Source: Neohoeflea coraliihabitans
GTDB taxonomy: Bacteria; Pseudomonadota; Alphaproteobacteria; Rhizobiales; Rhizobiaceae
DNA: 64,000 bases
Direction: 5' to 3'
Assembly: GCF_019334345.1 (NCBI RefSeq)
Contig: NZ_JAHWQX010000002.1
Coordinates: 682,001-746,000, forward strand
The number at the start of each line of letters is the position of its first letter. Positions within the stretch are counted from its first letter, which is position 1. Shown piece after piece: positions 1 to 64,000 of this stretch. Position numbers and translations under genes: made by a program. Below the pieces are notes generated by a model. The model worked only from the letters and a program-made list of their open reading frames with translations. It did no database searches and had not been told where the DNA came from.

Positions 1-749
1 CGGATCAGGTGCATGAATGGCTCGATCTGCAGAAGGGCGCGTCGATGCTTCCGCGGCGGGACGAATTGCTGATCGAAACCTTCCCCGAAGGAAAACGGCA
101 TTTCCTCGTGGCCTACCCGTTCGAAGGACGCCTGGCCCACCAGACCCTCGGCATGCTTCTGACACGCCGGCTCGAACGCGCCGGTGCGAGGCCGCTCGGT
201 TTTGTGGCAACCGAATATTCCCTCGCCGTGTGGGCCATCGCGGATATCGGCGCGATGATCGGCAGCGGGCGGCTGGATCTGGTCGATCTCTTCGATGAGG
301 ACATGCTGGGCGACGATCTCGATGCCTGGCTGGCCGATTCCTGGATGCTGAAGCGAACGTTTCGCAATTGCGCCGTGATCTCCGGGTTGATCGAACGCCG
401 CCATCCGGGCAAGGAAAAAACCGGCCGCCAGGTCACGGTCTCCGCTGACCTGATCTATGACGTTCTGCGCAGTCACGAACCCGATCATATCCTGCTGCAG
501 GCGACCCGGTCGGATGCGGCCACAGGGCTTTTGGATATTCGCCGACTTGGCGATATGCTGAAGCGAATCAAGGGACATCTGGTGCACCGGCCGCTCAGCC
601 GCGTATCGCCTCTGGCGATTCCGGTGATGCTGGAAATCGGCCGGGAAATTGTCTCCGGGGAAGCGCAGGACGCAATTCTCGCAGAGGCGGCGGACGAGTT
701 GCTGGCGACAGCGCTTGGCGATCAGCAGACCGGGCCGGATGAACCGTGA
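1..749 (+). CDS. Ligase-associated Lhr-like DEXH helicase, C-terminal part (5' end outside window)
   Basis: The reading frame is open from the first codon of the window and ends with TGA at 747-749, so only the last ~248 residues are visible. No helicase motifs (Walker A, DEAH) are present here; the visible part is the mixed alpha/beta and helical tail that follows the helicase core in Lhr-type enzymes. The identification rests on resemblance to that tail and on the next gene, a PdeM-type phosphoesterase, because these two genes with an ATP-dependent DNA ligase and a nuclease form the bacterial ligase-associated DNA repair module. The GTG at 9 is an internal codon, not a start. The product would be a 3'-5' DNA/RNA helicase in the cytoplasm. 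Confidence 0.72.
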   Translation, partial: DQVHEWLDLQKGASMLPRRDELLIETFPEGKRHFLVAYPFEGRLAHQTLGMLLTRRLERAGARPLGFVATEYSLAVWAIADIGAMIGSGRLDLVDLFDEDMLGDDLDAWLADSWMLKRTFRNCAVISGLIERRHPGKEKTGRQVTVSADLIYDVLRSHEPDHILLQATRSDAATGLLDIRRLGDMLKRIKGHLVHRPLSRVSPLAIPVMLEIGREIVSGEAQDAILAEAADELLATALGDQQTGPDEP

Positions 750-857
750 TGACGATGCGGATCAAGTGGAAGATCAGGGTCAGGACCCAAAGCAGGGCAT
801 ACGGAAGCAGTGAATCAGGCGACATATCGGGCGGCGGCGCGCGAACCGGCAGACGAC

Positions 858-1583
858 ATGCGGCAAAGCGAGATTGAACTGAATGGCACGGCCGCTGTGT
901 GTGCCTGCGAGGGCGTGCTTTACCTGCCCGGCTCACAGCTTCTCGCCGTGTCTGACCTGCATCTGGAGAAAGGCGCGGCTTTTGCACGGCGCGGCCTGTT
1001 GCTGCCGCCCTATGACACCGCAGCAACGCTGTCTCGGCTCAACGCGGCGATCACACGCTTCCAGCCGAAAGTTGTCCTGAGCCTCGGCGACAGTTTTCAC
1101 GACCGGACTGGCTCCGCACATCTCCCTGACCTGTATCGCACGGCGCTTCAGGCGCTGCAGCGCGGTCGCGACTGGATCTGGATCGAGGGCAACCACGATC
1201 CTGATCCGCCTGTCGGACTGGACGGCGAGTGCTGCCGTGAATTCAATGTCGAGACGCTGGTGTTCCGCCACGAGCCGCTGCCACGGGCGACGACCAGCGA
1301 GGCGACGATGGCGGCCGGAACGGCGGGGGCCGGAACGGCGGGTGAAGTGGCGGGCCATCTGCATCCGGTCGCACGCGTCGTACGGCGCGGGAAAGGCGTG
1401 CGCCGCGCCTGTTTTGCGACGGACGGGAAGCGTATGCTGATGCCCGCCTTCGGTGCGACGACGGGTGGGTTGCTGCTCGAGCATCCGGCAATCCGGCCGT
1501 TGTTCGATCCGGCCCGTCTTGTTGCGCATCTGATCGGCGGCCAGCGCATTTATTCCATCCCGGCACGGCGGCTGGCCGGCTAA
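858..1583 (+). CDS. pdeM: Ligase-associated DNA damage response phosphoesterase PdeM
   Basis: Calcineurin-like metallophosphoesterase of about 241 residues. The metal-binding motifs occur in the family order: SDLH (D-x-H) near residue 32, GDSFHD near 75, GNHD near 106 and GHLHP near 160. PdeM belongs to the ligase-associated repair module, and the upstream helicase tail fits this. I chose ATG 858 because it puts the first motif about 30 residues from the start, as is usual. A GTG at 810 in the same frame would add 16 residues and has a purine stretch too close to it to serve well as a ribosome site. The gene ends 4 bp from the convergent TIGR02186-type gene. Confidence 0.88.
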   Translation: MRQSEIELNGTAAVCACEGVLYLPGSQLLAVSDLHLEKGAAFARRGLLLPPYDTAATLSRLNAAITRFQPKVVLSLGDSFHDRTGSAHLPDLYRTALQALQRGRDWIWIEGNHDPDPPVGLDGECCREFNVETLVFRHEPLPRATTSEATMAAGTAGAGTAGEVAGHLHPVARVVRRGKGVRRACFATDGKRMLMPAFGATTGGLLLEHPAIRPLFDPARLVAHLIGGQRIYSIPARRLAG

Positions 1584-1587
1584 ACTA

Positions 1588-2415
1588 TCAGTCCTTGCGA
1601 AAGATGATGCTGCTCAGCCAGCCTGTCAGAATGGCGAAAGCGACCGCAAGGCAGCCATACAGAAACGCGTGTCGGTGCGCCAGATTGTAGGTGAACTGCT
1701 CGAGTCCGGTCTTGACCACGCGCAGGTGAATTCGCCGCTCCGTGACGAATTCGCCGTGCCGATAGAGCTCGGCGCGCACCGTGTGCAGTCCGACCGGAAT
1801 GCTGGCGGGCAGCCGGACCGAGGCGCGGAACAGGCTTTGTGAAATGAACTGCACGCCGGATGGATCGCGCTGATAGAGACCACTGGCTTGCATGATGCGG
1901 CGCAGGGCTTCGCGAAATTCAGCGATGCGACTGCCATCGCCGAGTGCGCCTGTCGGACTGAGCCGGATATTGTTGATGCCGACATCATGGGCGGCGAGCG
2001 CAAGCGGCGGGGCGATCTTGTCAAGCGGACGGGTCGAGGAGATCGAATAGGAGGCCGGAATCGGCTCGAAGCTTGTCGAGTGCCGGTTGATCCAGATACC
2101 GGCGACCCGCTCCTTGCGGCGCACGGTTGCTGGTTTGCGCGGCCCTTCCAGCGCGACGATGACATCATAAGAGCCGATGGCGAGGAGAAACTGGTCGGCA
2201 CCATCGATCGCCCCGAACACGGTGATGTCCGCGCCGGAGAAGTCCGATGCGATCGCTATTTCGTGGGTGGAGATGCCGATATCGAGCCGCTCGGTGAATT
2301 TCGGCGCCCCCGTCCGGGTTGGTGCAGACCCGGCAGGGCCGGGCTGGGCGATCGCCACACCCAGTTCTGCCGACAGGACGACAAGCGCGCCCGCGATCAA
2401 GCGCCAGCCGTTCAT
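1588..2415 (-). CDS. TIGR02186-type membrane-anchored periplasmic protein
   Basis: Predicted 275-residue protein with an N-terminal signal sequence (hydrophobic residues about 5-22 ending in AIAQ) and one C-terminal transmembrane segment (about 250-270) followed by a short basic tail, so most of the chain should face the periplasm. The family has no established activity but is regularly encoded beside a TauE/SafE-type exporter, as here: its ATG overlaps the exporter's stop region in an ATGA (2412-2415), which implies translational coupling. I infer a partner role in export of a sulfur-containing or related anion. The open frame continues upstream through the exporter gene in another frame, but that part is a shadow. 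Confidence 0.82.
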   Translation of the reverse strand: MNGWRLIAGALVVLSAELGVAIAQPGPAGSAPTRTGAPKFTERLDIGISTHEIAIASDFSGADITVFGAIDGADQFLLAIGSYDVIVALEGPRKPATVRRKERVAGIWINRHSTSFEPIPASYSISSTRPLDKIAPPLALAAHDVGINNIRLSPTGALGDGSRIAEFREALRRIMQASGLYQRDPSGVQFISQSLFRASVRLPASIPVGLHTVRAELYRHGEFVTERRIHLRVVKTGLEQFTYNLAHRHAFLYGCLAVAFAILTGWLSSIIFRKD

Positions 2416-3335
2416 CCGAACCCTCCCGTGACCACGGAGTAGATCTCGTCGGGCGGGATGACCAGGTCCAGCCCGAGGCGGATGCCGACCGCCAGAACCA
2501 GCAGTGCAAGACCGGCGCGCAATTGCTCGCCGCGCATCTTCTGGCCGACCCGCACGCCGTACTGGGCACCGACCACACCGGCAATCATCAAGAGGCCGGC
2601 AAGGACGATATCGACGGCATGATTGGCCGTGGCCTGGACAATGGTGGTGAAGGCGGTGACGAAGATGATCTGGAACAGCGACGTTCCGATGACGACATTG
2701 GTCGGCACGCGCAGCAGATAGATCATCGCCGGAACCATGATGAAACCGCCGCCGACCCCCATGATCGAGGTCAGCATGCCAATCGCAAAACCCAGCACCA
2801 CAACCGGTATGACACTGAGGTAAAGCCGGGAGCGCTTGAAGCGCATCTTCCAGGGCAGACGATGGACCCAATTGTGCTGCCCGGGCTTGCGGAAGGCGAC
2901 GGTCTCGTTCCGGGCCGCGCGGCGTAGCGAGAGAACGCTCTCCCACAGCATCAGGCCGCCGACTGTGCCGAGAAAGACGACGTAGAGCAGCGAGATGATC
3001 AGATCGAGCTGGCCGAGCCGGCGCAAGGTAATGAAGACCTGAATGCCGACCGTCGCCCCCAACAGACCGCCGACCAGGAGAACGGCGCCCAGCTTGACGT
3101 CGAGCGTGCCGCGGCGGAAATGCGTCAAAGCACCGGATACGGAGGAGGCCACCACCTGGTTGGCACCGGTGGCTACGGCGACTGCCGGAGGGATGTTGTA
3201 GAAGATCAGCAGGGGTGTGATCAGAAAACCGCCGCCGACGCCGAACATGCCAGAGAGGAAACCGACAGCCGCGCCCATGCCGAGAATGACAAAGATATTG
3301 ACCGACAATTCGGCAATCGGGAGGTAAATCGACAC
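2412..3335 (-). CDS. TauE/SafE family sulfite/sulfonate exporter
   Basis: Polytopic inner-membrane protein of 307 residues with about eight hydrophobic segments. It carries the two family repeats, each with a glycine-rich signature: GMFGVGGGFLITPLL near residue 30 and SIMGVGGGFIMVPAM near 190. TauE/SafE proteins export sulfite, sulfoacetate or other organic anions; the substrate here is not evident. The long cytoplasmic basic loop around residues 135-170 is normal for the larger members. It is the first gene of a two-gene leftward operon with the TIGR02186-type gene. There is a 148-bp gap to the PodJ-like gene upstream. Confidence 0.9.
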   Translation of the reverse strand: MSIYLPIAELSVNIFVILGMGAAVGFLSGMFGVGGGFLITPLLIFYNIPPAVAVATGANQVVASSVSGALTHFRRGTLDVKLGAVLLVGGLLGATVGIQVFITLRRLGQLDLIISLLYVVFLGTVGGLMLWESVLSLRRAARNETVAFRKPGQHNWVHRLPWKMRFKRSRLYLSVIPVVVLGFAIGMLTSIMGVGGGFIMVPAMIYLLRVPTNVVIGTSLFQIIFVTAFTTIVQATANHAVDIVLAGLLMIAGVVGAQYGVRVGQKMRGEQLRAGLALLVLAVGIRLGLDLVIPPDEIYSVVTGGFG

Positions 3336-3483
3336 CTGACGCTCCGGAACATCTCGACCATGAACGCGGATCCGGCCGGACTTCTTCAGGCGTTTTGCGC
3401 GTTTCGACAGGCCAAGTCAAATTTGTAGGCGGATCATGGCAAACAACGCTCGATCCGTTTTCTCTGGCGCCGGCGGCAGGCTT

Positions 3484-6400
3484 TTAACCGTTGCGCTCCA
3501 ACAGCTTGCGGACGAGAGCGTCGGTCACCTTGCCATTCGGCTCAAGTCCCTCGGCCTTCTGGAAGGCCTTGATCGCTGCCACTGTCTTGGCGCCCATAAT
3601 GCCATCCGGCTTGCCGGCATCGTAGCCATTATTGTTGAGGATCGCCTGAATGTTTCGGATCGCCTTGGTCATGTCGACCGAAGCCGTGCGGGTCTCGGTC
3701 CCCTGCCACTCCGGCGGAATATCGACAATATTGGCGGCACGGTCGAGTTCACCGGCCTCGAAATCGGCCACGAGCTGGCGGGCCGCCTCGGCCTGATCGG
3801 GTTGCAGGGCGTTGAACACTTCGTCGCGCTTGGCTGCCGCGTCGCTGTCGCCTTCGGCTGCGGCAACGGCGAACCACTTGTAGGAACTCTCCAGATCGCG
3901 CGCGACGCCATCGCCGCGGGCGTACAGAATTGCGAGATTGACCTGACTGTCGCGGACGCCGAGTGCGGCGGCGCGTTCGAACCAGCGCGCAGCGGATTCG
4001 AAATCCGGTGCTGCACCGGCGGTGGCATAAAGGACCGCCAGGTTGTGCATGGCGCTGGCATTGCCCTGCTCGGCGGCAAGCTGGTACCATTTCTTGGCAG
4101 CGCTGACATCACGCTTCAGGCCGCTGCCCTTTTCGAAAAAGTTGGCGAGACGGTATTGCGACGGCGCATGGCCGAGATCTGCGGCACGCTGGTACCAGCT
4201 GGCGGCACGAGACAGATCGATTTCACTGCCGCGGCCCTCGGTAAAGCGGGCGCCGATCTCGTAAAAGGCGATCGGATCGAGGTCCTCGGCGGCCTGACGC
4301 AGACTGCCGGGAACCATGTCCTGCGGAAGCGCATCGAGATCGGCGATCAGGGCGGCGCGGTCCTCGCTCTCGCCGGTTGCCTCTGTGAGGACAGCGGCGG
4401 GTTCGTCGGCGACCGCTTCGGTGGGTGCCGTCAGCGCAGCCGTCTGCATGTTTGAGACCTCGGCTCGGGAAGCCGGCGCGCCCTGATCGGTTGCGATTTC
4501 GGCCGGATCCTCGGGCTCGACGACCCGCACCGGCGGCACGGTCACGGCAGGGCTGGAGGCGGCGAGGGACGGCGCAGCCGCGTCGGGTGAGGCGGCAGGT
4601 TCGCTGCTCGCCGGCGCATCGGACGTATCTTGCGGCGCTTGTGCTGCCTGCTCGACCACCGGTGAAGTCTTCGCTGCCTGCTGCGGGCCGTCCTCGCTGG
4701 TCAGCAGATCGGCAAGAAGGGGCATGCTCATTACGGCCAGCAACACCGCGCCGACGGCCATCAGGATCGGCTTTCGCCGCTGCTTGATGGCGCCTGTGAG
4801 CCCGGTGCCGCTCTGTTTGCTGCCGCGACCGCCGGACAAGGTTTCAGCTTCTGCAGCCGCTGCCTGTGCCGCGCGACGGGCGGAAGCAAGAAATTCAGCG
4901 CTCGTCGCGCTTCTTGCATCGCCGCGGCCGCCTTCCGCCTGCGATTCGCGCACGCGCTGCAGAATCCGGTTGATGTCCGGCGCGCCGGAACCGGGCTCCA
5001 GCGGCACATTGGCGATTGCCTCGTCCAGTTCGAGATCCGGCTCAAGCGGAGGCGTTTGTTCTTCCGTGAAGCGCGGTTCGTTCGCCGGAGAAGCATCATC
5101 GCGCTTCTTTGCGCGGATGCGAGAGGTTAGTCCGGCAAGGAAGGACTTGCCGCCGTCTTCCGTTGCGGCCTCGTCTGCATCGTCGCTTTGCTGAGAGCGT
5201 GTGTCCGAACTGGCGAAGTCAGCCGCCATCGCAGCAGCCTCAGCCGGTGAACGCGCCGGCGCATTATCGTCAAGCGGTCCTTCGTTCTCATGCGCGCTGG
5301 CGTCGGCGTGAGCAACTTCGTGGTCTTTGTCCGACGCCAGAGCATCGGCGCGCGGCATCCGAGCGGCGGCAACGTCTTCCGACTCGGGCAACCGGCCAGC
5401 CGGTACGGACTGCAACCGCTCAAGCCGGTCGGCAATCTTGTAGAGCGTCTCCTGGACACCTTCGAAGGCGCGAAGGTTGCGATCATCGCTCTGACGAGCC
5501 ACGGTTTCCAAAGCCTTCAGATCGTCGGCCAGGGCGGTGATGATCTCAAGATTGTCGATGCCCGGTGTGCCCGGCCCGCCCTGCCCCGGCCTGGCAGTAC
5601 CGGCATAGGCAGAAAGGGCGGCGTCGGCAGCCTGGCGGGCCGCCTCGATGATGTACTCGTCATTCGTTGCCAGGCTCTCCTCGATGCCCTCGAGGCGGCT
5701 GTCAATTCGCGCGTACCCGTCCGCGGACGGGGTGGCGGAAATCTGTCGTGACAGATTGGCGATCTGATCTTCGAGACTGCGCAGTGCCTCGTCGCCTTCG
5801 ACACCAGTGGCGGTCCCGGCACGATCGAGCTTTGCCGAGATTTCCGCGAGATGTGCCTCCAGCGCTCCAACGAGAGCGGTGTCGCCGCTCGCCGCCGGAC
5901 GATCGAGCCGCGCGGCGATGTCATCGAGACGCGCTTCGACCTGCTGCAAGGCTGGCTCGACAGTGTTGGCGGCCGGTGCGGCGGCTTCATTGAGACGCGC
6001 GGATATTTCTGCAAGGCGGGCGTCAAGCGATTGCATGCCAGGCAGCGGATCGCTGATCGTGCGCTCCTCAACCCGGCCGATCAGCGCCTCGAGCCGGCCA
6101 ATCACGGCATCGGGCACGTTCCGGTGCTGTTCGGCCTGATCCTGCAGAGCGTCGATGCGGATAGCCAGATCATCGAGACGGTGGGCGAGATGCTCACCGA
6201 TTTCGTTATTGCCGACATGTTCCAGCCGTTCGGCGATGGTCGCGATGTGGTGCGTAAGTTCCGGAAGCGCCGCATTGTTCGCCGCCTCTCCATAGCCTCT
6301 TTCCACCAATGACTGCAGATCCGCGAGGCGCCGATCGAGACGGCCCACAGCGTCTTCGTCGGATATGCGGTCGAGACGGGCGGCTACCGCTTCCAGACGG

Positions 6401-7503
6401 GCGCCCATTTCGCCCCCGGCATGATCGCCGTGCATGGCGTCAAGTCTTTCCGCGATGGATGCGATGCGCGTTTCCAGGCGGTCGAACGGCGCAGCGTCAG
6501 TGGAGCGGCCGCCCTGATCCTGCAAGGTGACGACCGCACCGGCAATCTCGTCGAGACGCTCGCCGATCGCCTGGAAATATTCGACGAACTGGCCGGGTGG
6601 CATTTCGGAACGGCGCGCCAGTTCCTCGATTGCCGCCGAGATCGTTTCGATGCCGGATTCCAGTTCGTTCGACGCTGGCGAGGCCGGCAGGTTGGACACG
6701 ACGTCGCGAATGTCATCGACACGGTGCGCGAGCTTGACGAGATCGTCGCGCACACCTGCAATATCGATATCGGCGACCCGGCTCTCGACACTCTCCCAGC
6801 GATTGTGAAGGTCACGGATGCTGTCTTCCCGGGCGAGCCCGTCGATCATCAGGCGCAGCGAATCGAGATCGAGGCGGAGCTTATCGATGTTGCCCCCCGA
6901 TTGGCCGAGGCTCTCTACCCGCTCGGCGATGCTCGCCAATTCACGATTGAGGCTGTCCGGCAGACCGAGCTCCCGCGATTGAAGGGTGAGATCGCGAACT
7001 TCGTGGCGGATCGCCCCGAGTTCGCGGGTCAGACTGTCGCGTATTTCCGCTTTCAGTTCCTGCCGCATGGCGGCGATCGAGCCCGCCAGGTCGCGCAGCC
7101 CCTCGCCGCTGTCCCGCGTCGTCGTCGGGCTGGACGAGCTGCCCGCGCCCGGCGAAAGGTGAGAGGAGGTGTCGCCCCTGTACAGGCTGCGCGCATCCGT
7201 GGTCCGCGCAGCGCGCGGGGGTGTTTCTGTACGGCGACCGGCAATCTGGTCCTGGCGTGCGCGAATGGCGGCAAGCGGATCGGTATTTCCAAGTCCGGGC
7301 AAACGGGCGGGGTGCGCCGCCGTTGCCGGTTGGCGCCCGGGCGCTCGGGGCGAGTCGCGATGCGTTGGTTCAGAGGTTTTACGGCCACTCTGTCCCATCA
7401 TTTGCTCGAGGCGCGCTTCCAGACCCTCGATGGTCCGGTTTAGAGCTTCCAGCGATGGGCCCCGACCGTCGGCCTGCCTGTCGTAGTTGCGCGATCCGTT
7501 CAT
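3484..7503 (-). CDS. podJ: PodJ-like polar localization factor (coiled coil, TM, Sel1 repeats, peptidoglycan-binding domain)
   Basis: Large 1339-residue bitopic protein. Residues 1 to about 630 are rich in heptad-like stretches (repeated LxxRLDxI patterns) and should form long coiled coils in the cytoplasm. An acidic, low-complexity stretch follows (about 690-880), a single transmembrane segment lies at about 912-932, and a Pro/Ala-rich periplasmic linker comes next. Three or four Sel1-like (TPR) repeats follow at about 1062-1238 (motifs such as ARFTEG, ANFFEKG, AILYARG), and a peptidoglycan_binding_1 domain closes the protein (about 1277-1339). This order matches PodJ of Caulobacter and its rhizobial counterparts, which organise the cell pole. 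The start is the only Met before the conserved N-terminal helix. Function is inferred from architecture. Confidence 0.85.
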   Translation of the reverse strand: MNGSRNYDRQADGRGPSLEALNRTIEGLEARLEQMMGQSGRKTSEPTHRDSPRAPGRQPATAAHPARLPGLGNTDPLAAIRARQDQIAGRRTETPPRAARTTDARSLYRGDTSSHLSPGAGSSSSPTTTRDSGEGLRDLAGSIAAMRQELKAEIRDSLTRELGAIRHEVRDLTLQSRELGLPDSLNRELASIAERVESLGQSGGNIDKLRLDLDSLRLMIDGLAREDSIRDLHNRWESVESRVADIDIAGVRDDLVKLAHRVDDIRDVVSNLPASPASNELESGIETISAAIEELARRSEMPPGQFVEYFQAIGERLDEIAGAVVTLQDQGGRSTDAAPFDRLETRIASIAERLDAMHGDHAGGEMGARLEAVAARLDRISDEDAVGRLDRRLADLQSLVERGYGEAANNAALPELTHHIATIAERLEHVGNNEIGEHLAHRLDDLAIRIDALQDQAEQHRNVPDAVIGRLEALIGRVEERTISDPLPGMQSLDARLAEISARLNEAAAPAANTVEPALQQVEARLDDIAARLDRPAASGDTALVGALEAHLAEISAKLDRAGTATGVEGDEALRSLEDQIANLSRQISATPSADGYARIDSRLEGIEESLATNDEYIIEAARQAADAALSAYAGTARPGQGGPGTPGIDNLEIITALADDLKALETVARQSDDRNLRAFEGVQETLYKIADRLERLQSVPAGRLPESEDVAAARMPRADALASDKDHEVAHADASAHENEGPLDDNAPARSPAEAAAMAADFASSDTRSQQSDDADEAATEDGGKSFLAGLTSRIRAKKRDDASPANEPRFTEEQTPPLEPDLELDEAIANVPLEPGSGAPDINRILQRVRESQAEGGRGDARSATSAEFLASARRAAQAAAAEAETLSGGRGSKQSGTGLTGAIKQRRKPILMAVGAVLLAVMSMPLLADLLTSEDGPQQAAKTSPVVEQAAQAPQDTSDAPASSEPAASPDAAAPSLAASSPAVTVPPVRVVEPEDPAEIATDQGAPASRAEVSNMQTAALTAPTEAVADEPAAVLTEATGESEDRAALIADLDALPQDMVPGSLRQAAEDLDPIAFYEIGARFTEGRGSEIDLSRAASWYQRAADLGHAPSQYRLANFFEKGSGLKRDVSAAKKWYQLAAEQGNASAMHNLAVLYATAGAAPDFESAARWFERAAALGVRDSQVNLAILYARGDGVARDLESSYKWFAVAAAEGDSDAAAKRDEVFNALQPDQAEAARQLVADFEAGELDRAANIVDIPPEWQGTETRTASVDMTKAIRNIQAILNNNGYDAGKPDGIMGAKTVAAIKAFQKAEGLEPNGKVTDALVRKLLERNG

Positions 7504-7625
7504 TGTCCTGCCCGCTCCACCCGATGTGCGACTGCCGTCTGACCGGGTTTTCTCGGCTATCTCGGTGCATCGAAGCGGTCAGTCACCATGATGCTCCGTG
7601 CCTTGGAAATTCTACCTGACCCGGG

Positions 7626-7691
7626 GAATCCAGCTTGACCCCTTGCACCGCACATTCTGTTAAACATGGTAAACAAGGTGTTAACCAAGGT
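7626..7691 (-). promoter_or_regulatory. Candidate cell-cycle control region of the podJ-like gene
   Basis: The 303-bp gap 7504-7806 holds no gene. Within it, 7661-7691 contains three imperfect copies of a TAAACAAGGT-like unit at 10-11 bp spacing. Read on the minus strand this includes TTAA-N7-TTTA, one base from the CtrA box TTAA-N7-TTAA. A GANTC site (GAATC) lies at 7626-7630, about 120 bp upstream of the podJ-like start; another (GATTC, 7801-7805) overlaps the MerR gene leader. In Caulobacter podJ is a GcrA/CcrM target, so these are plausible sites, but the CtrA match is imperfect. Confidence 0.35.
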
Positions 7692-7806
7692 TACTTTTTT
7701 CTGATTGCAGCGAGATTTTTTTGGCGACTTGCGATGCCGAACCGCCTAAGTTGCCACGCATCTGGGACCTGCGCTGGATCCGCCGAGCTGCGGATGAATT
7801 GATTCT

Positions 7807-8208
7807 ATGAACGACAAAGACGCCGAAAACGACGACGCAATCTTCCGGATCGGCGACCTTGCGAAAGAATTCGACGTCAGCCTGCGGACCCTGCGCTTTT
7901 ACGAGGACAAGGGACTTCTGCGTCCGGACCGTGATGGTGTCACGCGGCTTTACAGCAAGCGCGACCGGGCGCGGCTGAAACTGATCCTTCTTGGCAAGCG
8001 GCTTGGCTTCACCCTGGCAGAAGTCAAACGGATGATCGAACTTTACGATCCGCACGGCAAGAACGAGACGCAGTTGAAAGTGGCCCTCGAAAAAGGCGAA
8101 GCGCAGATGCGTGTGCTCGAAGAGCAACGGGCGCACATCGAGACGGCCATCGGCGAGTTGCAGCGGACGATCGACATCGTCCGGGACATGCTTGGCGGCA
8201 AGCGCTAA
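7807..8208 (+). CDS. MerR family transcriptional regulator (LiuR-type)
   Basis: 133-residue MerR protein: N-terminal winged helix-turn-helix (residues about 12-80) with the typical FRIGDLAKEF start, the RTLRFYEDKGLL signature and the LGFTLAEVKRM hinge, then a dimerisation helix to the end. It lacks a cysteine-based metal pocket, as do LiuR-type regulators that control fatty-acid and branched-chain amino-acid catabolism. The gene lies directly upstream of a beta-oxidation operon whose promoter carries ACGT-based palindromes (8585-8606). I therefore infer that it regulates those genes and fadD at 51745. No such palindrome occurs in its own upstream gap, so autoregulation through that site is not evident. 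The ribosome-binding site is weak. Confidence 0.88.
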   Translation: MNDKDAENDDAIFRIGDLAKEFDVSLRTLRFYEDKGLLRPDRDGVTRLYSKRDRARLKLILLGKRLGFTLAEVKRMIELYDPHGKNETQLKVALEKGEAQMRVLEEQRAHIETAIGELQRTIDIVRDMLGGKR

Positions 8209-8584
8209 GCCCGGCCCGAACCGTCTGCGCCCGGGCGCGATCCACTAGCAAAAATCAGGAACAATCCGGTACGGACGCGGCCAGCGCTACTCACTGTGCC
8301 TGCGCCGCCAGCGGCTGAGTTCGCCTTCCTCCCGACACGGAACACGGTGCGGAATGCGCCGATAGGGGCTCGGAACACTGGCCTTTTGCGAACGCGGAAC
8401 CATATCAGGTCCATGGCGATCGCAAGGCAGCACGGCCGCGTGGGAATGGCAACGTATTGTCTGCGGCACATGGCCGTAAAACATTCGGGATTTTTAGCCT
8501 CGTCTGCGTCGATTTCCTTGAAAAATCGCTTATTTTTCCGAGTTGCAGATCGAAACTAGCAGAAAACGCCTCAATCCAGAATTT
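8209..8584. other. Non-coding stretch between the MerR gene and the beta-oxidation operon
   Basis: No convincing gene is seen here. Short frames such as the one at 8296-8559 have no ribosome site and no family resemblance. The right part (from about 8480) becomes AT-rich. A perfect inverted repeat, GAAAAAT-CGCTT-ATTTTTC, lies at 8520-8538; it could be an operator or a weak hairpin. No tRNA or known RNA motif was recognised. Confidence 0.5.
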
Positions 8585-8606
8585 TTTACGTTTACGCAAA
8601 CGTCAA
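8585..8606 (+). promoter_or_regulatory. Two overlapping LiuR-type operator palindromes
   Basis: TTTACGT-TT-ACGCAAA (8585-8600) and TTTACGC-AA-ACGTCAA (8591-8606) are overlapping imperfect palindromes of the form TTnACGTnnACGTnAA. They resemble the operator of LiuR-type MerR proteins and a perfect 18-bp copy in front of fadD (51611-51628). They sit about 75 bp upstream of the acyl-CoA dehydrogenase start. A possible -10 (TATGCA, 8614-8619) lies 17 bp after TTTACG, so the operator could occupy the promoter spacer as MerR sites do. Confidence 0.6.
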
Positions 8607-8679
8607 AATTCGCTATGCATCCGACAGAGGTCCAGACCGGGAGATCAGGGCCGACGCGGACAACCAGGTGAGGATTTCG

Positions 8680-10476
8680 ATGCCCGTTTTCAAAGCCCCC
8701 GTCGACGATACGCTTTTCATTCTGCACGAAGTGCTCAATCTCGACCGCTACGCCAACATGCCGGGCTTCTCCGATGCCAGCGCCGATGTGGTCGAGGCAA
8801 TCATTCAGGAAGCAGCGCGCTTCTCGGAAGAAGTCCTGTTTCCGCTTAATCAGGTGGGCGATCAGGAAGGCTGCAAGCGCAGCGATGATGGCTCGGTAAC
8901 GACCCCGACGGGTTTCAAGGGCGCCTATGACGCCTACCGGGAAGGTGGATGGCTGGGCCTGCCTGCCGATCCGGAATATGGCGGCCAGGGTCTGCCCTAT
9001 ACCCTGCACACCGCGGTGGGCGAGTACATGTCGGCGGCCAACATGTCGCTGATGATGTATCCCGGCCTGACCCAGGGCGCCATCGCCGCAATTCAGGTGC
9101 ATGGCACCGACGATCAGAAGTCGGCGTATCTGCCAAAAATGATCGAGGGCGAATGGACCGGCACGATGAACCTGACGGAACCGCATTGCGGCACCGATCT
9201 CGGTCTTCTGCGCACCAAGGCCACGCCGAATGGTGACGGCAGCTACAAGATCTCAGGACAGAAGATCTTCATTTCCGCCGGCGAACACGACATGGCTGAC
9301 AACATCATCCATCTGGTGCTGGCCCGCATCGAAGGTGCCCCGGAAGGCACCAAGGGGATTTCGCTGTTCATCGTGCCGAAGTTCGTCCTCGACGACAATG
9401 GCGCGCCGGGGGATCGCAATGGCGTGACTTGCGGTTCTCTTGAAGAAAAGATGGGCATTCACGGCAATTCGACATGCGTGATGAATTATGACGAAGCGAC
9501 AGGCTATCTGATCGGTGGCGAGAACGCCGGGCTGCGGGCGATGTTCGTGATGATGAACGAGGCGCGCCTCGGAGTGGGTCTGCAAGGTCAGGCGGTTTCC
9601 GAGGTCGCTTATCAGAATGCCGCCGAATATGCGCGCGAACGTCTGCAAGGGCGGGCGCTGTCCGGGGCGAAGGCTCCCGAGCAGAAGGCCGATCCGATCA
9701 TCGTGCATCCCGATGTGCGGCGCACACTCATGACCATCCGCTCGTTCAACGAAGCGGGCCGGGCCTTCCTGTTGTGGACGGCACTGAAATCGGACATCGC
9801 GCATCGCTCGGAAGACGAGGGTGATGCACAGGCGGCAGACGATATTCTCGGGCTGGTGACCCCGGTGGTCAAGGGCGTGCTGACCGACCGCGGATTTGAT
9901 CACGCGGTGATGGCGCAACAAATCTATGGCGGGCACGGCTACATCGAGGAATGGGGCATGAGCCAGTATGTCCGCGACGCGCGTATCGCCATGATCTACG
10001 AAGGGGCCAATGGTATCCAGGCGCTTGATCTTGTTGGCCGCAAGCTGGGCATGAACAATGGCCGTGCAGTGATGGCGCTGTTCAAGGAGATCGGCGATTT
10101 CTGCGAGGCCAATCGCGGCGACGAAGCGATGACCCCGCATACCAAGGCGATCAAGAAGGGTCTTGGTGATCTGCAGGCTTCATCGATGTGGCTGATGGAA
10201 AACGGCATGAAAGATCCCGACAATGCCGGGGCTGCTTCGACAGATTTCATGCATCTGTTCGGTCTCGTTGTGCTCGGCTACATGTGGGGTCTGATGGCCA
10301 AGGCAGCCAGCGACAAACTGGCCGAAGGCGCCGGTGAGAAGGCCGCATTCTACGAGAACAAGCTGACCACGGCACGGTTCTTCATGCAGCGTGTGCTGCC
10401 GGAAACGGCCCTGCGGCGCGCCAGGATCGAAACCGGCGCTGAATCGATGATGGCGCTGAAAGCCGAGGCGTTTTAA
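8680..10476 (+). CDS. Acyl-CoA dehydrogenase with C-terminal extension (large, ~600 aa type)
   Basis: 598-residue flavoprotein of the long acyl-CoA dehydrogenase class that also includes DmdC: N-terminal helical extension, central ACAD core and an additional C-terminal domain. The core shows the FAD/substrate segment [13 protein letters not shown] and the catalytic base Glu441 in IYEGANGIQ. It catalyses alpha,beta-dehydrogenation of an acyl-CoA and passes electrons to ETF. Start ATG 8680 is preceded by AGG 6 bp upstream; a GTG at 8668 in the same frame would add only four residues. It is the first gene of a four-gene beta-oxidation group and lies behind LiuR-type palindromes. Substrate chain length cannot be told from the sequence. 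Confidence 0.92.
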
Positions 10477-10553
10477 GCGCGGCTCTGACGCCTGGTTGCA
10501 GCTCTTGCCGCAGCATTGATGCGGACTGCACCCCTCGATGGAGGATCGAGACA

Positions 10554-11723
10554 ATGACACGGCCACAAGATGTTCTTGGTGTACCACAGCCGATGTGGAT
10601 GGATGACGATGTCGTCATGCTTTCGGATATGGCCAATCGCTGGCTTCAGGCGGAGATCGAGCCGGACTACGAGCGCTTCGAAAAGCAGGAAATGGTCGAC
10701 CGCAGCGCCTGGGAAGCCGCCGGTGCCGCGGGGCTGCTTTGCGCCTCGATGCCGGAAGAGTTCGGCGGTTCAGGCGGCACCTACGCGCATGAGGCAGCCA
10801 TCACGGAAGCGCTCGGGCATGTCGGCGTCGATGGTTTCGGCATTGCCTTGCACAATGCCATCGTGGCCCCGTACATCCTGCATTTCGGCTCCGAGGAGCA
10901 GAAACGCAACTGGCTGCCGCGCATGGCCACGGGCGAGTTGATCGGCGCTATCGCGATGACGGAACCGGGTGCGGGATCGGATCTTCAGGGCGTCAAGACA
11001 ACCGCCAAGAAGGACGGCAACCATTATGTTCTCAATGGCTCGAAGACGTTCATCACGAACGGCCAGCACGCCAATCTGATCATCGTTGTCGCAAAGACCG
11101 ATCCGTCACTGGGCGCCAAGGGCACGTCGCTGATGATCGTCGAAACCGACGAGGTGGAAGGTTTCCGGCGCGGCCGCAACCTCGACAAGGTTGGCCTGAA
11201 GGCCAATGACACGTCGGAACTGTTTTTCGATGATGTGCGCATTCCGACAGCCAATCTGCTCGGCTCCGAAGAAGGCCAGGGATTTATCCAGCTGATGACG
11301 GAATTGCCACAGGAGCGCTTGCTGATCGGCAATCAGGCCATCGCAATGATCGAGCGGGCGCTCGCCGAAACCATTGCCTATGTCAAGGAACGCAAGGCGT
11401 TCGGCAAGGCGGTGATGGATTTTCAGAACACCCAGTTCAAGCTTGCCGAACTGAAGAGCGAAGCCCATATGGCGCGGGTGTTCGTCAATCATTGCGTCGA
11501 CCTGCATCTGAAAGGCGAGCTGGATGCGGCGACGGCCTCGATGGTCAAGTATCTGACGACCGATCTGCAATGCAAGGTGGTCGACGAATGCGTGCAGCTG
11601 CACGGCGGCTACGGCTATATGAACGAATATCCGATCGCCCGCATGTTCCGGGACGCGCGCGTTCAGCGGATCTACGGCGGCACCAACGAGATTATGAAAC
11701 TGCTGATCGCCCGCAGCCTCTGA
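10554..11723 (+). CDS. Acyl-CoA dehydrogenase (standard ~390 aa type)
   Basis: 389 residues, normal length for the family, with the three ACAD regions: N-terminal helical domain, the beta domain with [13 protein letters not shown] near residue 139, and the C-terminal helical domain. The catalytic glutamate is Glu379 in [10 protein letters not shown], in the position used by short- and medium-chain, glutaryl and isovaleryl type enzymes rather than on helix G. RQ-type and FAD contacts such as ERKAFGK are present. It follows the large acyl-CoA dehydrogenase by 77 bp with a good GGAGG ribosome site and should share its transcript. Having two different dehydrogenases suggests that the operon handles more than one chain length or oxidises a branched substrate. 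Confidence 0.93.
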
Positions 11724-11805
11724 CAGGCGCAGGCCAAGTCAAACCAATCTCCGGTCGCCCGACACCGCGGCGAGCGGCAAAGAACCGACAGTCAAGGGAG
11801 TTCCC

Positions 11806-13014
11806 ATGCCAGACGCTTTCATTTTCGATCATGTGCGCACGCCGCGCGGCCGCGGCAAGAAGGATGGCAGCCTGCACGAGGTACCGTCGGTGCGGCTCGC
11901 CGCTGGCGTGCTCGATGCCCTGCGCGAACGCAACGAGCTACCGACGGACAAGGTGGATGACGTCATTCTCGGCTGCGTTGACGCGGTCGGCGAGGCCGGC
12001 GGTGACATCGCCCGTGCCGCGGTTTTCGAAGCGGGCTATGCCACCGAGGCGCCAGGCATGCAGATCAACCGCTTCTGCGCGTCCGGCCTTGATGCGGTCA
12101 ATTTCGGGGCGGCCAAGATTGCCCAGGGCGCCGACGATATCGTCATTGCCGGCGGCGTTGAATCCATGTCGCGCATCGGCATCGGCGCACAAGGCGGCGC
12201 ATGGTTCATGGATCCCTCGGTCAATCTGCCATCCTACTTCATGCCGCAGGGTGTTTCGGCCGATCTGATCGCCACCAAATACGGCTTCTCGCGCGATGAT
12301 GTCGACGCTTATGCGGTCGAGAGCCAGAAGCGGGCTGCCAAGGCCTGGGAAAAGGGCTATTTCGACAAGTCAGTCGTGCCGGTAACGGATGTCAACGGTC
12401 TGACCATTCTCGCCCGTGACGAGCACATGCGGCCCGGCACCGACATGCAAAATCTCGCCAGCCTCAACGCATCGTTTCAGATGCCGGCGGAAATGGGCGG
12501 CTTCGGCGCTGTCGCAATCCAGGCGCATCCGGAGGTCGAGACGCTCAATCACGTCCACCATGCCGGCAACTCATCAGGCATCGTCGATGGCGCCGGGGTG
12601 GTTCTGCTCGGCTCGAAGCGCGGCGGCAAGAAGATGGGACTGACCCCACGGGCGCGCATCAAGGCCTTTGCCAATATCGGCTCCGACCCGGCGCTGATGC
12701 TGACCGGGCCGGTCGATGTCACCGAGAAGCTCCTGAAGAATGCCCGTATGAAGCTGACAGATATCGATCTGTTCGAGCTGAACGAGGCCTTCGCGGCGGT
12801 GGTGCTGCGCTATTGCCAAGCCTTCGACATTCCGTCCGACAAGATTAATGTCAATGGTGGCGCCATTGCCATGGGGCACCCCCTCGGAGCCACTGGAGCG
12901 ATGATCCTCGGCACTGTTCTTGATGAGCTTGAACGCCGCGATCTCAACACGGCCCTCGTCACCTTGTGCATTGGTGCCGGCATGGGCACGGCTACGATCA
13001 TCGAACGCGTCTGA
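11806..13014 (+). CDS. Acetyl-CoA C-acyltransferase (thiolase)
   Basis: 402-residue thiolase. The nucleophile is Cys91 in NRFCASGL, the second active-site region is [15 protein letters not shown] with His358, and the acid/base cysteine is Cys388 in CIGAGMG. Length and motifs fit a degradative FadA-like thiolase that releases acetyl-CoA in the last step of beta-oxidation. AAGGGAG lies 6 bp before the ATG. It is 82 bp downstream of the acyl-CoA dehydrogenase gene and 16 bp upstream of the multifunctional hydratase/dehydrogenase, the usual fadA-fadB pairing. A biosynthetic role (acetoacetyl-CoA thiolase for PHB) is less likely in this setting. Confidence 0.94.
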
Positions 13015-13030
13015 GCGAGGAGAAAGTTAC

Positions 13031-15247
13031 ATGACCGATTACACCAACTTTTCATTCGAGACTGACGCCGACGGTATTGCGCTGATCACGTGGGACATGC
13101 CCGACAGGTCGATGAACGTGTTCACGCTTGAGGTTCTCGAGGAACTCGATGCGATGACCGACCGGGTTGTGGCAGCGGACGACATCAAGGGTGTTGTCTT
13201 CACCTCCGGCAAATCAAGCTTCTCGGGCGGTGCCGATCTGACGATGATCACGGCCATGTTCGAGACCGCCAAGAAGGAAATGGCCAAGGACCCGGAGGCG
13301 GCGCAGCAGATCATCTTTGATCTGGTCGGCCGTATGACCTGGCTGTACCGCAAGATCGAAACCTGCGGCAAACCGTGGGTCTCGGCGATCAACGGCACCT
13401 GCATGGGCGGCGCGTTTGAATTGTCGCTGGCCTGCCACGGCCGGGTCGCGGCCGATGCGCCGTCGGTCAAGATGGCACTGCCGGAAGTCAAGGTTGGCAT
13501 TTTCCCGGGCGCCGGCGGCACGCAGCGTGTGCCACGCCTGACCAACGCACAGGATGCGTTGCAGATGATGACCACCGGTCAGTCGCTTGATCCGAAGCGC
13601 GCCAAGGCGATGGGGCTGATCCACGAGATCGCCGAGCCGAAGAAGCTGGTCGAAACGGCCAAGGCGATGATCCGCGACGGCCTCAAGCCGGTGCAGCCCT
13701 GGGACGAAAAGGGCTTCAAGGCACCCGGCGGTCCCGTCTGGTCGAAGCAGGGCGCGCAATTGTGGCCGGCCGCCTCGGCGATCCTCAGGCGCGAGACGCA
13801 AGGCAACTACCCGGCGGCAACTGCCATTCTGAAATCGGTCTTTGAAGGTCTGCAGGTGCCGATCGATCTCGGCCTGAGAATCGAGCAACGCTATTTCGCG
13901 CATATCCTGCAAACGCCGGAAGCGCGGGCGATGATCCGCTCGCTGTTCATCTCGCTGCAGGAATTGAACAAGGGCGCGCGCCGTCCCGATGACGTCAAGC
14001 CGACGAAACTGCGCAAGATCGGGGTTGTCGGTGCCGGCTTCATGGGTGCCGGCATTGCCTATGTCACGGCCAAGGCCGGCTTGCCGGTGGTGCTGATCGA
14101 TCGCGAGATGGCGGCAGCCGAAAAGGGCAAGGCCTATTCGGAGAACCTCGTCAAAAAGGGCGTGCAGCGCGGCAAGACGAGCAAGGAGGCCGGCGAGAAG
14201 CTGCTGTCGCTGATCACGCCGTCGACCGACTATGCCGATCTCAGTGACGTCGATCTGGTGATTGAGGCGGTGTTTGAGGACCGCGAGATCAAGAAAGCCG
14301 TGACCGAGGCGGTCGAGGCGCATATCCGGCCCTCCTGTATCTATGCCTCGAATACCTCGACGCTGCCGATCAGCGGCCTTGCGAAAAACTCCAAGCGGGC
14401 GAAGAATTTCATCGGCATTCATTTCTTCTCGCCGGTCGACAAGATGATGCTGACCGAGATCATCCTCGGGCGGCGGACCTCGGACAAGGCGCTTGCCGTG
14501 GCGCTGGACTATGTGGCGGCGATCAGAAAGACGCCGATTGTCGTCAACGACACGCGCGGCTTCTTCGTCAATCGCTGCGTGCTGCGCTACATGAACGAAG
14601 CCTACAACATGCTGATCGAAGGCGTGCCGCCGGCGATGATCGAGAACGCGGCGAAAATGGCCGGCATGCCGGTCGGCCCGTTGTCGCTCAGCGACGAGGT
14701 GGCAATTGACCTCAACCTGAAGATCATGCGTGCCGCCATTGCCGATCTCGGCGACAAGGCGGTCGATCCGGGCCATCTCGAACTCATCGAGACCATGGTC
14801 GAAAAGGAAGGCCGGCTCGGGCGCAAGAACGGCAAGGGCTTTTATGATTATCCGGAGAAGCCGGCGAAGAAGCACCTGTGGCCGCAGCTGAAGACCCTTT
14901 ATCCGCAGCAGGATGCCGATGCCATCTCGATCGAGGAACTGAAGGCTCGCTTTCTGGTCACCATCGCGCTGGAAGCGGCCCGCACCATGGAGGAAGGCAT
15001 CGTCACTGACCCCCGCGAGGCTGACGTTGGCACCATTCTCGGCTTCGGATTTGCGCCTTACACCGGCGGCGCGCTGTCGTATATCGACGAGATGGGCGCC
15101 GCTGATTTCGTCGCGTTGTGCAAGCGTCTGCAACGGAAATATGGCAAGCAGTTCAAGGCACCGAAGCTGCTCGTCGAGATGGCGGAAAAGGGTCAGACCT
15201 TCTACGAGCGGTTCGACCCCTATGGCAGCCAAAAGGTGGCCGCCTAG
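13031..15247 (+). CDS. FadB/FadJ-like enoyl-CoA hydratase / 3-hydroxyacyl-CoA dehydrogenase
   Basis: 738-residue bifunctional enzyme. Residues about 1-300 form a crotonase domain with the oxyanion-hole segments [11 protein letters not shown] and [13 protein letters not shown] and the catalytic-loop segment [16 protein letters not shown]. Residues about 330-620 form the NAD-binding dehydrogenase ([12 protein letters not shown], then [14 protein letters not shown] with the catalytic His, then [11 protein letters not shown]), and a second dehydrogenase C-domain follows. It hydrates trans-2-enoyl-CoA and oxidises the L-3-hydroxyacyl-CoA. ATG 13031 is 16 bp after the thiolase stop; the open frame extends upstream only as overlap with that gene. 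A strong intrinsic terminator follows at 15276-15296, ending the operon. Confidence 0.94.
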
Positions 15248-15275
15248 GGGGGTCGCCGGATCGCCTTGGGAAATG

Positions 15276-15296
15276 ACGGGCCTTCGGGCCCGTTTT
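15276..15296 (+). terminator. Intrinsic terminator of the beta-oxidation operon
   Basis: Perfect 7-bp stem ACGGGCC / GGCCCGT with a TTCG tetraloop followed by TTTT, 29 bp after the stop of the FadB-like gene. It is well placed to end the 8680-15247 transcript. Confidence 0.85.
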
Positions 15297-15397
15297 CCAT
15301 GGGGGAAAGCCGACATTCGGGCCGGTTGCCGCGGCCGGCTTGCCAGTGCGCGCCGCAAGGCGCAATCTGCTGCGAGACATTGCCCTGGGAGTTCCAT

Positions 15398-16018
15398 ATG
15401 GCGGCCATCGATTATTACTTCTACAGCGCCTCCCCCTTCACCTATCTCGGTCATCGCCTGATCTGCGACGTTGCGGAGCGGCACAAGGCCGAATTGCGTT
15501 TCAAGCCGGTCAATCTGGCGCGCATCTGGGAGGTTTCGGGGGCCAAGCCGCTCCAGGAACGGCCAGCTGTGCGGCAGCGCTTGCGATTGATTGAACTGCA
15601 GCGCCTGGCCAGTTTTCGCAATGTGCCGCTGAATCCGAAACCGAAGCACTTCCCCGTCGACGCATCGCTGGCCGATTGCGTGGCCATCGCATTGCATCAA
15701 GATGGCCAGGATCCACGTTATTTTGTCGGCAAGGTGCTGGCCGGCGTGTGGGCCGAAGAGGACAATGTCGCCGATGAGGCCGTGCTCGCCTCCTACCTGT
15801 CGCAGTGTGGTTTCGATCCGGTCCCTGCGCTTGCCGAGGCGAAAACCGAACGCATCAAAGATATTCGGGACCGCAACTCACAGGAGGCGGTGGAAGCGGA
15901 CGTCGTTGGCGTGCCAGCTTACGTCTATCAGGGCGAGCCGTTCTGGGGTCAGGATCGTATCGAACATCTCGATGCGGCCTTGGCGAGCGGCAGAGCGGCC
16001 TTTCGAGTGCCCTCCTGA
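15398..16018 (+). CDS. 2-hydroxychromene-2-carboxylate isomerase / DsbA-like thioredoxin-fold protein
   Basis: 206-residue kappa-class GST-like (DSBA fold) protein. The N-terminus reads DYYFYSASPFTYLG, where the Ser-Pro motif replaces the CxxC of DsbA and binds glutathione in HCCA isomerases. The C-terminal DVVGVPAYVYQGEPFWGQDRIEHL is the second characteristic region (cis-Pro of the thioredoxin fold). HCCA isomerase acts in naphthalene catabolism, but most chromosomal copies have unknown substrates, and nothing nearby suggests aromatic catabolism. ATG 15398 has GGGAG 5-6 bp upstream. The gene is separated from the beta-oxidation operon by a terminator, so it is probably transcribed alone. Confidence 0.88.
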   Translation: MAAIDYYFYSASPFTYLGHRLICDVAERHKAELRFKPVNLARIWEVSGAKPLQERPAVRQRLRLIELQRLASFRNVPLNPKPKHFPVDASLADCVAIALHQDGQDPRYFVGKVLAGVWAEEDNVADEAVLASYLSQCGFDPVPALAEAKTERIKDIRDRNSQEAVEADVVGVPAYVYQGEPFWGQDRIEHLDAALASGRAAFRVPS

Positions 16019-16147
16019 GGTCGCTTGTCGCGATAAAGCGGACCCGGTGCTGGCGGTGATTTTCGAGGACAATTTTCCTATTGGCCTTTACGATGGCGTG
16101 TGCATTCGGCTAGTATGGCGCTTCGAATGACAACAACGGACATCACG

Positions 16148-16882
16148 ATGCTTTCGCATGACCGCATCTGGGAGGCGATCGACAGACTGGCGGCATCGCA
16201 CGGGCTGACCGCTTCCGGTCTGGCGCGGCGCGCCGGACTTGATCCGACATCTTTCAACAAATCGAAGCGCTGTGGCAGTGACGGTCGGGCCCGGTGGCCG
16301 TCAACGGAATCGCTGTCCAAGGTGCTGCAGGCCACCGGCAGTTCCCTGGACGCCTTTTTCGAGCTTAACGGAGCGGCAGCGCACGATCATGCTGACGCAG
16401 AACGGTCGGCGGGAGAGGGAAAACAGGCTGAGACAGGCAAGATGCCGGAGAGCGAAGACCTTATCCCGCACGGGCTCTTTCCGCCGCAGCAAAGTTCCAT
16501 TCCGCTGCTGGGCTTTGCTCAGGCCGGTGCCGGCGGGTTTTTCGACGATGGCGGTTTCCCGGCCGGCCAGGGCTGGGACATGGTGGATTTTCCGGCGCAT
16601 CCATCGGCCGGGACCGGCGTCTACGCGCTTGAGGTGCAGGGCGACAGCATGATGCCGTTATACCGGGATGGCGACATCCTGATTGTCGAACCGGGTGCGC
16701 AGGTGCGGCGCGGCGATCGTGTCGTGGTGCGCTCGCGCGAGGGCGAGGTGATGGCCAAGGTGCTGCAACGCAACGGGCCGCGGGGCATCGAACTGACTTC
16801 CCTCAATCCCGATCATCCAAACCGGAGCTTCAAGCCCAGCGAGATCGACTGGATGGCGCGCATCGTGTGGGCCAGCCAGTAG
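16148..16882 (+). CDS. HTH transcriptional regulator with LexA-like S24 peptidase domain
   Basis: 244-residue repressor-like protein: N-terminal XRE-type helix-turn-helix (about 4-70; GLTASGLARRAGLDPTSFNKSK), an acidic linker (about 75-110), and a C-terminal S24 domain with the catalytic dyad Ser167 (GDSMMPLY) and Lys204 (GEVMAKVL). An Ala-Gly rich stretch, AQAGAGG at 124-130, lies where LexA/CI relatives cleave themselves. The start chosen is the ATG before LSHDRIW, which I recall as the usual N-terminus of rhizobial homologues; ATG 16127 or GTG 16100 would add 7 or 16 residues. No phage genes are nearby, so it looks like a housekeeping repressor that could respond to RecA or another signal. 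Confidence 0.85.
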   Translation: MLSHDRIWEAIDRLAASHGLTASGLARRAGLDPTSFNKSKRCGSDGRARWPSTESLSKVLQATGSSLDAFFELNGAAAHDHADAERSAGEGKQAETGKMPESEDLIPHGLFPPQQSSIPLLGFAQAGAGGFFDDGGFPAGQGWDMVDFPAHPSAGTGVYALEVQGDSMMPLYRDGDILIVEPGAQVRRGDRVVVRSREGEVMAKVLQRNGPRGIELTSLNPDHPNRSFKPSEIDWMARIVWASQ

Positions 16883-17009
16883 CTGCGTGGCCGCACCGCA
16901 ATTGCAGGGGTTTTGCGCGGACTCTATGTCCCGGGCACCTGGCCTGGTCTTGTGGCCCGGCCTGCGAATACCTATTGTCTGATCACCCGCAAAGATCCGG
17001 AAGGTCAGC

Positions 17010-17423
17010 ATGTCCAAGCAAGTCACCCCGCAGGAAGCCCTGATCTATCTGATGGTCATGATGTCTGCCGTCGATACGGCGATGAACGATGCGGAAATGG
17101 CGCGAATCGGCCGGCTGGTGCAGTTCCTGCCCGTCTTCAAGGGTTTTGACGAGAACCGTCTGGTCGATGTCTGTCGCGATTGCGCCCGGCTGCTCGAGGG
17201 TCCGGAAGGGTTGGACATCGTGCTCGAGGTGATCCGTGACACGGTGCCGCACCGGCTGATCGATACGGCCTATGCGCTGGCGGTCGAAATCGCCGCTGCT
17301 GACTACAACATCCAGCAGGAGGAAATCCGGCTCCTGCAGCTGCTGCGTGACCGCCTGGGTCTCGACAAGCTGACCTGCGCGGCGATCGAGCGTGGCGCGA
17401 TGGCCCGTTTCCGGCACGCCTGA
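17010..17423 (+). CDS. TerB-family (tellurite-resistance-like) protein
   Basis: 137-residue all-alpha protein with the features of the TerB/DUF533-type fold: an N-terminal helix with the acidic SAVDTAMNDAEMARIGRL signature and the partner helix AADYNIQQEEIRLLQLLRDRL near the C-terminus, which together form an acidic metal-binding site in TerB. Such single-domain proteins are common in Rhizobiales without any tellurite operon, and none is present here. The gene stands alone between the S24 repressor and the sterol-desaturase-like gene. The role is unknown; a membrane-stress or metal-sensing function is only a guess. Confidence 0.82.
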   Translation: MSKQVTPQEALIYLMVMMSAVDTAMNDAEMARIGRLVQFLPVFKGFDENRLVDVCRDCARLLEGPEGLDIVLEVIRDTVPHRLIDTAYALAVEIAAADYNIQQEEIRLLQLLRDRLGLDKLTCAAIERGAMARFRHA

Positions 17424-17530
17424 CTGCCGGCGCCGACCTGACATCACCGTTTCGTGTCTGGAACGATGGTGACTTTGCCTCAAGATGATGTGGCGAGACG
17501 GTGCGCTTTGCATGGTCAATGAGGAACAGC

Positions 17531-18358
17531 ATGGACGAGCTTTCACTATTCGGCTTCAGCGAGCCGCTTGCGCGCCTGGGCGCCTTTGCCACCATCTTCC
17601 TGGCCCTGACGGTGCTCGAACTGGCGGCACCTCGGCTTGAACGGGCGGAACTGGCGGGCGCATTGAAATCGCGGCGCTGGTTTACCAATCTGTCGATCGT
17701 TCTTCTGTCGTCGCTGGCCTTGCGTCTGGTCTTCCCGCTGGCGGCCGTCGGTACCGCGCTGTGGGCGCAGGAGGCTCAGATCGGCCTGTTTGCGCATCTC
17801 GCCCTGCCCGGCTGGCTGGCTGGCCTCATCGCCTTTGTGGTACTCGATTTCGTTATCTGGCTCGAGCATCTGGCAAGTCACAAATGGTCCCTCTTGTGGC
17901 GCATCCACCAGATGCACCATGCGGATACCGGGATCGATCTGACGACGGCGCTCCGCTTCCATCCACTCGAAATCGTCCTGTCGATGGTCTGGAAAGCAGC
18001 CATCATCATCGCGCTGGGTGCCCCGCCCATTGCTGTCCTTTTGTTCGAGATCGTTTTGAACGGAGCGGCGATGTTCAACCATGCCAATCTCTACCTGCCG
18101 CCATCCGTTGACAGAGTGCTGCGCCTGGTGATCGTCACGCCCGACATGCACCGCACCCATCATTCCACGGATCGGCGCGAGACCGACAGCAATTACGGCT
18201 TCAACTTTTCGTTCTGGGATCGCCTGTTTGCCACTTATACGGCACGACCGCGGCGGGGAGAGAGAGATATCGAGGTCGGGCTGAAGGAATGGCGCGGGAA
18301 GGAGCCGATGCAATTGTGGTGGTCGCTGCTGCTGCCGTTCCGGCACCGGGCGCGTTAG
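17531..18358 (+). CDS. Sterol desaturase / fatty acid hydroxylase superfamily protein
   Basis: 275-residue integral membrane di-iron enzyme. Four to five hydrophobic segments occur at about 15-32, 52-78, 95-112 and 150-178, and the histidine clusters of the superfamily are present: H113-xxx-H117, H126-xx-HH130, H184 and H207-xx-HH211. They would coordinate the two irons used for O2-dependent hydroxylation or desaturation of a lipid. The substrate in this organism is unknown; carotenoid, hopanoid-like or fatty-acyl lipids are possible. ATG 17531 follows AGGA 5 bp upstream, while an in-frame ATG 30 bp earlier has none. Its TAG overlaps the stop of the convergent solute-binding gene by 4 bp (18355-18358). 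Confidence 0.87.
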   Translation: MDELSLFGFSEPLARLGAFATIFLALTVLELAAPRLERAELAGALKSRRWFTNLSIVLLSSLALRLVFPLAAVGTALWAQEAQIGLFAHLALPGWLAGLIAFVVLDFVIWLEHLASHKWSLLWRIHQMHHADTGIDLTTALRFHPLEIVLSMVWKAAIIIALGAPPIAVLLFEIVLNGAAMFNHANLYLPPSVDRVLRLVIVTPDMHRTHHSTDRRETDSNYGFNFSFWDRLFATYTARPRRGERDIEVGLKEWRGKEPMQLWWSLLLPFRHRAR

Positions 18359-19245
18359 TACAATCCGGCAGGGAACCATCGCAGATAGAGTTCGGCAAAG
18401 CGTCCATTGCGGTTGAGCTGCCACAGGGCATGGTCGAATGCGGCGGCCAGCTCCTTGTCTTCAGGGGCAACGGCGATGGCGAGACCCTCGCCAAGGAAGT
18501 GCGCGGAACGATAAGGCCCGCCAAGGAAGCGGCAGCAGCCCGCCGCAGCACGGCTTTGCAGCCAGAAGGACAATTGCACGCCATCTGCGAAAAGCGCATC
18601 GACATTGTCCTCGCGCAAGGCATCATGCGCCCATTGGAGGCGCTCGAAGGTGACGGGCCGCAACGCCGGAAACCAGCTGCGCAACATCGCCTCATGCGCC
18701 GAGCCGGCGATGACACCGACCCGTTTGCCATCCAGCGCCATGATGACCTCAGCGTCGGCACTCTGCATTTTGTCAGGGACGACAAAGCGCGCCGGCAGCT
18801 CGAGATACGGGCGGGTGAAGCGAAAGGAATTGCGCGTCTCGGCGGTGACAGCGGTGCCGGCTATGATGGCTTCACCCTGGCCGCTGGTGAGCGCCAGTTC
18901 CAATTCGGTCCAGGGAAGCGCCTGAATCTGGCAGACTTCGAGAGCCTCGAGCACCTCGCAGATGGCGCGCGCCAGATCGACGTTGAAACCGGCAAGCCGC
19001 TGCGACTGATCGAGAAAATTGAACGGTGGAAAATCAACGGTGGTGAGAAAGCGAAGCCGCGTTCGCGTCGACAGTTCAGGGGCGCTGAGGCGCTCATCCG
19101 GATCGACGTAGTTGGGGATTTGCGGCGCGGCCGCAAGCGGTGTGACGAGCATAAGAAGGCATAAAAATGCACTCACCCACCGGAACGGGCCGCTTTCCCC
19201 CCTCAATGGCAGGGATGCCCCATTTGCAGCTTCTGCTACCATCAC
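18355..19245 (-). CDS. Family 3 (amino-acid type) extracellular solute-binding protein
   Basis: 296-residue SBP_bac_3 protein. A hydrophobic segment at about 22-40 (VSAFLCLLMLVTPLAAA) is an internal signal sequence, so the true start may be a little downstream of the one given. The mature part shows the lobe-1 start RLRFLTTVDFPPFNFLD, the GFNVDLARAICE signature and the hinge region VGVIAGSAHEAML. Such proteins bind amino acids or small polar solutes in the periplasm. No permease or ATPase lies next to it, so it either serves a transporter elsewhere or acts as a sensor. Only 41 bp separate its start from the divergent glycosyltransferase start. Confidence 0.85.
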   Translation of the reverse strand: MMVAEAANGASLPLRGESGPFRWVSAFLCLLMLVTPLAAAPQIPNYVDPDERLSAPELSTRTRLRFLTTVDFPPFNFLDQSQRLAGFNVDLARAICEVLEALEVCQIQALPWTELELALTSGQGEAIIAGTAVTAETRNSFRFTRPYLELPARFVVPDKMQSADAEVIMALDGKRVGVIAGSAHEAMLRSWFPALRPVTFERLQWAHDALREDNVDALFADGVQLSFWLQSRAAAGCCRFLGGPYRSAHFLGEGLAIAVAPEDKELAAAFDHALWQLNRNGRFAELYLRWFPAGLY

Positions 19246-19286
19246 GGTTGTACGTCTCCCCTTCCCTCTTGGTGTGTAGCAGAGTC

Positions 19287-21236
19287 ATGGCGCCAAACAA
19301 GCCAGTGCCCACCGTCCCGTCTGCCGGAGCAAGCCGCGCGCATCTGCGGTTGGTGAGCGATTTTGCTTCCGACGCCGGTTCTGACCCGGCCCTTGAGGAG
19401 GAGGTTCATCTCTTCAAGAGCTGCGGCCTGGGTAAACCGGCCATCTGCGCTGCCGCGCGCGCAGCGCAGTACAATGGCACGAGCGTCGAAGCCGAATTGC
19501 TGGCCGCCGGGACCCTCGACCCCGATGTCTATTACCGTTGGTGCGCACAGCAACTCGGTGTTCGTCATCTCGAGCATATCGAGCCCGACAGCCTGCTCGT
19601 CAACCGCCATGCCGACATCCTTTTGCGCCGGAACGGGCCGGTGCGGGCCGTGGTGGATGGGGAGGTCCTGACGGTCATCACGCCAACCGCACGCGATTTC
19701 GCGCGTGAAAAAAATCGCGTGCTGGTGCACCCGAACATCAAAAGGCGATTGGCGGTGGCGGCGCCCGACGTCATCCGCCGGGCCGTCTGGCAGGCTGGTG
19801 AAGGCGAGCGCATTCGCATGACCACCGGTGCGCTGCATGAGCAGCATCGGCGCGCCAGTGCCCGCGACGTCGTGTCGGGTGGGCAGGCCTATGTGCTGGG
19901 TCTGCTGCAATGGGGTGTGCTGGCTGCGGTGCTGTTCTGGCCGCGGGCAAGCCTGCTGGGCGCGCATCTGGCACTGACGGTTTTCTTCCTGGTGTCGAAT
20001 GGATTGCGTCTGACGGCAGCCATTGTCGGACGGCGGCCGCCGCGACCGGACCTTGGCAATTGCCTGCCGCCCGGCCTGCCGGTTTACACCATCCTTGTGG
20101 CTCTGAAGGATGAGGCGGCAATGGTGCCGCAACTGACGCGCGGGCTTGCACAATTGCACTGGCCCAAGAGCCGCCTGGACATCAAGTTCGTCTGCGAAAG
20201 CGACGACGAAGCGACGATCGCGGCTCTCAAGGCGCATGCCCGCGGACCGCAATACGAGATCGTCCTCGTACCGCCGCACGGGCCGGCCACCAAGCCAAAG
20301 GCCTTGCAATATGCCTTGGCGGGCGCTCGGGGTGAGTTTCTGACAATTTATGATGCCGAGGACGTCCCGGCGCCGGCGCAATTGCTTGAGGCCTGGACGC
20401 TCTTCCAGAAGGGCGATGAGACGCTCGGCTGCGTTCAGGCGCCGCTGGCCGTTGCCAATTACCGCAGGAACTGGCTTACCGCGTTGTTTGCTCTGGAATA
20501 CGGCGGCTGGTTTCGCGGTGTGGTTCCCATCCTGTCGCGTTGCCGTCTGCCGATTCCCCTGGGCGGTACGTCAAATCATTTCCGCACGGCGACGCTGATC
20601 GCCATAGGTGGCTGGGATCCCTATAATGTCACGGAGGATGCGGATGTCGGCTTTCGTCTCAGCATGGCCGGCTACCGAACGCAGGCGGCGCATTTCGCGA
20701 CAATTGAAGCGGCCCCCGAGACGCTCGGAGTCTGGATGAAACAGCGCAGCCGCTGGCTGAAAGGCTGGGCCCAGACCTGGCTCGTCCTGTTGCGGCAACC
20801 GCTGCGCCTGTCGGCATGCTTTGGCGTATCCGGTTCTGTGATGATGCAGGTCATCATCGGCGGCATGCTGATCTCGGCCCTGGCGCATCCGCTGATGTAT
20901 CTGCTGGTCGGTGGGGTATTGGTGCAACATTGGGTCGGGGTGGCCTTCGATCCGCTGCGCAGCACGCTGTTGGCTGTCGATGTCTTCAATATTCTCGGCA
21001 GCTATCTCAGTTTCTGGCTGCTTGGCAATCAACTGACATCGGTCGAGCGCCAGGGAATCGGGTGGCGGCGCATCCCGATGGTGCCGCTTTACTGGCTGGC
21101 GATGTCGGCATCCGCCTGGACTGCGATCGGAGAATTGCTGTGGCGGCCACACCACTGGTCCAAGACGCCGCATCCGGCGCGTCAGGATGACACGCCGGAT
21201 GCGGCCGATAAGAACGGCAGTCAACAGCCCGGCTAG
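19287..21236 (+). CDS. Processive family-2 glycosyltransferase with N-terminal MshEN/GspE-N-like domain
   Basis: About 649 residues. The N-terminal ~150 residues resemble the GspE/MshEN-type domain (FKSCGLGKP, then DVYYRWCAQQLGV), a fold that can bind c-di-GMP in other proteins. Two hydrophobic helices follow (about 185-230), then the GT2 catalytic domain with the DAED motif near residue 354, TED near 449 and QRSRWLKGW near 486-494, i.e. the D,D,D,QxxRW set of processive synthases. Several C-terminal membrane helices end the protein. It should polymerise a beta-linked polysaccharide across the inner membrane. ATG 19287 avoids overlap with the divergent gene; the open frame reaches 19167. The product sugar is not known. 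Confidence 0.85.
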   Translation: MAPNKPVPTVPSAGASRAHLRLVSDFASDAGSDPALEEEVHLFKSCGLGKPAICAAARAAQYNGTSVEAELLAAGTLDPDVYYRWCAQQLGVRHLEHIEPDSLLVNRHADILLRRNGPVRAVVDGEVLTVITPTARDFAREKNRVLVHPNIKRRLAVAAPDVIRRAVWQAGEGERIRMTTGALHEQHRRASARDVVSGGQAYVLGLLQWGVLAAVLFWPRASLLGAHLALTVFFLVSNGLRLTAAIVGRRPPRPDLGNCLPPGLPVYTILVALKDEAAMVPQLTRGLAQLHWPKSRLDIKFVCESDDEATIAALKAHARGPQYEIVLVPPHGPATKPKALQYALAGARGEFLTIYDAEDVPAPAQLLEAWTLFQKGDETLGCVQAPLAVANYRRNWLTALFALEYGGWFRGVVPILSRCRLPIPLGGTSNHFRTATLIAIGGWDPYNVTEDADVGFRLSMAGYRTQAAHFATIEAAPETLGVWMKQRSRWLKGWAQTWLVLLRQPLRLSACFGVSGSVMMQVIIGGMLISALAHPLMYLLVGGVLVQHWVGVAFDPLRSTLLAVDVFNILGSYLSFWLLGNQLTSVERQGIGWRRIPMVPLYWLAMSASAWTAIGELLWRPHHWSKTPHPARQDDTPDAADKNGSQQPG

Positions 21237-21257
21237 AGGGTCAGGTTGGCCACGAGC

Positions 21258-21276
21258 GCGGTTCTTCGGGAACCGC
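21258..21276. terminator. Hairpin between two convergent genes
   Basis: A 7-bp perfect stem GCGGTTC / GAACCGC with the loop TTCGG lies between the convergent stops at 21236 and 21298. It has no T-run on either side, so it may be a weak bidirectional terminator or simply a structured spacer. Confidence 0.35.
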
Positions 21277-21297
21277 CAGGCTGGCCAGATCGCCTGG

Positions 21298-22401
21298 CTA
21301 GGAGTTTCCGAAGTCGGCCCCGGGCCAGACGGCCGGCGCGGCACGCTGGTACTGGACAGGTCTTGCGACCTCGGCGCCAAGCGCCCGCGCAGCCAGCCAG
21401 CCCCAGTGCGGGTTGTCGAGAAAGGCGCGTCCGAGAGCCACCATGTCTGCCTGGCCGGAACTCACCGCCTCTTCGGCCTGCTGCGGCGTGGCAATGAGCC
21501 CGACAGCGCGTGTCGCAAGGCCTGAGGCCTGGCGCACCGCTTCGGCCATGGCCAATTGATAGCCCGGAAAGACCTCGGGCCGCGCCGTGGCCGAAATTCC
21601 GCCGCTCGACACACAAACGAAATCGACACCAACGGCCTTCAGTTGCACGGCAAAGGCGCAGGCGTCTTCAAGGGTGATGCCGCCATCCACCCAATCACGC
21701 CCCGTGATCCGCACGCCCAGCGGCCGGTCGTCCGGCCAGACCTCCCGTACCGCCTTGATCACGAGCAGCGGATAGCGCATGCGCGCTGCAAGGCTGCCGC
21801 CAAACTCGTCCTCACGATGATTGGCAATTGGCGAGAAGAATTCGTGCATAAGATAGCCATGTGCTGCATGCACCTCCAACGCGTCGAAGCCAAGTCGCAG
21901 AGCGCGGCGCGCGGCGGAAACATGGGCATCACGGATGCGGTCGAGATCCGCGCTCGTCATAGCCCGCGGCGTATGCCAGCCATCGGCAAACGGCTGTGCT
22001 GAGGGAGCGATCGTCTCCCACGGCTGTTCATCGCTGCCAAGTGGACCACCGCCTTCCCAGGGCCGCTGTGCGGAAGCCTTGCGTCCGGCATGGCCGATCT
22101 GGATGCCAAGGCGCGCATCGCCATGCGCCCGGCAATGGGCGACCACGCGGCCGAGCGCTTGTTCGTTGGCGTCGGAATACAGACCGAGATCGCCGTGCGA
22201 GATCCGACCCTCGGCCGACACGGCGGTCGCTTCGACCACCAAAAGTCCGGCGCCGGATGCGCTGAGCGTGCCCAGATGCTGCAGATGCCAGTCGGTGGCG
22301 CTGCCATCCTCGGCGCTGTACTGGCACATCGGCGAGACGACAATGCGGTTTTCAAGCTCAAGCTTTTTCAGGCGGAGGGGGGAAAACAGGGAGGTTGGCA
22401 A
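21298..22401 (-). CDS. NADH:flavin oxidoreductase / Old Yellow Enzyme, YqjM class
   Basis: 367-residue FMN barrel enzyme. The N-terminus has SPMCQYSA with Cys26, which tunes the flavin in the thermophilic-like YqjM class (YqjM also has Cys26). GIQIGHAGRKAS and EVHAAHGYLMHEFFSP supply substrate- and FMN-binding residues, and the phosphate site is LGRAFLDNP near the C-terminus. These enzymes reduce alpha,beta-unsaturated carbonyl compounds with NAD(P)H. The gene starts 27 bp after the stop of the M20 hydrolase and is the last member of the probable transport/hydrolase operon. That suggests it may reduce an unsaturated breakdown product, though general detoxification is equally possible. Confidence 0.9.
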   Translation of the reverse strand: MPTSLFSPLRLKKLELENRIVVSPMCQYSAEDGSATDWHLQHLGTLSASGAGLLVVEATAVSAEGRISHGDLGLYSDANEQALGRVVAHCRAHGDARLGIQIGHAGRKASAQRPWEGGGPLGSDEQPWETIAPSAQPFADGWHTPRAMTSADLDRIRDAHVSAARRALRLGFDALEVHAAHGYLMHEFFSPIANHREDEFGGSLAARMRYPLLVIKAVREVWPDDRPLGVRITGRDWVDGGITLEDACAFAVQLKAVGVDFVCVSSGGISATARPEVFPGYQLAMAEAVRQASGLATRAVGLIATPQQAEEAVSSGQADMVALGRAFLDNPHWGWLAARALGAEVARPVQYQRAAPAVWPGADFGNS

Positions 22402-22428
22402 GATGGTGCTCCTGATCGTCTTTGCCGC

Positions 22429-23610
22429 TCAGTCGACGGCAAGGGTTTGAAACGTTTTCGACATTGCCATTGCATGCATCAAGGCGGCGCGCGGGGCGAT
22501 GGTCGAGACGAGAATATGTTCGTGCAGCGCATGCGCGCCGCCACCGCTGCAACCGAGACCATCGAGCACGGGCTTTCCAAGCGCCGCGGCAAAATTCCCG
22601 TCCGAGACGCCGCCGCGCGAGGCTTCGGCCATCGGCAATTTCAGATATTTCGCCAGCGCACAGGTGGCTTCATAGAGCCGATGTACGGCGGGAGAGCGCA
22701 CGAAGGGCGGGCGGTTCAACCCGCCTGAGACGTGCAGCGCGATATCCTTGCCGACGGCGCGACGATCGAGCATTTCAGCAATCAGACGCTCGGCCGTCGG
22801 CATGTCCTCAACCCGCATATCGATTTCAATGGCCGCATGATCCGGCACGACATTGGCCCGTGTTCCGCCGGCCACCGTTCCGACATTGAAGCTGGCTGCG
22901 GGTTCGGTGTCGTTGAGGCTCTCGATCTGCAGAATATGCTGGGCGATTTCTCGAATGGCGCTGCGCCCGTCGGCGAGATTGCCACCGGCATGCGCGGAGA
23001 CCCCTTGGGCGACCAGCGAGAACCGGGCCCATCCCTTGCGCGCCGTCACCACCGTGCCGGCTGCGCCGACGGACGGTTCGGGGACCAGAACCAGGGCGGC
23101 CTCCCGAGCAAGCTCTTCGATCGTGTCACGCGAGGTCAGGCTGCCAATTTCCTCGTCTGCATTGAGATAGACGATGATTGGCCGGGGCGGTATCAGGCCG
23201 GCAGCCGCGATGCGACGCACCGTTTCGGTGGCAAGATAGGAGCCGGCCTTCATGTCGAAAATGCCAGGCCCAAAGACCTGATCTCCCTCGCGCCGCACCG
23301 GTCGCTCGGCCAGGGTGCCGGCATCCCAGACGGTATCGACATGCCCCATGAACAGCAGCGGCGCGCCAGAGACACCGGCCGGAGCGTAGCGCAGGATCAG
23401 TTGTCCGCCACAGCCATCGCGTCCGGGAACGCGGCGGCGCTGCACCGGCAGGCCTTCGAAGCTCGCCTCGACACTGTCGAGCAGCACGTCGATCAGGTCC
23501 GGACGGTCGCTCGGAGTTTCCATCTCGACCCAATCGACGATGCCGCGCAACAACGGCGCCGCGTCGATGGCTTCGCTGGGCGGCAGATCGCTTTCAAATG
23601 ACAACGTCAT
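22429..23610 (-). CDS. M20 family metallohydrolase (carboxypeptidase G2-like), copy 1
   Basis: 393-residue M20 peptidase with the di-zinc ligands visible: His90 and Asp92 in GHVDTVW, Asp119 in DMKAG, the catalytic pair Glu153-Glu154 in ADEEIGS, and the C-terminal EHI histidine. The dimerisation (lid) domain lies at about 190-300. The enzymes hydrolyse amide bonds next to a free carboxylate, as in N-acyl amino acids, folates or dipeptides. It has no signal peptide and acts in the cytoplasm. It lies 98 bp downstream of livG in the same direction, in the accessory operon. A second M20 gene (31407-32564) diverges from the regulator; the two share the GH(V/M)DTV, DMKAG and SDGNF motifs and look like paralogues. 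Confidence 0.9.
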   Translation of the reverse strand: MTLSFESDLPPSEAIDAAPLLRGIVDWVEMETPSDRPDLIDVLLDSVEASFEGLPVQRRRVPGRDGCGGQLILRYAPAGVSGAPLLFMGHVDTVWDAGTLAERPVRREGDQVFGPGIFDMKAGSYLATETVRRIAAAGLIPPRPIIVYLNADEEIGSLTSRDTIEELAREAALVLVPEPSVGAAGTVVTARKGWARFSLVAQGVSAHAGGNLADGRSAIREIAQHILQIESLNDTEPAASFNVGTVAGGTRANVVPDHAAIEIDMRVEDMPTAERLIAEMLDRRAVGKDIALHVSGGLNRPPFVRSPAVHRLYEATCALAKYLKLPMAEASRGGVSDGNFAAALGKPVLDGLGCSGGGAHALHEHILVSTIAPRAALMHAMAMSKTFQTLAVD

Positions 23611-23708
23611 GCGCCTGCGCCTTGCAGGAGCGTGAGGCTGGTCTGGTGCCGGATGACGCCGCGTATCGGGACTGTCAGGCTGGATATCCTACCGCGCAGC
23701 ATGTCGTC

Positions 23709-24443
23709 TCAGTTGCCGTCTTCGACGGGCGTTCCCAGATAGGCGGCGATGACCTTGGGATTGTTGACCACCTCGCGCGGTGTTCCCTCGGCGATCTTGC
23801 GTCCGGCATCGATGACGATGATGCGGTCGCAAATGCTGGTCACCGCCCGCATATCGTGTTCAACCAGCCAGACGGTGGTGCCACGCTCGCGCACATTACG
23901 CAGGCATTGCACCATTTCCTCGGTTTCGGTGGGATTGAGGCCAGCACACGGCTCGTCGGCCAGCAACAGCTTTGGCCGCGTCGCCACGGCGCGGGCAATC
24001 TCCAGCTTGCGCAGCGCGCCCACCGTCAGACCTTCCGCTGTCCGGTCGGCGAGCTCGGTGATGCCGGCAATGGACAGGGCCTCATCCGTCACGATGTCAA
24101 AATTGGTGCGCTCCGGCTTACCGAACATGGCGCCGACACGCACATTCTCGCGCACTGTCAGGGCCGGGAATGGCTTGGAAATCTGAAAGGCGCGAGCGAT
24201 ACCTGCCTGGTTGCGCCGATAGGTCGGCAGCGAAGCCAGATCCCTGTCGAAAAAACGAATCTCGCCGCTGGTCAGCGCATAGTAGCCGGTGATCAGGTTG
24301 AACAAGGTCGACTTGCCGGCGCCGTTGGGTCCGATGAGACCGTAGATGGCGCCTTCCGGGATGTCGAACTCGACGTCTTCGATCGCCGTCAGTCCGCGGA
24401 ACTTCTTGGTAACCGCACGGCCTGATAAAATTGTCTTGCTCAT
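23709..24443 (-). CDS. Branched-chain amino acid type ABC transporter ATP-binding protein, LivG-like
   Basis: 244-residue ATPase: Walker A GPNGAGKST near residue 38, the Q-loop region ARAFQISKPFPALTV typical of LivG, a signature region modified to LTVGALRKLEIARA, Walker B LLLADEPCAGLNP and the switch His in VEHDM. The usual LSGGQ is replaced by LTVGALRK, an accepted variation in LivG-like proteins (often LSYGQQR). Its start overlaps the LivM stop by 4 bp (ATGA). The open frame upstream of 24443 is shadow sequence inside livM. It pairs with LivF at 29634-30383 as the heterodimeric motor of the HAAT-family importer. Confidence 0.92.
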   Translation of the reverse strand: MSKTILSGRAVTKKFRGLTAIEDVEFDIPEGAIYGLIGPNGAGKSTLFNLITGYYALTSGEIRFFDRDLASLPTYRRNQAGIARAFQISKPFPALTVRENVRVGAMFGKPERTNFDIVTDEALSIAGITELADRTAEGLTVGALRKLEIARAVATRPKLLLADEPCAGLNPTETEEMVQCLRNVRERGTTVWLVEHDMRAVTSICDRIIVIDAGRKIAEGTPREVVNNPKVIAAYLGTPVEDGN

Positions 24444-25420
24444 GACTGCACCTTCGCGGCGGGCTCTGCCTTGCTGGCGCTGGCGCGCCTTTTCGGGCGC
24501 AGCGCTCCGAGTATGCCTCCCGGCATGATCAGGATGATGGCCACCACGATCACGCCGGTGATCAGGAGGTGGATGTCGAGGAAGCCGGAGAGCAGCACCT
24601 GCGTCAGCAACAGCATCACCGCCGTGCCAATGACGGGGCCGAACAGCGTGCCGATGCCGCCGATCAGACAGAACACGATCATGTTCAGCGAGAAGTCGAG
24701 CCGGAACACGCTGGAGGTGGTGAAGTAGCCAACCGTGTAGCCGTAGACGGCGCCAAGAAGTCCGACGAGGACCGCCGACATCACGAAGGCGGCGATCTTG
24801 TAGCGCTCGGTGGCCACGCCAAGCATCATTGCCGTATCCTCGTCCTCGCGGATCGCCAGCAACGCATAACCGAAACGAGAATGGCGCACCCAGAACGAGA
24901 CCGCCAGACACAAGATCAGCAACCCTGCGAAGAGATAGTAGAAAAACTGCTCCGGCGGCATGCCTTGCGGGACGGGTGCTGCGAGAAACACGCCGACGCC
25001 CCCCTGGAACCAGGAAATGTTGGTGACCAGTTCACCGACCACCTGACCGACGCCCAGCATCGCAATGGCGAAATAGATGCCGCGCAACCGCAGGATCGGA
25101 TAGGCGAGGATAGCTGCAAACAGGCCGCAGATCAGTCCCGACAGCAAGACGGGAACAACCATTGACCATGGCCCGGATCCGAACGGGCCGAGATGGGTGA
25201 CAAGATGCGCCGAGGCGAAGGCGCCGATGCCGATGAAGACGGTGTGACCGAAGCTCCAATAGCCGGTGTATCCGCCCAGAATGTTCCAGGCCGTGGCGAG
25301 CGCCGCGGAGAAGAAGAAGAGCTGGACAACACGGGTGTAAAAAGGTGGCATCCAGAGCGGCAACACCGCAATGACAATGAGGGCGGCCAGTGCTGCAATG
25401 ATGGCAAGGGACCGGTTCAT
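24440..25420 (-). CDS. Branched-chain amino acid type ABC transporter permease, LivM-like
   Basis: 326-residue inner-membrane permease with eight to ten hydrophobic segments and the LivM hallmark region GIGTLFGPVIGTAVM near residue 255. The segment YTGYWSFGHTVFIGIGAFASA near residue 50 is the conserved early loop of this family. It overlaps LivG and LivH by 4 bp each, so the three genes are translationally coupled. With LivH it forms the channel of an importer for amino acids, amides, short peptides or related compounds; the substrate is set by the binding protein at 28382-29605. Confidence 0.93.
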   Translation of the reverse strand: MNRSLAIIAALAALIVIAVLPLWMPPFYTRVVQLFFFSAALATAWNILGGYTGYWSFGHTVFIGIGAFASAHLVTHLGPFGSGPWSMVVPVLLSGLICGLFAAILAYPILRLRGIYFAIAMLGVGQVVGELVTNISWFQGGVGVFLAAPVPQGMPPEQFFYYLFAGLLILCLAVSFWVRHSRFGYALLAIREDEDTAMMLGVATERYKIAAFVMSAVLVGLLGAVYGYTVGYFTTSSVFRLDFSLNMIVFCLIGGIGTLFGPVIGTAVMLLLTQVLLSGFLDIHLLITGVIVVAIILIMPGGILGALRPKRRASASKAEPAAKVQS

Positions 25421-26295
25421 CGGCTTTCCCCGAAAGCATTGCCCAAAAGTCCGTTCGGGCGGAGAAGGAGCATCAAAACAAGCACCAGGAACATTGCCGC
25501 CTGGGTCAGTGACGGACCGATATACTGAGCGGTGTAAGCATTGATGAGCCCGAGCAGGATACCGCCGACCAGAGCCCCGGCGGGGCTTCCGATGCCTCCG
25601 AGCACCACCACGATGAACGCGTTCAGGGTCCAGGCGACCTCGCTGGCGGGCGTGAAGGGCTGGACAATGCCGATGATCGCACCGGATGCACCGGCCAAGG
25701 CGGCGCTGATGCCGAAGGTCAGGCCATGCAGGCGTTGCACGTTAAGGCCGGAAAGCTCCGCTGCCAGCGGCTGCTGCGCCGTGGCGCGGACGGCACGGCC
25801 GAAATGCGTCTTGGCGAGCACCAGCGCCAGCAGCAACAGCAGAACGAGGCTCGCGCCAAGCGCCACCACGCGCACCACATCGATCTGCAGGGGTCCGAAG
25901 GTCAGGCTGCTGAAACTGTAGCTCGGAGTGATCGAATGCGCGTCGGGACCGAAGGTCAACTGCATCAGATTGCGCCCGATCATCGCCACCCCGAAGGTCA
26001 CGACCAGGGAGGCCACCAGAGAAGCACGCGAAATTGCCCAGTGGATGACCGTGCGCTGATAAATATAGCCAACCGCAAACAGCACGATGCCGACCGGCAG
26101 CATGGCCAGCAGCGGGTCGAGCCCGAACTCGTTGTAGAGCACCAGCGCGCCGAACGCGCCGGCCACGACGAAGATGCCATGCGTCAGATTGACGATGCCG
26201 AGGACGCCGAAGATCAGCGAAAACCCCACTGCGGCGAGCGAATAGAGCCCGCCGAGCACCAGTCCGTTCAACGTGGTTTGAAGGAAAAGAAACAT
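25417..26295 (-). CDS. Branched-chain amino acid type ABC transporter permease, LivH-like
   Basis: 292-residue permease with about eight membrane segments. Characteristic LivH stretches are present: TLNGLVLGGLYSLAAVGFSLIF at the N-terminus and VVLGGIGSPAGALVGGILLGL near residue 230. It lies 8 bp downstream of the deacetylase-like gene and overlaps livM by 4 bp. The order hydrolase-livH-livM-livG, with livF and the binding protein at the promoter-proximal end, differs from the standard livJHMGF order and shows that the catabolic genes are embedded in the transporter operon. Confidence 0.93.
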   Translation of the reverse strand: MFLFLQTTLNGLVLGGLYSLAAVGFSLIFGVLGIVNLTHGIFVVAGAFGALVLYNEFGLDPLLAMLPVGIVLFAVGYIYQRTVIHWAISRASLVASLVVTFGVAMIGRNLMQLTFGPDAHSITPSYSFSSLTFGPLQIDVVRVVALGASLVLLLLLALVLAKTHFGRAVRATAQQPLAAELSGLNVQRLHGLTFGISAALAGASGAIIGIVQPFTPASEVAWTLNAFIVVVLGGIGSPAGALVGGILLGLINAYTAQYIGPSLTQAAMFLVLVLMLLLRPNGLLGNAFGESR

Positions 26296-26303
26296 TTCGG
26301 ATC

Positions 26304-27134
26304 CTACGCGCCTTCCAGCCCGGCCCAGGCCGATGCCACTTCCGATCCGGTGGCAAACCAGACATCCGGGTGACGCCGCACGAAGGCGATGAATTCACGC
26401 AGCATGGCCAGCCGCGATGGCCGGCCGATGATTTGCGGATGGGTGACGATATTGACGAGTCCGCCCCAGCGATAGATTTCGCTGAACTCTTCCTTCCAGA
26501 CGCTCAGAATGTGTTCATTGGTGAAAATCGGGCGCGGAGTCTTGATCGCGAAAAGAGCGTAGGGCGCGTCGTCGAGACTCCAGTGCCATGGCAGTTCGAC
26601 CGGGCCGCGTGAGCCGTCATCGAGCGTATGGCGATAGGGGCTGATATGGTCCATCAGCGAACTGTCATAAAGGAAGCCGTATTCCTGCAGCAGGCCGATC
26701 ATGTTCCCGGACGTCTCGCCGGCCGGAGAGCGGTAGCCTTTCGGCTTGACGCCAACGGTCCTTTGCAAGGACTCCAGCCCTTTCTCGAGTGCCTCGCGTT
26801 CCTTGTCCGGATAGTCCGGATCGATCCATTCATGCAGATAGCCATGATGCCCGATTTCATGTCCGCCGGCGGCAATGGCTTCCATCCGGTCCTGGTACTT
26901 GTCGGCCGTCCACCCGGGCACGAAGAAGGTCCCCTTCAAATCCTCTTCCCGCAGCAGTTCCAGTATTTTCGGCACCCCTGTCCTGGCGCCATAAATGCCC
27001 TGCGACAGCACCCCGGGACGCCGCGCATTGTCCGGATCCCGCGACAGCCAAAGTGTTTCCGCATCGAAATCGAAGGTCAGCATGACGGCGCAGCGCGCGC
27101 CATTCGGCCAGGAGATGGGTGTCATGTCGTCCAT
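26304..27134 (-). CDS. Polysaccharide deacetylase-like (NodB-fold) hydrolase
   Basis: 276-residue NodB-homology protein. The first metal-site motif is TFDFDAE (Asp22, Asp24), the second is HEIGHHGYLH, with the usual H-xxx-H zinc pair at His97 and His101. The RSPAGE motif (near residue 136) and the C-terminal TH(P) segment complete the active site. There is no signal peptide, so the enzyme is cytoplasmic, unlike cell-wall deacetylases. Cytoplasmic members of this subgroup include PuuE-type allantoinases and cyclic-imide hydrolases, so a ring-opening amidohydrolase is as likely as a sugar deacetylase. It sits between the C45 hydrolase (13 bp away) and livH (8 bp away), which ties it to the imported substrate. 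Confidence 0.83.
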   Translation of the reverse strand: MDDMTPISWPNGARCAVMLTFDFDAETLWLSRDPDNARRPGVLSQGIYGARTGVPKILELLREEDLKGTFFVPGWTADKYQDRMEAIAAGGHEIGHHGYLHEWIDPDYPDKEREALEKGLESLQRTVGVKPKGYRSPAGETSGNMIGLLQEYGFLYDSSLMDHISPYRHTLDDGSRGPVELPWHWSLDDAPYALFAIKTPRPIFTNEHILSVWKEEFSEIYRWGGLVNIVTHPQIIGRPSRLAMLREFIAFVRRHPDVWFATGSEVASAWAGLEGA

Positions 27135-27147
27135 GGAAAAACTCCTC

Positions 27148-28293
27148 TCAAGCGGCGTCGGAACGGACGGCGCCAGGTTCGAGTGGGAAAGCCTGCAACT
27201 CGGCCTCGCAAGGGGGCCCGTCCGTGGCGTACAGCACGCGCTCGTTGAGATCGATGACGATTGCCGCCACAGTGATCACGCGCTTGGCACGCGGCAGCGC
27301 TTCATCGGCGTGGCGGCATACGGCGGCCGGCCAGGAGAAATGATCGGTGATCGCTGCCTTGATCTCGGGCAGACCGATCTTGCCAATGTCGCGGCGCAGG
27401 TGACGATCGACCCGTGCACCGCGATACAGCGAATTGGGAGCGATACGCTCCATCTCCGATGTGGTGCGGTTTTCGCGAACCAGGTGATTGGCATGCACGA
27501 CAAGACCATCGGTGGGATGGATATAGGCACAGTGACGCGGCGTGGCCTCGATATCGATGATCTCGCCGTCGGCGTGGCCGATCAGGAAGTTGCTGGACGC
27601 CGTACGATCGGTCTGCACGATCGGCAACAGGGCCTGGTCAAAGCGCCAGGCATCGAGAATTTCGCGGCAGCGAACATGGAAGGGCTTGCGCATGCCGGTG
27701 GTGCCATCCTCACCGCTGACCAGACCGTTGACGCAAAGTCCGATCCCGGCGGCATTGACGCCCATTTTGGAGCCGACAATGCCGGCCTCGCTGAAGCCGA
27801 TGAAATCCGGCTTGCCATTGCCTGGCGCGCCGCCGCGCGTCACCCGCTGAATAAATGTGCGGCCCCTGACCTGCTGCAGCCAGTCCCAGTTCTGGCACAG
27901 CAGCGTGTGGCCCGAGGCGGACGCTTCCGGCATCAGGCCAAATGAGGTGCAGCCTTCCTGCTCGAGCTTCTGGTTGACCGCCGATGCTTCCGAACCGAAG
28001 GCCAGATAGGTGATTTCGTAGCGCGCATTGAGCATTGCCACTTCGACCAGCGGAATATTGGAGGCTTCGGCAATTCCCTCCATCTCCTCGGCATATTCGA
28101 CGTTCTCGCGGCGGATGCAGCCCAGCCACGCCTCGGCCTGCTGCATGACATCGGAACGGCTGGCGCCGGCTTCGGCAAAGCGCGCCAGATAGGTTTCGAC
28201 ATTGGCCCGGACGGCATCGGCCAGGCTTTCGCCATGCACCCGACCGCGCTCGCGCGGATCGGGACCGAGTTCGAGAATGGGCAAGGCGCTCAT
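27148..28293 (-). CDS. C45 family Ntn-hydrolase (acyl-CoA:6-APA acyltransferase-like)
   Basis: 381-residue member of the family that includes fungal isopenicillin-N acyltransferase. The autoprocessing site Gly114-Cys115 in EQEGCTSFGL is intact: cleavage would expose Cys115 as the N-terminal nucleophile and give subunits of about 12 and 29 kDa. Further family features are CQNWDW near residue 133 and GVNAAGIGLCVNGL near 182. Known relatives exchange or remove acyl groups on amides. No signal peptide is seen. It lies between the binding-protein gene and the deacetylase-like gene in the Liv operon, so a role in deacylating the imported compound is likely; the substrate is unknown. Confidence 0.87.
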   Translation of the reverse strand: MSALPILELGPDPRERGRVHGESLADAVRANVETYLARFAEAGASRSDVMQQAEAWLGCIRRENVEYAEEMEGIAEASNIPLVEVAMLNARYEITYLAFGSEASAVNQKLEQEGCTSFGLMPEASASGHTLLCQNWDWLQQVRGRTFIQRVTRGGAPGNGKPDFIGFSEAGIVGSKMGVNAAGIGLCVNGLVSGEDGTTGMRKPFHVRCREILDAWRFDQALLPIVQTDRTASSNFLIGHADGEIIDIEATPRHCAYIHPTDGLVVHANHLVRENRTTSEMERIAPNSLYRGARVDRHLRRDIGKIGLPEIKAAITDHFSWPAAVCRHADEALPRAKRVITVAAIVIDLNERVLYATDGPPCEAELQAFPLEPGAVRSDAA

Positions 28294-28343
28294 GCAAAGA
28301 CCTTTTCAGGGCGGATGGTATCGCCGGGTGGGCATTGGTGGAG

Positions 28344-28369
28344 CTGCCGGCGGCCAAGGCCGCCGGCAG
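28344..28369. repeat. Perfect 12-bp inverted repeat after the binding-protein gene
   Basis: CTGCCGGCGGCC and GGCCGCCGGCAG are separated by two bases and lie 12 bp after the stop of the solute-binding gene (28382) inside the operon. No T-run follows, so it is not a classical terminator. Hairpins in this place often protect the upstream binding-protein mRNA and keep its level above that of the permease genes. Confidence 0.75.
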
Positions 28370-28381
28370 GGGATCGTGGGG

Positions 28382-29605
28382 TCAGGCCCGTTCTTCCCAG
28401 GTCGGGGCCGGGTAGATCGGCTCGGCCGACGCGCCTTCGGCCGGCGCGATGACTTCCATCTCGCCGTCCTGGCGCTGGATGAGAAGCGGACCAAGCAATG
28501 CCGCATCGCCGTCGCCATCCTCGGTGAAGCGGATCTGGCCATAGAAGCACTCGAAGTCGAGGGCCGCCAGGGCATCGCGAACCGCGCCCACCTCAAGCGT
28601 GCCGGCATTCTTTGCCGCCTGCACGTAGGACACGATGCACGCCGCGCCGCTGGCCATGTGATAGGTCAGTTCGCGTTCGAAGTTTGCGTTGTAGTACTTG
28701 GCGAAGTCCGCTGCCGACCCGAAGTAATCGCCGGAATAGGGCGCGCGCTCGGACCAGTAGGCCTGGGTGACGACACCGTTGGCGTAGTTGCCGAGCGCAT
28801 CGCGGTAGCCGGCCGTCTGCGGGCCGAGCGTCTGGTAGAGCATCGGCACATTGGTGTTGGTCGCCACCATCTGCCGGGCGATCAGGATCGAGGGCTCGTC
28901 ATGGGTGGTGCAGACCAGCACGTCCGGCGTGTTTTCACGGATCGTTGTCAGGACGTTGGAGACATCGTTGACCTGGGCCGGCAGGGCGATGAAATCAAGC
29001 ACCTTGATCCCAGCCTCTTCCAGGCTGGTGCGCGCGCCCTCGGCCTGGAACTTCGAGAAGGCGTTGTTGGTATAGAGGATGCTGACCGTCTCCACCTTCG
29101 GATCAAGCGAGGTGAACATGTTGACCGAAGAGACGAACTGTTTCGAAGCGCGCGGGAAGATGCCGAACACGCGCTCGCGGCCCTGGGTGAAGATCAGGTC
29201 GGAGCCACCGCCAGCCTGAACCATGATGCGTCCGGCCGCCTCGGTGATGGCGCATGTCGGCAGCACGATGCTCGAACCGAAAGAGCCGAGGAAGAAGTCG
29301 ATGCCTTCATCGACCTGACTCTGAATGAGGGTGGTGGCACGGGAGGGGTCGCTGGCATCGTCGAAAAGGTTCAGCGCCAGCTGGTACTTTTCGCCGCCGA
29401 TCTCGGCGCCTCCCATTTCCTCATTGATGTACTTCACGGCACAGCGATAACCGTTGAGAACGTTGAGCCCGGTCTCTGCTGCTCCGCCGGTCATCGGTAT
29501 GGAGCCGCCGAAGGTGATGGTGTTGTCCTGTGCGAATGCCATGCGTGGCAGGGTGGAGCTCAGAGCGAGCGCACCGCTTGTTGCGAGAAAATTGCGTCTG
29601 TCCAT
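28382..29605 (-). CDS. Branched-chain amino acid type ABC transporter substrate-binding protein (Tat-exported)
   Basis: 407-residue Peripla_BP_6 protein. The N-terminus MDRRNFLATSGALALSS followed by AFAQ is a twin-arginine signal peptide, so the protein folds before export, which is common for this class. The mature part begins with ITFGGSIPMTGG, the standard first strand and loop, and shows the FDDASDPSRATT segment of lobe 1 and LYQTLGPQTAGYRDALG of lobe 2. It determines the substrate of the LivFGHM importer. It lies 28 bp downstream of livF and is followed by a strong stem-loop. The family binds amino acids, amides, urea or aromatic acids, and I cannot tell which applies here. Confidence 0.92.
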   Translation of the reverse strand: MDRRNFLATSGALALSSTLPRMAFAQDNTITFGGSIPMTGGAAETGLNVLNGYRCAVKYINEEMGGAEIGGEKYQLALNLFDDASDPSRATTLIQSQVDEGIDFFLGSFGSSIVLPTCAITEAAGRIMVQAGGGSDLIFTQGRERVFGIFPRASKQFVSSVNMFTSLDPKVETVSILYTNNAFSKFQAEGARTSLEEAGIKVLDFIALPAQVNDVSNVLTTIRENTPDVLVCTTHDEPSILIARQMVATNTNVPMLYQTLGPQTAGYRDALGNYANGVVTQAYWSERAPYSGDYFGSAADFAKYYNANFERELTYHMASGAACIVSYVQAAKNAGTLEVGAVRDALAALDFECFYGQIRFTEDGDGDAALLGPLLIQRQDGEMEVIAPAEGASAEPIYPAPTWEERA

Positions 29606-29633
29606 GTGTATTCTCCCCTTGATCGGGCCGGCG

Positions 29634-30383
29634 TCAGGCCAGCCCCAGATAGGCTTCCTTCACTTTCGGATCGTCGAGGAGTCTGCGCCCCTCTCCCTGT
29701 TGGACGATCCGACCTTTTTCGAGCACGTAGGCGTAGTCCGCGATGGCCAGCGTCTGGTGCACGTTCTGTTCGACGAGTAGAACGCTGATGCCGTCCTCGT
29801 TCAGGCGTTTGACGAGCGAGAAGATCGAACCGACCAGGATCGGGCTCAGGCCCAGCGACGGCTCGTCAAGGATCAGCAAGCGCGGCATGGTCATCAGCCC
29901 GCGTCCGATTGCCAGCATCTGCTGCTCGCCGCCCGAAAGAGAGCCGGCATTTTGCTGGCGCCGCTCGCGGAGACGGGGAAACAGGTCAAAGACGCGCTCG
30001 ATGTTCTGCTTGCAGGCCGTGCGCGCTCGCGCCACATGCCCGGCGAGCAGAAGGTTTTCGTGAACACTGAGATGCTGGAAGACCAGCCTTCCTTCCGGGA
30101 CCAGGGCCAGGCCGCGGTCAACGATCTGGTGCGCCGGCATGCCGGTAATGTCGTGCCCGTCGAAAGAGACCCGGCCGCTGCGCGGCCTGAGCGCGCCGGC
30201 GATCATCTTGACGCTGGTGCTCTTGCCGGCGCCGTTGCCACCGATCAGCGCTGCGATACCGCCGCGGGGAATATCCAGCGTGCAATCTTCGACAGCACCC
30301 ATCCCGGCATAGTCATAGGAAAGCCCCTCCACGCGCAGCAGAGAATTGTCGCTCGCCTCAGCCGGGGTGCCGGTAGAAGTCAT
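29634..30383 (-). CDS. Branched-chain amino acid type ABC transporter ATP-binding protein, LivF-like
   Basis: 249-residue ATPase: Walker A GGNGAGKST, Q-loop with the LivF-type LVPEGRLVFQHLSV, signature LSGGEQQMLAIGR, Walker B LLILDEPSLGL and switch region VEQNV. I chose ATG 30383 because GGAG lies 6 bp upstream; the frame also has an ATG at 30405-30407, which would overlap the putative operator. It is the first gene of the accessory operon, downstream of the promoter at 30430-30459, an unusual place for livF. It works with LivG at the other end of the operon. Confidence 0.92.
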   Translation of the reverse strand: MTSTGTPAEASDNSLLRVEGLSYDYAGMGAVEDCTLDIPRGGIAALIGGNGAGKSTSVKMIAGALRPRSGRVSFDGHDITGMPAHQIVDRGLALVPEGRLVFQHLSVHENLLLAGHVARARTACKQNIERVFDLFPRLRERRQQNAGSLSGGEQQMLAIGRGLMTMPRLLILDEPSLGLSPILVGSIFSLVKRLNEDGISVLLVEQNVHQTLAIADYAYVLEKGRIVQQGEGRRLLDDPKVKEAYLGLA

Positions 30384-30398
30384 TCCATCTCCGTTCGT

Positions 30399-30427
30399 AT
30401 TGCACATCGATACGATCGCACTGCAAT
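30399..30427. promoter_or_regulatory. Candidate operator of the liv/hydrolase operon
   Basis: Perfect inverted repeat ATTGCA-N17-TGCAAT directly downstream of the -10 box. Its left part, ATTGCACATCGATACG (30399-30414), matches 14 of 16 bases of a motif at 31388-31403 in front of the divergent M20 gene. Placement over the transcription start suggests repression by the neighbouring IclR protein. Confidence 0.6.
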
Positions 30428-30429
30428 TT

Positions 30430-30459
30430 ATGATAGGGCGGCGGTTATCGCGCTGTCAA
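30430..30459 (-). promoter_or_regulatory. Sigma-70-type promoter of the liv/hydrolase operon
   Basis: On the minus strand a perfect -35 TTGACA (30454-30459) and a -10 TATCAT (30430-30435) are separated by 18 bp. Transcription would start at about 30423 and run leftward into livF. Confidence 0.65.
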
Positions 30460-30508
30460 GCGGCTGGTTTGTCGCTCGGTTTCGGGAACTGGTTGTTCTC
30501 GACGGTCT

Positions 30509-31324
30509 TCAGGACTGTCGAAGTCCGGCCGCGGCGGCGGAAACCAGAGGTCCGGCGCGCGATACGAATTCATCGGGTTGCCATTCGGCGAGAGAACCGG
30601 CCACATGGATCGCCCCAACCGGTCGCCCGGCCCCATCGAGCACGGCCGCGGCGACCGCGATCTCGCCCACCAGCACCTCTTCAATAGCCAGCGAATAGCC
30701 GCTCGCCCGTACCGCTTCGACATGGCGCAGAATGTCGTCGATCTGTGTCGTCGTGTGCGGCGTCAGCTTGCGCCGGTTCGAGCGTTGCAGCAGGTCAAGC
30801 ACCTCGTCATCCGGCAAATGACTGAGGACCGCACGGCCACCGGAGGTGCAGTAAGTCGGCACCCGCCGGCCGATCAGATGGGCATAGAAAGTGTCCCGCT
30901 TGCTTTGCATTCGAATGACGTAAAGCATTGACAAATCATCGAAAAGACTGAGATCAACGCGCTCCTTAACCGTTCTGCGCAGATCGGCGATGATCGGCAC
31001 GGCACGATGCACGAGCGGGTTGGAGCGCAAATAGTCGAAGGACCGCTCGAGCAGCTTGCGGCCCGGCACGACGCCCCCGGGACCCTTCTCCAGATAACCC
31101 AGCTGCACGAAGGTGTGGACAAGCCGCTGCACGCCGCTCTTGTCGAGCTGGGTCAGGGTTGCAATCCGCGCCAGGGACATGGGCTCTGGGTGATCGGCGA
31201 ATGCCTCCAGCACGCTCATCCCCCGCGCAAGAGCATCGACGAATAGACGATCGCCCGCCCCCGCAGCGCTCTTCTTCGTACTCGTCTGCGGTGTCGACGG
31301 GGTGCCTTCCTCCCTTGGTGCCAT
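30509..31324 (-). CDS. IclR family transcriptional regulator
   Basis: 271 residues: an N-terminal Ser/Thr/Lys-rich tail, a winged helix-turn-helix at about residues 27-85 (ALARGMSVLEAFADHPEPMSLARIATLTQLDKSGVQRLV, in pieces), and the IclR effector-binding GAF-like domain to the end (YVIRMQSKRD, TSGGRAVLSHLPDDEV, EEVLVGEIAVAAAVLD). ATG 31324 is preceded by GGGAG 6 bp upstream; the longer open frame to 31486 crosses the intergenic region. The gene lies between the liv/hydrolase operon and a divergent M20 gene, and both flanks carry the ATTGCAnAnCGATACG motif. I infer that it controls both and responds to the imported substrate or a product. Confidence 0.92.
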   Translation of the reverse strand: MAPREEGTPSTPQTSTKKSAAGAGDRLFVDALARGMSVLEAFADHPEPMSLARIATLTQLDKSGVQRLVHTFVQLGYLEKGPGGVVPGRKLLERSFDYLRSNPLVHRAVPIIADLRRTVKERVDLSLFDDLSMLYVIRMQSKRDTFYAHLIGRRVPTYCTSGGRAVLSHLPDDEVLDLLQRSNRRKLTPHTTTQIDDILRHVEAVRASGYSLAIEEVLVGEIAVAAAVLDGAGRPVGAIHVAGSLAEWQPDEFVSRAGPLVSAAAAGLRQS

Positions 31325-31387
31325 TGTCGTCTCCCTGCGTTTGACGAGGCTGTGATGCTCATTGTACGCTACCAACGATTTGTACAC

Positions 31388-31403
31388 ATTGCAGAGCGAT
31401 ACG
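31388..31403 (+). promoter_or_regulatory. Second copy of the putative IclR-type operator
   Basis: ATTGCAGAGCGATACG lies 3 bp before the ATG of the divergent M20 gene and 64 bp upstream of the IclR start. It matches the site at the livF promoter at 14 of 16 positions. It is also flanked by CATTGC...GCAAATG, a near-palindrome, so it could serve both M20 repression and autoregulation. Confidence 0.55.
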
Positions 31404-31406
31404 CAA

Positions 31407-32564
31407 ATGCCGAAAATTTCCTCCAGAACGCTGTTCAACGCCCGCGATTTGCCTTTTGACAGCGGAGCCATGGCCGCAGATCTCAAGCGCTGGGTCGATC
31501 AGGAAAGTCCCACCTACGATGCTGATGCCGTCAACCGCATGATGGACGTCGCCAGCCGCGATCTGGCCATGCTCGGTGCCGATCTGCAACGTCTCCCCGG
31601 GCACGGGGGCTATGGCGACTGCGTCAAGGCCACCTTGCCGCATAGCCGGCGTGGCGCGCCGGGCATCCTGGTTCTCGGGCACATGGATACGGTTCACCCG
31701 GTCGGCACCATCGCGCATTTCCCTTTCCGCGAGGAGAAAGATCGATGCTACGGCCCCGGCATCCTCGACATGAAGGCCGGAAATTTTCTTTCGCTTGAGG
31801 CCATCCGGCAGTTGCAGCGCGCCGGAATTGATACGCCGCTTCCCATCACGGTGATGTTTACCAGCGACGAGGAGGTCGGCAGCCCGAGCACGCGGGCGCT
31901 GATCGAGGCGGAAGCGCGCAGACATCGCTTTGTTCTGGTGCCGGAACCGGCGCGGCGTAATGGTGGCGTCGTTACCGGGCGGTACGCCATTGCCCGCTTT
32001 CGCATCACCACGGTGGGGCAGCCCAGCCATGCCGGCTTGCGCTTGTCGGAAGGCGTCTCCGCCATCCGAGAGATGGCGCAACAGATCATCGCCATCGAAG
32101 CCATGACCGACAAGGAGAGCGGCTTCAGCGTTGGAGTGGTCCGGGGCGGCGAATGGGCCAATTGCGTGGCAACCACGTGCCATGCCGAAGTGCTCGTGTC
32201 GGCCACGACCCATGCGGTGCTTGAGCGTGCGATCGAACGCATGCATGGCTTGAAGCCGAAGGGCGCCGGCTCGATGGTCAAGGTCGAGCAGAGCGTCGTG
32301 CGGCCGGTCTGGGAAAAAACAGCGGCCTCCTGGGCGGTCTATGAAACGGCCAAGGGACTGGCGGCGGATCTCGGTTTCGATCTCCCCTTCGAGGTTTCAG
32401 GTGGTGGTTCGGATGGCAATTTCACCGGTGCCCTCGGCGTGCCAACGCTGGACGGGCTGGGGGCGCGCGGGGACGGGCCGCACACGCTGGAAGAGCATAT
32501 CGTCACCGAAAGCCTTGCCGAACGCGGGCGCCTGATGGCGGCGCTGCTGGCAACCTTGGACTGA
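31407..32564 (+). CDS. M20 family metallohydrolase (carboxypeptidase G2-like), copy 2
   Basis: 385-residue M20 hydrolase with intact zinc ligands: HMDTV, the DMKAG aspartate, SDEEVGS with the catalytic glutamates, and the C-terminal EEHI histidine. The lid domain spans about 190-290. Start ATG 31407 was chosen; a TTG at 31362 is possible but unlikely. The gene diverges from the IclR regulator, shares its operator motif, and is a paralogue of the M20 gene at 22429-23610 in the controlled operon. The two probably cleave successive or alternative amide bonds of the same family of compounds. No signal peptide, so the site is cytoplasmic. Confidence 0.9.
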   Translation: MPKISSRTLFNARDLPFDSGAMAADLKRWVDQESPTYDADAVNRMMDVASRDLAMLGADLQRLPGHGGYGDCVKATLPHSRRGAPGILVLGHMDTVHPVGTIAHFPFREEKDRCYGPGILDMKAGNFLSLEAIRQLQRAGIDTPLPITVMFTSDEEVGSPSTRALIEAEARRHRFVLVPEPARRNGGVVTGRYAIARFRITTVGQPSHAGLRLSEGVSAIREMAQQIIAIEAMTDKESGFSVGVVRGGEWANCVATTCHAEVLVSATTHAVLERAIERMHGLKPKGAGSMVKVEQSVVRPVWEKTAASWAVYETAKGLAADLGFDLPFEVSGGGSDGNFTGALGVPTLDGLGARGDGPHTLEEHIVTESLAERGRLMAALLATLD

Positions 32565-32618
32565 GGCAGAGGCGCTGCGACATTGTCGCGGCAATCCACA
32601 AATTTTTCAGGAGCTGGC

Positions 32619-32692
32619 TGGAGCGGGTGAAGGGAATCGAACCCTCGTCGTCAGCTTGGGAAGCTGCTGCTCTACCATTGAGCTACACCCGC
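32619..32692 (-). tRNA. tRNA-Gly (anticodon CCC)
   Basis: The minus strand folds as a standard cloverleaf: acceptor GCGGGTG/CACCCGC, D-arm with AGCTCAATGGTAGAGC, anticodon stem CAGC/GCTG with loop TTCCCAA (anticodon CCC), T-arm GAGGGTTCGATTCCCTT, discriminator T and an encoded CCA. It reads GGG codons, which are frequent in a high-GC genome. The rest of the 302-bp gap 32565-32866 shows nothing further. Confidence 0.97.
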
Positions 32693-32866
32693 GTGTCGCC
32701 TCGATACCACGGCCCGTGCACGGACGGCAATCGCTAACGGTGCGGGACTGCACCGGACAGACTGCCTATGCAGACGCCCCGTTTTTTAGCGCGAGATAAC
32801 CGCGCTGCCGGCCATTAGTGGACACATCCGCGCGATCGGCTAGATTGCCGTTCGAGGGCGAGATAA

Positions 32867-33196
32867 ATGAGGACGGCTATCATGCGGCTTACGGCGCTTG
32901 CGGTCACCAGCGTAATGTCGATGCTTGTTTCGGTTCCACATTCGTCCGCGGACGGAACACCCGGCGTTGTACTGGCCGGAGAACGGATCGGCGACATCAT
33001 CGAACGATGGCACATGTTCAGCGAATTGTGTCAAGGCGGCTCAGGCGATGATCCCGCAACGCTGAAAGCCTGCGAAGGACGTAGCATGATCTCCCAGCAA
33101 CTTGAAGGAATGGGCTACTGCCTCGGCAAGGAGCACCAGTCACGCTCGCAGCATCGCTGGCATCGCTGCGGAGCAGGTTCGATCAGAAGCATGTGA
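32867..33196 (+). CDS. Small secreted cysteine-containing protein of unknown function
   Basis: 109 residues with a Sec signal peptide (RLTALAVTSVMSMLVSVPHSSA) and a short mature part with four spaced cysteines: ELCQGGSGDDPATLKAC, then GYCLGK, then WHRC near the end. This C-xGGSGD-x-PAT-x-C...WC-GK...WHRC pattern is one I recognise from small exported proteins of Rhizobiales, all uncharacterised; two disulfides are likely. An alternative ATG at 32882 has a better spaced GAGGA. The protein ends 10 bp before the ATP-grasp gene, so they may be cotranscribed, but no common function is known. Confidence 0.65.
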   Translation: MRTAIMRLTALAVTSVMSMLVSVPHSSADGTPGVVLAGERIGDIIERWHMFSELCQGGSGDDPATLKACEGRSMISQQLEGMGYCLGKEHQSRSQHRWHRCGAGSIRSM

Positions 33197-33206
33197 AGGC
33201 GAAGCG

Positions 33207-34349
33207 GTGAACTCGCGGCAGTTGAAGAGCGCGCTGCGCACGACACGGGGGCGACTGCGGGCCTGGAGAATAAGGTTGCGGCACCACCGGCGAGCGCGCC
33301 GGACCGTCCGCCAGATCGACATGCTGCAGGCGGCGAAGCCCCTGCTTCGTGACCCGCAGTATCAGGATTTTCTAAAGGATATCGACCGGTACTGGCGAGC
33401 GCATTTCGGCCACGAGGTCACCCGGGTCTGGCATCTGGCATTTGCACGCGGAACGGGCCTTCAGGATGTCCGGTTCATCCCGGCGCAAATCTATGCGGAC
33501 GCGATCTTGCCGCATTTAAACGACCTGCCTTTGCGGCCCGCATACCGCGACAAGAATCTCAGCGACGTTCTGGTGAAAACCGACAGGCGCCCGTCGACAC
33601 CCTTGCGAAGGATCCAAGGCAGCTATTTCTCCGGGACGACCGTCTTGCAGCGGCAGGACATCCTTTCGCATCTGGCAGCGCTCGAGGGACGGCCATTGAT
33701 CATCAAGGGCAGCCGGACCGACAATGGCGTTGGTATCCGCAGTCTGAGCATTGTGGCAGGAAAGCCGGTAATCGACGGACAGACATGCGGGCTCAGCGAC
33801 CTGGAGCAGCTCTACGGCACCGACTATCTGATCCAGGAGCGGATCATCCAACACGACCAGATTGCCGCAATCCACCCGCAATCGCTGAATACGCTCAGGA
33901 TCGTCACGCTGCGCTGGCAGGGTCGCATTCACAAGCTCGTCTCGTTCCTGCGTGTCGGATGCAACGGACAGGTGACCGACAATCTGTCACGCGGAGGATT
34001 GGGCTGCGGCATTGATGCCGATGGCCGCTTCCGAGAGATCGCGTTCGACTTTTGCGGCAATGGCTATCGCGCGCATCCGAATACGGGCTATGTGTTTGCC
34101 ACCGCGCCGCCGGTGCCGGGCCATGCCGCCGCCTGTCAGTTCGCCTGCGATCTGCACCGCCAGGTCTTTCATTTCGATCTGATATCCTGGGATATCGCCA
34201 TTTCGGCGTCTGGCGAGCCGGTCTTTCTGGAAATGAATTTTCGCGGCCCGTCCGACAGCTATCAACTGACGTCGGGGCAGCCGCTGTTCGGCGCGCTGAC
34301 GGCGGAGGTGCTCGAGGCTGTCAGGGACGGCCGGCATTCGGGCTCGTAA
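33207..34349 (+). CDS. ATP-grasp protein of the sugar-transfer-associated type
   Basis: About 380 residues. The N-terminus is strongly basic (many Arg up to residue 40), and the rest has an ATP-grasp layout: GRPLIIKGSRTDNGVGI resembles the ATP-lysine strand and glycine-rich loop, DYLIQERIIQHDQIAAIHP the hinge and substrate segment, SLNTLRIVTLRW a conserved core strand, and EPVFLEMNFRGPSDSYQ the Mg-binding Glu/Asn motif. This matches the family PF14397, often found in capsule or polysaccharide loci, with no characterised reaction. GTG 33207 has AAGG upstream; the frame extends to 33102 only as overlap with the small secreted gene. The exact reaction (amide or ester ligation) is unknown. Confidence 0.75.
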   Translation: MNSRQLKSALRTTRGRLRAWRIRLRHHRRARRTVRQIDMLQAAKPLLRDPQYQDFLKDIDRYWRAHFGHEVTRVWHLAFARGTGLQDVRFIPAQIYADAILPHLNDLPLRPAYRDKNLSDVLVKTDRRPSTPLRRIQGSYFSGTTVLQRQDILSHLAALEGRPLIIKGSRTDNGVGIRSLSIVAGKPVIDGQTCGLSDLEQLYGTDYLIQERIIQHDQIAAIHPQSLNTLRIVTLRWQGRIHKLVSFLRVGCNGQVTDNLSRGGLGCGIDADGRFREIAFDFCGNGYRAHPNTGYVFATAPPVPGHAAACQFACDLHRQVFHFDLISWDIAISASGEPVFLEMNFRGPSDSYQLTSGQPLFGALTAEVLEAVRDGRHSGS

Positions 34350-34367
34350 GGCTGCACCGCAAGCGGG

Positions 34368-35468
34368 CTACCGGGCGGCGCGAAAATGCTTGGACAGCTT
34401 CAGCCCCTGCGCCTGGTAGTTCGAAGCCAGGCCGCTGCCATAAAGCATCTGCGGCTGCGCCTGCATATGTTCATAGACGAGGCGGCCGACGATCTGGCCA
34501 TGTTCGAGGATGAACGGCACTTCGTGCGAGCGCACCTCAAGAACCGCACGGCTGCCGGTGCCGCCGGCGGGCGCATGGCCAAAACCGGGATCGAAAAAAC
34601 CGGCATAATGGACGCGAAATTCTCCGACCAGCGGATCAAACGGCGTCATCTCGGCGGCATAGAGCGGCGGCACATGCACCGCCTCGCGCGAGACCAGAAT
34701 GTAGAACTCATCGGGATCCAGAACCAGTTCGGCCGTGCCGGGATTGTAGAGCGGCTCCCAGAAATCCTCGATCTCGTAGGCATTCTTGCGGTCGACGTCG
34801 ATCAGGGCGGTGTGATGCTTGCCGCGATAGCCGACCAGGTGTCCCGGTCCGGCGCCTTCAAGATCAATCGACAGGGCGATGCCATTGCCGGAGACATTCG
34901 GATGATCGGCGGCGATCAGGGTCTCGCTGTCGTGCAGGCGGCGCAATTCGTCCTCTTCGAGGAGACTGCCCCCGGCACGGAAACGGATCTGCGACAGGCG
35001 CGATCCGCTGCGCACGACGATCGGAAACGTGCGCGGGCTCACCTCGAGCCACAGGGGCCCGTGATAACCGGACCGGATCTGGTCGAACTCCTGCCCGAAA
35101 TCGGTCAGGACACGGGTGAAGATGTCGAGCCGCCCGGTTGAACTTTTCGGATTGGTCGAGGCGGAGATCGCCTCCGGCAAAGTCAAAGCCTCGTGCAGTT
35201 CGATCATGTAGACACAACCGGTCTCGAGGACGGCGCCTTCGCTCAGATCGATGCGATGCATGGCAAGGCGCTCGAGCTTCTGGTGCACGGTGTGGTCGGG
35301 GCCGGGCAGGAAGCTGGCGCGCACCCGATGCGCGACCGCGCCCAGACGGAGATCGAGACTGGCAGGCTGCACCTGATCTTCGTCGAACGGCGTCAAACAG
35401 GCAAGCGCACCATCGGCATGAAGTTTGCGGATCGCCTCGTCGGTCAGGATACCTGTGGTTCTCGTCAT
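34368..35468 (-). CDS. dcd: 2'-deoxycytidine 5'-triphosphate deaminase (tandem-domain form)
   Basis: 366 residues, about twice the length of E. coli Dcd. It contains the alphaproteobacterial two-domain form: an N-terminal dUTPase-fold domain (VQPASLDLRLG; SASTNPKSSTGRLDI with the catalytic-type SSxGR loop; SGYHGPLWLEV) and a second related domain (GRKHHTALIDV-like segment, FDPGFGHAPAGGTGSRAVLEVRSHEVPF). It deaminates dCTP to dUTP, feeding dTMP synthesis. ATG 35468 was chosen because the family begins with a short TGILTDEAI stretch; the longer frame runs into the metZ leader. It is divergent from metZ and its riboswitch, a neighbour arrangement I recall from rhizobial genomes. Confidence 0.9.
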   Translation of the reverse strand: MTRTTGILTDEAIRKLHADGALACLTPFDEDQVQPASLDLRLGAVAHRVRASFLPGPDHTVHQKLERLAMHRIDLSEGAVLETGCVYMIELHEALTLPEAISASTNPKSSTGRLDIFTRVLTDFGQEFDQIRSGYHGPLWLEVSPRTFPIVVRSGSRLSQIRFRAGGSLLEEDELRRLHDSETLIAADHPNVSGNGIALSIDLEGAGPGHLVGYRGKHHTALIDVDRKNAYEIEDFWEPLYNPGTAELVLDPDEFYILVSREAVHVPPLYAAEMTPFDPLVGEFRVHYAGFFDPGFGHAPAGGTGSRAVLEVRSHEVPFILEHGQIVGRLVYEHMQAQPQMLYGSGLASNYQAQGLKLSKHFRAAR

Positions 35469-35533
35469 GGCAGCCGCCCCCGTTTGTGTGCGCTCCCGAT
35501 TATCGTGGTTCTTGTCTTGCCGACGGGGTGCAT

Positions 35534-35562
35534 TTGACGCAAGCGCCGCCGGAGTATAAAGC
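35534..35562 (+). promoter_or_regulatory. Promoter of metZ
   Basis: TTGACG (35534-35539) with TATAAA (35555-35560, 15-bp spacer) or TAAAGC (35557-35562, 17-bp spacer). It lies just upstream of the SAM-II aptamer, so transcription would start next to the riboswitch. Confidence 0.55.
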
Positions 35563-35572
35563 CATTTTATCC

Positions 35573-35629
35573 CATGGTGATTTGGCCGACCGGCTTGCAG
35601 CCATGTTAAACAAGTTGCTAAAAGGTCGG
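35573..35629 (+). ncRNA. SAM-II riboswitch
   Basis: The aptamer matches the SAM-II pseudoknot. P1 pairs CATGGT (35573-35578) with GCCATG (35600-35605). The loop carries the conserved GATTT. The pseudoknot stem P2 pairs CCGACC (35586-35591) with GGTCGG (35624-35629). The conserved TTAAA and GCTAAA segments lie between. The element stands upstream of the methionine gene metZ, the classical setting in alphaproteobacteria, and is followed by an intrinsic terminator, so SAM should shut off metZ by termination. Confidence 0.93.
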
Positions 35630-35640
35630 GCGTTCGAGCA

Positions 35641-35669
35641 CCGGCTGGCATCTTGGCAGCCGGTTTTTT
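35641..35669 (+). terminator. Riboswitch-controlled intrinsic terminator in the metZ leader
   Basis: Stem CCGGCTG / CAGCCGG followed by six T residues, 16 bp before the metZ ATG. The 5' arm ACCGGCT (35640-35646) is an exact repeat of ACCGGCT inside the aptamer (35589-35595). The 3' arm AGCCGGT (35658-35664) could therefore pair with either, giving mutually exclusive terminator and antiterminator. Confidence 0.85.
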
Positions 35670-35685
35670 ATTGGACGCTGGAACG

Positions 35686-36867
35686 ATGACCACACGCAAA
35701 TTGAAAGCCGCAACGCAACTGGTGCATGGCGGTACGGCGCGCAGCGCCTACGGCGAGACCTCTGAAGCCCTGTATCTGACACAAGGCTTCGTCTATGACA
35801 GCGCCGAGGCCGCGGAAGCGCGTTTCAAGGGTGAAGAGCCGGGTTTCATCTACTCGCGCTACGCCAATCCGACCACCGAAATGTTCGAAAAGCGCATGTG
35901 TCTGCTCGAGGGCGCGGAAGATGCCCGCGCTACAGCCTCCGGAATGGCGGCGGTTAGCGCTGCGTTGATGTGTCAGTTGCAGGCGGGCGATCACGTTGTC
36001 TCAGCGCGCGCCCTGTTCGGCTCCTGCCGCTGGGTGGTTGAACAACTGATGCCGCGCTACGGCATCGAGGTGACGTTCGTCGACGGGCGCGATCTCAGCG
36101 CCTGGGAACAAGCGATCCGGCCGAATACGCGGGTTCTGTTCCTTGAAAGCCCGACGAACCCGACCCTCGAGGTGGTCGATATCGCCGCTGTCGCCGCGTT
36201 GTCACGACAGGCCGGTGCGACGCTCGTGGTCGACAATGTGTTTGCGACGCCACTGTGGCAGCGACCGCTGGAGCTCGGCGCCGATGTGGTCGCCTATTCG
36301 GCAACCAAACACATTGACGGCCAAGGGCGCTGCCTGGGCGGGATCATCTTGTCTTCGAAAGACTGGATCGATGAACATCTTCACGATTATTTTCGTCACA
36401 CCGGCCCGTCAATGTCGCCATTCAACGCCTGGACTTTGCTCAAGGGCCTCGAGACGTTGCCTCTGCGCGTTGCGCAACAGACCACCAGTGCCGGACGCAT
36501 CGCTGACATATTGGCCGATGAAGCAAAAATCGCGCGTGTCATCTATCCCGGCCGCAACGATCATCCGCAGGCGGCGATCTGCGCCCGACAGATGCAGGCC
36601 GGCTCGACCATGGTCGCATTCGAGTTGAAAGGCGGCAAAGCGGCGGCCTATGCGCTGCAGAATGCGCTGGAGATCATTCGCATTTCCAACAATCTCGGCG
36701 ATGCGAAAAGCCTGATCACCCACCCGGCGACGACGACACACAAGAATCTCAGCGAGGACATTCGCACTGAGCTGGGCATCGGGCCGGGACTATTGCGCCT
36801 GTCGGTCGGTCTCGAAGATGTCGATGATCTGATCGAGGATCTGAGCGTTGCCCTGTCAAAGGTCTGA
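35686..36867 (+). CDS. metZ: O-succinylhomoserine sulfhydrylase
   Basis: 393-residue PLP enzyme of the Cys/Met metabolism family. The PLP lysine is Lys208 in YSATKHIDGQG, with supporting motifs YSRYANPTT, ASGMAA and ESPTNPTLEVVDI. MetZ-type enzymes use sulfide to convert O-succinylhomoserine to homocysteine, bypassing MetB/MetC; the segment KHIDGQGRCLGG is typical of MetZ rather than MetB. ATG 35686 is placed right after the SAM-II riboswitch and terminator, so synthesis is repressed by SAM. The 3' end overlaps the convergent CDP-alcohol transferase gene by 12 bp. O-acetylhomoserine use cannot be excluded. Confidence 0.93.
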   Translation: MTTRKLKAATQLVHGGTARSAYGETSEALYLTQGFVYDSAEAAEARFKGEEPGFIYSRYANPTTEMFEKRMCLLEGAEDARATASGMAAVSAALMCQLQAGDHVVSARALFGSCRWVVEQLMPRYGIEVTFVDGRDLSAWEQAIRPNTRVLFLESPTNPTLEVVDIAAVAALSRQAGATLVVDNVFATPLWQRPLELGADVVAYSATKHIDGQGRCLGGIILSSKDWIDEHLHDYFRHTGPSMSPFNAWTLLKGLETLPLRVAQQTTSAGRIADILADEAKIARVIYPGRNDHPQAAICARQMQAGSTMVAFELKGGKAAAYALQNALEIIRISNNLGDAKSLITHPATTTHKNLSEDIRTELGIGPGLLRLSVGLEDVDDLIEDLSVALSKV

Positions 36868-37479
36868 AGTGGGCTTTGCGAAGGCGCGATGCGCCAGAAC
36901 GAGGCGGGCCGCTGCGGTGTAGAGGCAAATCAGCGCGAAGATGCCGGCCGTGACGGGAAAATGCTGCGGCCACAGGCAGAAAATCGCGAAAGCCAGGTAG
37001 GTTTCCGTCGCCTCCGCCAGCCCGGTGGTGAAGTAGAAGGACTTGCGTCCGCGCGCCTCGGTGCGCTGGCCGCGTTTTTCGGCAATCGCCGCATAGGCGA
37101 GGAAGCTTGCGCCATTGATGTAGAAGGCCAGCAGAAGCAGGGCGCCGGCGATCGCATTGGCCTCGGGGTCGTGCAGGATGAAGGCCAGCGGAATAACACC
37201 GTAGAACGCGAAATCGAACACGATGTCGATCAGGCCGCCAAAGTCGGTCGGACGCGTCAGCCGTGCCAGAGCGCCGTCGATCCCGTCGCCGAGGCGGCTT
37301 GCAAGCAACAGCGCAAGGCCAAGCAATGGATGGCCCAGCGCGATAAGGGCGGCCGCCGCAAGCCCGACAAGAAACGCGATCAGGGTGACGGCATTGGCGG
37401 TGATGCCGTATCGATGCAACACGGTGGCCGCGCGCGTGAGCAGCGGATCGATACGATGTTTCAAGGCGCCGTCGAGCAT
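36856..37479 (-). CDS. CDP-alcohol phosphatidyltransferase family membrane protein
   Basis: 207 residues with about five or six membrane helices. The catalytic CDP-OH-P motif is present as GDGIDGALAR followed by G-LID-IVFD: the four aspartates of D-xx-DG-xx-AR...G-xxx-D-xxx-D can be placed, but the spacer between AR and G is seven residues rather than the eight of the usual pattern. Such enzymes transfer a phosphatidyl group from CDP-diacylglycerol to an alcohol such as glycerol-phosphate, inositol or choline. The acceptor here is unknown, and the protein is not an obvious PgsA or PssA. ATG 37479 was chosen as the family start; an open frame upstream crosses the tandem repeat at 37511-37579. 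Confidence 0.85.
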   Translation of the reverse strand: MLDGALKHRIDPLLTRAATVLHRYGITANAVTLIAFLVGLAAAALIALGHPLLGLALLLASRLGDGIDGALARLTRPTDFGGLIDIVFDFAFYGVIPLAFILHDPEANAIAGALLLLAFYINGASFLAYAAIAEKRGQRTEARGRKSFYFTTGLAEATETYLAFAIFCLWPQHFPVTAGIFALICLYTAAARLVLAHRAFAKPTSDL

Positions 37480-37510
37480 CTTAGTCCTTCTGCTTGCGGC
37501 CAGCGGCGTT

Positions 37511-37579
37511 CGTCGCAATGGCCATAGGGCCGTCGTTGCATTAGCCATAGAGCCTACGTTGCATTGGCCATAGAACGGG
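37511..37579. repeat. Three tandem 23-bp repeats upstream of the CDP-alcohol transferase gene
   Basis: Units start at 37511, 37534 and 37557, each 23 bp. They share a core CGTTGCATTGGCCATAG (third copy); the second differs at one base and the first at two. The period is not a multiple of three and the array begins 32 bp upstream of the leftward gene's start, so it is more likely regulatory than coding. Iteron-like spacing of about two helical turns would allow binding of a protein on one face of the DNA. Confidence 0.75.
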
Positions 37580-37734
37580 CGGCCGCGCGGTGCCAGCCAC
37601 ATTCGCGTGAGCGATGCCGTGCCTTGGCTCACGCTTGTCCTTCTTCCCTGCGGGCAAGCTTCACGAGACGGTGGCCCTTGCGTCATGATACAGGCCTCGG
37701 CTAGAGGTTTTAATCCTGTAAGCGGAAGAGTGCC

Positions 37735-38127
37735 ATGTATCGCGCGGTCACCCGCGGCATCGAAATCACCGTCGAACCCTATTTTCTCGAGGACCAGTCA
37801 GACCCCGAGGAAGGACGCTATGTCTGGGGATATCGCATCGTCATCGTCAACCAGTCGGATGCCCTGGTGCAGTTGTGCAGCCGCTATTGGCGCATCACGG
37901 ACGAAAACGGCGTGGTCGATGAGGTGCGTGGACCGGGCGTGGTCGGCGAGCAGCCGGTTCTTGGCCCTGGCGACAGCTACGAGTACAGTTCGGGATGCCC
38001 GCTTGATGCGCCCTCGGGCATGATGGTGGGCTGCTACCAGATGCAGTCAGAAGACGGCGAATTGTTCGATGTCGAAATCCCAGCATTTTCGCTGGATATT
38101 CCCGGCACCGTGCGGACCCTGAACTGA
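37735..38127 (+). CDS. apaG: ApaG protein
   Basis: 130-residue ApaG/DUF525 protein with the fibronectin-III-like beta sandwich signatures: [48 protein letters not shown] and GSMxG-type region MMVGCYQMQ. Length is standard. ApaG is linked to Co/Mg homeostasis in enterobacteria, but its molecular activity is unsettled. In rhizobia it commonly sits near metZ and hslO, as here. It ends with TGA at 38125-38127, directly abutting the stop of the convergent cupin gene. RBS GGAAGAG lies upstream of the ATG. Confidence 0.95.
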
Positions 38128-38526
38128 TCAGGCGGCGCCGTAGTCCGCATCACTGACCGGCTCAAACCAATCGACGGTCTTGCCATCGAGCGCCTCGTGC
38201 ACGGCAATATGTGTCATTGCGGTGTCCGGCCCTGCGCCATGCCAATGTTTCTCGCCCGGCGCAAAAGCGACCACGTCGCCAGGACGGATTTCCTCGATCG
38301 CGCCGCCCTCGCGCTGGGCGCGGCCGCAGCCTGCCGTGACGATCAATGTCTGGCCAAGCGGATGCGTGTGCCAGGCGGTGCGGGCGCCGGGTTCAAAGGT
38401 CACCGACATTATTGCTGCGCGGGCGGGCGCCTCCGGCTGAAACAGCGGATCCATGCGCACCGTCCCGGTGAACCATTCTGCCGGCGGATTCACTGAGGGT
38501 TGGCTGCCGCAGCGTTTGATGTCCAT
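38128..38526 (-). CDS. Cupin domain protein
   Basis: 132-residue single-domain cupin. Motif 1 is [22 protein letters not shown], with His and Glu-position variation, and motif 2 is [19 protein letters not shown], giving the metal-binding histidines. Proteins of this shape include hydroxynitrile-lyase-like (R)-mandelonitrile lyases and small quercetinase-like enzymes, but most chromosomal copies are uncharacterised. The cytoplasmic location is suggested by the lack of a signal. It is 47 bp downstream of hslO in the same direction and may be read through from it. Confidence 0.85.
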
Positions 38527-38573
38527 GGTCTGTTGCCTTTGTCTTATTCGGGCGGCGCGGTTGCCGGTCCTGT

Positions 38574-39572
38574 TCAGCGAGAATTCGAGAATTCCGCCGG
38601 ATCGAAATCATAGGCGGTCGAGCAGAATTCGCAAACGACCGAGATGCGGCCATCCTCGGTGCTGTCACGGATTTCCTCGGCGCTGAAATTCTGCAGCACT
38701 TCGGCCAGCTTGTCGCGCGAACAGGAACACCGGTCAGCGACCGCGGTCGGCGGGAAAACGCGCACGCCATGCTCGTTGAACAACCGGTAGAGAAGCCGCT
38801 CCGAACCAACCTCGGGATCGGCCAGTTCGTCGGCCTCAATGGTTTCGACCAAAGCGCGCGCCTCGGCCCACGCATCGTCATCGGGCCGGGTGGGCACGCT
38901 CACCCCTTCGGGAACGTCGCCACCCGGAAGATCGTTCTGGCGCATGCGTTCCGGCGCGGAAGGCAAAAACTGCACGACCATGCCGCCGGCCCGCCAGCGG
39001 CGCCGTGTCTTGCCATCTGCATCGGGCGTGAACAGTTCGCCCACGGCCATGCGCAACAGGGTCGGAATTTGCTCGGACTGCCGGAAATAGGTCTCCGCCA
39101 TCTCAGCGAGGCTGCCGCCGGTCATTTCGACAATGCCCTGATAGCGCTGCATGTAAGCGCCCTGGTCAATGGTAAAGGCGAGAATGCCACTGCCGAGCAA
39201 CTGCGCCGGAGAGGTGTGACCCTCGGCAATCGCTGCCTCGAGCCGGGCCTCGTCATAGCGGGCATAGGCGCGCATATCGCCGGGCGTCGAAAAATCGGCG
39301 ACGACGAAATCGATCGGCCCATCTCCCTTGGTCTGGGCGATCAGCTTGCCTTCGAACTTCAGGGAGGTGCCGAGAAGCACCGTCAGGGTAATCAGTTCAG
39401 CGAGCAGGCGAGCCACCGGCTCAGGATAGTCATGGCGTCCGAGTATGGTATCGAGCATCGGGCCGAGCTGAACGGCGCGACCGCGCACATCGAGCCCGGC
39501 AACCTCGAAGGGCACCACATTGTCGTCGCCGGCGAAACCGATATCGCCGAGGCTGAGATTGCTGTCTGTCAT
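38574..39572 (-). CDS. hslO: Redox-regulated molecular chaperone Hsp33
   Basis: 332 residues with the Hsp33 fold and the C-terminal zinc-binding redox switch: CxC (Cys282, Cys284) and CxxC (Cys314, Cys317). The long N-terminal substrate-binding domain includes [41 protein letters not shown] and the interdomain linker. Under oxidative stress the cysteines form disulfides, zinc leaves and the holdase becomes active. It follows argF with a 114-bp gap in a common direction; the argD-argF-hslO order is one I recall from Rhizobiales. Confidence 0.95.
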
Positions 39573-39686
39573 GTTGTAACCGCCGTCAGAGTGTCTGCGG
39601 GCCTATATGTCGGTCCGGGCCCATGTCATTGCAAGGGTTGCGGCCACGCTTGGCGCGGAACCGCCCCGGCGGCCCGCATAGCGACG

Positions 39687-40613
39687 CTAAAGATCACCAA
39701 GACACCAGCGCAGCACGGCCTTTTGCGCATGCAGGCGATTCTCAGCCTCGTCGAAAACCACCGATTGCGGACCGTCGATCACTTCATCGGTGACTTCCTC
39801 GCCGCGGTGAGCGGGCAGGCAGTGCATGAACAGCGCCTCGGGATCTGCCTGAGACATCAGGTCTTGATTGACCTGAAAAGGCTGAAAGACGTTATTTCCG
39901 CGGGCGCGGTGTTCCTGGTTCATCGAAACCCAGGTGTCGGTGATGACACAATCGGCGCCTTTGACGGCAGCCTGCGGATCTGCACCGAGCGTGACGGTGC
40001 CACCCTCGTTGCGCGCCCAGTCGATAAAGCGCTGCTCAGGCTCCGAGCCCTCCGGCACGGCGATCTGCATGTGATAGCCGAAGCGGGCGGCCCCCTCGAT
40101 CAGCGAGTGCAGGACATTGTTGCCATCGCCGGTCCAGGCCAGCGTCTTGCCCTGTATCGAGCCGCGATGGTCTTCAAAGGTCAGGACATCCGCCATCACC
40201 TGACACGGATGGGTGTCATCGGTCAGCGCGTTGATCACGGGAACCGTGGCGTATTCCGCCATCTCCAACATGCGTGCATGGTCGAGGGTGCGGATCATGA
40301 TCGCATCAACATAACGTGACAGGACACGCGCCGTATCGGCGATGGTCTCGGCCCGGCCGAGCTGCATTTCCGTCCCCGAGAGAAACAGCGTCTCGCCGCC
40401 AAGCTGGCGCATGCCAACATCAAAGGAAACACGTGTACGGGTGGACGGCTTTTCGAAGATCATCGCCAGCGTCTTGCCCGCCAGTGGCGCGGCTTTGGCG
40501 TGACCGCTCTCGGCCTGTTTTGCGGTCCGGGCCGCATCGATCATGCTGCGCAGATCAGCGGCGGAAACGGCCGAGAGATCGAGAAAGTGTCTGGGGTGAC
40601 TGGATGTGTTCAT
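39687..40613 (-). CDS. argF: Ornithine carbamoyltransferase
   Basis: 308 residues, normal length. The carbamoyl-phosphate loop is STRTR at 57-61 in [15 protein letters not shown]. The ornithine site includes HPCQVMAD and SMNxE-type [12 protein letters not shown]. The catalytic cysteine loop is HCLPAHRG at 264-271. It forms citrulline from ornithine and carbamoyl phosphate in arginine synthesis. It starts 17 bp after the argD stop, so the two are an operon starting at the argD leader. A catabolic (arcB) role is unlikely because arginine deiminase genes are absent here. Confidence 0.96.
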
Positions 40614-40630
40614 GAGACGGGACGTCCACT

Positions 40631-41824
40631 TCAGTTGGTCTTGGCCATTGGAGCGATCATTTCGAGAGCCGCCTCCATACGGCGCAACGCGTCACGGGCT
40701 TCTTCAGCCGTAACCGTCAGTGGCGGCAAAAGCCGCACGACATTGTCGCCGGCCGGGACGGTGAGAAGGGATTCATTGCGGAAGGCCTGCACCATCTCGC
40801 CATTGTTGCCGACACAGCGAATGCCGAGCATAAGGCCGGTGCCGCGTATATCGGCGATGAGGCCGGGATAGCGCTCCTTCAGCGACAGCAATCCCTGCGA
40901 CAACGCATTGCCGGTGGTTTGCACCTGATCGAGAAATCCATCGGCCAGTACGACGTCGAGAACGGCGTTGCCGACGGCCATGGCCAGCGGATTGCCGCCG
41001 AAAGTAGTGCCGTGCGTGCCCGGCGTCATGCCGTCTGCAGCCGCGTCCGTGGCAAGACAGGCGCCCAGGGGAAAGCCGCCGCCGATGCCCTTGGCAATTG
41101 CCATCAGGTCGGGCGTGATACCGGCCCATTCATGCGCGAACAGGCGACCGGTGCGACCGATGCCCGACTGCACCTCGTCGAGGATCAGCAGCACGCCGTG
41201 GTCATCGCAAAGAGCACGGATCTGGCGCAACACATCGGGATCGAGCGGCCGGATGCCGCCCTCGCCCTGCACCGGCTCGATGAGCACGGCTGCCGCGGTA
41301 TCATCAAGGGCAGCGGTCAGGGCCTCGATGTCGCCGAACGGAACCTGATCGAACCCGACGGCCTTGGGGCCGAACCCTTCGAGATATTTCGCCTGGCCGC
41401 CGGCGGCGATGGTTGCCAGCGTACGGCCGTGGAAGGCGCCCTCCATGGTAATGATACGCACGCGCTCAGGCTGGCCGTTGACGTAAAAATGCCGCCGCGC
41501 CGTCTTGATCGCACATTCCAGAGCCTCGGCCCCGGAATTGGTAAAAAAGACGCTGTCGGCAAAGGTCGCGGCCACCAGCCGTTCGGCCAGGCGCTCCTGC
41601 CCGGGAATTTCATAAAGGTTGGACAGATGCCAGAGCTTCTGCGCCTGCCCGGTCAAGGCGGCGACGAGATGCGGATGCGCATGGCCAAGCGAGTTGACGG
41701 CGATACCGGCGGCGAAATCGAGATAGCGCGCGCCCTTTTCATCGAACAGCCAGACGCCCTCGCCGCGCTCGAAGCGCAGCGGTGTCCGGCTATAGGTCGT
41801 AAAAAGCGGCGCCGTGTTCGCCAT
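40631..41824 (-). CDS. argD: Acetylornithine aminotransferase (class III)
   Basis: 397-residue class-III aminotransferase. The PLP lysine is Lys245 in [14 protein letters not shown], with the aspartate in [14 protein letters not shown] and the phosphate-binding NSGAEALE near residue 97. ArgD converts N-acetylglutamate semialdehyde to acetylornithine and often also serves succinyl-diaminopimelate synthesis. ATG 41824 was chosen because the conserved N-terminus starts there; the frame upstream translates the leader hairpin. It is the first gene of argD-argF and is preceded by a strong promoter and a terminator-like hairpin (41912-41934). Confidence 0.95.
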
Positions 41825-41911
41825 GGTATCGTGCTCCTGTCCGGCATCCGGGCCCGGACCGCCGGTCCGGGCGTTCCCGAATTGCATTCGAAACCCGGCC
41901 TGATCAAAATC

Positions 41912-41934
41912 AAAAAAGCCGCCTGGCAGGCGGC
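41912..41934 (-). terminator. Terminator-like hairpin at the 5' end of the argD leader
   Basis: Read on the minus strand: stem GCCGCCT / AGGCGGC with loop GCC followed by TTTTTT. It lies only about 10 bp downstream of the argD promoter and 88 bp upstream of the argD start, with no open frame before it. It could be an attenuator or a 5' stabilising hairpin. Confidence 0.7.
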
Positions 41935-41943
41935 GCGCCGGCA

Positions 41944-41971
41944 CTATTTACGCATCCCCTTTCAAAGTCAA
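41944..41971 (-). promoter_or_regulatory. Promoter of argD-argF
   Basis: On the minus strand TTGACT (41966-41971) is followed after 15-16 bp by TAAATA/AAATAG (41944-41950). The expected start is near 41937, at the base of the terminator-like hairpin. Confidence 0.6.
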
Positions 41972-42379
41972 CGCCGGGGCGGCCCCCAGCGACAGCTGGT
42001 TTCCTTCTCGATTTCCGGCCAAGTTTTCCCCTTCAATGGCGCTCTCTCCACCGTCCTTTGACGCAGGACCAGGCGGTGCGAGACTGATCTCAATTTCGCC
42101 AAAGAAGGCGGGCATGAAGCGCGGCATCGGCGTTTGCCTGTCGGCGAAGTGGCCTTGCCCGGTAAGTTGGGGAAAACCAAGAAATCGAATCCTGACGATT
42201 CGGCTGACTCTTGTCAGTGAGTCAAGCGGTCACTAGGTTGGTTCTCAGAGCTAGATGTCGGGGCGGACGCTAGTCACTTAAGCAGTATCAGCGTGCAACG
42301 GGTTGCGGCCTTGTCGTGATCACGAAGAATGATTCCGCCAATCCCAGATGGATTATTCGGGATGAATGGAGAAAAAAAG
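41972..42379. other. Intergenic region between argD and gcrA
   Basis: Part of the 555-bp gap 41825-42379. From about 41972 to 42180 no gene or known RNA motif is seen; short frames lack ribosome sites. The gcrA side holds the GANTC cluster (42187-42223) and a further GATTC at 42331-42335. Confidence 0.5.
42187..42223. promoter_or_regulatory. Cluster of four GANTC (CcrM) sites upstream of gcrA
   Basis: GAATC (42187), GATTC (42197), GACTC (42206) and GAGTC (42219) occur within 37 bp; a fifth, GATTC, is at 42331. GANTC is the CcrM methylation target, and GcrA acts at promoters carrying methylated GANTC. Chance density would be about one per 256 bp. Confidence 0.8.
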
Positions 42380-42898
42380 ATGAACTGGACGGATGAACGG
42401 GTTGAAATGCTCAAAAAGCTTTGGGCAGACGGGCTGAGCGCAAGCCAGATCGCTGCACAACTTGGAGGCGTCAGCCGCAATGCCGTGATCGGCAAGGTTC
42501 ATCGCCTGAACCTGCCCGGGCGCGCCAAGAGCGGTGGTCAGGCGAAAGTCCGGACCAAACGGCCGGCGGCGACGACGCCACGCGCTCCGAACTATGCGTC
42601 ACGGACGACGACCCGCAGCGTTGGGCGTTCGTCGGGTGCGACCGCCCTGAAGGCCGACACGGAAGTCGTGGCCTATCAGCACATCGATACGCGTCCAGTC
42701 GAGGATGTGGTGGTGCCGATCTCGCGGCGGCTGGAACTGGTGCAATTGACGGAAAAGACCTGCAAGTGGCCAAATGGTGATCCGCTGCAGGACGACTTTC
42801 ATTTCTGCGGCAATGACTCCGATGAATCCTCGCCCTATTGCGGCTATCACGCCAAGCTGGCGTTCCAACCGTCGAGCGAGCGCAAGCGCAGCCGGTAA
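42380..42898 (+). CDS. gcrA: Cell cycle transcriptional regulator GcrA
   Basis: 172 residues with the GcrA architecture: N-terminal DNA-binding helix-turn-helix (MNWTDERVEMLKKLWADG, then ASQIAAQLGGVSRNAVIGKVHRL), a basic Pro/Ala-rich linker, and the C-terminal sigma-70 contact domain (EKTCKWPNGDP, FCGN, YCGYHAKLA). GcrA binds sigma-70 and promotes open-complex formation at GANTC-methylated promoters. The start ATG 42380 has GGAGAAAAAA before it; the frame upstream to 42329 lacks the conserved start. The upstream cluster of GANTC sites suggests methylation-dependent autoregulation. A terminator follows at 42939-42970. Confidence 0.96.
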   Translation: MNWTDERVEMLKKLWADGLSASQIAAQLGGVSRNAVIGKVHRLNLPGRAKSGGQAKVRTKRPAATTPRAPNYASRTTTRSVGRSSGATALKADTEVVAYQHIDTRPVEDVVVPISRRLELVQLTEKTCKWPNGDPLQDDFHFCGNDSDESSPYCGYHAKLAFQPSSERKRSR

Positions 42899-42938
42899 CG
42901 GCGCGCTGATCACACGCAGCATTCCGTAAGTCGTCCTG

Positions 42939-42970
42939 ATCCGGCCCTCGCAAGAGGCGCCGGATTTTTC
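42939..42970. terminator. Intrinsic terminator after gcrA
   Basis: Outer stem ATCCGGC / GCCGGAT and inner CCTC / GAGG with one bulge, followed by five T residues. It lies between the convergent gcrA and phoB genes and terminates gcrA. Confidence 0.85.
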
Positions 42971-43016
42971 TTATGCAGGGGACGCGGCTGCTGGATAGCG
43001 CCGCTGCGGTCGGATC

Positions 43017-43706
43017 TCAGCCGTCGATGGCGTAGCCGGCGCCGCGCACCGTGCGGACGACATCGCGCATGTTGGACAGGTTCAGCGCCTTGCGCAGGCG
43101 CCCGACATGCACGTCGACGGTGCGCTCGTCGACATAGACATCATGGCCCCAGACCCCGTCCAGGAGCTGAGCCCGGGAATAGACCCGGTTCGGTGCGCTC
43201 ATCAGAAATTCGAGCAGCCGGAATTCGGTCGGACCGAGGCGGATCTCGCGGCCACGCCGGTGCACGCGGTGGGTTTCCCGGTCCAGCTCGATGTCTCCGA
43301 CCTTCAGTTGCGTCGAGATGGTCTCGGGCCGCGCCCGGCGCAGCATGGCGCGGACACGCGCCAGAAGCTCGGGCGTCGAGAACGGCTTGACGACATAATC
43401 GTCGGCGCCGGTCGACAGGCCACGGATGCGCTCGCTTTCCTCGCCGCGCGCCGTTAGCATGATGATCGGCAACCGCTCGGTCTCGTCCCGAAGGCGCAGG
43501 CGGCGGCACAGTTCGATGCCGGAAATGCCCGGCAGCATCCAGTCGAGCAGCAAGAGATCCGGGACGCGCTCACGCAGCCGGATTTCCGCCTCGTCGCCGC
43601 GGGCAACGGTTTCGACCTCATATCCTTCGGCCTCGAGATTGTACCGCAGAAGAACGCTGAGTGCTTCTTCATCCTCGACAACCGTGATGCGCGGGACCAT
43701 GGCCAT
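43017..43706 (-). CDS. phoB: Phosphate regulon response regulator PhoB
   Basis: 229-residue OmpR/PhoB-type regulator. The receiver domain (about 5-122) has the acidic pair EDEE, phosphoacceptor Asp55 in LLLLDWMLPG and Lys107 in VVKPFS. The C-terminal winged helix (about 130-227) has the recognition region SRAQLLDGVWGHDVYVDERTVDVHVGRLRKAL in pieces. It binds Pho boxes such as those at 49288-49323. The start could be the Met at 43706 or 43700; GGAG precedes the first. The gene is the last of the pstSCAB-phoU-phoB series, while phoR is at its other end. Confidence 0.95.
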   Translation of the reverse strand: MAMVPRITVVEDEEALSVLLRYNLEAEGYEVETVARGDEAEIRLRERVPDLLLLDWMLPGISGIELCRRLRLRDETERLPIIMLTARGEESERIRGLSTGADDYVVKPFSTPELLARVRAMLRRARPETISTQLKVGDIELDRETHRVHRRGREIRLGPTEFRLLEFLMSAPNRVYSRAQLLDGVWGHDVYVDERTVDVHVGRLRKALNLSNMRDVVRTVRGAGYAIDG

Positions 43707-43736
43707 TTCTGGTTTTCTCCGTCAGAGTGTCGATGA

Positions 43737-44456
43737 TCAGTCGTCGACCGGCGGCGCCATCACATTGGCGGTGTCGTCATCCTTTGGCCGCTCATCGGAG
43801 AGCTGCTCGCCGGTGGCAACATAGAACACGGTCTCGGCGATGTTGGTGGCGTGGTCGCCGATGCGTTCGATGTTCTTTGCACAAAAGAGAAGATGCGTGC
43901 AGGCGGTGATGTTGCGCGGATCCTCCATCATGTAGGTCAGCAATTCGCGGAACAGCGAGGTGTAGATCGCGTCAATCTCGTCATCGCGCTCGCGGATCGA
44001 GACAGCGAGGTCGGAGGATTTGCTCGAAAATGCATCGAGCACCTCCTTGAGCTGCGTCAACGCCAGTTCGGACAGGTGTTCGAGGCCGCGCACCAGGCTT
44101 TTCGGCTGCGCCATGGTGTGGACGGCGATCACCCGCTTGGCGATGTTCTTGCCAAGATCGCCCACGCGCTCGAGATCGGCGGCGATACGAATGGAGCCGA
44201 TGATCTCGCGCAGATCCGAGGCCATCGGCTGGCGCTTGGCGATCACCAGAACCGCTTTTTCGGAAATTTCGCGCTCGGCGCGGTCTAAAAGCACATCCTC
44301 AGAAATGACGCGTTGGGCGAGAGCGGTATCGGCCTCAATCAAAGCCTTGAGAGAATCTGCGACCATGCCCTCGGCAAGACCGCCCATCTCCGAGATGCGG
44401 CGCATCAGCCAGCGCAGTTCGTCGTCATAAGCGGTCACGGTGTGGGTGGCGGGCAT
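43737..44456 (-). CDS. phoU: Phosphate signaling protein PhoU
   Basis: 239-residue all-helical PhoU with its two three-helix bundles. The metal-binding ExxxD motifs are visible in ADLERVGDLGKNIAK and in the second bundle's NIERIGDHATNIAE. PhoU couples the Pst transporter to PhoR and represses signalling when phosphate is sufficient. It lies between pstB (40-bp gap) and phoB (30-bp gap) in one transcription unit. Confidence 0.96.
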   Translation of the reverse strand: MPATHTVTAYDDELRWLMRRISEMGGLAEGMVADSLKALIEADTALAQRVISEDVLLDRAEREISEKAVLVIAKRQPMASDLREIIGSIRIAADLERVGDLGKNIAKRVIAVHTMAQPKSLVRGLEHLSELALTQLKEVLDAFSSKSSDLAVSIRERDDEIDAIYTSLFRELLTYMMEDPRNITACTHLLFCAKNIERIGDHATNIAETVFYVATGEQLSDERPKDDDTANVMAPPVDD

Positions 44457-44496
44457 CGGTTCTGTTCCTGGTTGAAGGGATCGTGGCGCCAGACGG

Positions 44497-45303
44497 TCAG
44501 CCGAAGCGGCCGGTGATGTAATCCTGCGTCAGCGGATCCTCGGGATTGGTGAAGATCTTGTCGGTGTCCGCTTCCTCGACCAGATTGCCGAGGTGGAACA
44601 TCGCCGTGCGCTGGGACACGCGGGCTGCCTGCTGCATGGAATGCGTGACGATGACAATGGTGAAGTTCTCGCGCAGTTCGTGGATCAGTTCCTCGACAGT
44701 CGCCGTGGCAATCGGATCAAGCGCCGAGCACGGCTCGTCCATCAAGATCACTTCCGGGCTGACGGCAATGGCGCGGGCGATGCACAGGCGTTGCTGCTGG
44801 CCACCCGAAAGGCCGGTGCCGGGCTCATGCAGGCGGTCCTTGACCTCCTTGAACAGGCCGGCGCGCGTGAGGCTTCTTTCGACAACTTCGTCGGTTTCCT
44901 GCCGGTTGCGCACCAGACCATGGATGCGCGGGCCGTAAGCGACGTTCTCGTAGATCGACTTTGGAAAAGGATTGGGCTTCTGAAACACCATGCCGACACG
45001 GGCGCGCAGTTCGACCACATCGATTGCCGGATCGTAGATGTCCTCGGCGTCGAGAGTGACGTCGCCGACAATGCGGCAGGAATCGATGGTGTCGTTCATT
45101 CGGTTGAGGCAGCGCATGAAGGTCGACTTGCCGCAGCCGGACGGTCCGATCAACGCCATGACCGCATGCCTGGGAATCTCGAGATCGACGCCGAACAGGG
45201 CCTGCTTCTGACCATAGAATACGCTGACGCCGCGCGCACGCATCTTGATGTCCCGCTCCTCCTCCTGGGTGGAAAGCCGGGCTTCGACCGCTGCGTCTGA
45301 CAT
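44497..45303 (-). CDS. pstB: Phosphate ABC transporter ATP-binding protein PstB
   Basis: 268 residues from the chosen start. Walker A is GPSGCGKST, the Q-loop [15 protein letters not shown] is diagnostic of PstB, the signature is [14 protein letters not shown] and Walker B is [13 protein letters not shown], with the switch His in THSMQQA. GGAG stands 9 bp before ATG 45303, a good spacing; ATG 45312 in the same frame would sit directly on the ribosome site, so I prefer the shorter form. It energises the PstSCAB importer at the inner membrane. Confidence 0.95.
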
Positions 45304-45373
45304 TATGTTCATCTCCGTGCTTCCTTGTTCGGATTGTAGGGTCGAGTTTCTCATAGCGTCCCGGCTTTTTCCA

Positions 45374-46681
45374 TTACCAGCGCCGTTCAAAGCGCTGGCG
45401 CAGGAAGATGGCGATGGCATTCATCAATGCGAGGAAACCCAGAAGGACGAGGATTGCCGCAGATGTGCGTGCCACGAAGCCGCGTTCGGGACTGTCGGCC
45501 CAGATGTAGATTTGTGTCGGCAGCGCCGTGGATGCCTCGAAAATGCCGTCCGGGGGACTGGTGATGAAGGCGTTCATGCCGATCAGCAGCAGCGGCGCGG
45601 TTTCTCCGAGTGCCTGGGCCAGTCCGATGATCGTGCCTGTCATCACGGTCGGCATGGCCAGGGGCAGAACATGGTGAAAGATCACCTCATGCTTGGAAGC
45701 GCCAACCCCGAGCGCCGCCTCGCGAATGGCCATCGGCACGGATTTCAGCGACGCACGCGTGACGATGATCAGCGTCGGCAAGGTCATCAGCGACAAGACA
45801 AGGCCGCCGACAAAGGGCGCCGAGCGGGGCAGGCCGAACCATCCGAGGAATACCGCGAGGCCGAGCATCCCGAAGACCACCGACGGTACGGCGGCGAGAT
45901 TGTTGATGTTGATCTCGATCAGGTCGGTCCAGCGGTTCTTCGGCGCGAATTCCTCGAGATAGATGGCCGCGGCGATGCCGACCGGGAAGGAAATCAGGAA
46001 ACAGACGAGCAGCGCCCAGAATGAGCCGGAGATTGCTCCCGCAAGGCCTGCGAGTTCGGGAAAGCGACTATCGGCGTTGAAGAACAGGCCCCAGTTGAAC
46101 GGCTGGGAAATCATGCCGCGCGCATCGAGCACCTCGTAGAGTTCGAGCTGCGCATTGCTGACCCGCCGCTGATCCTCGGGCAGATCGGGGTTCACTTCGC
46201 CCTTGGCAAACTGATCGAGCGGATCAGCCAGAGGAATATGAAAGGTTGTGGTTCCATCGAGCAGCGCCGGGTTGTCGAGGACGCGGTCGCGCACGAGATA
46301 ATGTGCCGACGAGGTGAAAATCTTGAAGAATTCTCGCTCCTCGGCCCGCGACAGATCAGGAAATTCCTGCCGCACGGCGTCGCGGAAGATGCTGCGCCAA
46401 TTGGCTTCGCGGATATCGGTGCGGTCGATGTCCTGGGCGGCAAGGTTGATCTCGACACTGGCCGTCGTCTGCACGAAGGCCTTGTAGCCGGTGAAGGCAA
46501 GCGTTGTCAGAAGAATCGCCAGGAAGCCGAGCGCGAAGATGATTCCGGCCAGTCCGTACATCTGCAGCCGCCGGTCGGCGGCGTAGCGCGCCTTGCGGCG
46601 GTCGGCCATTTCCTGCGATTTCCACAGAACCGGTGCCTGCGGGGAGCGGCCAGGCGCGGCGGCGGTGGCGGATTGTGACAT
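45374..46681 (-). CDS. pstA: Phosphate ABC transporter permease PstA
   Basis: 435 residues, longer than the ~296 of E. coli PstA because of an N-terminal extension (DUF3333-like) that contains a first membrane helix (about 43-67) and a soluble domain up to about residue 200. The permease domain follows with five to six helices and the EAA-type loop [24 protein letters not shown]. Its ATG overlaps the pstC stop by one base (TGATG), so translation is coupled. It forms the channel with PstC. Confidence 0.94.
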
Positions 46682-48063
46682 CAGTATTGCTCCCGGTATT
46701 TGCGGACCGTGCGCAGGGCGATGAGGTTCAGGCCGAGCGTGATGATGAACAGGACGAGACCGAGGGCGAAAGCCGCCAGCGTCTTCGGATTGTCGAATTC
46801 GCTGTCGCCGATGAGGAGCGTGACGATCTGCACGGTGACAGTGGTTACGGATTCGAACGGGTTGGCGGTGATCTTGGCGATCAGGCCGGCGGCCATCACG
46901 ACAATCATCGTCTCGCCGATCGCCCGGCTGAGAGCGAGCAGGATGCCGCCGACGATGCCGGGAAGCGCGGCAGGGAGCAGGACCTTGCGAATGGTCTCCC
47001 CCTTGGTGGCGCCCAGCGCAAAAGATCCCTCGCGGATGGCGCGCGGAACGGCCGCGAAGGCATCATCGGAGAGTGAGGAGATGAAGGGAATCAGCATGAC
47101 ACCCATGACACCGCCCGCCGCCAGGGCGCTGTTGGGCGAGGCGTTGATGCCAATGCTCTGACCAAGGTCGCGGATCAGGGGGGCGACGGTCAGCACCGCA
47201 AAGAAGCCGTAAACGATGGTCGGGATGCCGGCGAGAATCTCAAGCAGCGGCTTGACGACGGCGCGGAAGCGGGCGCCGGCATACTCGGTCAGATAAATTG
47301 CGGAGAAGACGCCAACCGGGATCGCCACCGCCATTGCGAGCATCGAAATGACGAATGTGCCGAAGAGGACCGGCAGCATGCCAAAAGCCCCCTGCCCGGC
47401 CACCTGGTCGGCGCGGATGGCAATCTGCGGCTCCCAGCGCAGACCGAACAGAAACTCCTGAATCGGCACCTTGGCGAAGAATGCCAGCGCTTCATAAAGA
47501 AGCGAGCCGACGATGCCGGCTGTCGTCAGGATGGCAACCAGCGAGGAAAACAGCATGAACCAGGTGATCGAGCGCTCGACGCTGTGGCGTGCCCGAAAAC
47601 GCGTCTTGACGACACGGAAGCCGACATAGGCGCCGATCGCCGCCAGTGCGGCGGCGACGGCGACCAGCGCCCAGACCGCCAGGCTCTCAAGAAACTGCAG
47701 ATGAACGGCGGCGTCACGAACCTCGGGGGTGGGTTCCTTGAAGATCGTGCCGGCGGCCACCTGGCGGATTTCGCTGAGAAGGAGATCGGCCTCTGACTCG
47801 CTCAGAGCCTCGGCACCCGGATGGGAGGCCAGCACCAGCATGTCGATAATCGGCCCCTTGAACAGAGCCCAGAGAATGAGAAAGATCAGCGCCGGCACGC
47901 CGGTCCAGATGGCGGCGTTCAGGCCGTGGTAGATGGGGCGAGAATGGGTTTTCACCGCCGCCGAGTCACGGACGCGCCGCGCTCTTCGGATACCGACAAG
48001 GGCAGCGATCACTGCCGCAGCGGCGAGAAATATCAACAAAAAGCCAGTCATCGCACCATCCAA
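46681..48063 (-). CDS. pstC: Phosphate ABC transporter permease PstC
   Basis: 460 residues, again longer than the E. coli protein (~320): an N-terminal membrane helix, a second helix near residue 60 and a periplasmic segment to about 120 precede the permease domain. The EAA-like loop AIREGSFALGATKGETIRKVLLPAALPG and the LALSRAIGETMIVVMAAG helix are conserved. The start is ATG 48063 or ATG 48051; neither has a strong ribosome site. It lies 51 bp downstream of pstS. Long PstC and PstA occur together in many alphaproteobacteria. Confidence 0.93.
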   Translation of the reverse strand: MDGAMTGFLLIFLAAAAVIAALVGIRRARRVRDSAAVKTHSRPIYHGLNAAIWTGVPALIFLILWALFKGPIIDMLVLASHPGAEALSESEADLLLSEIRQVAAGTIFKEPTPEVRDAAVHLQFLESLAVWALVAVAAALAAIGAYVGFRVVKTRFRARHSVERSITWFMLFSSLVAILTTAGIVGSLLYEALAFFAKVPIQEFLFGLRWEPQIAIRADQVAGQGAFGMLPVLFGTFVISMLAMAVAIPVGVFSAIYLTEYAGARFRAVVKPLLEILAGIPTIVYGFFAVLTVAPLIRDLGQSIGINASPNSALAAGGVMGVMLIPFISSLSDDAFAAVPRAIREGSFALGATKGETIRKVLLPAALPGIVGGILLALSRAIGETMIVVMAAGLIAKITANPFESVTTVTVQIVTLLIGDSEFDNPKTLAAFALGLVLFIITLGLNLIALRTVRKYREQY

Positions 48064-48114
48064 ACATCAGGAATGGCCGCCCGTATCCCGGGCGACCACT
48101 TTTCCGTCGATCGA

Positions 48115-49149
48115 TCAGCCGCCGATCATTTCACCGTCGAGAACGGCCTTCTGAACCTGCTGGCGCTTTTCGTCGTCAAGCGGGGTCAGGCCGCGCTCGG
48201 CGAGATAGCCGTCCGGCCCGAGCGCTTCCTCGGACATGTACTCTTCGAGGAACTCGTTCATGCCCGGAATGACATCGCGGTGGGCGTTCTTGACGTAGAA
48301 ATACAGCGGACGAGCAACCGGATAGGAGCCATCGGCAATGGTGTCGAAGGACGGCTCGATGCCGTTGACTGCCACCGGCTTGAGCTTGTCGGCGTTCTCG
48401 TACAGGAACGAGTAGCCGAAGATGCCGATGGCGTTGGCATCGGATTCCAGCCGCTGGACAATCAGATTGTCGTTCTCGCCGGCTTCGACGAACGGGCCGT
48501 CCTGGCGCATGCGCGAGCAGACTTCTTCCCACTTGTCCTCATCGGTTTCTTCCAGTTCGGCCATGCCGGGCAGGTTCTTGCAGCCGTCATGCATGACGAG
48601 TTCGACGAAGGCGTCGCGGGTGCCGGAGGTCGGCGGAGGGCCGAAGGCGGTGATTTCGAAATCCGGCAGCGAAGCGTCGATGTCCGACCACTTCTTGTTC
48701 GGGTTGGCGATGAAGCCGCCATTGCCGTCCGGAAGCTCGGCGGCGAGGGCCTGGAAAATCTGCTCTTCCGTCAGGTCCATGTCGGGAGCGGAGCGGGCAT
48801 GGGCGATCGACAGGCCGTCATAACCGATCAGGGCCTCGGAGATGTCCGTCACGCCATTGCCGGCGCACAGTTCCTTTTCCGAATCCTTGATGGCGCGCGA
48901 GGCGCCGGTGAGGTCGGCGTGGTCTTCGCCGATGCCGGCGCAGAACGCCTTGAAGCCACCGCCGGTGCCCGTCGATTCAACGACCGGAGCCGGGTTGCCG
49001 GTCTTGTTGGCGAATTCCTCGGAGACAGCCTGCGTATAGGGGAACACGGTGGAGGATCCGACGGTCTTGATCTGGTCGCGGGCGGAAGCCGCGCCGGCAA
49101 GAGCGACGGAAGCCGCGAGCGTAGCGGCGGCAATCTTGAGTGTATTCAT
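48115..49149 (-). CDS. pstS: Phosphate ABC transporter substrate-binding protein PstS
   Basis: 344 residues with a Sec signal peptide (KIAAATLAASVALAGAASA). The mature protein starts RDQIKTVGSSTVFPYT, the phosphate-binding TVGSSTV loop, followed by ESTGTGGGF and GTRDAFVE, which make the other ligand contacts. It is the larger PhoX/SphX-like class of PstS with extra Cys pairs. It is the first gene of the transporter operon; the Pho boxes lie about 140 bp upstream of its start. An in-frame extension to 49209 has no conserved sequence. Confidence 0.94.
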   Translation of the reverse strand: MNTLKIAAATLAASVALAGAASARDQIKTVGSSTVFPYTQAVSEEFANKTGNPAPVVESTGTGGGFKAFCAGIGEDHADLTGASRAIKDSEKELCAGNGVTDISEALIGYDGLSIAHARSAPDMDLTEEQIFQALAAELPDGNGGFIANPNKKWSDIDASLPDFEITAFGPPPTSGTRDAFVELVMHDGCKNLPGMAELEETDEDKWEEVCSRMRQDGPFVEAGENDNLIVQRLESDANAIGIFGYSFLYENADKLKPVAVNGIEPSFDTIADGSYPVARPLYFYVKNAHRDVIPGMNEFLEEYMSEEALGPDGYLAERGLTPLDDEKRQQVQKAVLDGEMIGG

Positions 49150-49267
49150 CTGAATTCTCCCGTAGAGGGCTAGGGTTTCGGGTCCTCTTGAGACCCTTCG
49201 AGTGCACACCGCCCGAAAGCGGCTGTTGAGCGCTGCGCAGCGGCCTTGACCGCTTGACTGCGTGCTC

Positions 49268-49323
49268 TTTCTAGGCCCGTCAGGATTCTGTTTTATGACA
49301 GGTAAGACACTGTTTTATGACAG
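49268..49323 (-). promoter_or_regulatory. Pho boxes and promoter of the pst operon
   Basis: On the minus strand the 14-bp sequence CTGTCATAAAACAG occurs twice, at 49310-49323 and 49288-49301, exactly 22 bp apart. CTGTCAT is the PhoB half-site, and the 11-bp phasing gives four half-site positions, two of them perfect. A likely -10 (TAGAAA) is at 49268-49273, with the box replacing the -35. Confidence 0.88.
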
Positions 49324-49350
49324 TTCAAATATATGAAATTTAATGCTTTT

Positions 49351-50517
49351 CTACCGAGCGTCCGGACGGGTGTCGGCATTCGCATCGGGAAATCTGACAG
49401 CAAAGGTCGATCCCTCGCCCGGTTCCGACCGGACAATCAGCCGGGCGCGATGGCGGGTGAGGATGTGCTTGACGATTGCAAGACCAAGGCCAGTGCCCTT
49501 CTTGGCGCGGCTTTCGCCGACATCGGCCCGGTAGAAACGCTCGGTCAGCCGCGGCACGTGCTGGCGTTCGATGCCAGGGCCGTAGTCCTGCACCTCGACG
49601 AGGGGTCCGGTGGAGCCGGAGGAACTGCCCGCACCGCCGGCTACGATACGGACGTCGACGCGCCCGCCGCTCTGTCCGTATTTGCAGGCATTCTCGACGA
49701 GGTTCTCGAGCACCTGGATCAGTTCGTCGCGATCGCCGATGACCGTGGCGTCGCCGTCCGGACCCGCCAAGGCGATCTCGACGCCAATCTCGGCTGCCAT
49801 CGGACGCAGGGCGTCGACCACATGCAATGCCACTTCGCCGAGATCGACCGTGTCGCGCAGAGGCACGTGGGCGCGCATTTCCAGGCGCGAAAGTGACAGG
49901 AGATCGTCGATCAATCGCGCCATGCGCGAGGCCTGTTCCAGCATGATCGCAAGGAAACGCTCCTGCGCCTTGAGATCGCCCCGCGCCGGCCCCTGCATCG
50001 TTTCGACAAAACCCATCAGCGAGGCCAGAGGGGTGCGCAGTTCATGCGAGGCGTTGGCCACGAAGTCGGTGCGCATGCGGTCCATGCGCCGAGCCTCGGT
50101 CAGGTCCCGGAAACTGAGAATGAAGTACTTTACAGTCTCAGGGCCCGGACTTGTGGACGTTTTCCCACGGTTTTGAAGGCCTTTTTCCGTCCGGTCCGCT
50201 GCCTCGGGGACAGGCTCCGGCGGAACCGTCGCAACGCGGATCTCGAACCAGCGCTCGGCGGGCACTCGCTCGGCATGTTCCATGGTGCGGGCCTCGCCGT
50301 CGGCGATGACGCGGTCCACCATATCGAGAATCTGCGGCGAGCGGATGCGCGCCGACAGGAGGGCATTGGCCGGATAGGCGCCCAGATGTTCTTCTGCCGC
50401 GGCGTTCGCGAAGATCACCGCAGTTTCACTGTCGATAACGATGACCGGCGTATCCAGCGCCGCCAGGAAGGAGAATGCCTGGCGCGCGACAAGCGGACCG
50501 TCAAAGCTGTCCGGCAT
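49351..50517 (-). CDS. phoR: Phosphate regulon sensor histidine kinase PhoR (no transmembrane segment)
   Basis: 388 residues: a PAS domain (about 15-100), a short linker, HisKA with His158 in NASHELRTPLASLMGF, and the HATPase with the N box ENLVENACKYG, G1 DYGPGIE and G2 GTGLGLAIV. The preceding gene order and the YFILSFRDLTEARR segment fit PhoR. Unlike E. coli PhoR it begins directly with the PAS domain; there are no hydrophobic helices, and an in-frame TAA about 30 bp upstream of the ATG prevents extension. It would be a cytoplasmic kinase. It is upstream of pstS but separated by the Pho boxes, and divergent from ppk2. Confidence 0.9.
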   Translation of the reverse strand: MPDSFDGPLVARQAFSFLAALDTPVIVIDSETAVIFANAAAEEHLGAYPANALLSARIRSPQILDMVDRVIADGEARTMEHAERVPAERWFEIRVATVPPEPVPEAADRTEKGLQNRGKTSTSPGPETVKYFILSFRDLTEARRMDRMRTDFVANASHELRTPLASLMGFVETMQGPARGDLKAQERFLAIMLEQASRMARLIDDLLSLSRLEMRAHVPLRDTVDLGEVALHVVDALRPMAAEIGVEIALAGPDGDATVIGDRDELIQVLENLVENACKYGQSGGRVDVRIVAGGAGSSSGSTGPLVEVQDYGPGIERQHVPRLTERFYRADVGESRAKKGTGLGLAIVKHILTRHRARLIVRSEPGEGSTFAVRFPDANADTRPDAR

Positions 50518-50681
50518 ACTGGGAACCCTTGCTTGCTGTCGATTGTTTTACCGCAACTGCTTGAAATCACAATCCCGATATGGCCTCCTGACCATGTGAA
50601 GTGAATATCCGGATCATGACAGCAGCGTGAAGGCCCTCACCAAGGCCGGCAACGGGAACAGACAGCGGGGAGCACGACCGT

Positions 50682-51575
50682 ATGGCCACATCGAAAACCG
50701 CCGGCCTGACGATCAATGTGGACGGCAAGGAGCGCACGCTCGATATCGACGATCCGAAATTGCCCGACTGGGTCAAGGACGAAGCGATCGGATCCGGCGG
50801 TTATCCCTACAAGAAGAAGCTCGACCGGGATGAATACGAGGATACGCTTCGCACCCTGCAGATCGAACTCGTCAAGGTGCAGGCCTGGCTGGGCGCCAGT
50901 GGCCATCGCGTGATGGCGCTGTTTGAGGGACGCGATGCCGCCGGCAAGGGCGGCTCGATCAACGCCACACGCGCGTACATGAACCCGCGTTCGGCACGCG
51001 TCGTGGCCCTGCCGAAACCGACGGAGACCGAGCGCGGACAGTGGTACTACCAGCGTTACATCAAGCATTTCCCGACCAGTGGCGAATTCGTCCTGTTTGA
51101 CCGGTCCTGGTATAATCGGGCCGGCGTTGAGCCGGTGATGGGGTTCTGCACGCCGGAAGAACATGCGCATTTCCTTGAGGAAACGCCGAACTTCGAACGC
51201 ATGCTCGTGGATTCGGGAATATTCCTGTTCAAGTTCTGGCTGAATATCGGCCGCGAGATGCAGATCAAGCGGTTTCACGATCGCCGGCATGATCCGTTGA
51301 AGGTGTGGAAGCTGTCGCCAATGGATATCGCCAGCCTCGATCGCTGGCAGGACTATACAGACAAGCGCAACCAGATGCTTGAAGCAACCCATACGCCGCA
51401 GGCGCCCTGGACGGTCGTGCGCTCCAATGACAAGCGGCGGGCCCGCATCAATCTCATCCGCCGCCTTCTGATGGGTCTGCCGTATGCGGACAAGGACGAG
51501 AAGGCGATTGGCGACATTGATGGCAAGGTGCTCGGCGAAGGCTATTCGGCGATCATGAATTGGGGCAATGACTGA
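50682..51575 (+). CDS. ppk2: Polyphosphate kinase 2 (PPK2 family)
   Basis: 297-residue single-domain PPK2. Walker A is [10 protein letters not shown] (82-91), with lid residues near [20 protein letters not shown], and Walker B is [14 protein letters not shown] with Asp140-Arg141. GGGGAG lies 8-9 bp before the ATG. PPK2 enzymes use polyphosphate to phosphorylate nucleoside di- or monophosphates (or the reverse); the class (I, II or III) is not certain, but one-domain length fits class I or III. It diverges from phoR (164-bp gap), and a single CTGTCAT half-site is seen at 50616-50622. A role in phosphate storage is therefore likely. Confidence 0.93.
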
Positions 51576-51610
51576 ACTCGCCACAACGCGAAGCGGTGCC
51601 CCACTCCCCA

Positions 51611-51628
51611 GTTGACGTAAACGTCAAC
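51611..51628 (+). promoter_or_regulatory. LiuR-type operator in front of fadD
   Basis: GTTGACGTAAACGTCAAC is a perfect palindrome with 8-bp arms and an AA centre, 116 bp upstream of the fadD start. It has the same ACGT-n2-ACGT core as the sites at 8585-8606 before the beta-oxidation operon. The MerR regulator at 7807 is the likely binder. Confidence 0.75.
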
Positions 51629-51744
51629 TAAACGTTGCCCCGCACCATGCCCTGCAGTAGATTGCCTGGGAGAGGCGGATGCGGAGTGCATCCGGAGTCA
51701 ATGGCGGCACGAGGAGCGCCGGCCAGCAATCGAGGGAGCGAGGC

Positions 51745-53457
51745 ATGAATACAACTGCAGCGAAAGAACGTATCTGGCTAAAATCCTATGCGGATATCAC
51801 GCCGGCGGAAATCGGCGATTTCGCATATCCGTCCGTTGCAGCGCTGATAGAGGACAGCTGCCGGAAATACGCCTCCCGGCCGGCGTTCTCCTGCATGGGC
51901 AAGTCGATTTCCTATGAGGATCTCGGAAATTATTCGCGCGCGATCGGCGTCTGGCTGCAGAGCCTCGGGCTCGAAAAGGGCGATCGTGTCGCCGTGATGA
52001 TGCCGAATATCCTGCAGACCCCTGTCGCGATGACGGCCATCCTCAGGGCCGGCTATACGGTGGTCAATGTCAACCCGCTGTATACGCCGCGTGAATTGCA
52101 GCACCAACTCAGCGATTCCGGCGCCAAGGCGATCATCATCCTGGAGAATTTCGCCTCAACCCTCGAACAGATCGCCGGCCGCACGCCGGTCGAGCATGTC
52201 TGTGTGGCCAGCATGGGCGACATGCTCGGGCTGAAGGGCCATATCGTCAATTTCGTCGTTCGCCGGGTCAAGAAAATGGTGCCAGACTGGTCCCTCCCCG
52301 GCCACGTTTCCTTCAAGGATGCGCTGGCGAAAGGCAAGGAAGGACAATTGAAGGACATGAATGTCGGCCTCGATGACGTTGCCTTCCTGCAGTACACTGG
52401 CGGGACAACGGGCGTGTCCAAGGGCGCGACGCTGCTGAACTCGAACATCCTTGCCAATACCAAGCAAAACGAGATCTGGCTGGAGACCGCCTATATCCAC
52501 GAGCCGAAGCCGGACGACCTGGTCTATGTCTGCGCCTTGCCGCTGTATCACATCTTCGCCCTGACGGTGAACGCGCTGGTCGGCATGAAGCTTGGGGCGC
52601 TGAACGTGCTGATCCCCAATCCGCGTGACCTGCCGACCTTTGTGAAAACGTTGCAGGGTCTGAAGTTCAACGTCTTCCCCGGGCTGACGACGCTGTTCAA
52701 CGGGCTGCTCAACAACGAGGATTTCCGCAAGCTCGATTTTTCCTCACTGCGGCTGACCCTGGGTGGCGGTATGGCAGTGCAGCGTCCGGTCGCCGAGCGC
52801 TGGCAGGAAGTCACGGGCTGTCCGATTGCCGAGGGCTACGGGTTGTCGGAGACTTCGCCGGTGGCGACAGCCAATCGCTTCGACAAGAAGGAATTCACCG
52901 GCACGATTGGCCTGCCGCTGCCATCGACAGACATTGATATTCGCGACGATGACGGCCAGTCGGTGCCGCTTGGCGAGGTCGGTGAAATCTGCATCCGCGG
53001 GCCGCAGGTGATGGCCGGATACTGGAACCGTCCGGACGAGACCGCAAAGGTGATGACGGCGGACGGCTATTTTCGCTCCGGTGACATGGGCATCATGGAC
53101 GAGAATGGATACACCAAGATCGTCGACCGCAAGAAGGACATGATCCTTGTTTCGGGATTCAATGTCTATCCGAACGAGATCGAGGAAGTGGTTGCCGGAC
53201 ATCCCGGCATCGTCGAGGCAGCCGCCGTCGCGGCCCCCGATGAGCATTCGGGCGAAGTGGTGAAGCTGTTCGTGGTGCGCAAGGATCCGTCTGTCACGGA
53301 GGACGATGTAAGGGACTACTGCGCCAAGCAGCTGACCAATTACAAGCGGCCGAAACACATTGTCTTCCGCGACGAACTGCCGAAGTCGAATGTCGGCAAG
53401 ATCCTGCGCCGCGAACTGCGCGATTCAGAGGCGGAGCAAAAGGCTTCACAGACTTGA
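51745..53457 (+). CDS. fadD: Long-chain fatty-acid-CoA ligase
   Basis: 570 residues of the ANL superfamily: P-loop-like [16 protein letters not shown] near residue 217, the A5 motif GYGLSETSP, the A7 aspartate in [13 protein letters not shown], the hinge [21 protein letters not shown] and the catalytic lysine in [12 protein letters not shown] near the end. It activates fatty acids to acyl-CoA with ATP and is linked to import. The N-terminus and length fit FadD. ATG 51745 was chosen with GGGAGCGAGG upstream; the frame reaches back to 51679. A perfect LiuR-type palindrome lies upstream, so it should be co-regulated with the beta-oxidation genes at 8680-15247. Confidence 0.93.
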
Positions 53458-53503
53458 TCTGACCGGGACAAATGCCCATAGATGGGGTCACAGGAGAATA
53501 GCC

Positions 53504-55141
53504 TTGACCCCATCCACCCGCTCGCTGATCGACCAGTTGAAATCGCGCCGCGCCGTGCACGGCGTCATCGATCTGCCAGACGCGTTCGCGCAGGATCCTG
53601 AGCGTTTCGAACGGTTTCACATTGCCGATGACGACCTGACGATGGACTATTCGAAATGCGCCGTCGATGCCGAAACCATTGATTTGCTGGTGTCGGTGGC
53701 ACGATCGGCGAAGGTTGAAGAGCGGCGCGATGCGATGCTGTCCGGGACAGCAATCAATACAACCGAGGATCGCGCCGTGCTGCACACGGCGCTGCGAGCT
53801 CCCAGCGATGCCACCATCGTGTCCGCGGGGACCAATGTCGTCCCTCTGGTTCACGAGGTGCTCGAGGCGATGGCGACGTTCGCGCAAGGAGTGCGTGAGG
53901 GCACGATCTGCGGCTCGACGGGGCAGCCGATTACCGATGTGGTCAATATCGGCATAGGCGGATCAGATCTCGGACCGGCGATGGCAACACAGGCGATGGC
54001 GCCTTACCATGACGGGCCGCGGATACACTTCGTGTCCAATGTCGATGGCGCGCACATCGCTGACACACTGGCCAGACTGGCGCCTGAGACGACTTTGATC
54101 ATTGTCGCCTCCAAGACATTCACGACCATCGAAACGATGACCAATGCCCGCACGGCGCGGCGCTGGATCGTGGCGGCGCTCGGCGAAGAGGCCGTCGGAG
54201 CCCATTTTGCGGCCGTGTCGACGGCCCTCGACAAGGTTGGCGAATTCGGCCTGGGAGAAGAGCGGGTCTTCGGCTTCTGGGACTGGGTCGGCGGTCGCTA
54301 TTCGATATGGTCGGCGATCGGGCTGCCGCTGATGATCGCGATCGGACCGGAACAGTTCAAGTCTTTCCTCGCCGGAGCGCATGCAATGGACCGGCACTTC
54401 GCCGCGGCGCCCCTTGAAAGGAACATGCCCGTGGTGCTCGGTCTGATCGGCATCTGGCATCGCGTTGTCTGCGAATATCCAAGCCGGGCGATCATCCCCT
54501 ATGATCAGCGGCTGGCGCGCTTTCCCGCCTATCTGCAGCAGCTTGACATGGAATCCAATGGCAAGCGGGTCACCATCGATGGCGAGCCGCTCGACACGCC
54601 GTCCGGACCGATTGTCTGGGGCGAACCCGGCACCAATGGCCAGCACGCCTTTTTCCAGCTGTTGCACCAGGGCACCGATATCGTGCCGGTGGAGTTCATG
54701 ATCGCGGCGCGGGGCCACGAGCCGGAGCTCAGCGATCAGCACCTGCTGCTGGTCGCCAATTGCCTGGCACAATCGGAAGCACTGATGTGCGGTCGCTCCT
54801 TCGCCGAGACGAGCAATCAGATGGCGATGAAGAAAACCCCGGCCGAGGCGATCGAGACGCTGGCGCCGCACCGGGTCTTTCCCGGCAACCGACCATCGGT
54901 GACACTGATCTACGATCAGTTGACACCGTTCGCGCTTGGCCGGCTGATCGCGTTGTATGAACACCGTGTTTTCGTCGAGGCGCAGATTTTCGGTATCAAC
55001 GCCTTCGATCAATGGGGGGTTGAACTGGGCAAGGAGATGGCGACGCAACTGCTGCCGGTGCTGCGCGGTGACAGCGATGGCACCGCCCACGACGGTTCGA
55101 CACGCGGCCTGGCGGCGCGGATCAGCACCTTGCGGAGCTGA
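53504..55141 (+). CDS. pgi: Glucose-6-phosphate isomerase
   Basis: 545 residues, standard for the large bacterial Pgi. Signature 1 is [18 protein letters not shown], the glycine-rich [11 protein letters not shown] precedes it, and GNRPSVTL / [10 protein letters not shown] near the C-terminus are the second signature; the catalytic Glu and His lie in [14 protein letters not shown] and nearby. The best start is TTG 53504 with AGGAG 7 bp upstream; the open frame runs back into fadD. It interconverts glucose-6-phosphate and fructose-6-phosphate, which fits the nearby PfkB kinase (fructokinase-like) on the opposite strand. Confidence 0.94.
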
Positions 55142-55183
55142 GCTCACAGAGTTGAGTCAGGCGGGGGAAAATCGCCGCATTTG

Positions 55184-56131
55184 CTACTCGGATAGTTCGT
55201 GGCGCCAGGGCGGATCGGCTCCGGGACGCCCGACGGTCACTGCGGCGGCCCTGCAGGCAAAGCGCAAGACATCGGCTATGTCGTCGGCGGCCAATTGAGA
55301 CAAGGCGGACTTTCGCAACGCGCCCTTTCTGTGCAAGGCATCGAGCAAGGCTGCATTGACCGTGTCGCCAGCGCCAACGGTGTCCGCGACCGAGCCGCGC
55401 TCGGCGGCAATGGCGATGCGATGATTGGCGGAATAGGCGACAATGCCTTTCGATCCGCGGGTGATCACGATCAGTTGGGGACCGGACGCAAGCCAGGGGC
55501 GCACCATCTCATCCATCGTCGCATTGCCGAACCATGCCAGGTCCTCATCGGACAGTTTGAGGATGTCGGACAGCGCAATGAGGCGTTCAAGACGGGCGCG
55601 ATAAGATCCCTCATCTTCAATCAGCGCAGGACGGATATTCGGATCCAGCGAGATGACGCAATCGGGTGCGGCGCGGCGCAGCAGTCGTTCATAGACGGGC
55701 CCCGCTGACTCGCGAACCAGCCCGATGTCGCCGCAATGGATGGCGGAGATGGTCGACGTCACCTGCGGCAGATGCTGCTTAGTGAAGAATTGCCCGACCG
55801 AGTTCTGATCAAAAAAGGCATAGCGCGGCTGACCCGCATCCAGAGCAACGAAAGCCAGCGTGGTTGAATGGTCAACCGTAACGCACCAGCGATCATCGAC
55901 ATCGCTGGCAGCGAGTGACCGGCGCAGCATGTCGCCGAACAGGTCGCTCGACAGGGCTGAACAATACCCGACATCGGCCCCGAGACGGCCAAGGGCGATG
56001 GCCGTGGTGAAGACTGAACCACCGGTCCGCGGCGCGAAGACCGGCAGTGCCGCCTCGCTATTCACCGGGATCATGTCGATCACCGCCTCGCCGCAACACA
56101 GGATCACCGGTGCGCGGCATGCAGCGCGCAT
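55184..56131 (-). CDS. PfkB family carbohydrate kinase (fructokinase-like)
   Basis: 315-residue ribokinase-fold enzyme. The N-terminal ILCCGEAVIDMIP and GG-motif TGGSVFTTAIALGRLGAD are conserved, and the ATP/anion hole motif GAGDTVNAALL carries the catalytic Asp. Fructokinases of Rhizobiales (frk) have this length and context beside pgi and pyrE. The start ATG 56131 is two bases after the pyrE stop (TGA-CC-ATG), so it is translationally coupled to pyrE. Substrate is inferred only; another sugar or nucleoside is possible. Confidence 0.88.
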   Translation of the reverse strand: MRAACRAPVILCCGEAVIDMIPVNSEAALPVFAPRTGGSVFTTAIALGRLGADVGYCSALSSDLFGDMLRRSLAASDVDDRWCVTVDHSTTLAFVALDAGQPRYAFFDQNSVGQFFTKQHLPQVTSTISAIHCGDIGLVRESAGPVYERLLRRAAPDCVISLDPNIRPALIEDEGSYRARLERLIALSDILKLSDEDLAWFGNATMDEMVRPWLASGPQLIVITRGSKGIVAYSANHRIAIAAERGSVADTVGAGDTVNAALLDALHRKGALRKSALSQLAADDIADVLRFACRAAAVTVGRPGADPPWRHELSE

Positions 56132-56133
56132 GG

Positions 56134-56832
56134 TCAGCTGCGCGGCAGTTCGGCAGCGCCACCATGCAGCGCCGACCATTCAAGCGGCGCATCAAGAAAG
56201 GCTCCGACCGCGTCCAGTGTCTCTGCATCGAAGCTTTGGCGATCAGTGGCGGCACGAAGCACATCGCGCCATGTGGCAAGGTGGTGCAGGGTGACATTGC
56301 CAGCCCGAAAACGCGCGACGGCTTCCTCGAAAATGTCATAGAAGAACAGCGCCATGCCATGCTCGACGACACCGCCTGCAGCGCGAATCGCGTCGATGAA
56401 CTGGAACATCGAACCGCCGGCGGTGGTCAGGTCCTCGATCACCAGGACGCGTGCGCCGTCCGGCAACACGCCCTCGATCTGGGCGTTGCGACCGTGGCCT
56501 TTCGGTTTCTTGCGGACATAGATCATCGGCAGGCCGAGGCGTTCCGCGAGAAAGGCCGCGAATGGAATGCCGGCCGTTTCACCGCCGGCAACGCAATCAA
56601 ATTGCTCGAACCCGGCCTGGCGAAGCACGGTCGCAGCGGCAAAGTCCATGACCGTTGAGCGGATCCGCGGGTAGGAAATCAGCTTGCGGCAATCGATATA
56701 AACGGGGCTGACCATGCCGGATGCCAGGCGATAGGGATCCTTCGCATTGAAATGCACGGCGCCGATCTCCAGCAGCTGTCCGGCGAAGATCTCGGCCATG
56801 ACGGCGGGCTCGGGAAAGCTGCTTGGTGTCAT
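56134..56832 (-). CDS. pyrE: Orotate phosphoribosyltransferase
   Basis: 232 residues. The PRPP-binding motif is [14 protein letters not shown] near residue 130. Other conserved parts are [38 protein letters not shown] and the flexible-loop lysines in [15 protein letters not shown]. It joins orotate to PRPP to make OMP. ATG 56832 has AAAGGAC 6 bp upstream; the frame upstream to 56910 is not conserved. It lies 74 bp downstream of pyrC and is followed at once by the PfkB kinase, forming pyrC-pyrE-pfkB. Confidence 0.95.
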
Positions 56833-56906
56833 CGGTCGTCCTTTCATCTCAGCGCCAGCCCCAGGTGGCGGCCAGTCGTCGGCGCCTTGCGCAGCGGGGC
56901 CCGGGT

Positions 56907-57944
56907 TCACCTGACCTGCCAGTAAACGGGCACCATCGGGTCGAATACGGTCACGGCCCCGGCGGCGGTCTCGATCTTGTCCGGAAAGGTGACCGGCGTC
57001 TCGCTGCGCACCAGTGTGATCGTGTCCGCGTTGGGCGGCAGACCATACCAGGCCGGACCGTTCAACGAAGCGAAGGCGGCCAGTTTGTCGAGCGCTTTTT
57101 CCTCTTCGAAGACCTGCGCAAGGCAGGACATGGTGTTCGGAGCCGAGAAGATACCGGCGCAGCCACAGGGGCTTTCTTTCAAGCGATCATCATGCGGCGC
57201 CGAGTCTGTTCCCAGGAAGAAGCGCTGGTCGCCAGAGGTGGCGGCGGCGCGCAGCGCCAGGCGGTGCTTCTCGCGCTTGGCTACCGGCAGACAATAATAA
57301 TGCGGGCGGATGCCTCCGGCGAGGATGGCATTGCGATTGATCATCAGGTGATGCGTGGTGATGGTTGCCGCGAGGTTGCTGTCGGCGGCGCGGACATAGG
57401 CTACGCCTTCCTCGGTTGTGATGTGCTCGAGGGTGATCTTTAATTCGGGCAGGCGCTGACGCAACGGGGCGAGCACGGTGTCGATGAACACCCGTTCCCG
57501 ATCGAAGATGTCGATCTCGGGATCGGTTACCTCGCCGTGGATGCACAGGACCATGCCGATCTCCGCCATGGTCTCCATGACATCCATGACCTTGTCGAGC
57601 TGGCGCACGCCACTGGCAGAATTGGTCGTCGCGCCGGCCGGGTAAAGCTTGACGGCCATCGCTACGCCGGCGCGGAAGGCCTCGGCAACGTCATGTGCAT
57701 CGGTCGCTTCAGTCAGGTAAAGCGTCATCAGGGGCTCGAAATCAGAACCGGCGGGCCGGGCGGCGAGGATGCGGCGGCGATAGGCTTCGGCATCGGCCCG
57801 TGTTACAACCGGCGGAACCAGGTTCGGCATGATGACCGCCCGCGCGAAATGCTGGGCGGTGGCCGGCAACACCCCTGCCAGCATATCGCCGTCGCGCAGA
57901 TGCAGGTGCCAGTCATCCGGTCGCGGAATCTCGATCGTTGTCAC
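56907..57944 (-). CDS. pyrC: Dihydroorotase (class II, E. coli PyrC type)
   Basis: 345 residues. The metal-binding HLHLRDG opens the barrel, followed by [13 protein letters not shown], the carboxylated lysine in [18 protein letters not shown] and the [10 protein letters not shown] histidines, and the catalytic aspartate in [14 protein letters not shown]. The enzyme closes N-carbamoyl-aspartate to dihydroorotate. The class II type is common in proteobacteria and does not depend on PyrB. It is the first gene of the leftward pyrC-pyrE-pfkB group and is divergent from the SDR gene. Confidence 0.95.
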
Positions 57945-58074
57945 TTGTTCCCCCGCCTGAGACAGAGCACCGCCTCCCGCTTGCTTGCCGTTTCGTGTTC
58001 ATTCGGCTTTAAGCGCCCTACCGGCAGGGCGCAAGTTGCGCGATGCTGCATTCACAGATGACAGGAGGAAAAAG

Positions 58075-58863
58075 ATGGATCTCGGTTTGAAGGAGAAAGG
58101 CGCACTGGTGCTTTCCTCATCGCGCGGGCTGGGGCTTGGCATTGCCCGGGCGCTGGCGGCGGAAGGGGCCAATGTCGTCCTGTGCGGGCGCGATGCAGCC
58201 CGGCTCGAAACGGAAACCGATGCCATCAACGGGCTGGGTGGCGGCCGGGCGCGGTTCATCACCGCCGATCTTGCGGAGGCGGCGACACCGGGCCGGCTGT
58301 TCGAGGAGGCGCGCGCGATGCTTGGCCATATCGACATTCTGGTCAACAACACCGGAGGGCCGCCGCCCGGCGCCATGTCAGACGCTGGCGTCGATGCCGT
58401 TCGCTCAAATTACGAGGTGATGGTGCTGCGGCTCATCGAATTGACAGGGCTGGTATTGCCGGCAATGCGCGAGAAAGGATGGGGACGCGTGTTGACCGTG
58501 GCCTCGTCCGGGGTCATCGAGCCGATCGCAAATCTCGGCCTTTCGAACGCCATCCGCGCCTCGCTTGTGGGCTGGTCGAAGTCGATGGCCAATGAGGTGG
58601 CCCGCGATGGCGTCACCTTCAACATGCTGCTGCCGGGGCAGATCGATACGGATCGCCTGCGCCAGTTGCTGGCGATGCGCGCCGAAAACAGCGGGCAGGA
58701 TGCCGATAGTGTCGCCCGCAGCGGACAGGCGGCGATCCCCGTCGGGCGCTATGGCACACCCGAGGAATTCGGCGCTGTCGCGGCATTTCTGGTTTCCGAA
58801 AAGGCCAGCTACATCAACGGCTCGCAGATCCGCTGCGACGGCGGGGCGATACGATCCGTGTAG
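58075..58863 (+). CDS. SDR-fold oxidoreductase with degenerate active site
   Basis: 262-residue short-chain dehydrogenase-like protein. The cofactor site is SSSRGLGLGIA (S-S-S-xxx-GxG instead of TGxxxGxG), with NNTGGPPPG as the NNAG equivalent. In the catalytic region the serine of VASSGVIEP is kept, but the YxxxK pair is replaced: the aligned stretch reads LGLSNAIRASLVGWSKSM, giving Ser where Tyr is expected and Arg where Lys is expected. This is a known divergent subgroup annotated as 3-oxoacyl-ACP reductase-like. AGGAGGAAAAAG precedes the ATG, one of the strongest ribosome sites in the window. Enzymatic activity is uncertain. Confidence 0.87.
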   Translation: MDLGLKEKGALVLSSSRGLGLGIARALAAEGANVVLCGRDAARLETETDAINGLGGGRARFITADLAEAATPGRLFEEARAMLGHIDILVNNTGGPPPGAMSDAGVDAVRSNYEVMVLRLIELTGLVLPAMREKGWGRVLTVASSGVIEPIANLGLSNAIRASLVGWSKSMANEVARDGVTFNMLLPGQIDTDRLRQLLAMRAENSGQDADSVARSGQAAIPVGRYGTPEEFGAVAAFLVSEKASYINGSQIRCDGGAIRSV

Positions 58864-58893
58864 GCGTTGGCAAGAGAACGTACCGGGCGGCGC

Positions 58894-59748
58894 TTACAGC
58901 AGACGCTTGCGGCTTTCCGCAATGTAGTGCTGGCGCAACTGAGTGGCGACCGGCCCGGGCTTGCCGTCCGAAAGATTGATGCCGTCGATCGAAACAACAG
59001 GGCCGACGAACATCGACGCCGAGGTGACAAAGGCTTCGGCAGCCTGGTGAGCTTCGGCAACGGTGAAGGCGCGTTCCTCGATGCGAACGCCGGTGGTCGC
59101 CGCATACTCCATCAGCGTCGCACGGGTAATCCCGTGCAGGATGCCGTTGGACAGGGGCCGGGTGATGATGGCGCCCTCGCTGGTGACGATAAAGGCATTG
59201 TTGGACGTTCCCTCCATGATGTGCCCGTCGCGCACCAGCCAGGCATCGTCGGCGCCACTGGCTTTGGCCTGCATCTTGGCAAGCGAGGGATAGAGCAATT
59301 GCGTGGTCTTGATGTCGCACCTGCCCCAGCGCAGATCCTCGATCGTCACAACCTTCAGGCCGTTTCGCGCCACGGGCGTGTCGATGAGCTCCTTTTTCAG
59401 GGTGAACAGAACAAGTCCTGGGGTCATCGCATCGGTGTCGAAAGCGAAATCGCGGTCCGCGGCGCCGCGGGTCAGCTGCATATAGACCTGTCCCTGCTCG
59501 ATGCCGTTGCGCTCGACAAGCGTGCGGTGGATGTCCAGCAGCGCATCATCGGATATGTCAACGCGCATCCCGAGTTCGCCCGCCGATCGGTGCAGCCGGC
59601 GAAGATGGGCGGGAAAATCGACCAGTTTGCCGTCAAGGACGGCAGCGACCTCGTAAATGGCGTCGGCGAACAGAAAGCCGCGATCGAACACTGAGATTCG
59701 CGCCTCGCTCTCGGGTACGTAATCGCCATTCACATAGACCGTTCGCAT
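58894..59748 (-). CDS. D-amino-acid transaminase-like class IV aminotransferase
   Basis: 284 residues, fold type IV PLP enzyme. The catalytic lysine is in RCDIKTTQLL, the segment that in D-amino-acid transaminase reads CDIKS. DRGFLFADAIYEV is the N-terminal signature, and MEGTSNNAFIV and NGILHGITR bind the cofactor phosphate. D-alanine transaminase uses D-Ala plus 2-oxoglutarate to make D-Glu for peptidoglycan; related enzymes are aminodeoxychorismate lyase and branched-chain aminotransferase, which I consider less likely given CDIK. ATG 59748 has AGGAGAG 4-5 bp upstream. It is convergent with the SDR gene and divergent from the DegT gene. Confidence 0.87.
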   Translation of the reverse strand: MRTVYVNGDYVPESEARISVFDRGFLFADAIYEVAAVLDGKLVDFPAHLRRLHRSAGELGMRVDISDDALLDIHRTLVERNGIEQGQVYMQLTRGAADRDFAFDTDAMTPGLVLFTLKKELIDTPVARNGLKVVTIEDLRWGRCDIKTTQLLYPSLAKMQAKASGADDAWLVRDGHIMEGTSNNAFIVTSEGAIITRPLSNGILHGITRATLMEYAATTGVRIEERAFTVAEAHQAAEAFVTSASMFVGPVVSIDGINLSDGKPGPVATQLRQHYIAESRKRLL

Positions 59749-59921
59749 ATCACTCTCCTGTCGTGGTGGCGCTTTCTTGCCAGATTTATCAGTTCCGGGC
59801 CACGCAAAAAGACGGCATGGTGCATAATCTCCGCGCAGGTTCAGGCTGCTAGAATCGCGGCGCCTGGGCGGAGCCAGCCATCGCCGCTGGCGGATGAACT
59901 GCATGATCCGGAGTGCCGCAG

Positions 59922-61061
59922 ATGACAGCACCATACGCCGCTACCGAGCCGGCCCCCTCGCCGGTGGCCTATACCAGGCCCTCGATCACGGAACTCGAGG
60001 TCAGCTACGCGACGGATGCGGCGCGCAATGGCTGGGGTCCGCGGTGTTACGACTATATCAAACGGCTTGAGGCCGGCTTTGCAGAGCATCTCGAGGTGGC
60101 GCACGCGACGGCGACGTCCAGTTGCACCGGCGCAATGCAGCTCGGACTGGCAGCGCTCGGCATCGGCGCTGGCGATGAAGTGATACTTGCGGACACCAAC
60201 TGGATCGCCACGGCAGCGCCCCTCGTCCATCTCGGCGCCACGCCTGTTTTCGTCGATATTCTCGCCGACAGCTGGTGCATCGATCCGTCGGCGGCCGAAC
60301 AGGCGATCACTGACCGGACAAAGGCCATTGTCGCCACGCATCTGTATGGTTCGATGTGCGACATGGACGCGTTGCAGGCGCTGTGCCGGCGATATGGCAT
60401 CGCCTTGATCGAGGATGCCGCAGAGGCGATCGGTTCCGCCTGGCGCGGGCGGAAAGCCGGTAGCATGGGGACGTTCGGGGTGTTCTCGTTTCATGGAACA
60501 AAGACGATGACGACCGGCGAGGGTGGCATGATTGCCACGCGAGATCCCGAGCTGCATTCCCGGATTTCGCAGCTCGCCGATCATGGCCGGGACCCTGGCG
60601 AGCCGCGGCAATTCCATCCGACGATCACCGGCTACAAGTTCAAGATGGCCAATGTCCAGGCGGCGATCGGTTGCGCCCAGCTGGAGCGCATTGACGACCT
60701 GATCGCTGGCAAGCGGCGGGTGATGGCGCGCTACCGGGACCTGCTTTCAGGTTGTGCCGGACTGACGCTGAATACGGAACCGGCCGGTACGCAAAACGGC
60801 TACTGGATGCCGAATGTCGTCTTTGATCGCGATCTCGGCATTACGCGCGAAAAACTACTTGCCGCGTTCAAAGCGGAGAAGATCGACGCCCGGGTGTTCT
60901 TCTGGCCCCTGTCGAGCCTGCCGATGTTTGAATCGCAACCGCAGAACATCAATGCCTGGGATATCCCGGAACGGGCAGTCAATCTGCCAAGTTTTCATGA
61001 CATGGATGCTGCTACGCAGGAGCGCGTCTGCGCGGTGATCGAGGGCCTGCTGCCAGCATGA
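59922..61061 (+). CDS. DegT/DnrJ/EryC1/StrS family sugar aminotransferase
   Basis: 379-residue PLP enzyme of the sugar-aminotransferase family. The catalytic lysine is Lys194 in SFHGTKTMTTGEGGM, the pyridine-N aspartate is Asp165 in IEDAAEAIG, and FKMANVQAAIGCAQLE is the substrate/dimer segment. These enzymes aminate keto-sugar nucleotides (for example to perosamine or a 4-amino-4,6-dideoxy sugar), giving residues of O-antigen or other glycans. ATG 59922 was chosen (GGAG 9 bp upstream); GTG 59913 adds three residues. It ends 45 bp from the convergent C-methyltransferase of the deoxysugar cluster, which suggests that all four genes belong to surface-polysaccharide synthesis. Confidence 0.9.
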   Translation: MTAPYAATEPAPSPVAYTRPSITELEVSYATDAARNGWGPRCYDYIKRLEAGFAEHLEVAHATATSSCTGAMQLGLAALGIGAGDEVILADTNWIATAAPLVHLGATPVFVDILADSWCIDPSAAEQAITDRTKAIVATHLYGSMCDMDALQALCRRYGIALIEDAAEAIGSAWRGRKAGSMGTFGVFSFHGTKTMTTGEGGMIATRDPELHSRISQLADHGRDPGEPRQFHPTITGYKFKMANVQAAIGCAQLERIDDLIAGKRRVMARYRDLLSGCAGLTLNTEPAGTQNGYWMPNVVFDRDLGITREKLLAAFKAEKIDARVFFWPLSSLPMFESQPQNINAWDIPERAVNLPSFHDMDAATQERVCAVIEGLLPA

Positions 61062-61106
61062 GATAGCGTTTTGCGGCCTGATCTCTGTGTGCGGCCGGCG
61101 GCGCGG

Positions 61107-62381
61107 TCAGGCGTGCACCTTGAGCGTGGGAATGGCTGTCACAAAGCGCCCACCCCATTCGGTGACATAGGCGAGCTGCGACTTGATTTCCGCTTCCAGG
61201 TTCCATGGCAGGATCAAAACTCGATCCGGGCGGCGCGCGGCAAGCTCCGCCTCGCTGACCACGGGAATATGCGAGCCCGGCAGCAGCTGTCCCTGCTTGT
61301 GCGGATTGCGGTCAGCGACAAATGCGATGTCTTCGGCCGTCACGCCGCTGAAATTGAGCAGGGTGTTGCCCTTGGCGGCGGCACCGTAGGCGGCGACCTG
61401 CAGACCCTCGCGCCGGGCGGCGGCCAGGAATGTTCTCAGTTCTTCACGGACCCGGTCGGCATGCGGCTGCAGACGGCCATAGAATGCCGCCCCGCGCATT
61501 CCGGCCTCAACCTCGCGGCGGCGCGTCGCTGCGACGGCGGCAGAGGTCTTGTGGATGCGCGCCGCCGCACGGCAGGCAAAAACCCGCAGGCTGCCGCCGT
61601 GCCAGGGCGTGGTCTCGATGTCAAAGATGCGCAAACCGGCAGCCGCAAAAATGCGCTCGACAGCACACAGCGACAAATAGGAGTAATGCTCGTGATAGGC
61701 GGTATCGAACTGAGCGCCCTCGACCATCTCAAGCAGATGCGGAAATTCGAACGTGGCGACGCCCTCCGGCTTCAAAAGCGTCGCGAAGCCGGCGGCAAAA
61801 TCGTTGATGTCCGGCACGTGAGCCAGCACGTTGTTGGCGACCATCAGATCGGCGCGCCGGTTATCGGCAGCCAGTTTCGTGGCCAGTGCCCGGCCGAAGA
61901 AGGCTTCAACCATCTCGATGCCGAGAGCCCGTGCCGCCGCTGCTGTCCCCGCCGTCGGCTCGATGCCGTAACAGCGAATGCCGGCAGCCTGCACATAGCG
62001 CAGGAGATATCCGTCATTGGCAGCCACCTCGCAGACGAGACTGTCGGGTCCGAGGGCGAAGCGGTGCCGCATCATGGCGACATACGCCTCGGCATGGGCC
62101 AGCCAGGTGGGCGAAAAGGATGAGAAATAGGCGTATTCCGGCGTGAAGAATGTTTCGCGAGCGGCGAAATCACGCGTCTGGGTCAGCCAGCAGCAGCGGC
62201 AGGTGCGAACCTCAAGCGGATAGGATTTTTCCGCCGCAATGGTGCGAGGGTCGATATAGGCATTGGAGGGGGGCGCCGCGCCGAGGTTGAGAAAGGGCAA
62301 GAAATCCGCACCGCCGCAATGGCGGCAACGCATCGGCTCTTTTCGTCCTGCACGTTTTTGATCCACGCCGGCGCCGGTCAT
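61107..62381 (-). CDS. Sugar C-methyltransferase (NDP-sugar, Methyltransf_13/11/14 type)
   Basis: 424 residues in three parts: an N-terminal zinc-binding domain with CRHCGG and CRCC (about 18-62), a SAM-binding Rossmann domain with VCEVAANDGYLL (about 100-200) and the catalytic-type YHEHYSY segment, and a C-terminal domain with AAYGAAAKGNTLLN. This is the layout of TylC3/NovU-type C-methyltransferases that methylate C3 (or C5) of a 4-keto-deoxysugar nucleotide. ATG 62381 gives a 4-bp ATGA overlap with the epimerase gene; an in-frame ATG at 62333 is possible. The product is likely a branched deoxysugar. Confidence 0.88.
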   Translation of the reverse strand: MTGAGVDQKRAGRKEPMRCRHCGGADFLPFLNLGAAPPSNAYIDPRTIAAEKSYPLEVRTCRCCWLTQTRDFAARETFFTPEYAYFSSFSPTWLAHAEAYVAMMRHRFALGPDSLVCEVAANDGYLLRYVQAAGIRCYGIEPTAGTAAAARALGIEMVEAFFGRALATKLAADNRRADLMVANNVLAHVPDINDFAAGFATLLKPEGVATFEFPHLLEMVEGAQFDTAYHEHYSYLSLCAVERIFAAAGLRIFDIETTPWHGGSLRVFACRAAARIHKTSAAVAATRRREVEAGMRGAAFYGRLQPHADRVREELRTFLAAARREGLQVAAYGAAAKGNTLLNFSGVTAEDIAFVADRNPHKQGQLLPGSHIPVVSEAELAARRPDRVLILPWNLEAEIKSQLAYVTEWGGRFVTAIPTLKVHA

Positions 62382-62935
62382 GAGCCTTGCCGATGGCCAA
62401 TCAGCGGCCAGGCGCGGTCCTGCTCCGAGCAGTGCTTCAGCGGCAAGGGCCAGGAGATGGAGAGCGCCGGATCATCGGGCCGCAAACCTCTCGCGGCAGC
62501 CGGTGCGTAGGCGGCGGAATGCAGGTACAGAAGGGCGACATCGTCGGTCAGGGTCTGGAATCCGTGGGCGAACCCTTGCGGGATCAGCAGCGCAGTGCCG
62601 GTCTCCGCCGACAACTCGACCGTCAGCGGCAAAAAGCGGTTCGGGCTGTCCTTACGCATGTCGACAATCACATCGAAGATCTTGCCCTGCAGCACCGTGA
62701 CCAGTTTCATCTCCGCATGCGGCGGTTCCTGAAAATGCAGACCGCGCACCGTGCCGGCATGCGGGGTGGCGGAGTGATTGATATGAGCAATCCCGTCGCT
62801 CCAGCCGAACGGCGCAAGCTCTTCCAGCGCAAAAAGGCGACTGAAGACACCGCGCGCGTCGCGAAACGCGCTGCGCCGCACCAGCGCGGGAACAGGGGAT
62901 GGCCCGCCCTGCAATGGCGTTACCTCGAGCTTCAT
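62378..62935 (-). CDS. NDP-4-keto-6-deoxyhexose 3,5-epimerase-like protein (RmlC family)
   Basis: 185-residue RmlC-like cupin. His67 in GTVRGLHFQ is the conserved catalytic base, Arg64 precedes it, and Tyr137/Tyr143 in LYLHSAAYAP correspond to the acid tyrosine region. Asp residues in DVIVDMRKDSP bind the sugar nucleotide. Together with the coupled CDP-glucose dehydratase (4-bp overlap) it probably acts on a CDP- rather than a dTDP-sugar and moves configuration at C3/C5, or only at C5, before methylation. Whether it is a full 3,5-epimerase cannot be said from the sequence. Confidence 0.87.
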   Translation of the reverse strand: MKLEVTPLQGGPSPVPALVRRSAFRDARGVFSRLFALEELAPFGWSDGIAHINHSATPHAGTVRGLHFQEPPHAEMKLVTVLQGKIFDVIVDMRKDSPNRFLPLTVELSAETGTALLIPQGFAHGFQTLTDDVALLYLHSAAYAPAAARGLRPDDPALSISWPLPLKHCSEQDRAWPLIGHRQGS

Positions 62936-64000
62936 GCAACTTCCGCCGGACAGTCTTGCAATGTCTTGAGAAAGGCATCGCGGTCATCTGCGCACAGCCT
63001 CGCCGCATCCGCTCCGTCCGCATGGGCGCGGTACCAGGCCATGGTGCGGTCAATGGTTTCGAGAAGGTTCCAGACCGGCGCCACGCCGAGCTCACGCCCG
63101 GCCTTGCTCGCATCGAGCGCCAGCGTGGCGGCCTCATTCGGACCGTTCGGTGTGCTGGCGAATTCCACGTCGGACACCGGGAAATGCTGCTGCGCCCGGT
63201 GCAGCACAGCGCGCACGCTCGCCGGCGCATCGGACGGGCCGAAATTGTAAGCCGTGGACGGCTGCGACTCGACCGCTTTCGGGCCATGCCCGGCGAGCCG
63301 TTCGGCGAGGATCAGGTAGCCGCGCAGCGGCTCGAGCACGTGCTGCCAGGGACGGGTCGCTTCCGGTCGGCGGACCTTCAGCGCCGCGCCCTGTCGCCAG
63401 GCTCTTACCGCATCCGGGATCAACCGATCTTCAGCCCAGTCGCCGCCCCCGATAACATTGCCGGCGCGAGCGGTGGCAATGGCACAGCCGGCGCGGGCCA
63501 GCGCCGGCCGCCATCCATCAACCAGCATCTCGCATGCGGCCTTGCTGGCCGAGTAGGGATCGGTGCCGCCGAGCGGATCGGTCTCGACAAAACGATGTCC
63601 GCCGCCATCATTGGCGTAGACCTTGTCGGTGGTGGTGACGACGATAGCGCGCGGGCCATTGCCGGGGACCGCGATCGCCGCCAAGGCTTCAAGCAGATGA
63701 AGGGTGCCGCCGACATTGATCGCCATGGTGGCGGCCGGGTCGGCGTGTCCGCGCCGCACCAGCGATTGCGCGGCAAGATGAAATACGATCTCCGGCCGCG
63801 CGGCCATGACCTGAGCGTGTACAGCGGCGCGGTCGCGCAGATCGATGAATTCGCCCGAGCCGGGCCGTTTTGCGAACAGGTTTGAATACAGCGCGTCCGG
63901 CGCTTCGGGCGGCAACGCCAGCCCCGTCACCTTGGCGCCCATGAAGAGCAGCCAATCGAGAAGCCAGCTTCCCTTGAAGCCGGTGTGACCCGTCAACAGC
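62932..64000 (-). CDS. rfbG: CDP-glucose 4,6-dehydratase (5' end outside window)
   Basis: About 355 residues visible. The NAD-binding TGHTGFKGSW motif is at the very edge of the window and lacks the few residues that normally precede it (the codons read CTG TTG before it), so the true start is beyond 64000. TTTDKVYAND and DPYSASK give the Thr-Asp and YxxxK active site of extended SDR dehydratases, and ARAGNVIGGGDWAEDRLIPD is typical for RfbG-type CDP-glucose dehydratase. It makes CDP-4-keto-6-deoxyglucose. It overlaps the epimerase gene by 4 bp. A CDP-glucose cytidylyltransferase (rfbF) is expected just outside the window. Confidence 0.93.
   Translation of the reverse strand, partial: LLTGHTGFKGSWLLDWLLFMGAKVTGLALPPEAPDALYSNLFAKRPGSGEFIDLRDRAAVHAQVMAARPEIVFHLAAQSLVRRGHADPAATMAINVGGTLHLLEALAAIAVPGNGPRAIVVTTTDKVYANDGGGHRFVETDPLGGTDPYSASKAACEMLVDGWRPALARAGCAIATARAGNVIGGGDWAEDRLIPDAVRAWRQGAALKVRRPEATRPWQHVLEPLRGYLILAERLAGHGPKAVESQPSTAYNFGPSDAPASVRAVLHRAQQHFPVSDVEFASTPNGPNEAATLALDASKAGRELGVAPVWNLLETIDRTMAWYRAHADGADAARLCADDRDAFLKTLQDCPAEVA

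Follow-up and report, generated by a model that had tools for sequence, protein, structure and literature searches.

The window analysed here is a 64,000-nucleotide stretch of Neohoeflea coraliihabitans DNA in which a SAM-II riboswitch lies upstream of a methionine biosynthesis gene, metZ. The divergent upstream neighbour is a dCTP deaminase gene, and apaG is found further downstream, beyond metZ. The features of the leader and its gene are given below in window coordinates.

35534-35539, + strand: -35 element TTGACG, from the sequence; TTGACGCAAG is shared by all 16 relatives chosen for comparison
35557-35562, + strand: likely -10 element TAAAGC, weak, after a 17-nt spacer, suggested by by-eye comparison with relatives
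35564-35641, + strand: SAM-II (SAM_alpha) aptamer, RF00521 match over the full model (1-79), 77.2 bits, E 1.2e-15
35573-35578, + strand: P1 5' strand CATGGT, from the RF00521 structure line
35586-35591, + strand: P2 5' strand CCGACC (P2-5', pseudoknot), complementary to 35624-35629
35589-35595, + strand: first ACCGGCT copy, comprising the last 3 nt of P2-5' and GGCT of the conserved aptamer
35600-35605, + strand: P1 3' strand GCCATG, from the RF00521 structure line
35611-35631, + strand: predicted antiterminator 5' strand, made up of the core CAAGUUGCU (35611-35619) and GGUCGGGC (35624-35631)
35624-35629, + strand: P2 3' strand GGTCGG (P2-3'), doubling as the inner segment of the predicted antiterminator 5' strand, where it would form a duplex with the terminator 5' arm
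35638-35655, + strand: predicted antiterminator 3' strand GCACCGGCUGGCAUCUUG, made up of the terminator 5' arm and loop, with A35640 bulged and U35651 unpaired
35640-35647, + strand: terminator 5' arm ACCGGCTG, containing the second ACCGGCT copy
35657-35664, + strand: terminator 3' arm CAGCCGGT, containing AGCCGGT (35658-35664)
35664-35669, + strand: U-tract, T6, from the sequence
35686-36867, + strand: metZ, O-succinylhomoserine sulfhydrylase, 393 aa, NF005696, E 2.8e-226, 750.8 bits (cut-off 675)

Since the TTGACG box is kept in all 16 of these relatives, the RNA probably starts just before P1. The sequence TATAAA at 35555-35560 is an alternative -10 element, and a consensus promoter scan called no promoter here.

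SAM-II is a well-studied aptamer, and its presence in this leader is beyond doubt: the RF00521 covariance model is matched over its full length at 77.2 bits, against a gathering cut-off of 36, which is far beyond a chance match. P2, as a pseudoknot, is left unpaired by the covariance model, and in the sequence all six of its pairs are Watson-Crick. A first reading of the DNA from its sequence alone (the sequence-only reading) had proposed a SAM-II riboswitch before metZ with P1 CATGGT/GCCATG and P2 CCGACC/GGTCGG, and in these respects it was right. P1 agrees with the RF00521 P1 columns, P2 is present where it was placed, the two copies of ACCGGCT and the AGCCGGT were located exactly, and the downstream gene is identified as metZ by the NF005696 match. 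We infer that the metZ-leader RNA binds SAM.

Between the aptamer and metZ lies a predicted intrinsic terminator, a hairpin of -17.4 kcal/mol (z -3.7) that runs into the T6 tract, with the metZ start codon 22 nt 3' of its stem. The hairpin is far beyond chance, as none of 200 shuffles is as stable. A simple terminator scan did not list it because loops in that scan were limited to 3-8 nt and the loop here is 9.

The energy model also predicts an alternative pairing, 35611-35655, that would exclude both the ligand-bound aptamer and the terminator. Strand 35611-35631 forms 16 pairs with 35638-35655, the best duplex reaching -20.9 kcal/mol; as a hairpin, 35611-35655 has an energy of -18.9 (z -3.6), and one of 200 shuffles is as stable. 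This antiterminator occupies P2-3', the conserved strand before P2-3' and seven of the eight bases of the terminator 5' arm, so that neither P2 nor the terminator could form alongside it, and P1 is left alone. When P1 is enforced, the antiterminator is the best fold at each tested length from 35646 to 35661, the terminator fold is best at 35664, and at 35669 a longer variant of the antiterminator (-36.9) is just ahead of the terminator (-35.9). The longer variant spans 35606-35669 and adds pairs between the core and part of the terminator 3' arm. Blocking the aptamer strands, as a proxy for the SAM-bound state, leaves the terminator present and the antiterminator absent; in all fold energies P2 is represented as strands made unavailable, and there is no pseudoknot term.

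The pairing was examined across relatives drawn from three overlapping search sets, each of which includes the window's own genome: 61 relatives, 289 class-wide genomes and 397 order-wide genomes, in which 55, 141 and 308 genomes, respectively, have a match at E <=0.001. The metZ search covers the best 80 of 547 named loci. The loci fetched are a part of the matches, and 310 loci gave 306 distinct aptamers after leaving out L062, which has a truncated aptamer, and duplicates identical across 250 nt. By the set rule a terminator follows 249 of the 306 aptamers (222 of 251 for metZ), while the 57 without one belong to metZ (29), metA (17), metX (9) and other genes (2). Spacing and length limits retained 241 of the 249, and dropping rows with N and cutting redundancy reduced these to 140 non-redundant RNAs (metZ 120, metA 10, metX 8, other 2). 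One locus, L119 (G010:C12:68112-68267), carries tandem SAM-II aptamers 78 nt apart before metA with N at the junction, and is probably an assembly artefact.

Across the 140 RNAs, pairing between the aptamer 3' half and the terminator 5' arm plus loop has a mean energy of -17.5 kcal/mol in native RNAs and -15.0 when partners are swapped. None of 5000 permutations matches the native mean, and 135 of the native duplexes reach -10 or better. The effect of shared ancestry is limited in a matched-pair test, in which each RNA is set beside its nearest free relative and partners are swapped within the pair. Here, too, the antiterminator is coupled: native pairing is better in 45 of 69 pairs, worse in 17 and the same in 7 (p 1.1e-4, this and all other p values being uncorrected across several tests and subsets). 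The terminator stem, serving as positive control, gives p 2e-10, and the negative controls give 0.25 (reversed partner), 0.98 (3' arm), 0.94 (downstream sequence) and 0.27 (P2-5':5' arm). Within the window's order the coupling holds at a redundancy of 0.92 (p 0.001) and of 0.85 (19 better, 6 worse, 3 same, p 0.0008), and is weaker for metZ only (p 0.02); in the rest of the class it has p 0.048, where two negative controls stand at 0.07 and 0.09. The two halves of the antiterminator taken singly are marginal in the full set (core p 0.05, P2-3' p 0.013), and in three of four subsets neither is under 0.05. An earlier, smaller run on 98 RNAs (113 non-redundant RNAs minus 15 removed by hand) gave the same direction in all six groupings, with 0 or 1 of 5000 permutations as good in five of them; the exception was a strongly dereplicated set of 14 RNAs lying outside the order, where the antiterminator was not significant (1386 of 5000).

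One point against the antiterminator is that swapped RNAs often pair too, because the strands resemble each other: the 5' arm is captured in 133 of 140 native and 1153 of 1400 swapped RNAs, and the core pairs in 88 of 140 and 730 of 1400, respectively. Inspection by eye found core and loop sequences in the order such as AAGUCGC/GCGACUU, AAGUUGC/GCAACUU, AAUUCGC/GCGAAU and AAGUAGC/GCUAU; outside the order, among 48 of the 140 rows inspected, the core part is often weak, with P2-3':5' arm carrying the pairing. At one locus, L121 (G013:C10:970928-971005), the terminator stem, AATCCAG/CTGGATT, has lost its likeness to P2, yet the loop GCGACTT remains a perfect match to the core AAGTCGC. The core:loop half perhaps carries the antiterminator in this RNA, helped by a few pairs of P2-3' with flanking bases.

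A different exchange had been proposed in the sequence-only reading, which took the recurrence of ACCGGCT, in the aptamer (35589-35595) and in the terminator 5' arm (35640-35646), as showing the mechanism directly: AGCCGGU (35658-35664) could pair with either copy. The repeat itself is not significant. Of 2000 dinucleotide shuffles of the linker 35630-35685, 399 have a word of at least 7 nt in common with the aptamer, and the repeat is thus rejected as a sole argument. In the order, shared words of at least 7 nt occur in 16 of 91 relatives and are no commoner than with swapped partners (15%). In the window as a whole ACCGGCT has 25 copies, against 9.4 expected from dinucleotide shuffles. The terminator 5' arm probably resembles P2-5' because both must pair with P2-3', and this common partner would account for most of the observed repeat; in the metZ leader the resemblance extends to a shifted 7-mer.

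That AGCCGGU pairs with the aptamer copy in the absence of SAM, sequestering the 3' arm, and that this helix switches the RNA alone, is very improbable. The seven pairs are perfect and the best duplex between P2-5' and the terminator 3' arm reaches -15.6, but the helix 35589-35595:35658-35664 by itself is worth only -8.5 kcal/mol, and it crosses P1, so that P1 must open or a second pseudoknot must form. Its strands are 62 nt apart, with the competing terminator 5' arm 11 nt away, and its 3' strand is made last. Forcing this helix to form still yields a best fold that holds the 35611-35655 antiterminator. Among relatives, all ten of the close ones (L032-L041) retain both ACCGGCT copies and six of these ten retain AGCCGGT, and in the all-swap test P2-5':3'-arm pairing is equalled by 1 of 5000 permutations over the 140 RNAs. 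In the 14 RNAs outside the order 9 of 5000 are as good, a better result there than that of the 35611-35655 pairing. Pairing links P2-5', P2-3' and both terminator arms to one another, so that some of the all-swap signal is expected, and between matched relatives no coupling is seen (13 better, 13 worse, 43 unchanged, p 0.49, in 69 pairs with low power). The matched-pair test is weak for these strands because the region varies little, and it gives even the established P2 pairing a p of only 0.079. As the main exchange the AGCCGGU pairing is not supported, and the switching pair named in the sequence-only reading is most likely not the principal one. The broader logic of that reading, a terminator opposed by an antiterminator, is supported by the hairpin, the T6 tract and the alternative pairing found in relatives.

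Folds without constraints are evidence against a simple thermodynamic switch. From 35661 on, with no ligand present, they include the terminator but lack P1, and the full-length fold (-39.0) has a nested P2-like hairpin in place of P1 and lies below every computed antiterminator state (-34.5, -36.6 and -36.9). Downstream of P1 the antiterminator and terminator states are 0.7 kcal/mol apart in the window, and the terminator state is the lower in energy for 96 of 140 relatives (median 1.8 kcal/mol). With states this close in energy, the order of folding would have to decide.

The ligand-free terminator of the full-length fold is also what would be expected if the terminator were constitutive and SAM acted elsewhere, on RNA stability or on the promoter, as has been suggested in part for metA of Sinorhizobium meliloti. 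In that organism the terminator downstream of the metA riboswitch is, in the main text of PMC9373788, not predicted to be SAM-responsive, and the same source reports that metA and metZ promoter activities also drop at high SAM. Against this explanation, which we consider quite improbable, stands the coupling, in relatives, between the aptamer strands and the terminator 5' arm with its loop, which a constitutive terminator would not need, and the S. meliloti metZ copy is itself predicted to be a transcriptional switch (PMC9373788).

The strongest rival is a composite structure, whose fold beats that of P1 plus antiterminator; it is nonetheless unlikely. Here the 35611-35655 antiterminator would lie inside an outer helix of P2-5' with the terminator 3' arm, so that four strands swap partners and P1 opens. 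With the antiterminator enforced and P1 free, this is the best fold (-36.6, compared with -34.5 when P1 is kept), and the bare helices give -30.0 against -26.2. The composite nevertheless requires the opening of P1, which is made first and which, in a metX SAM-II RNA, is protected both with and without SAM (PMC10907184). Between near relatives no separate coupling of the outer helix is seen, the test having little power. The helix proposed in the sequence-only reading may, on these modelled folds, act as such an outer helix around the antiterminator.

The reading that we prefer, with a probability of about two in three, is that the SAM-II riboswitch acts on metZ through conditional termination of transcription, with 35611-35655 as the antiterminator. 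In the absence of SAM, P1 would form and the P2 pseudoknot would not hold. Once the RNA extends past about 35646-35655, the core CAAGUUGCU and the P2-3' segment GGUCGGGC would zip up with the terminator 5' arm and loop as these emerge, and the resulting 16-pair hairpin would allow RNA polymerase to read into metZ. In the SAM-II structure the core strand wraps the ligand. With SAM bound, P2-5' would pair with P2-3' and the core would be locked, leaving the 5' arm free to pair with 35657-35664; transcription would then stop at the U-tract and release an RNA of about 100 nt. This order of folding, and termination in the cell, are what the model predicts.

SAM-II riboswitches with terminators before metZ are already known (PMC1273637, PMC2258182, PMC9373788); the paper that first described SAM-II (PMC1273637) already noted terminators following it, and PMC2258182 surveyed them. 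The metA motif of Corbino et al. 2005 (SAM_alpha, RF00521; PMC1273637) shares with the metZ leader its aptamer sequence and structure, a methionine gene downstream, a promoter just upstream and a putative terminator between P2 and the ORF, and compared with the motif as given in the main text of that paper no aptamer difference was found in the metZ copy here. The word 'antiterminator' has 0 occurrences in the same main text. A parallel in gene, class and product is the S. meliloti metZ SAM-II with its RZ sRNA, where a SAM-induced terminator is likewise predicted: at high SAM this metZ-leader RNA of about 100 nt goes up and metZ mRNA goes down (PMC9373788). Translational SAM-II, as in the Sargasso Sea metX RNA, and SAM-V likewise have a pseudoknot whose P2 forms with SAM, but in them it hides the ribosome-binding site, whereas here the start codon lies 22 nt past the terminator stem.

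A second SAM-II is present in the window's own genome, upstream of metA (L002, G000:C1:984576-984653, minus strand). This copy is without a long T-run ahead of the start codon and has a GC-rich inverted repeat, CACCGGC ... GCCGGTG, just 5' of a purine-rich AAGAGGAG stretch. Judged by its sequence, the output of the metA copy may be translational.

A broader proposal, which we put forward tentatively and rate at rather less than even odds, is that alphaproteobacterial SAM-II riboswitches of the terminator type share one bipartite antiterminator, made of a helix between the conserved core AAGUNGC and the terminator loop and another between P2-3' and the 5' arm. Support for this arrangement is strongest within the window's order and declines beyond it. 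It is not spelled out in the main-text passages on SAM-II that were covered, and an explicit comparative antiterminator is the only possible addition to this known riboswitch. Taken alone, the window offers a case of ordinary gene regulation, in which a methionine gene is probably switched off when SAM is plentiful. A specific antiterminator model drawn from comparison makes the switching step testable by a few mutants and, if the bipartite proposal is true, the expression platform would read both SAM-ordered strands at once, giving a mechanism that can be tested across the class.
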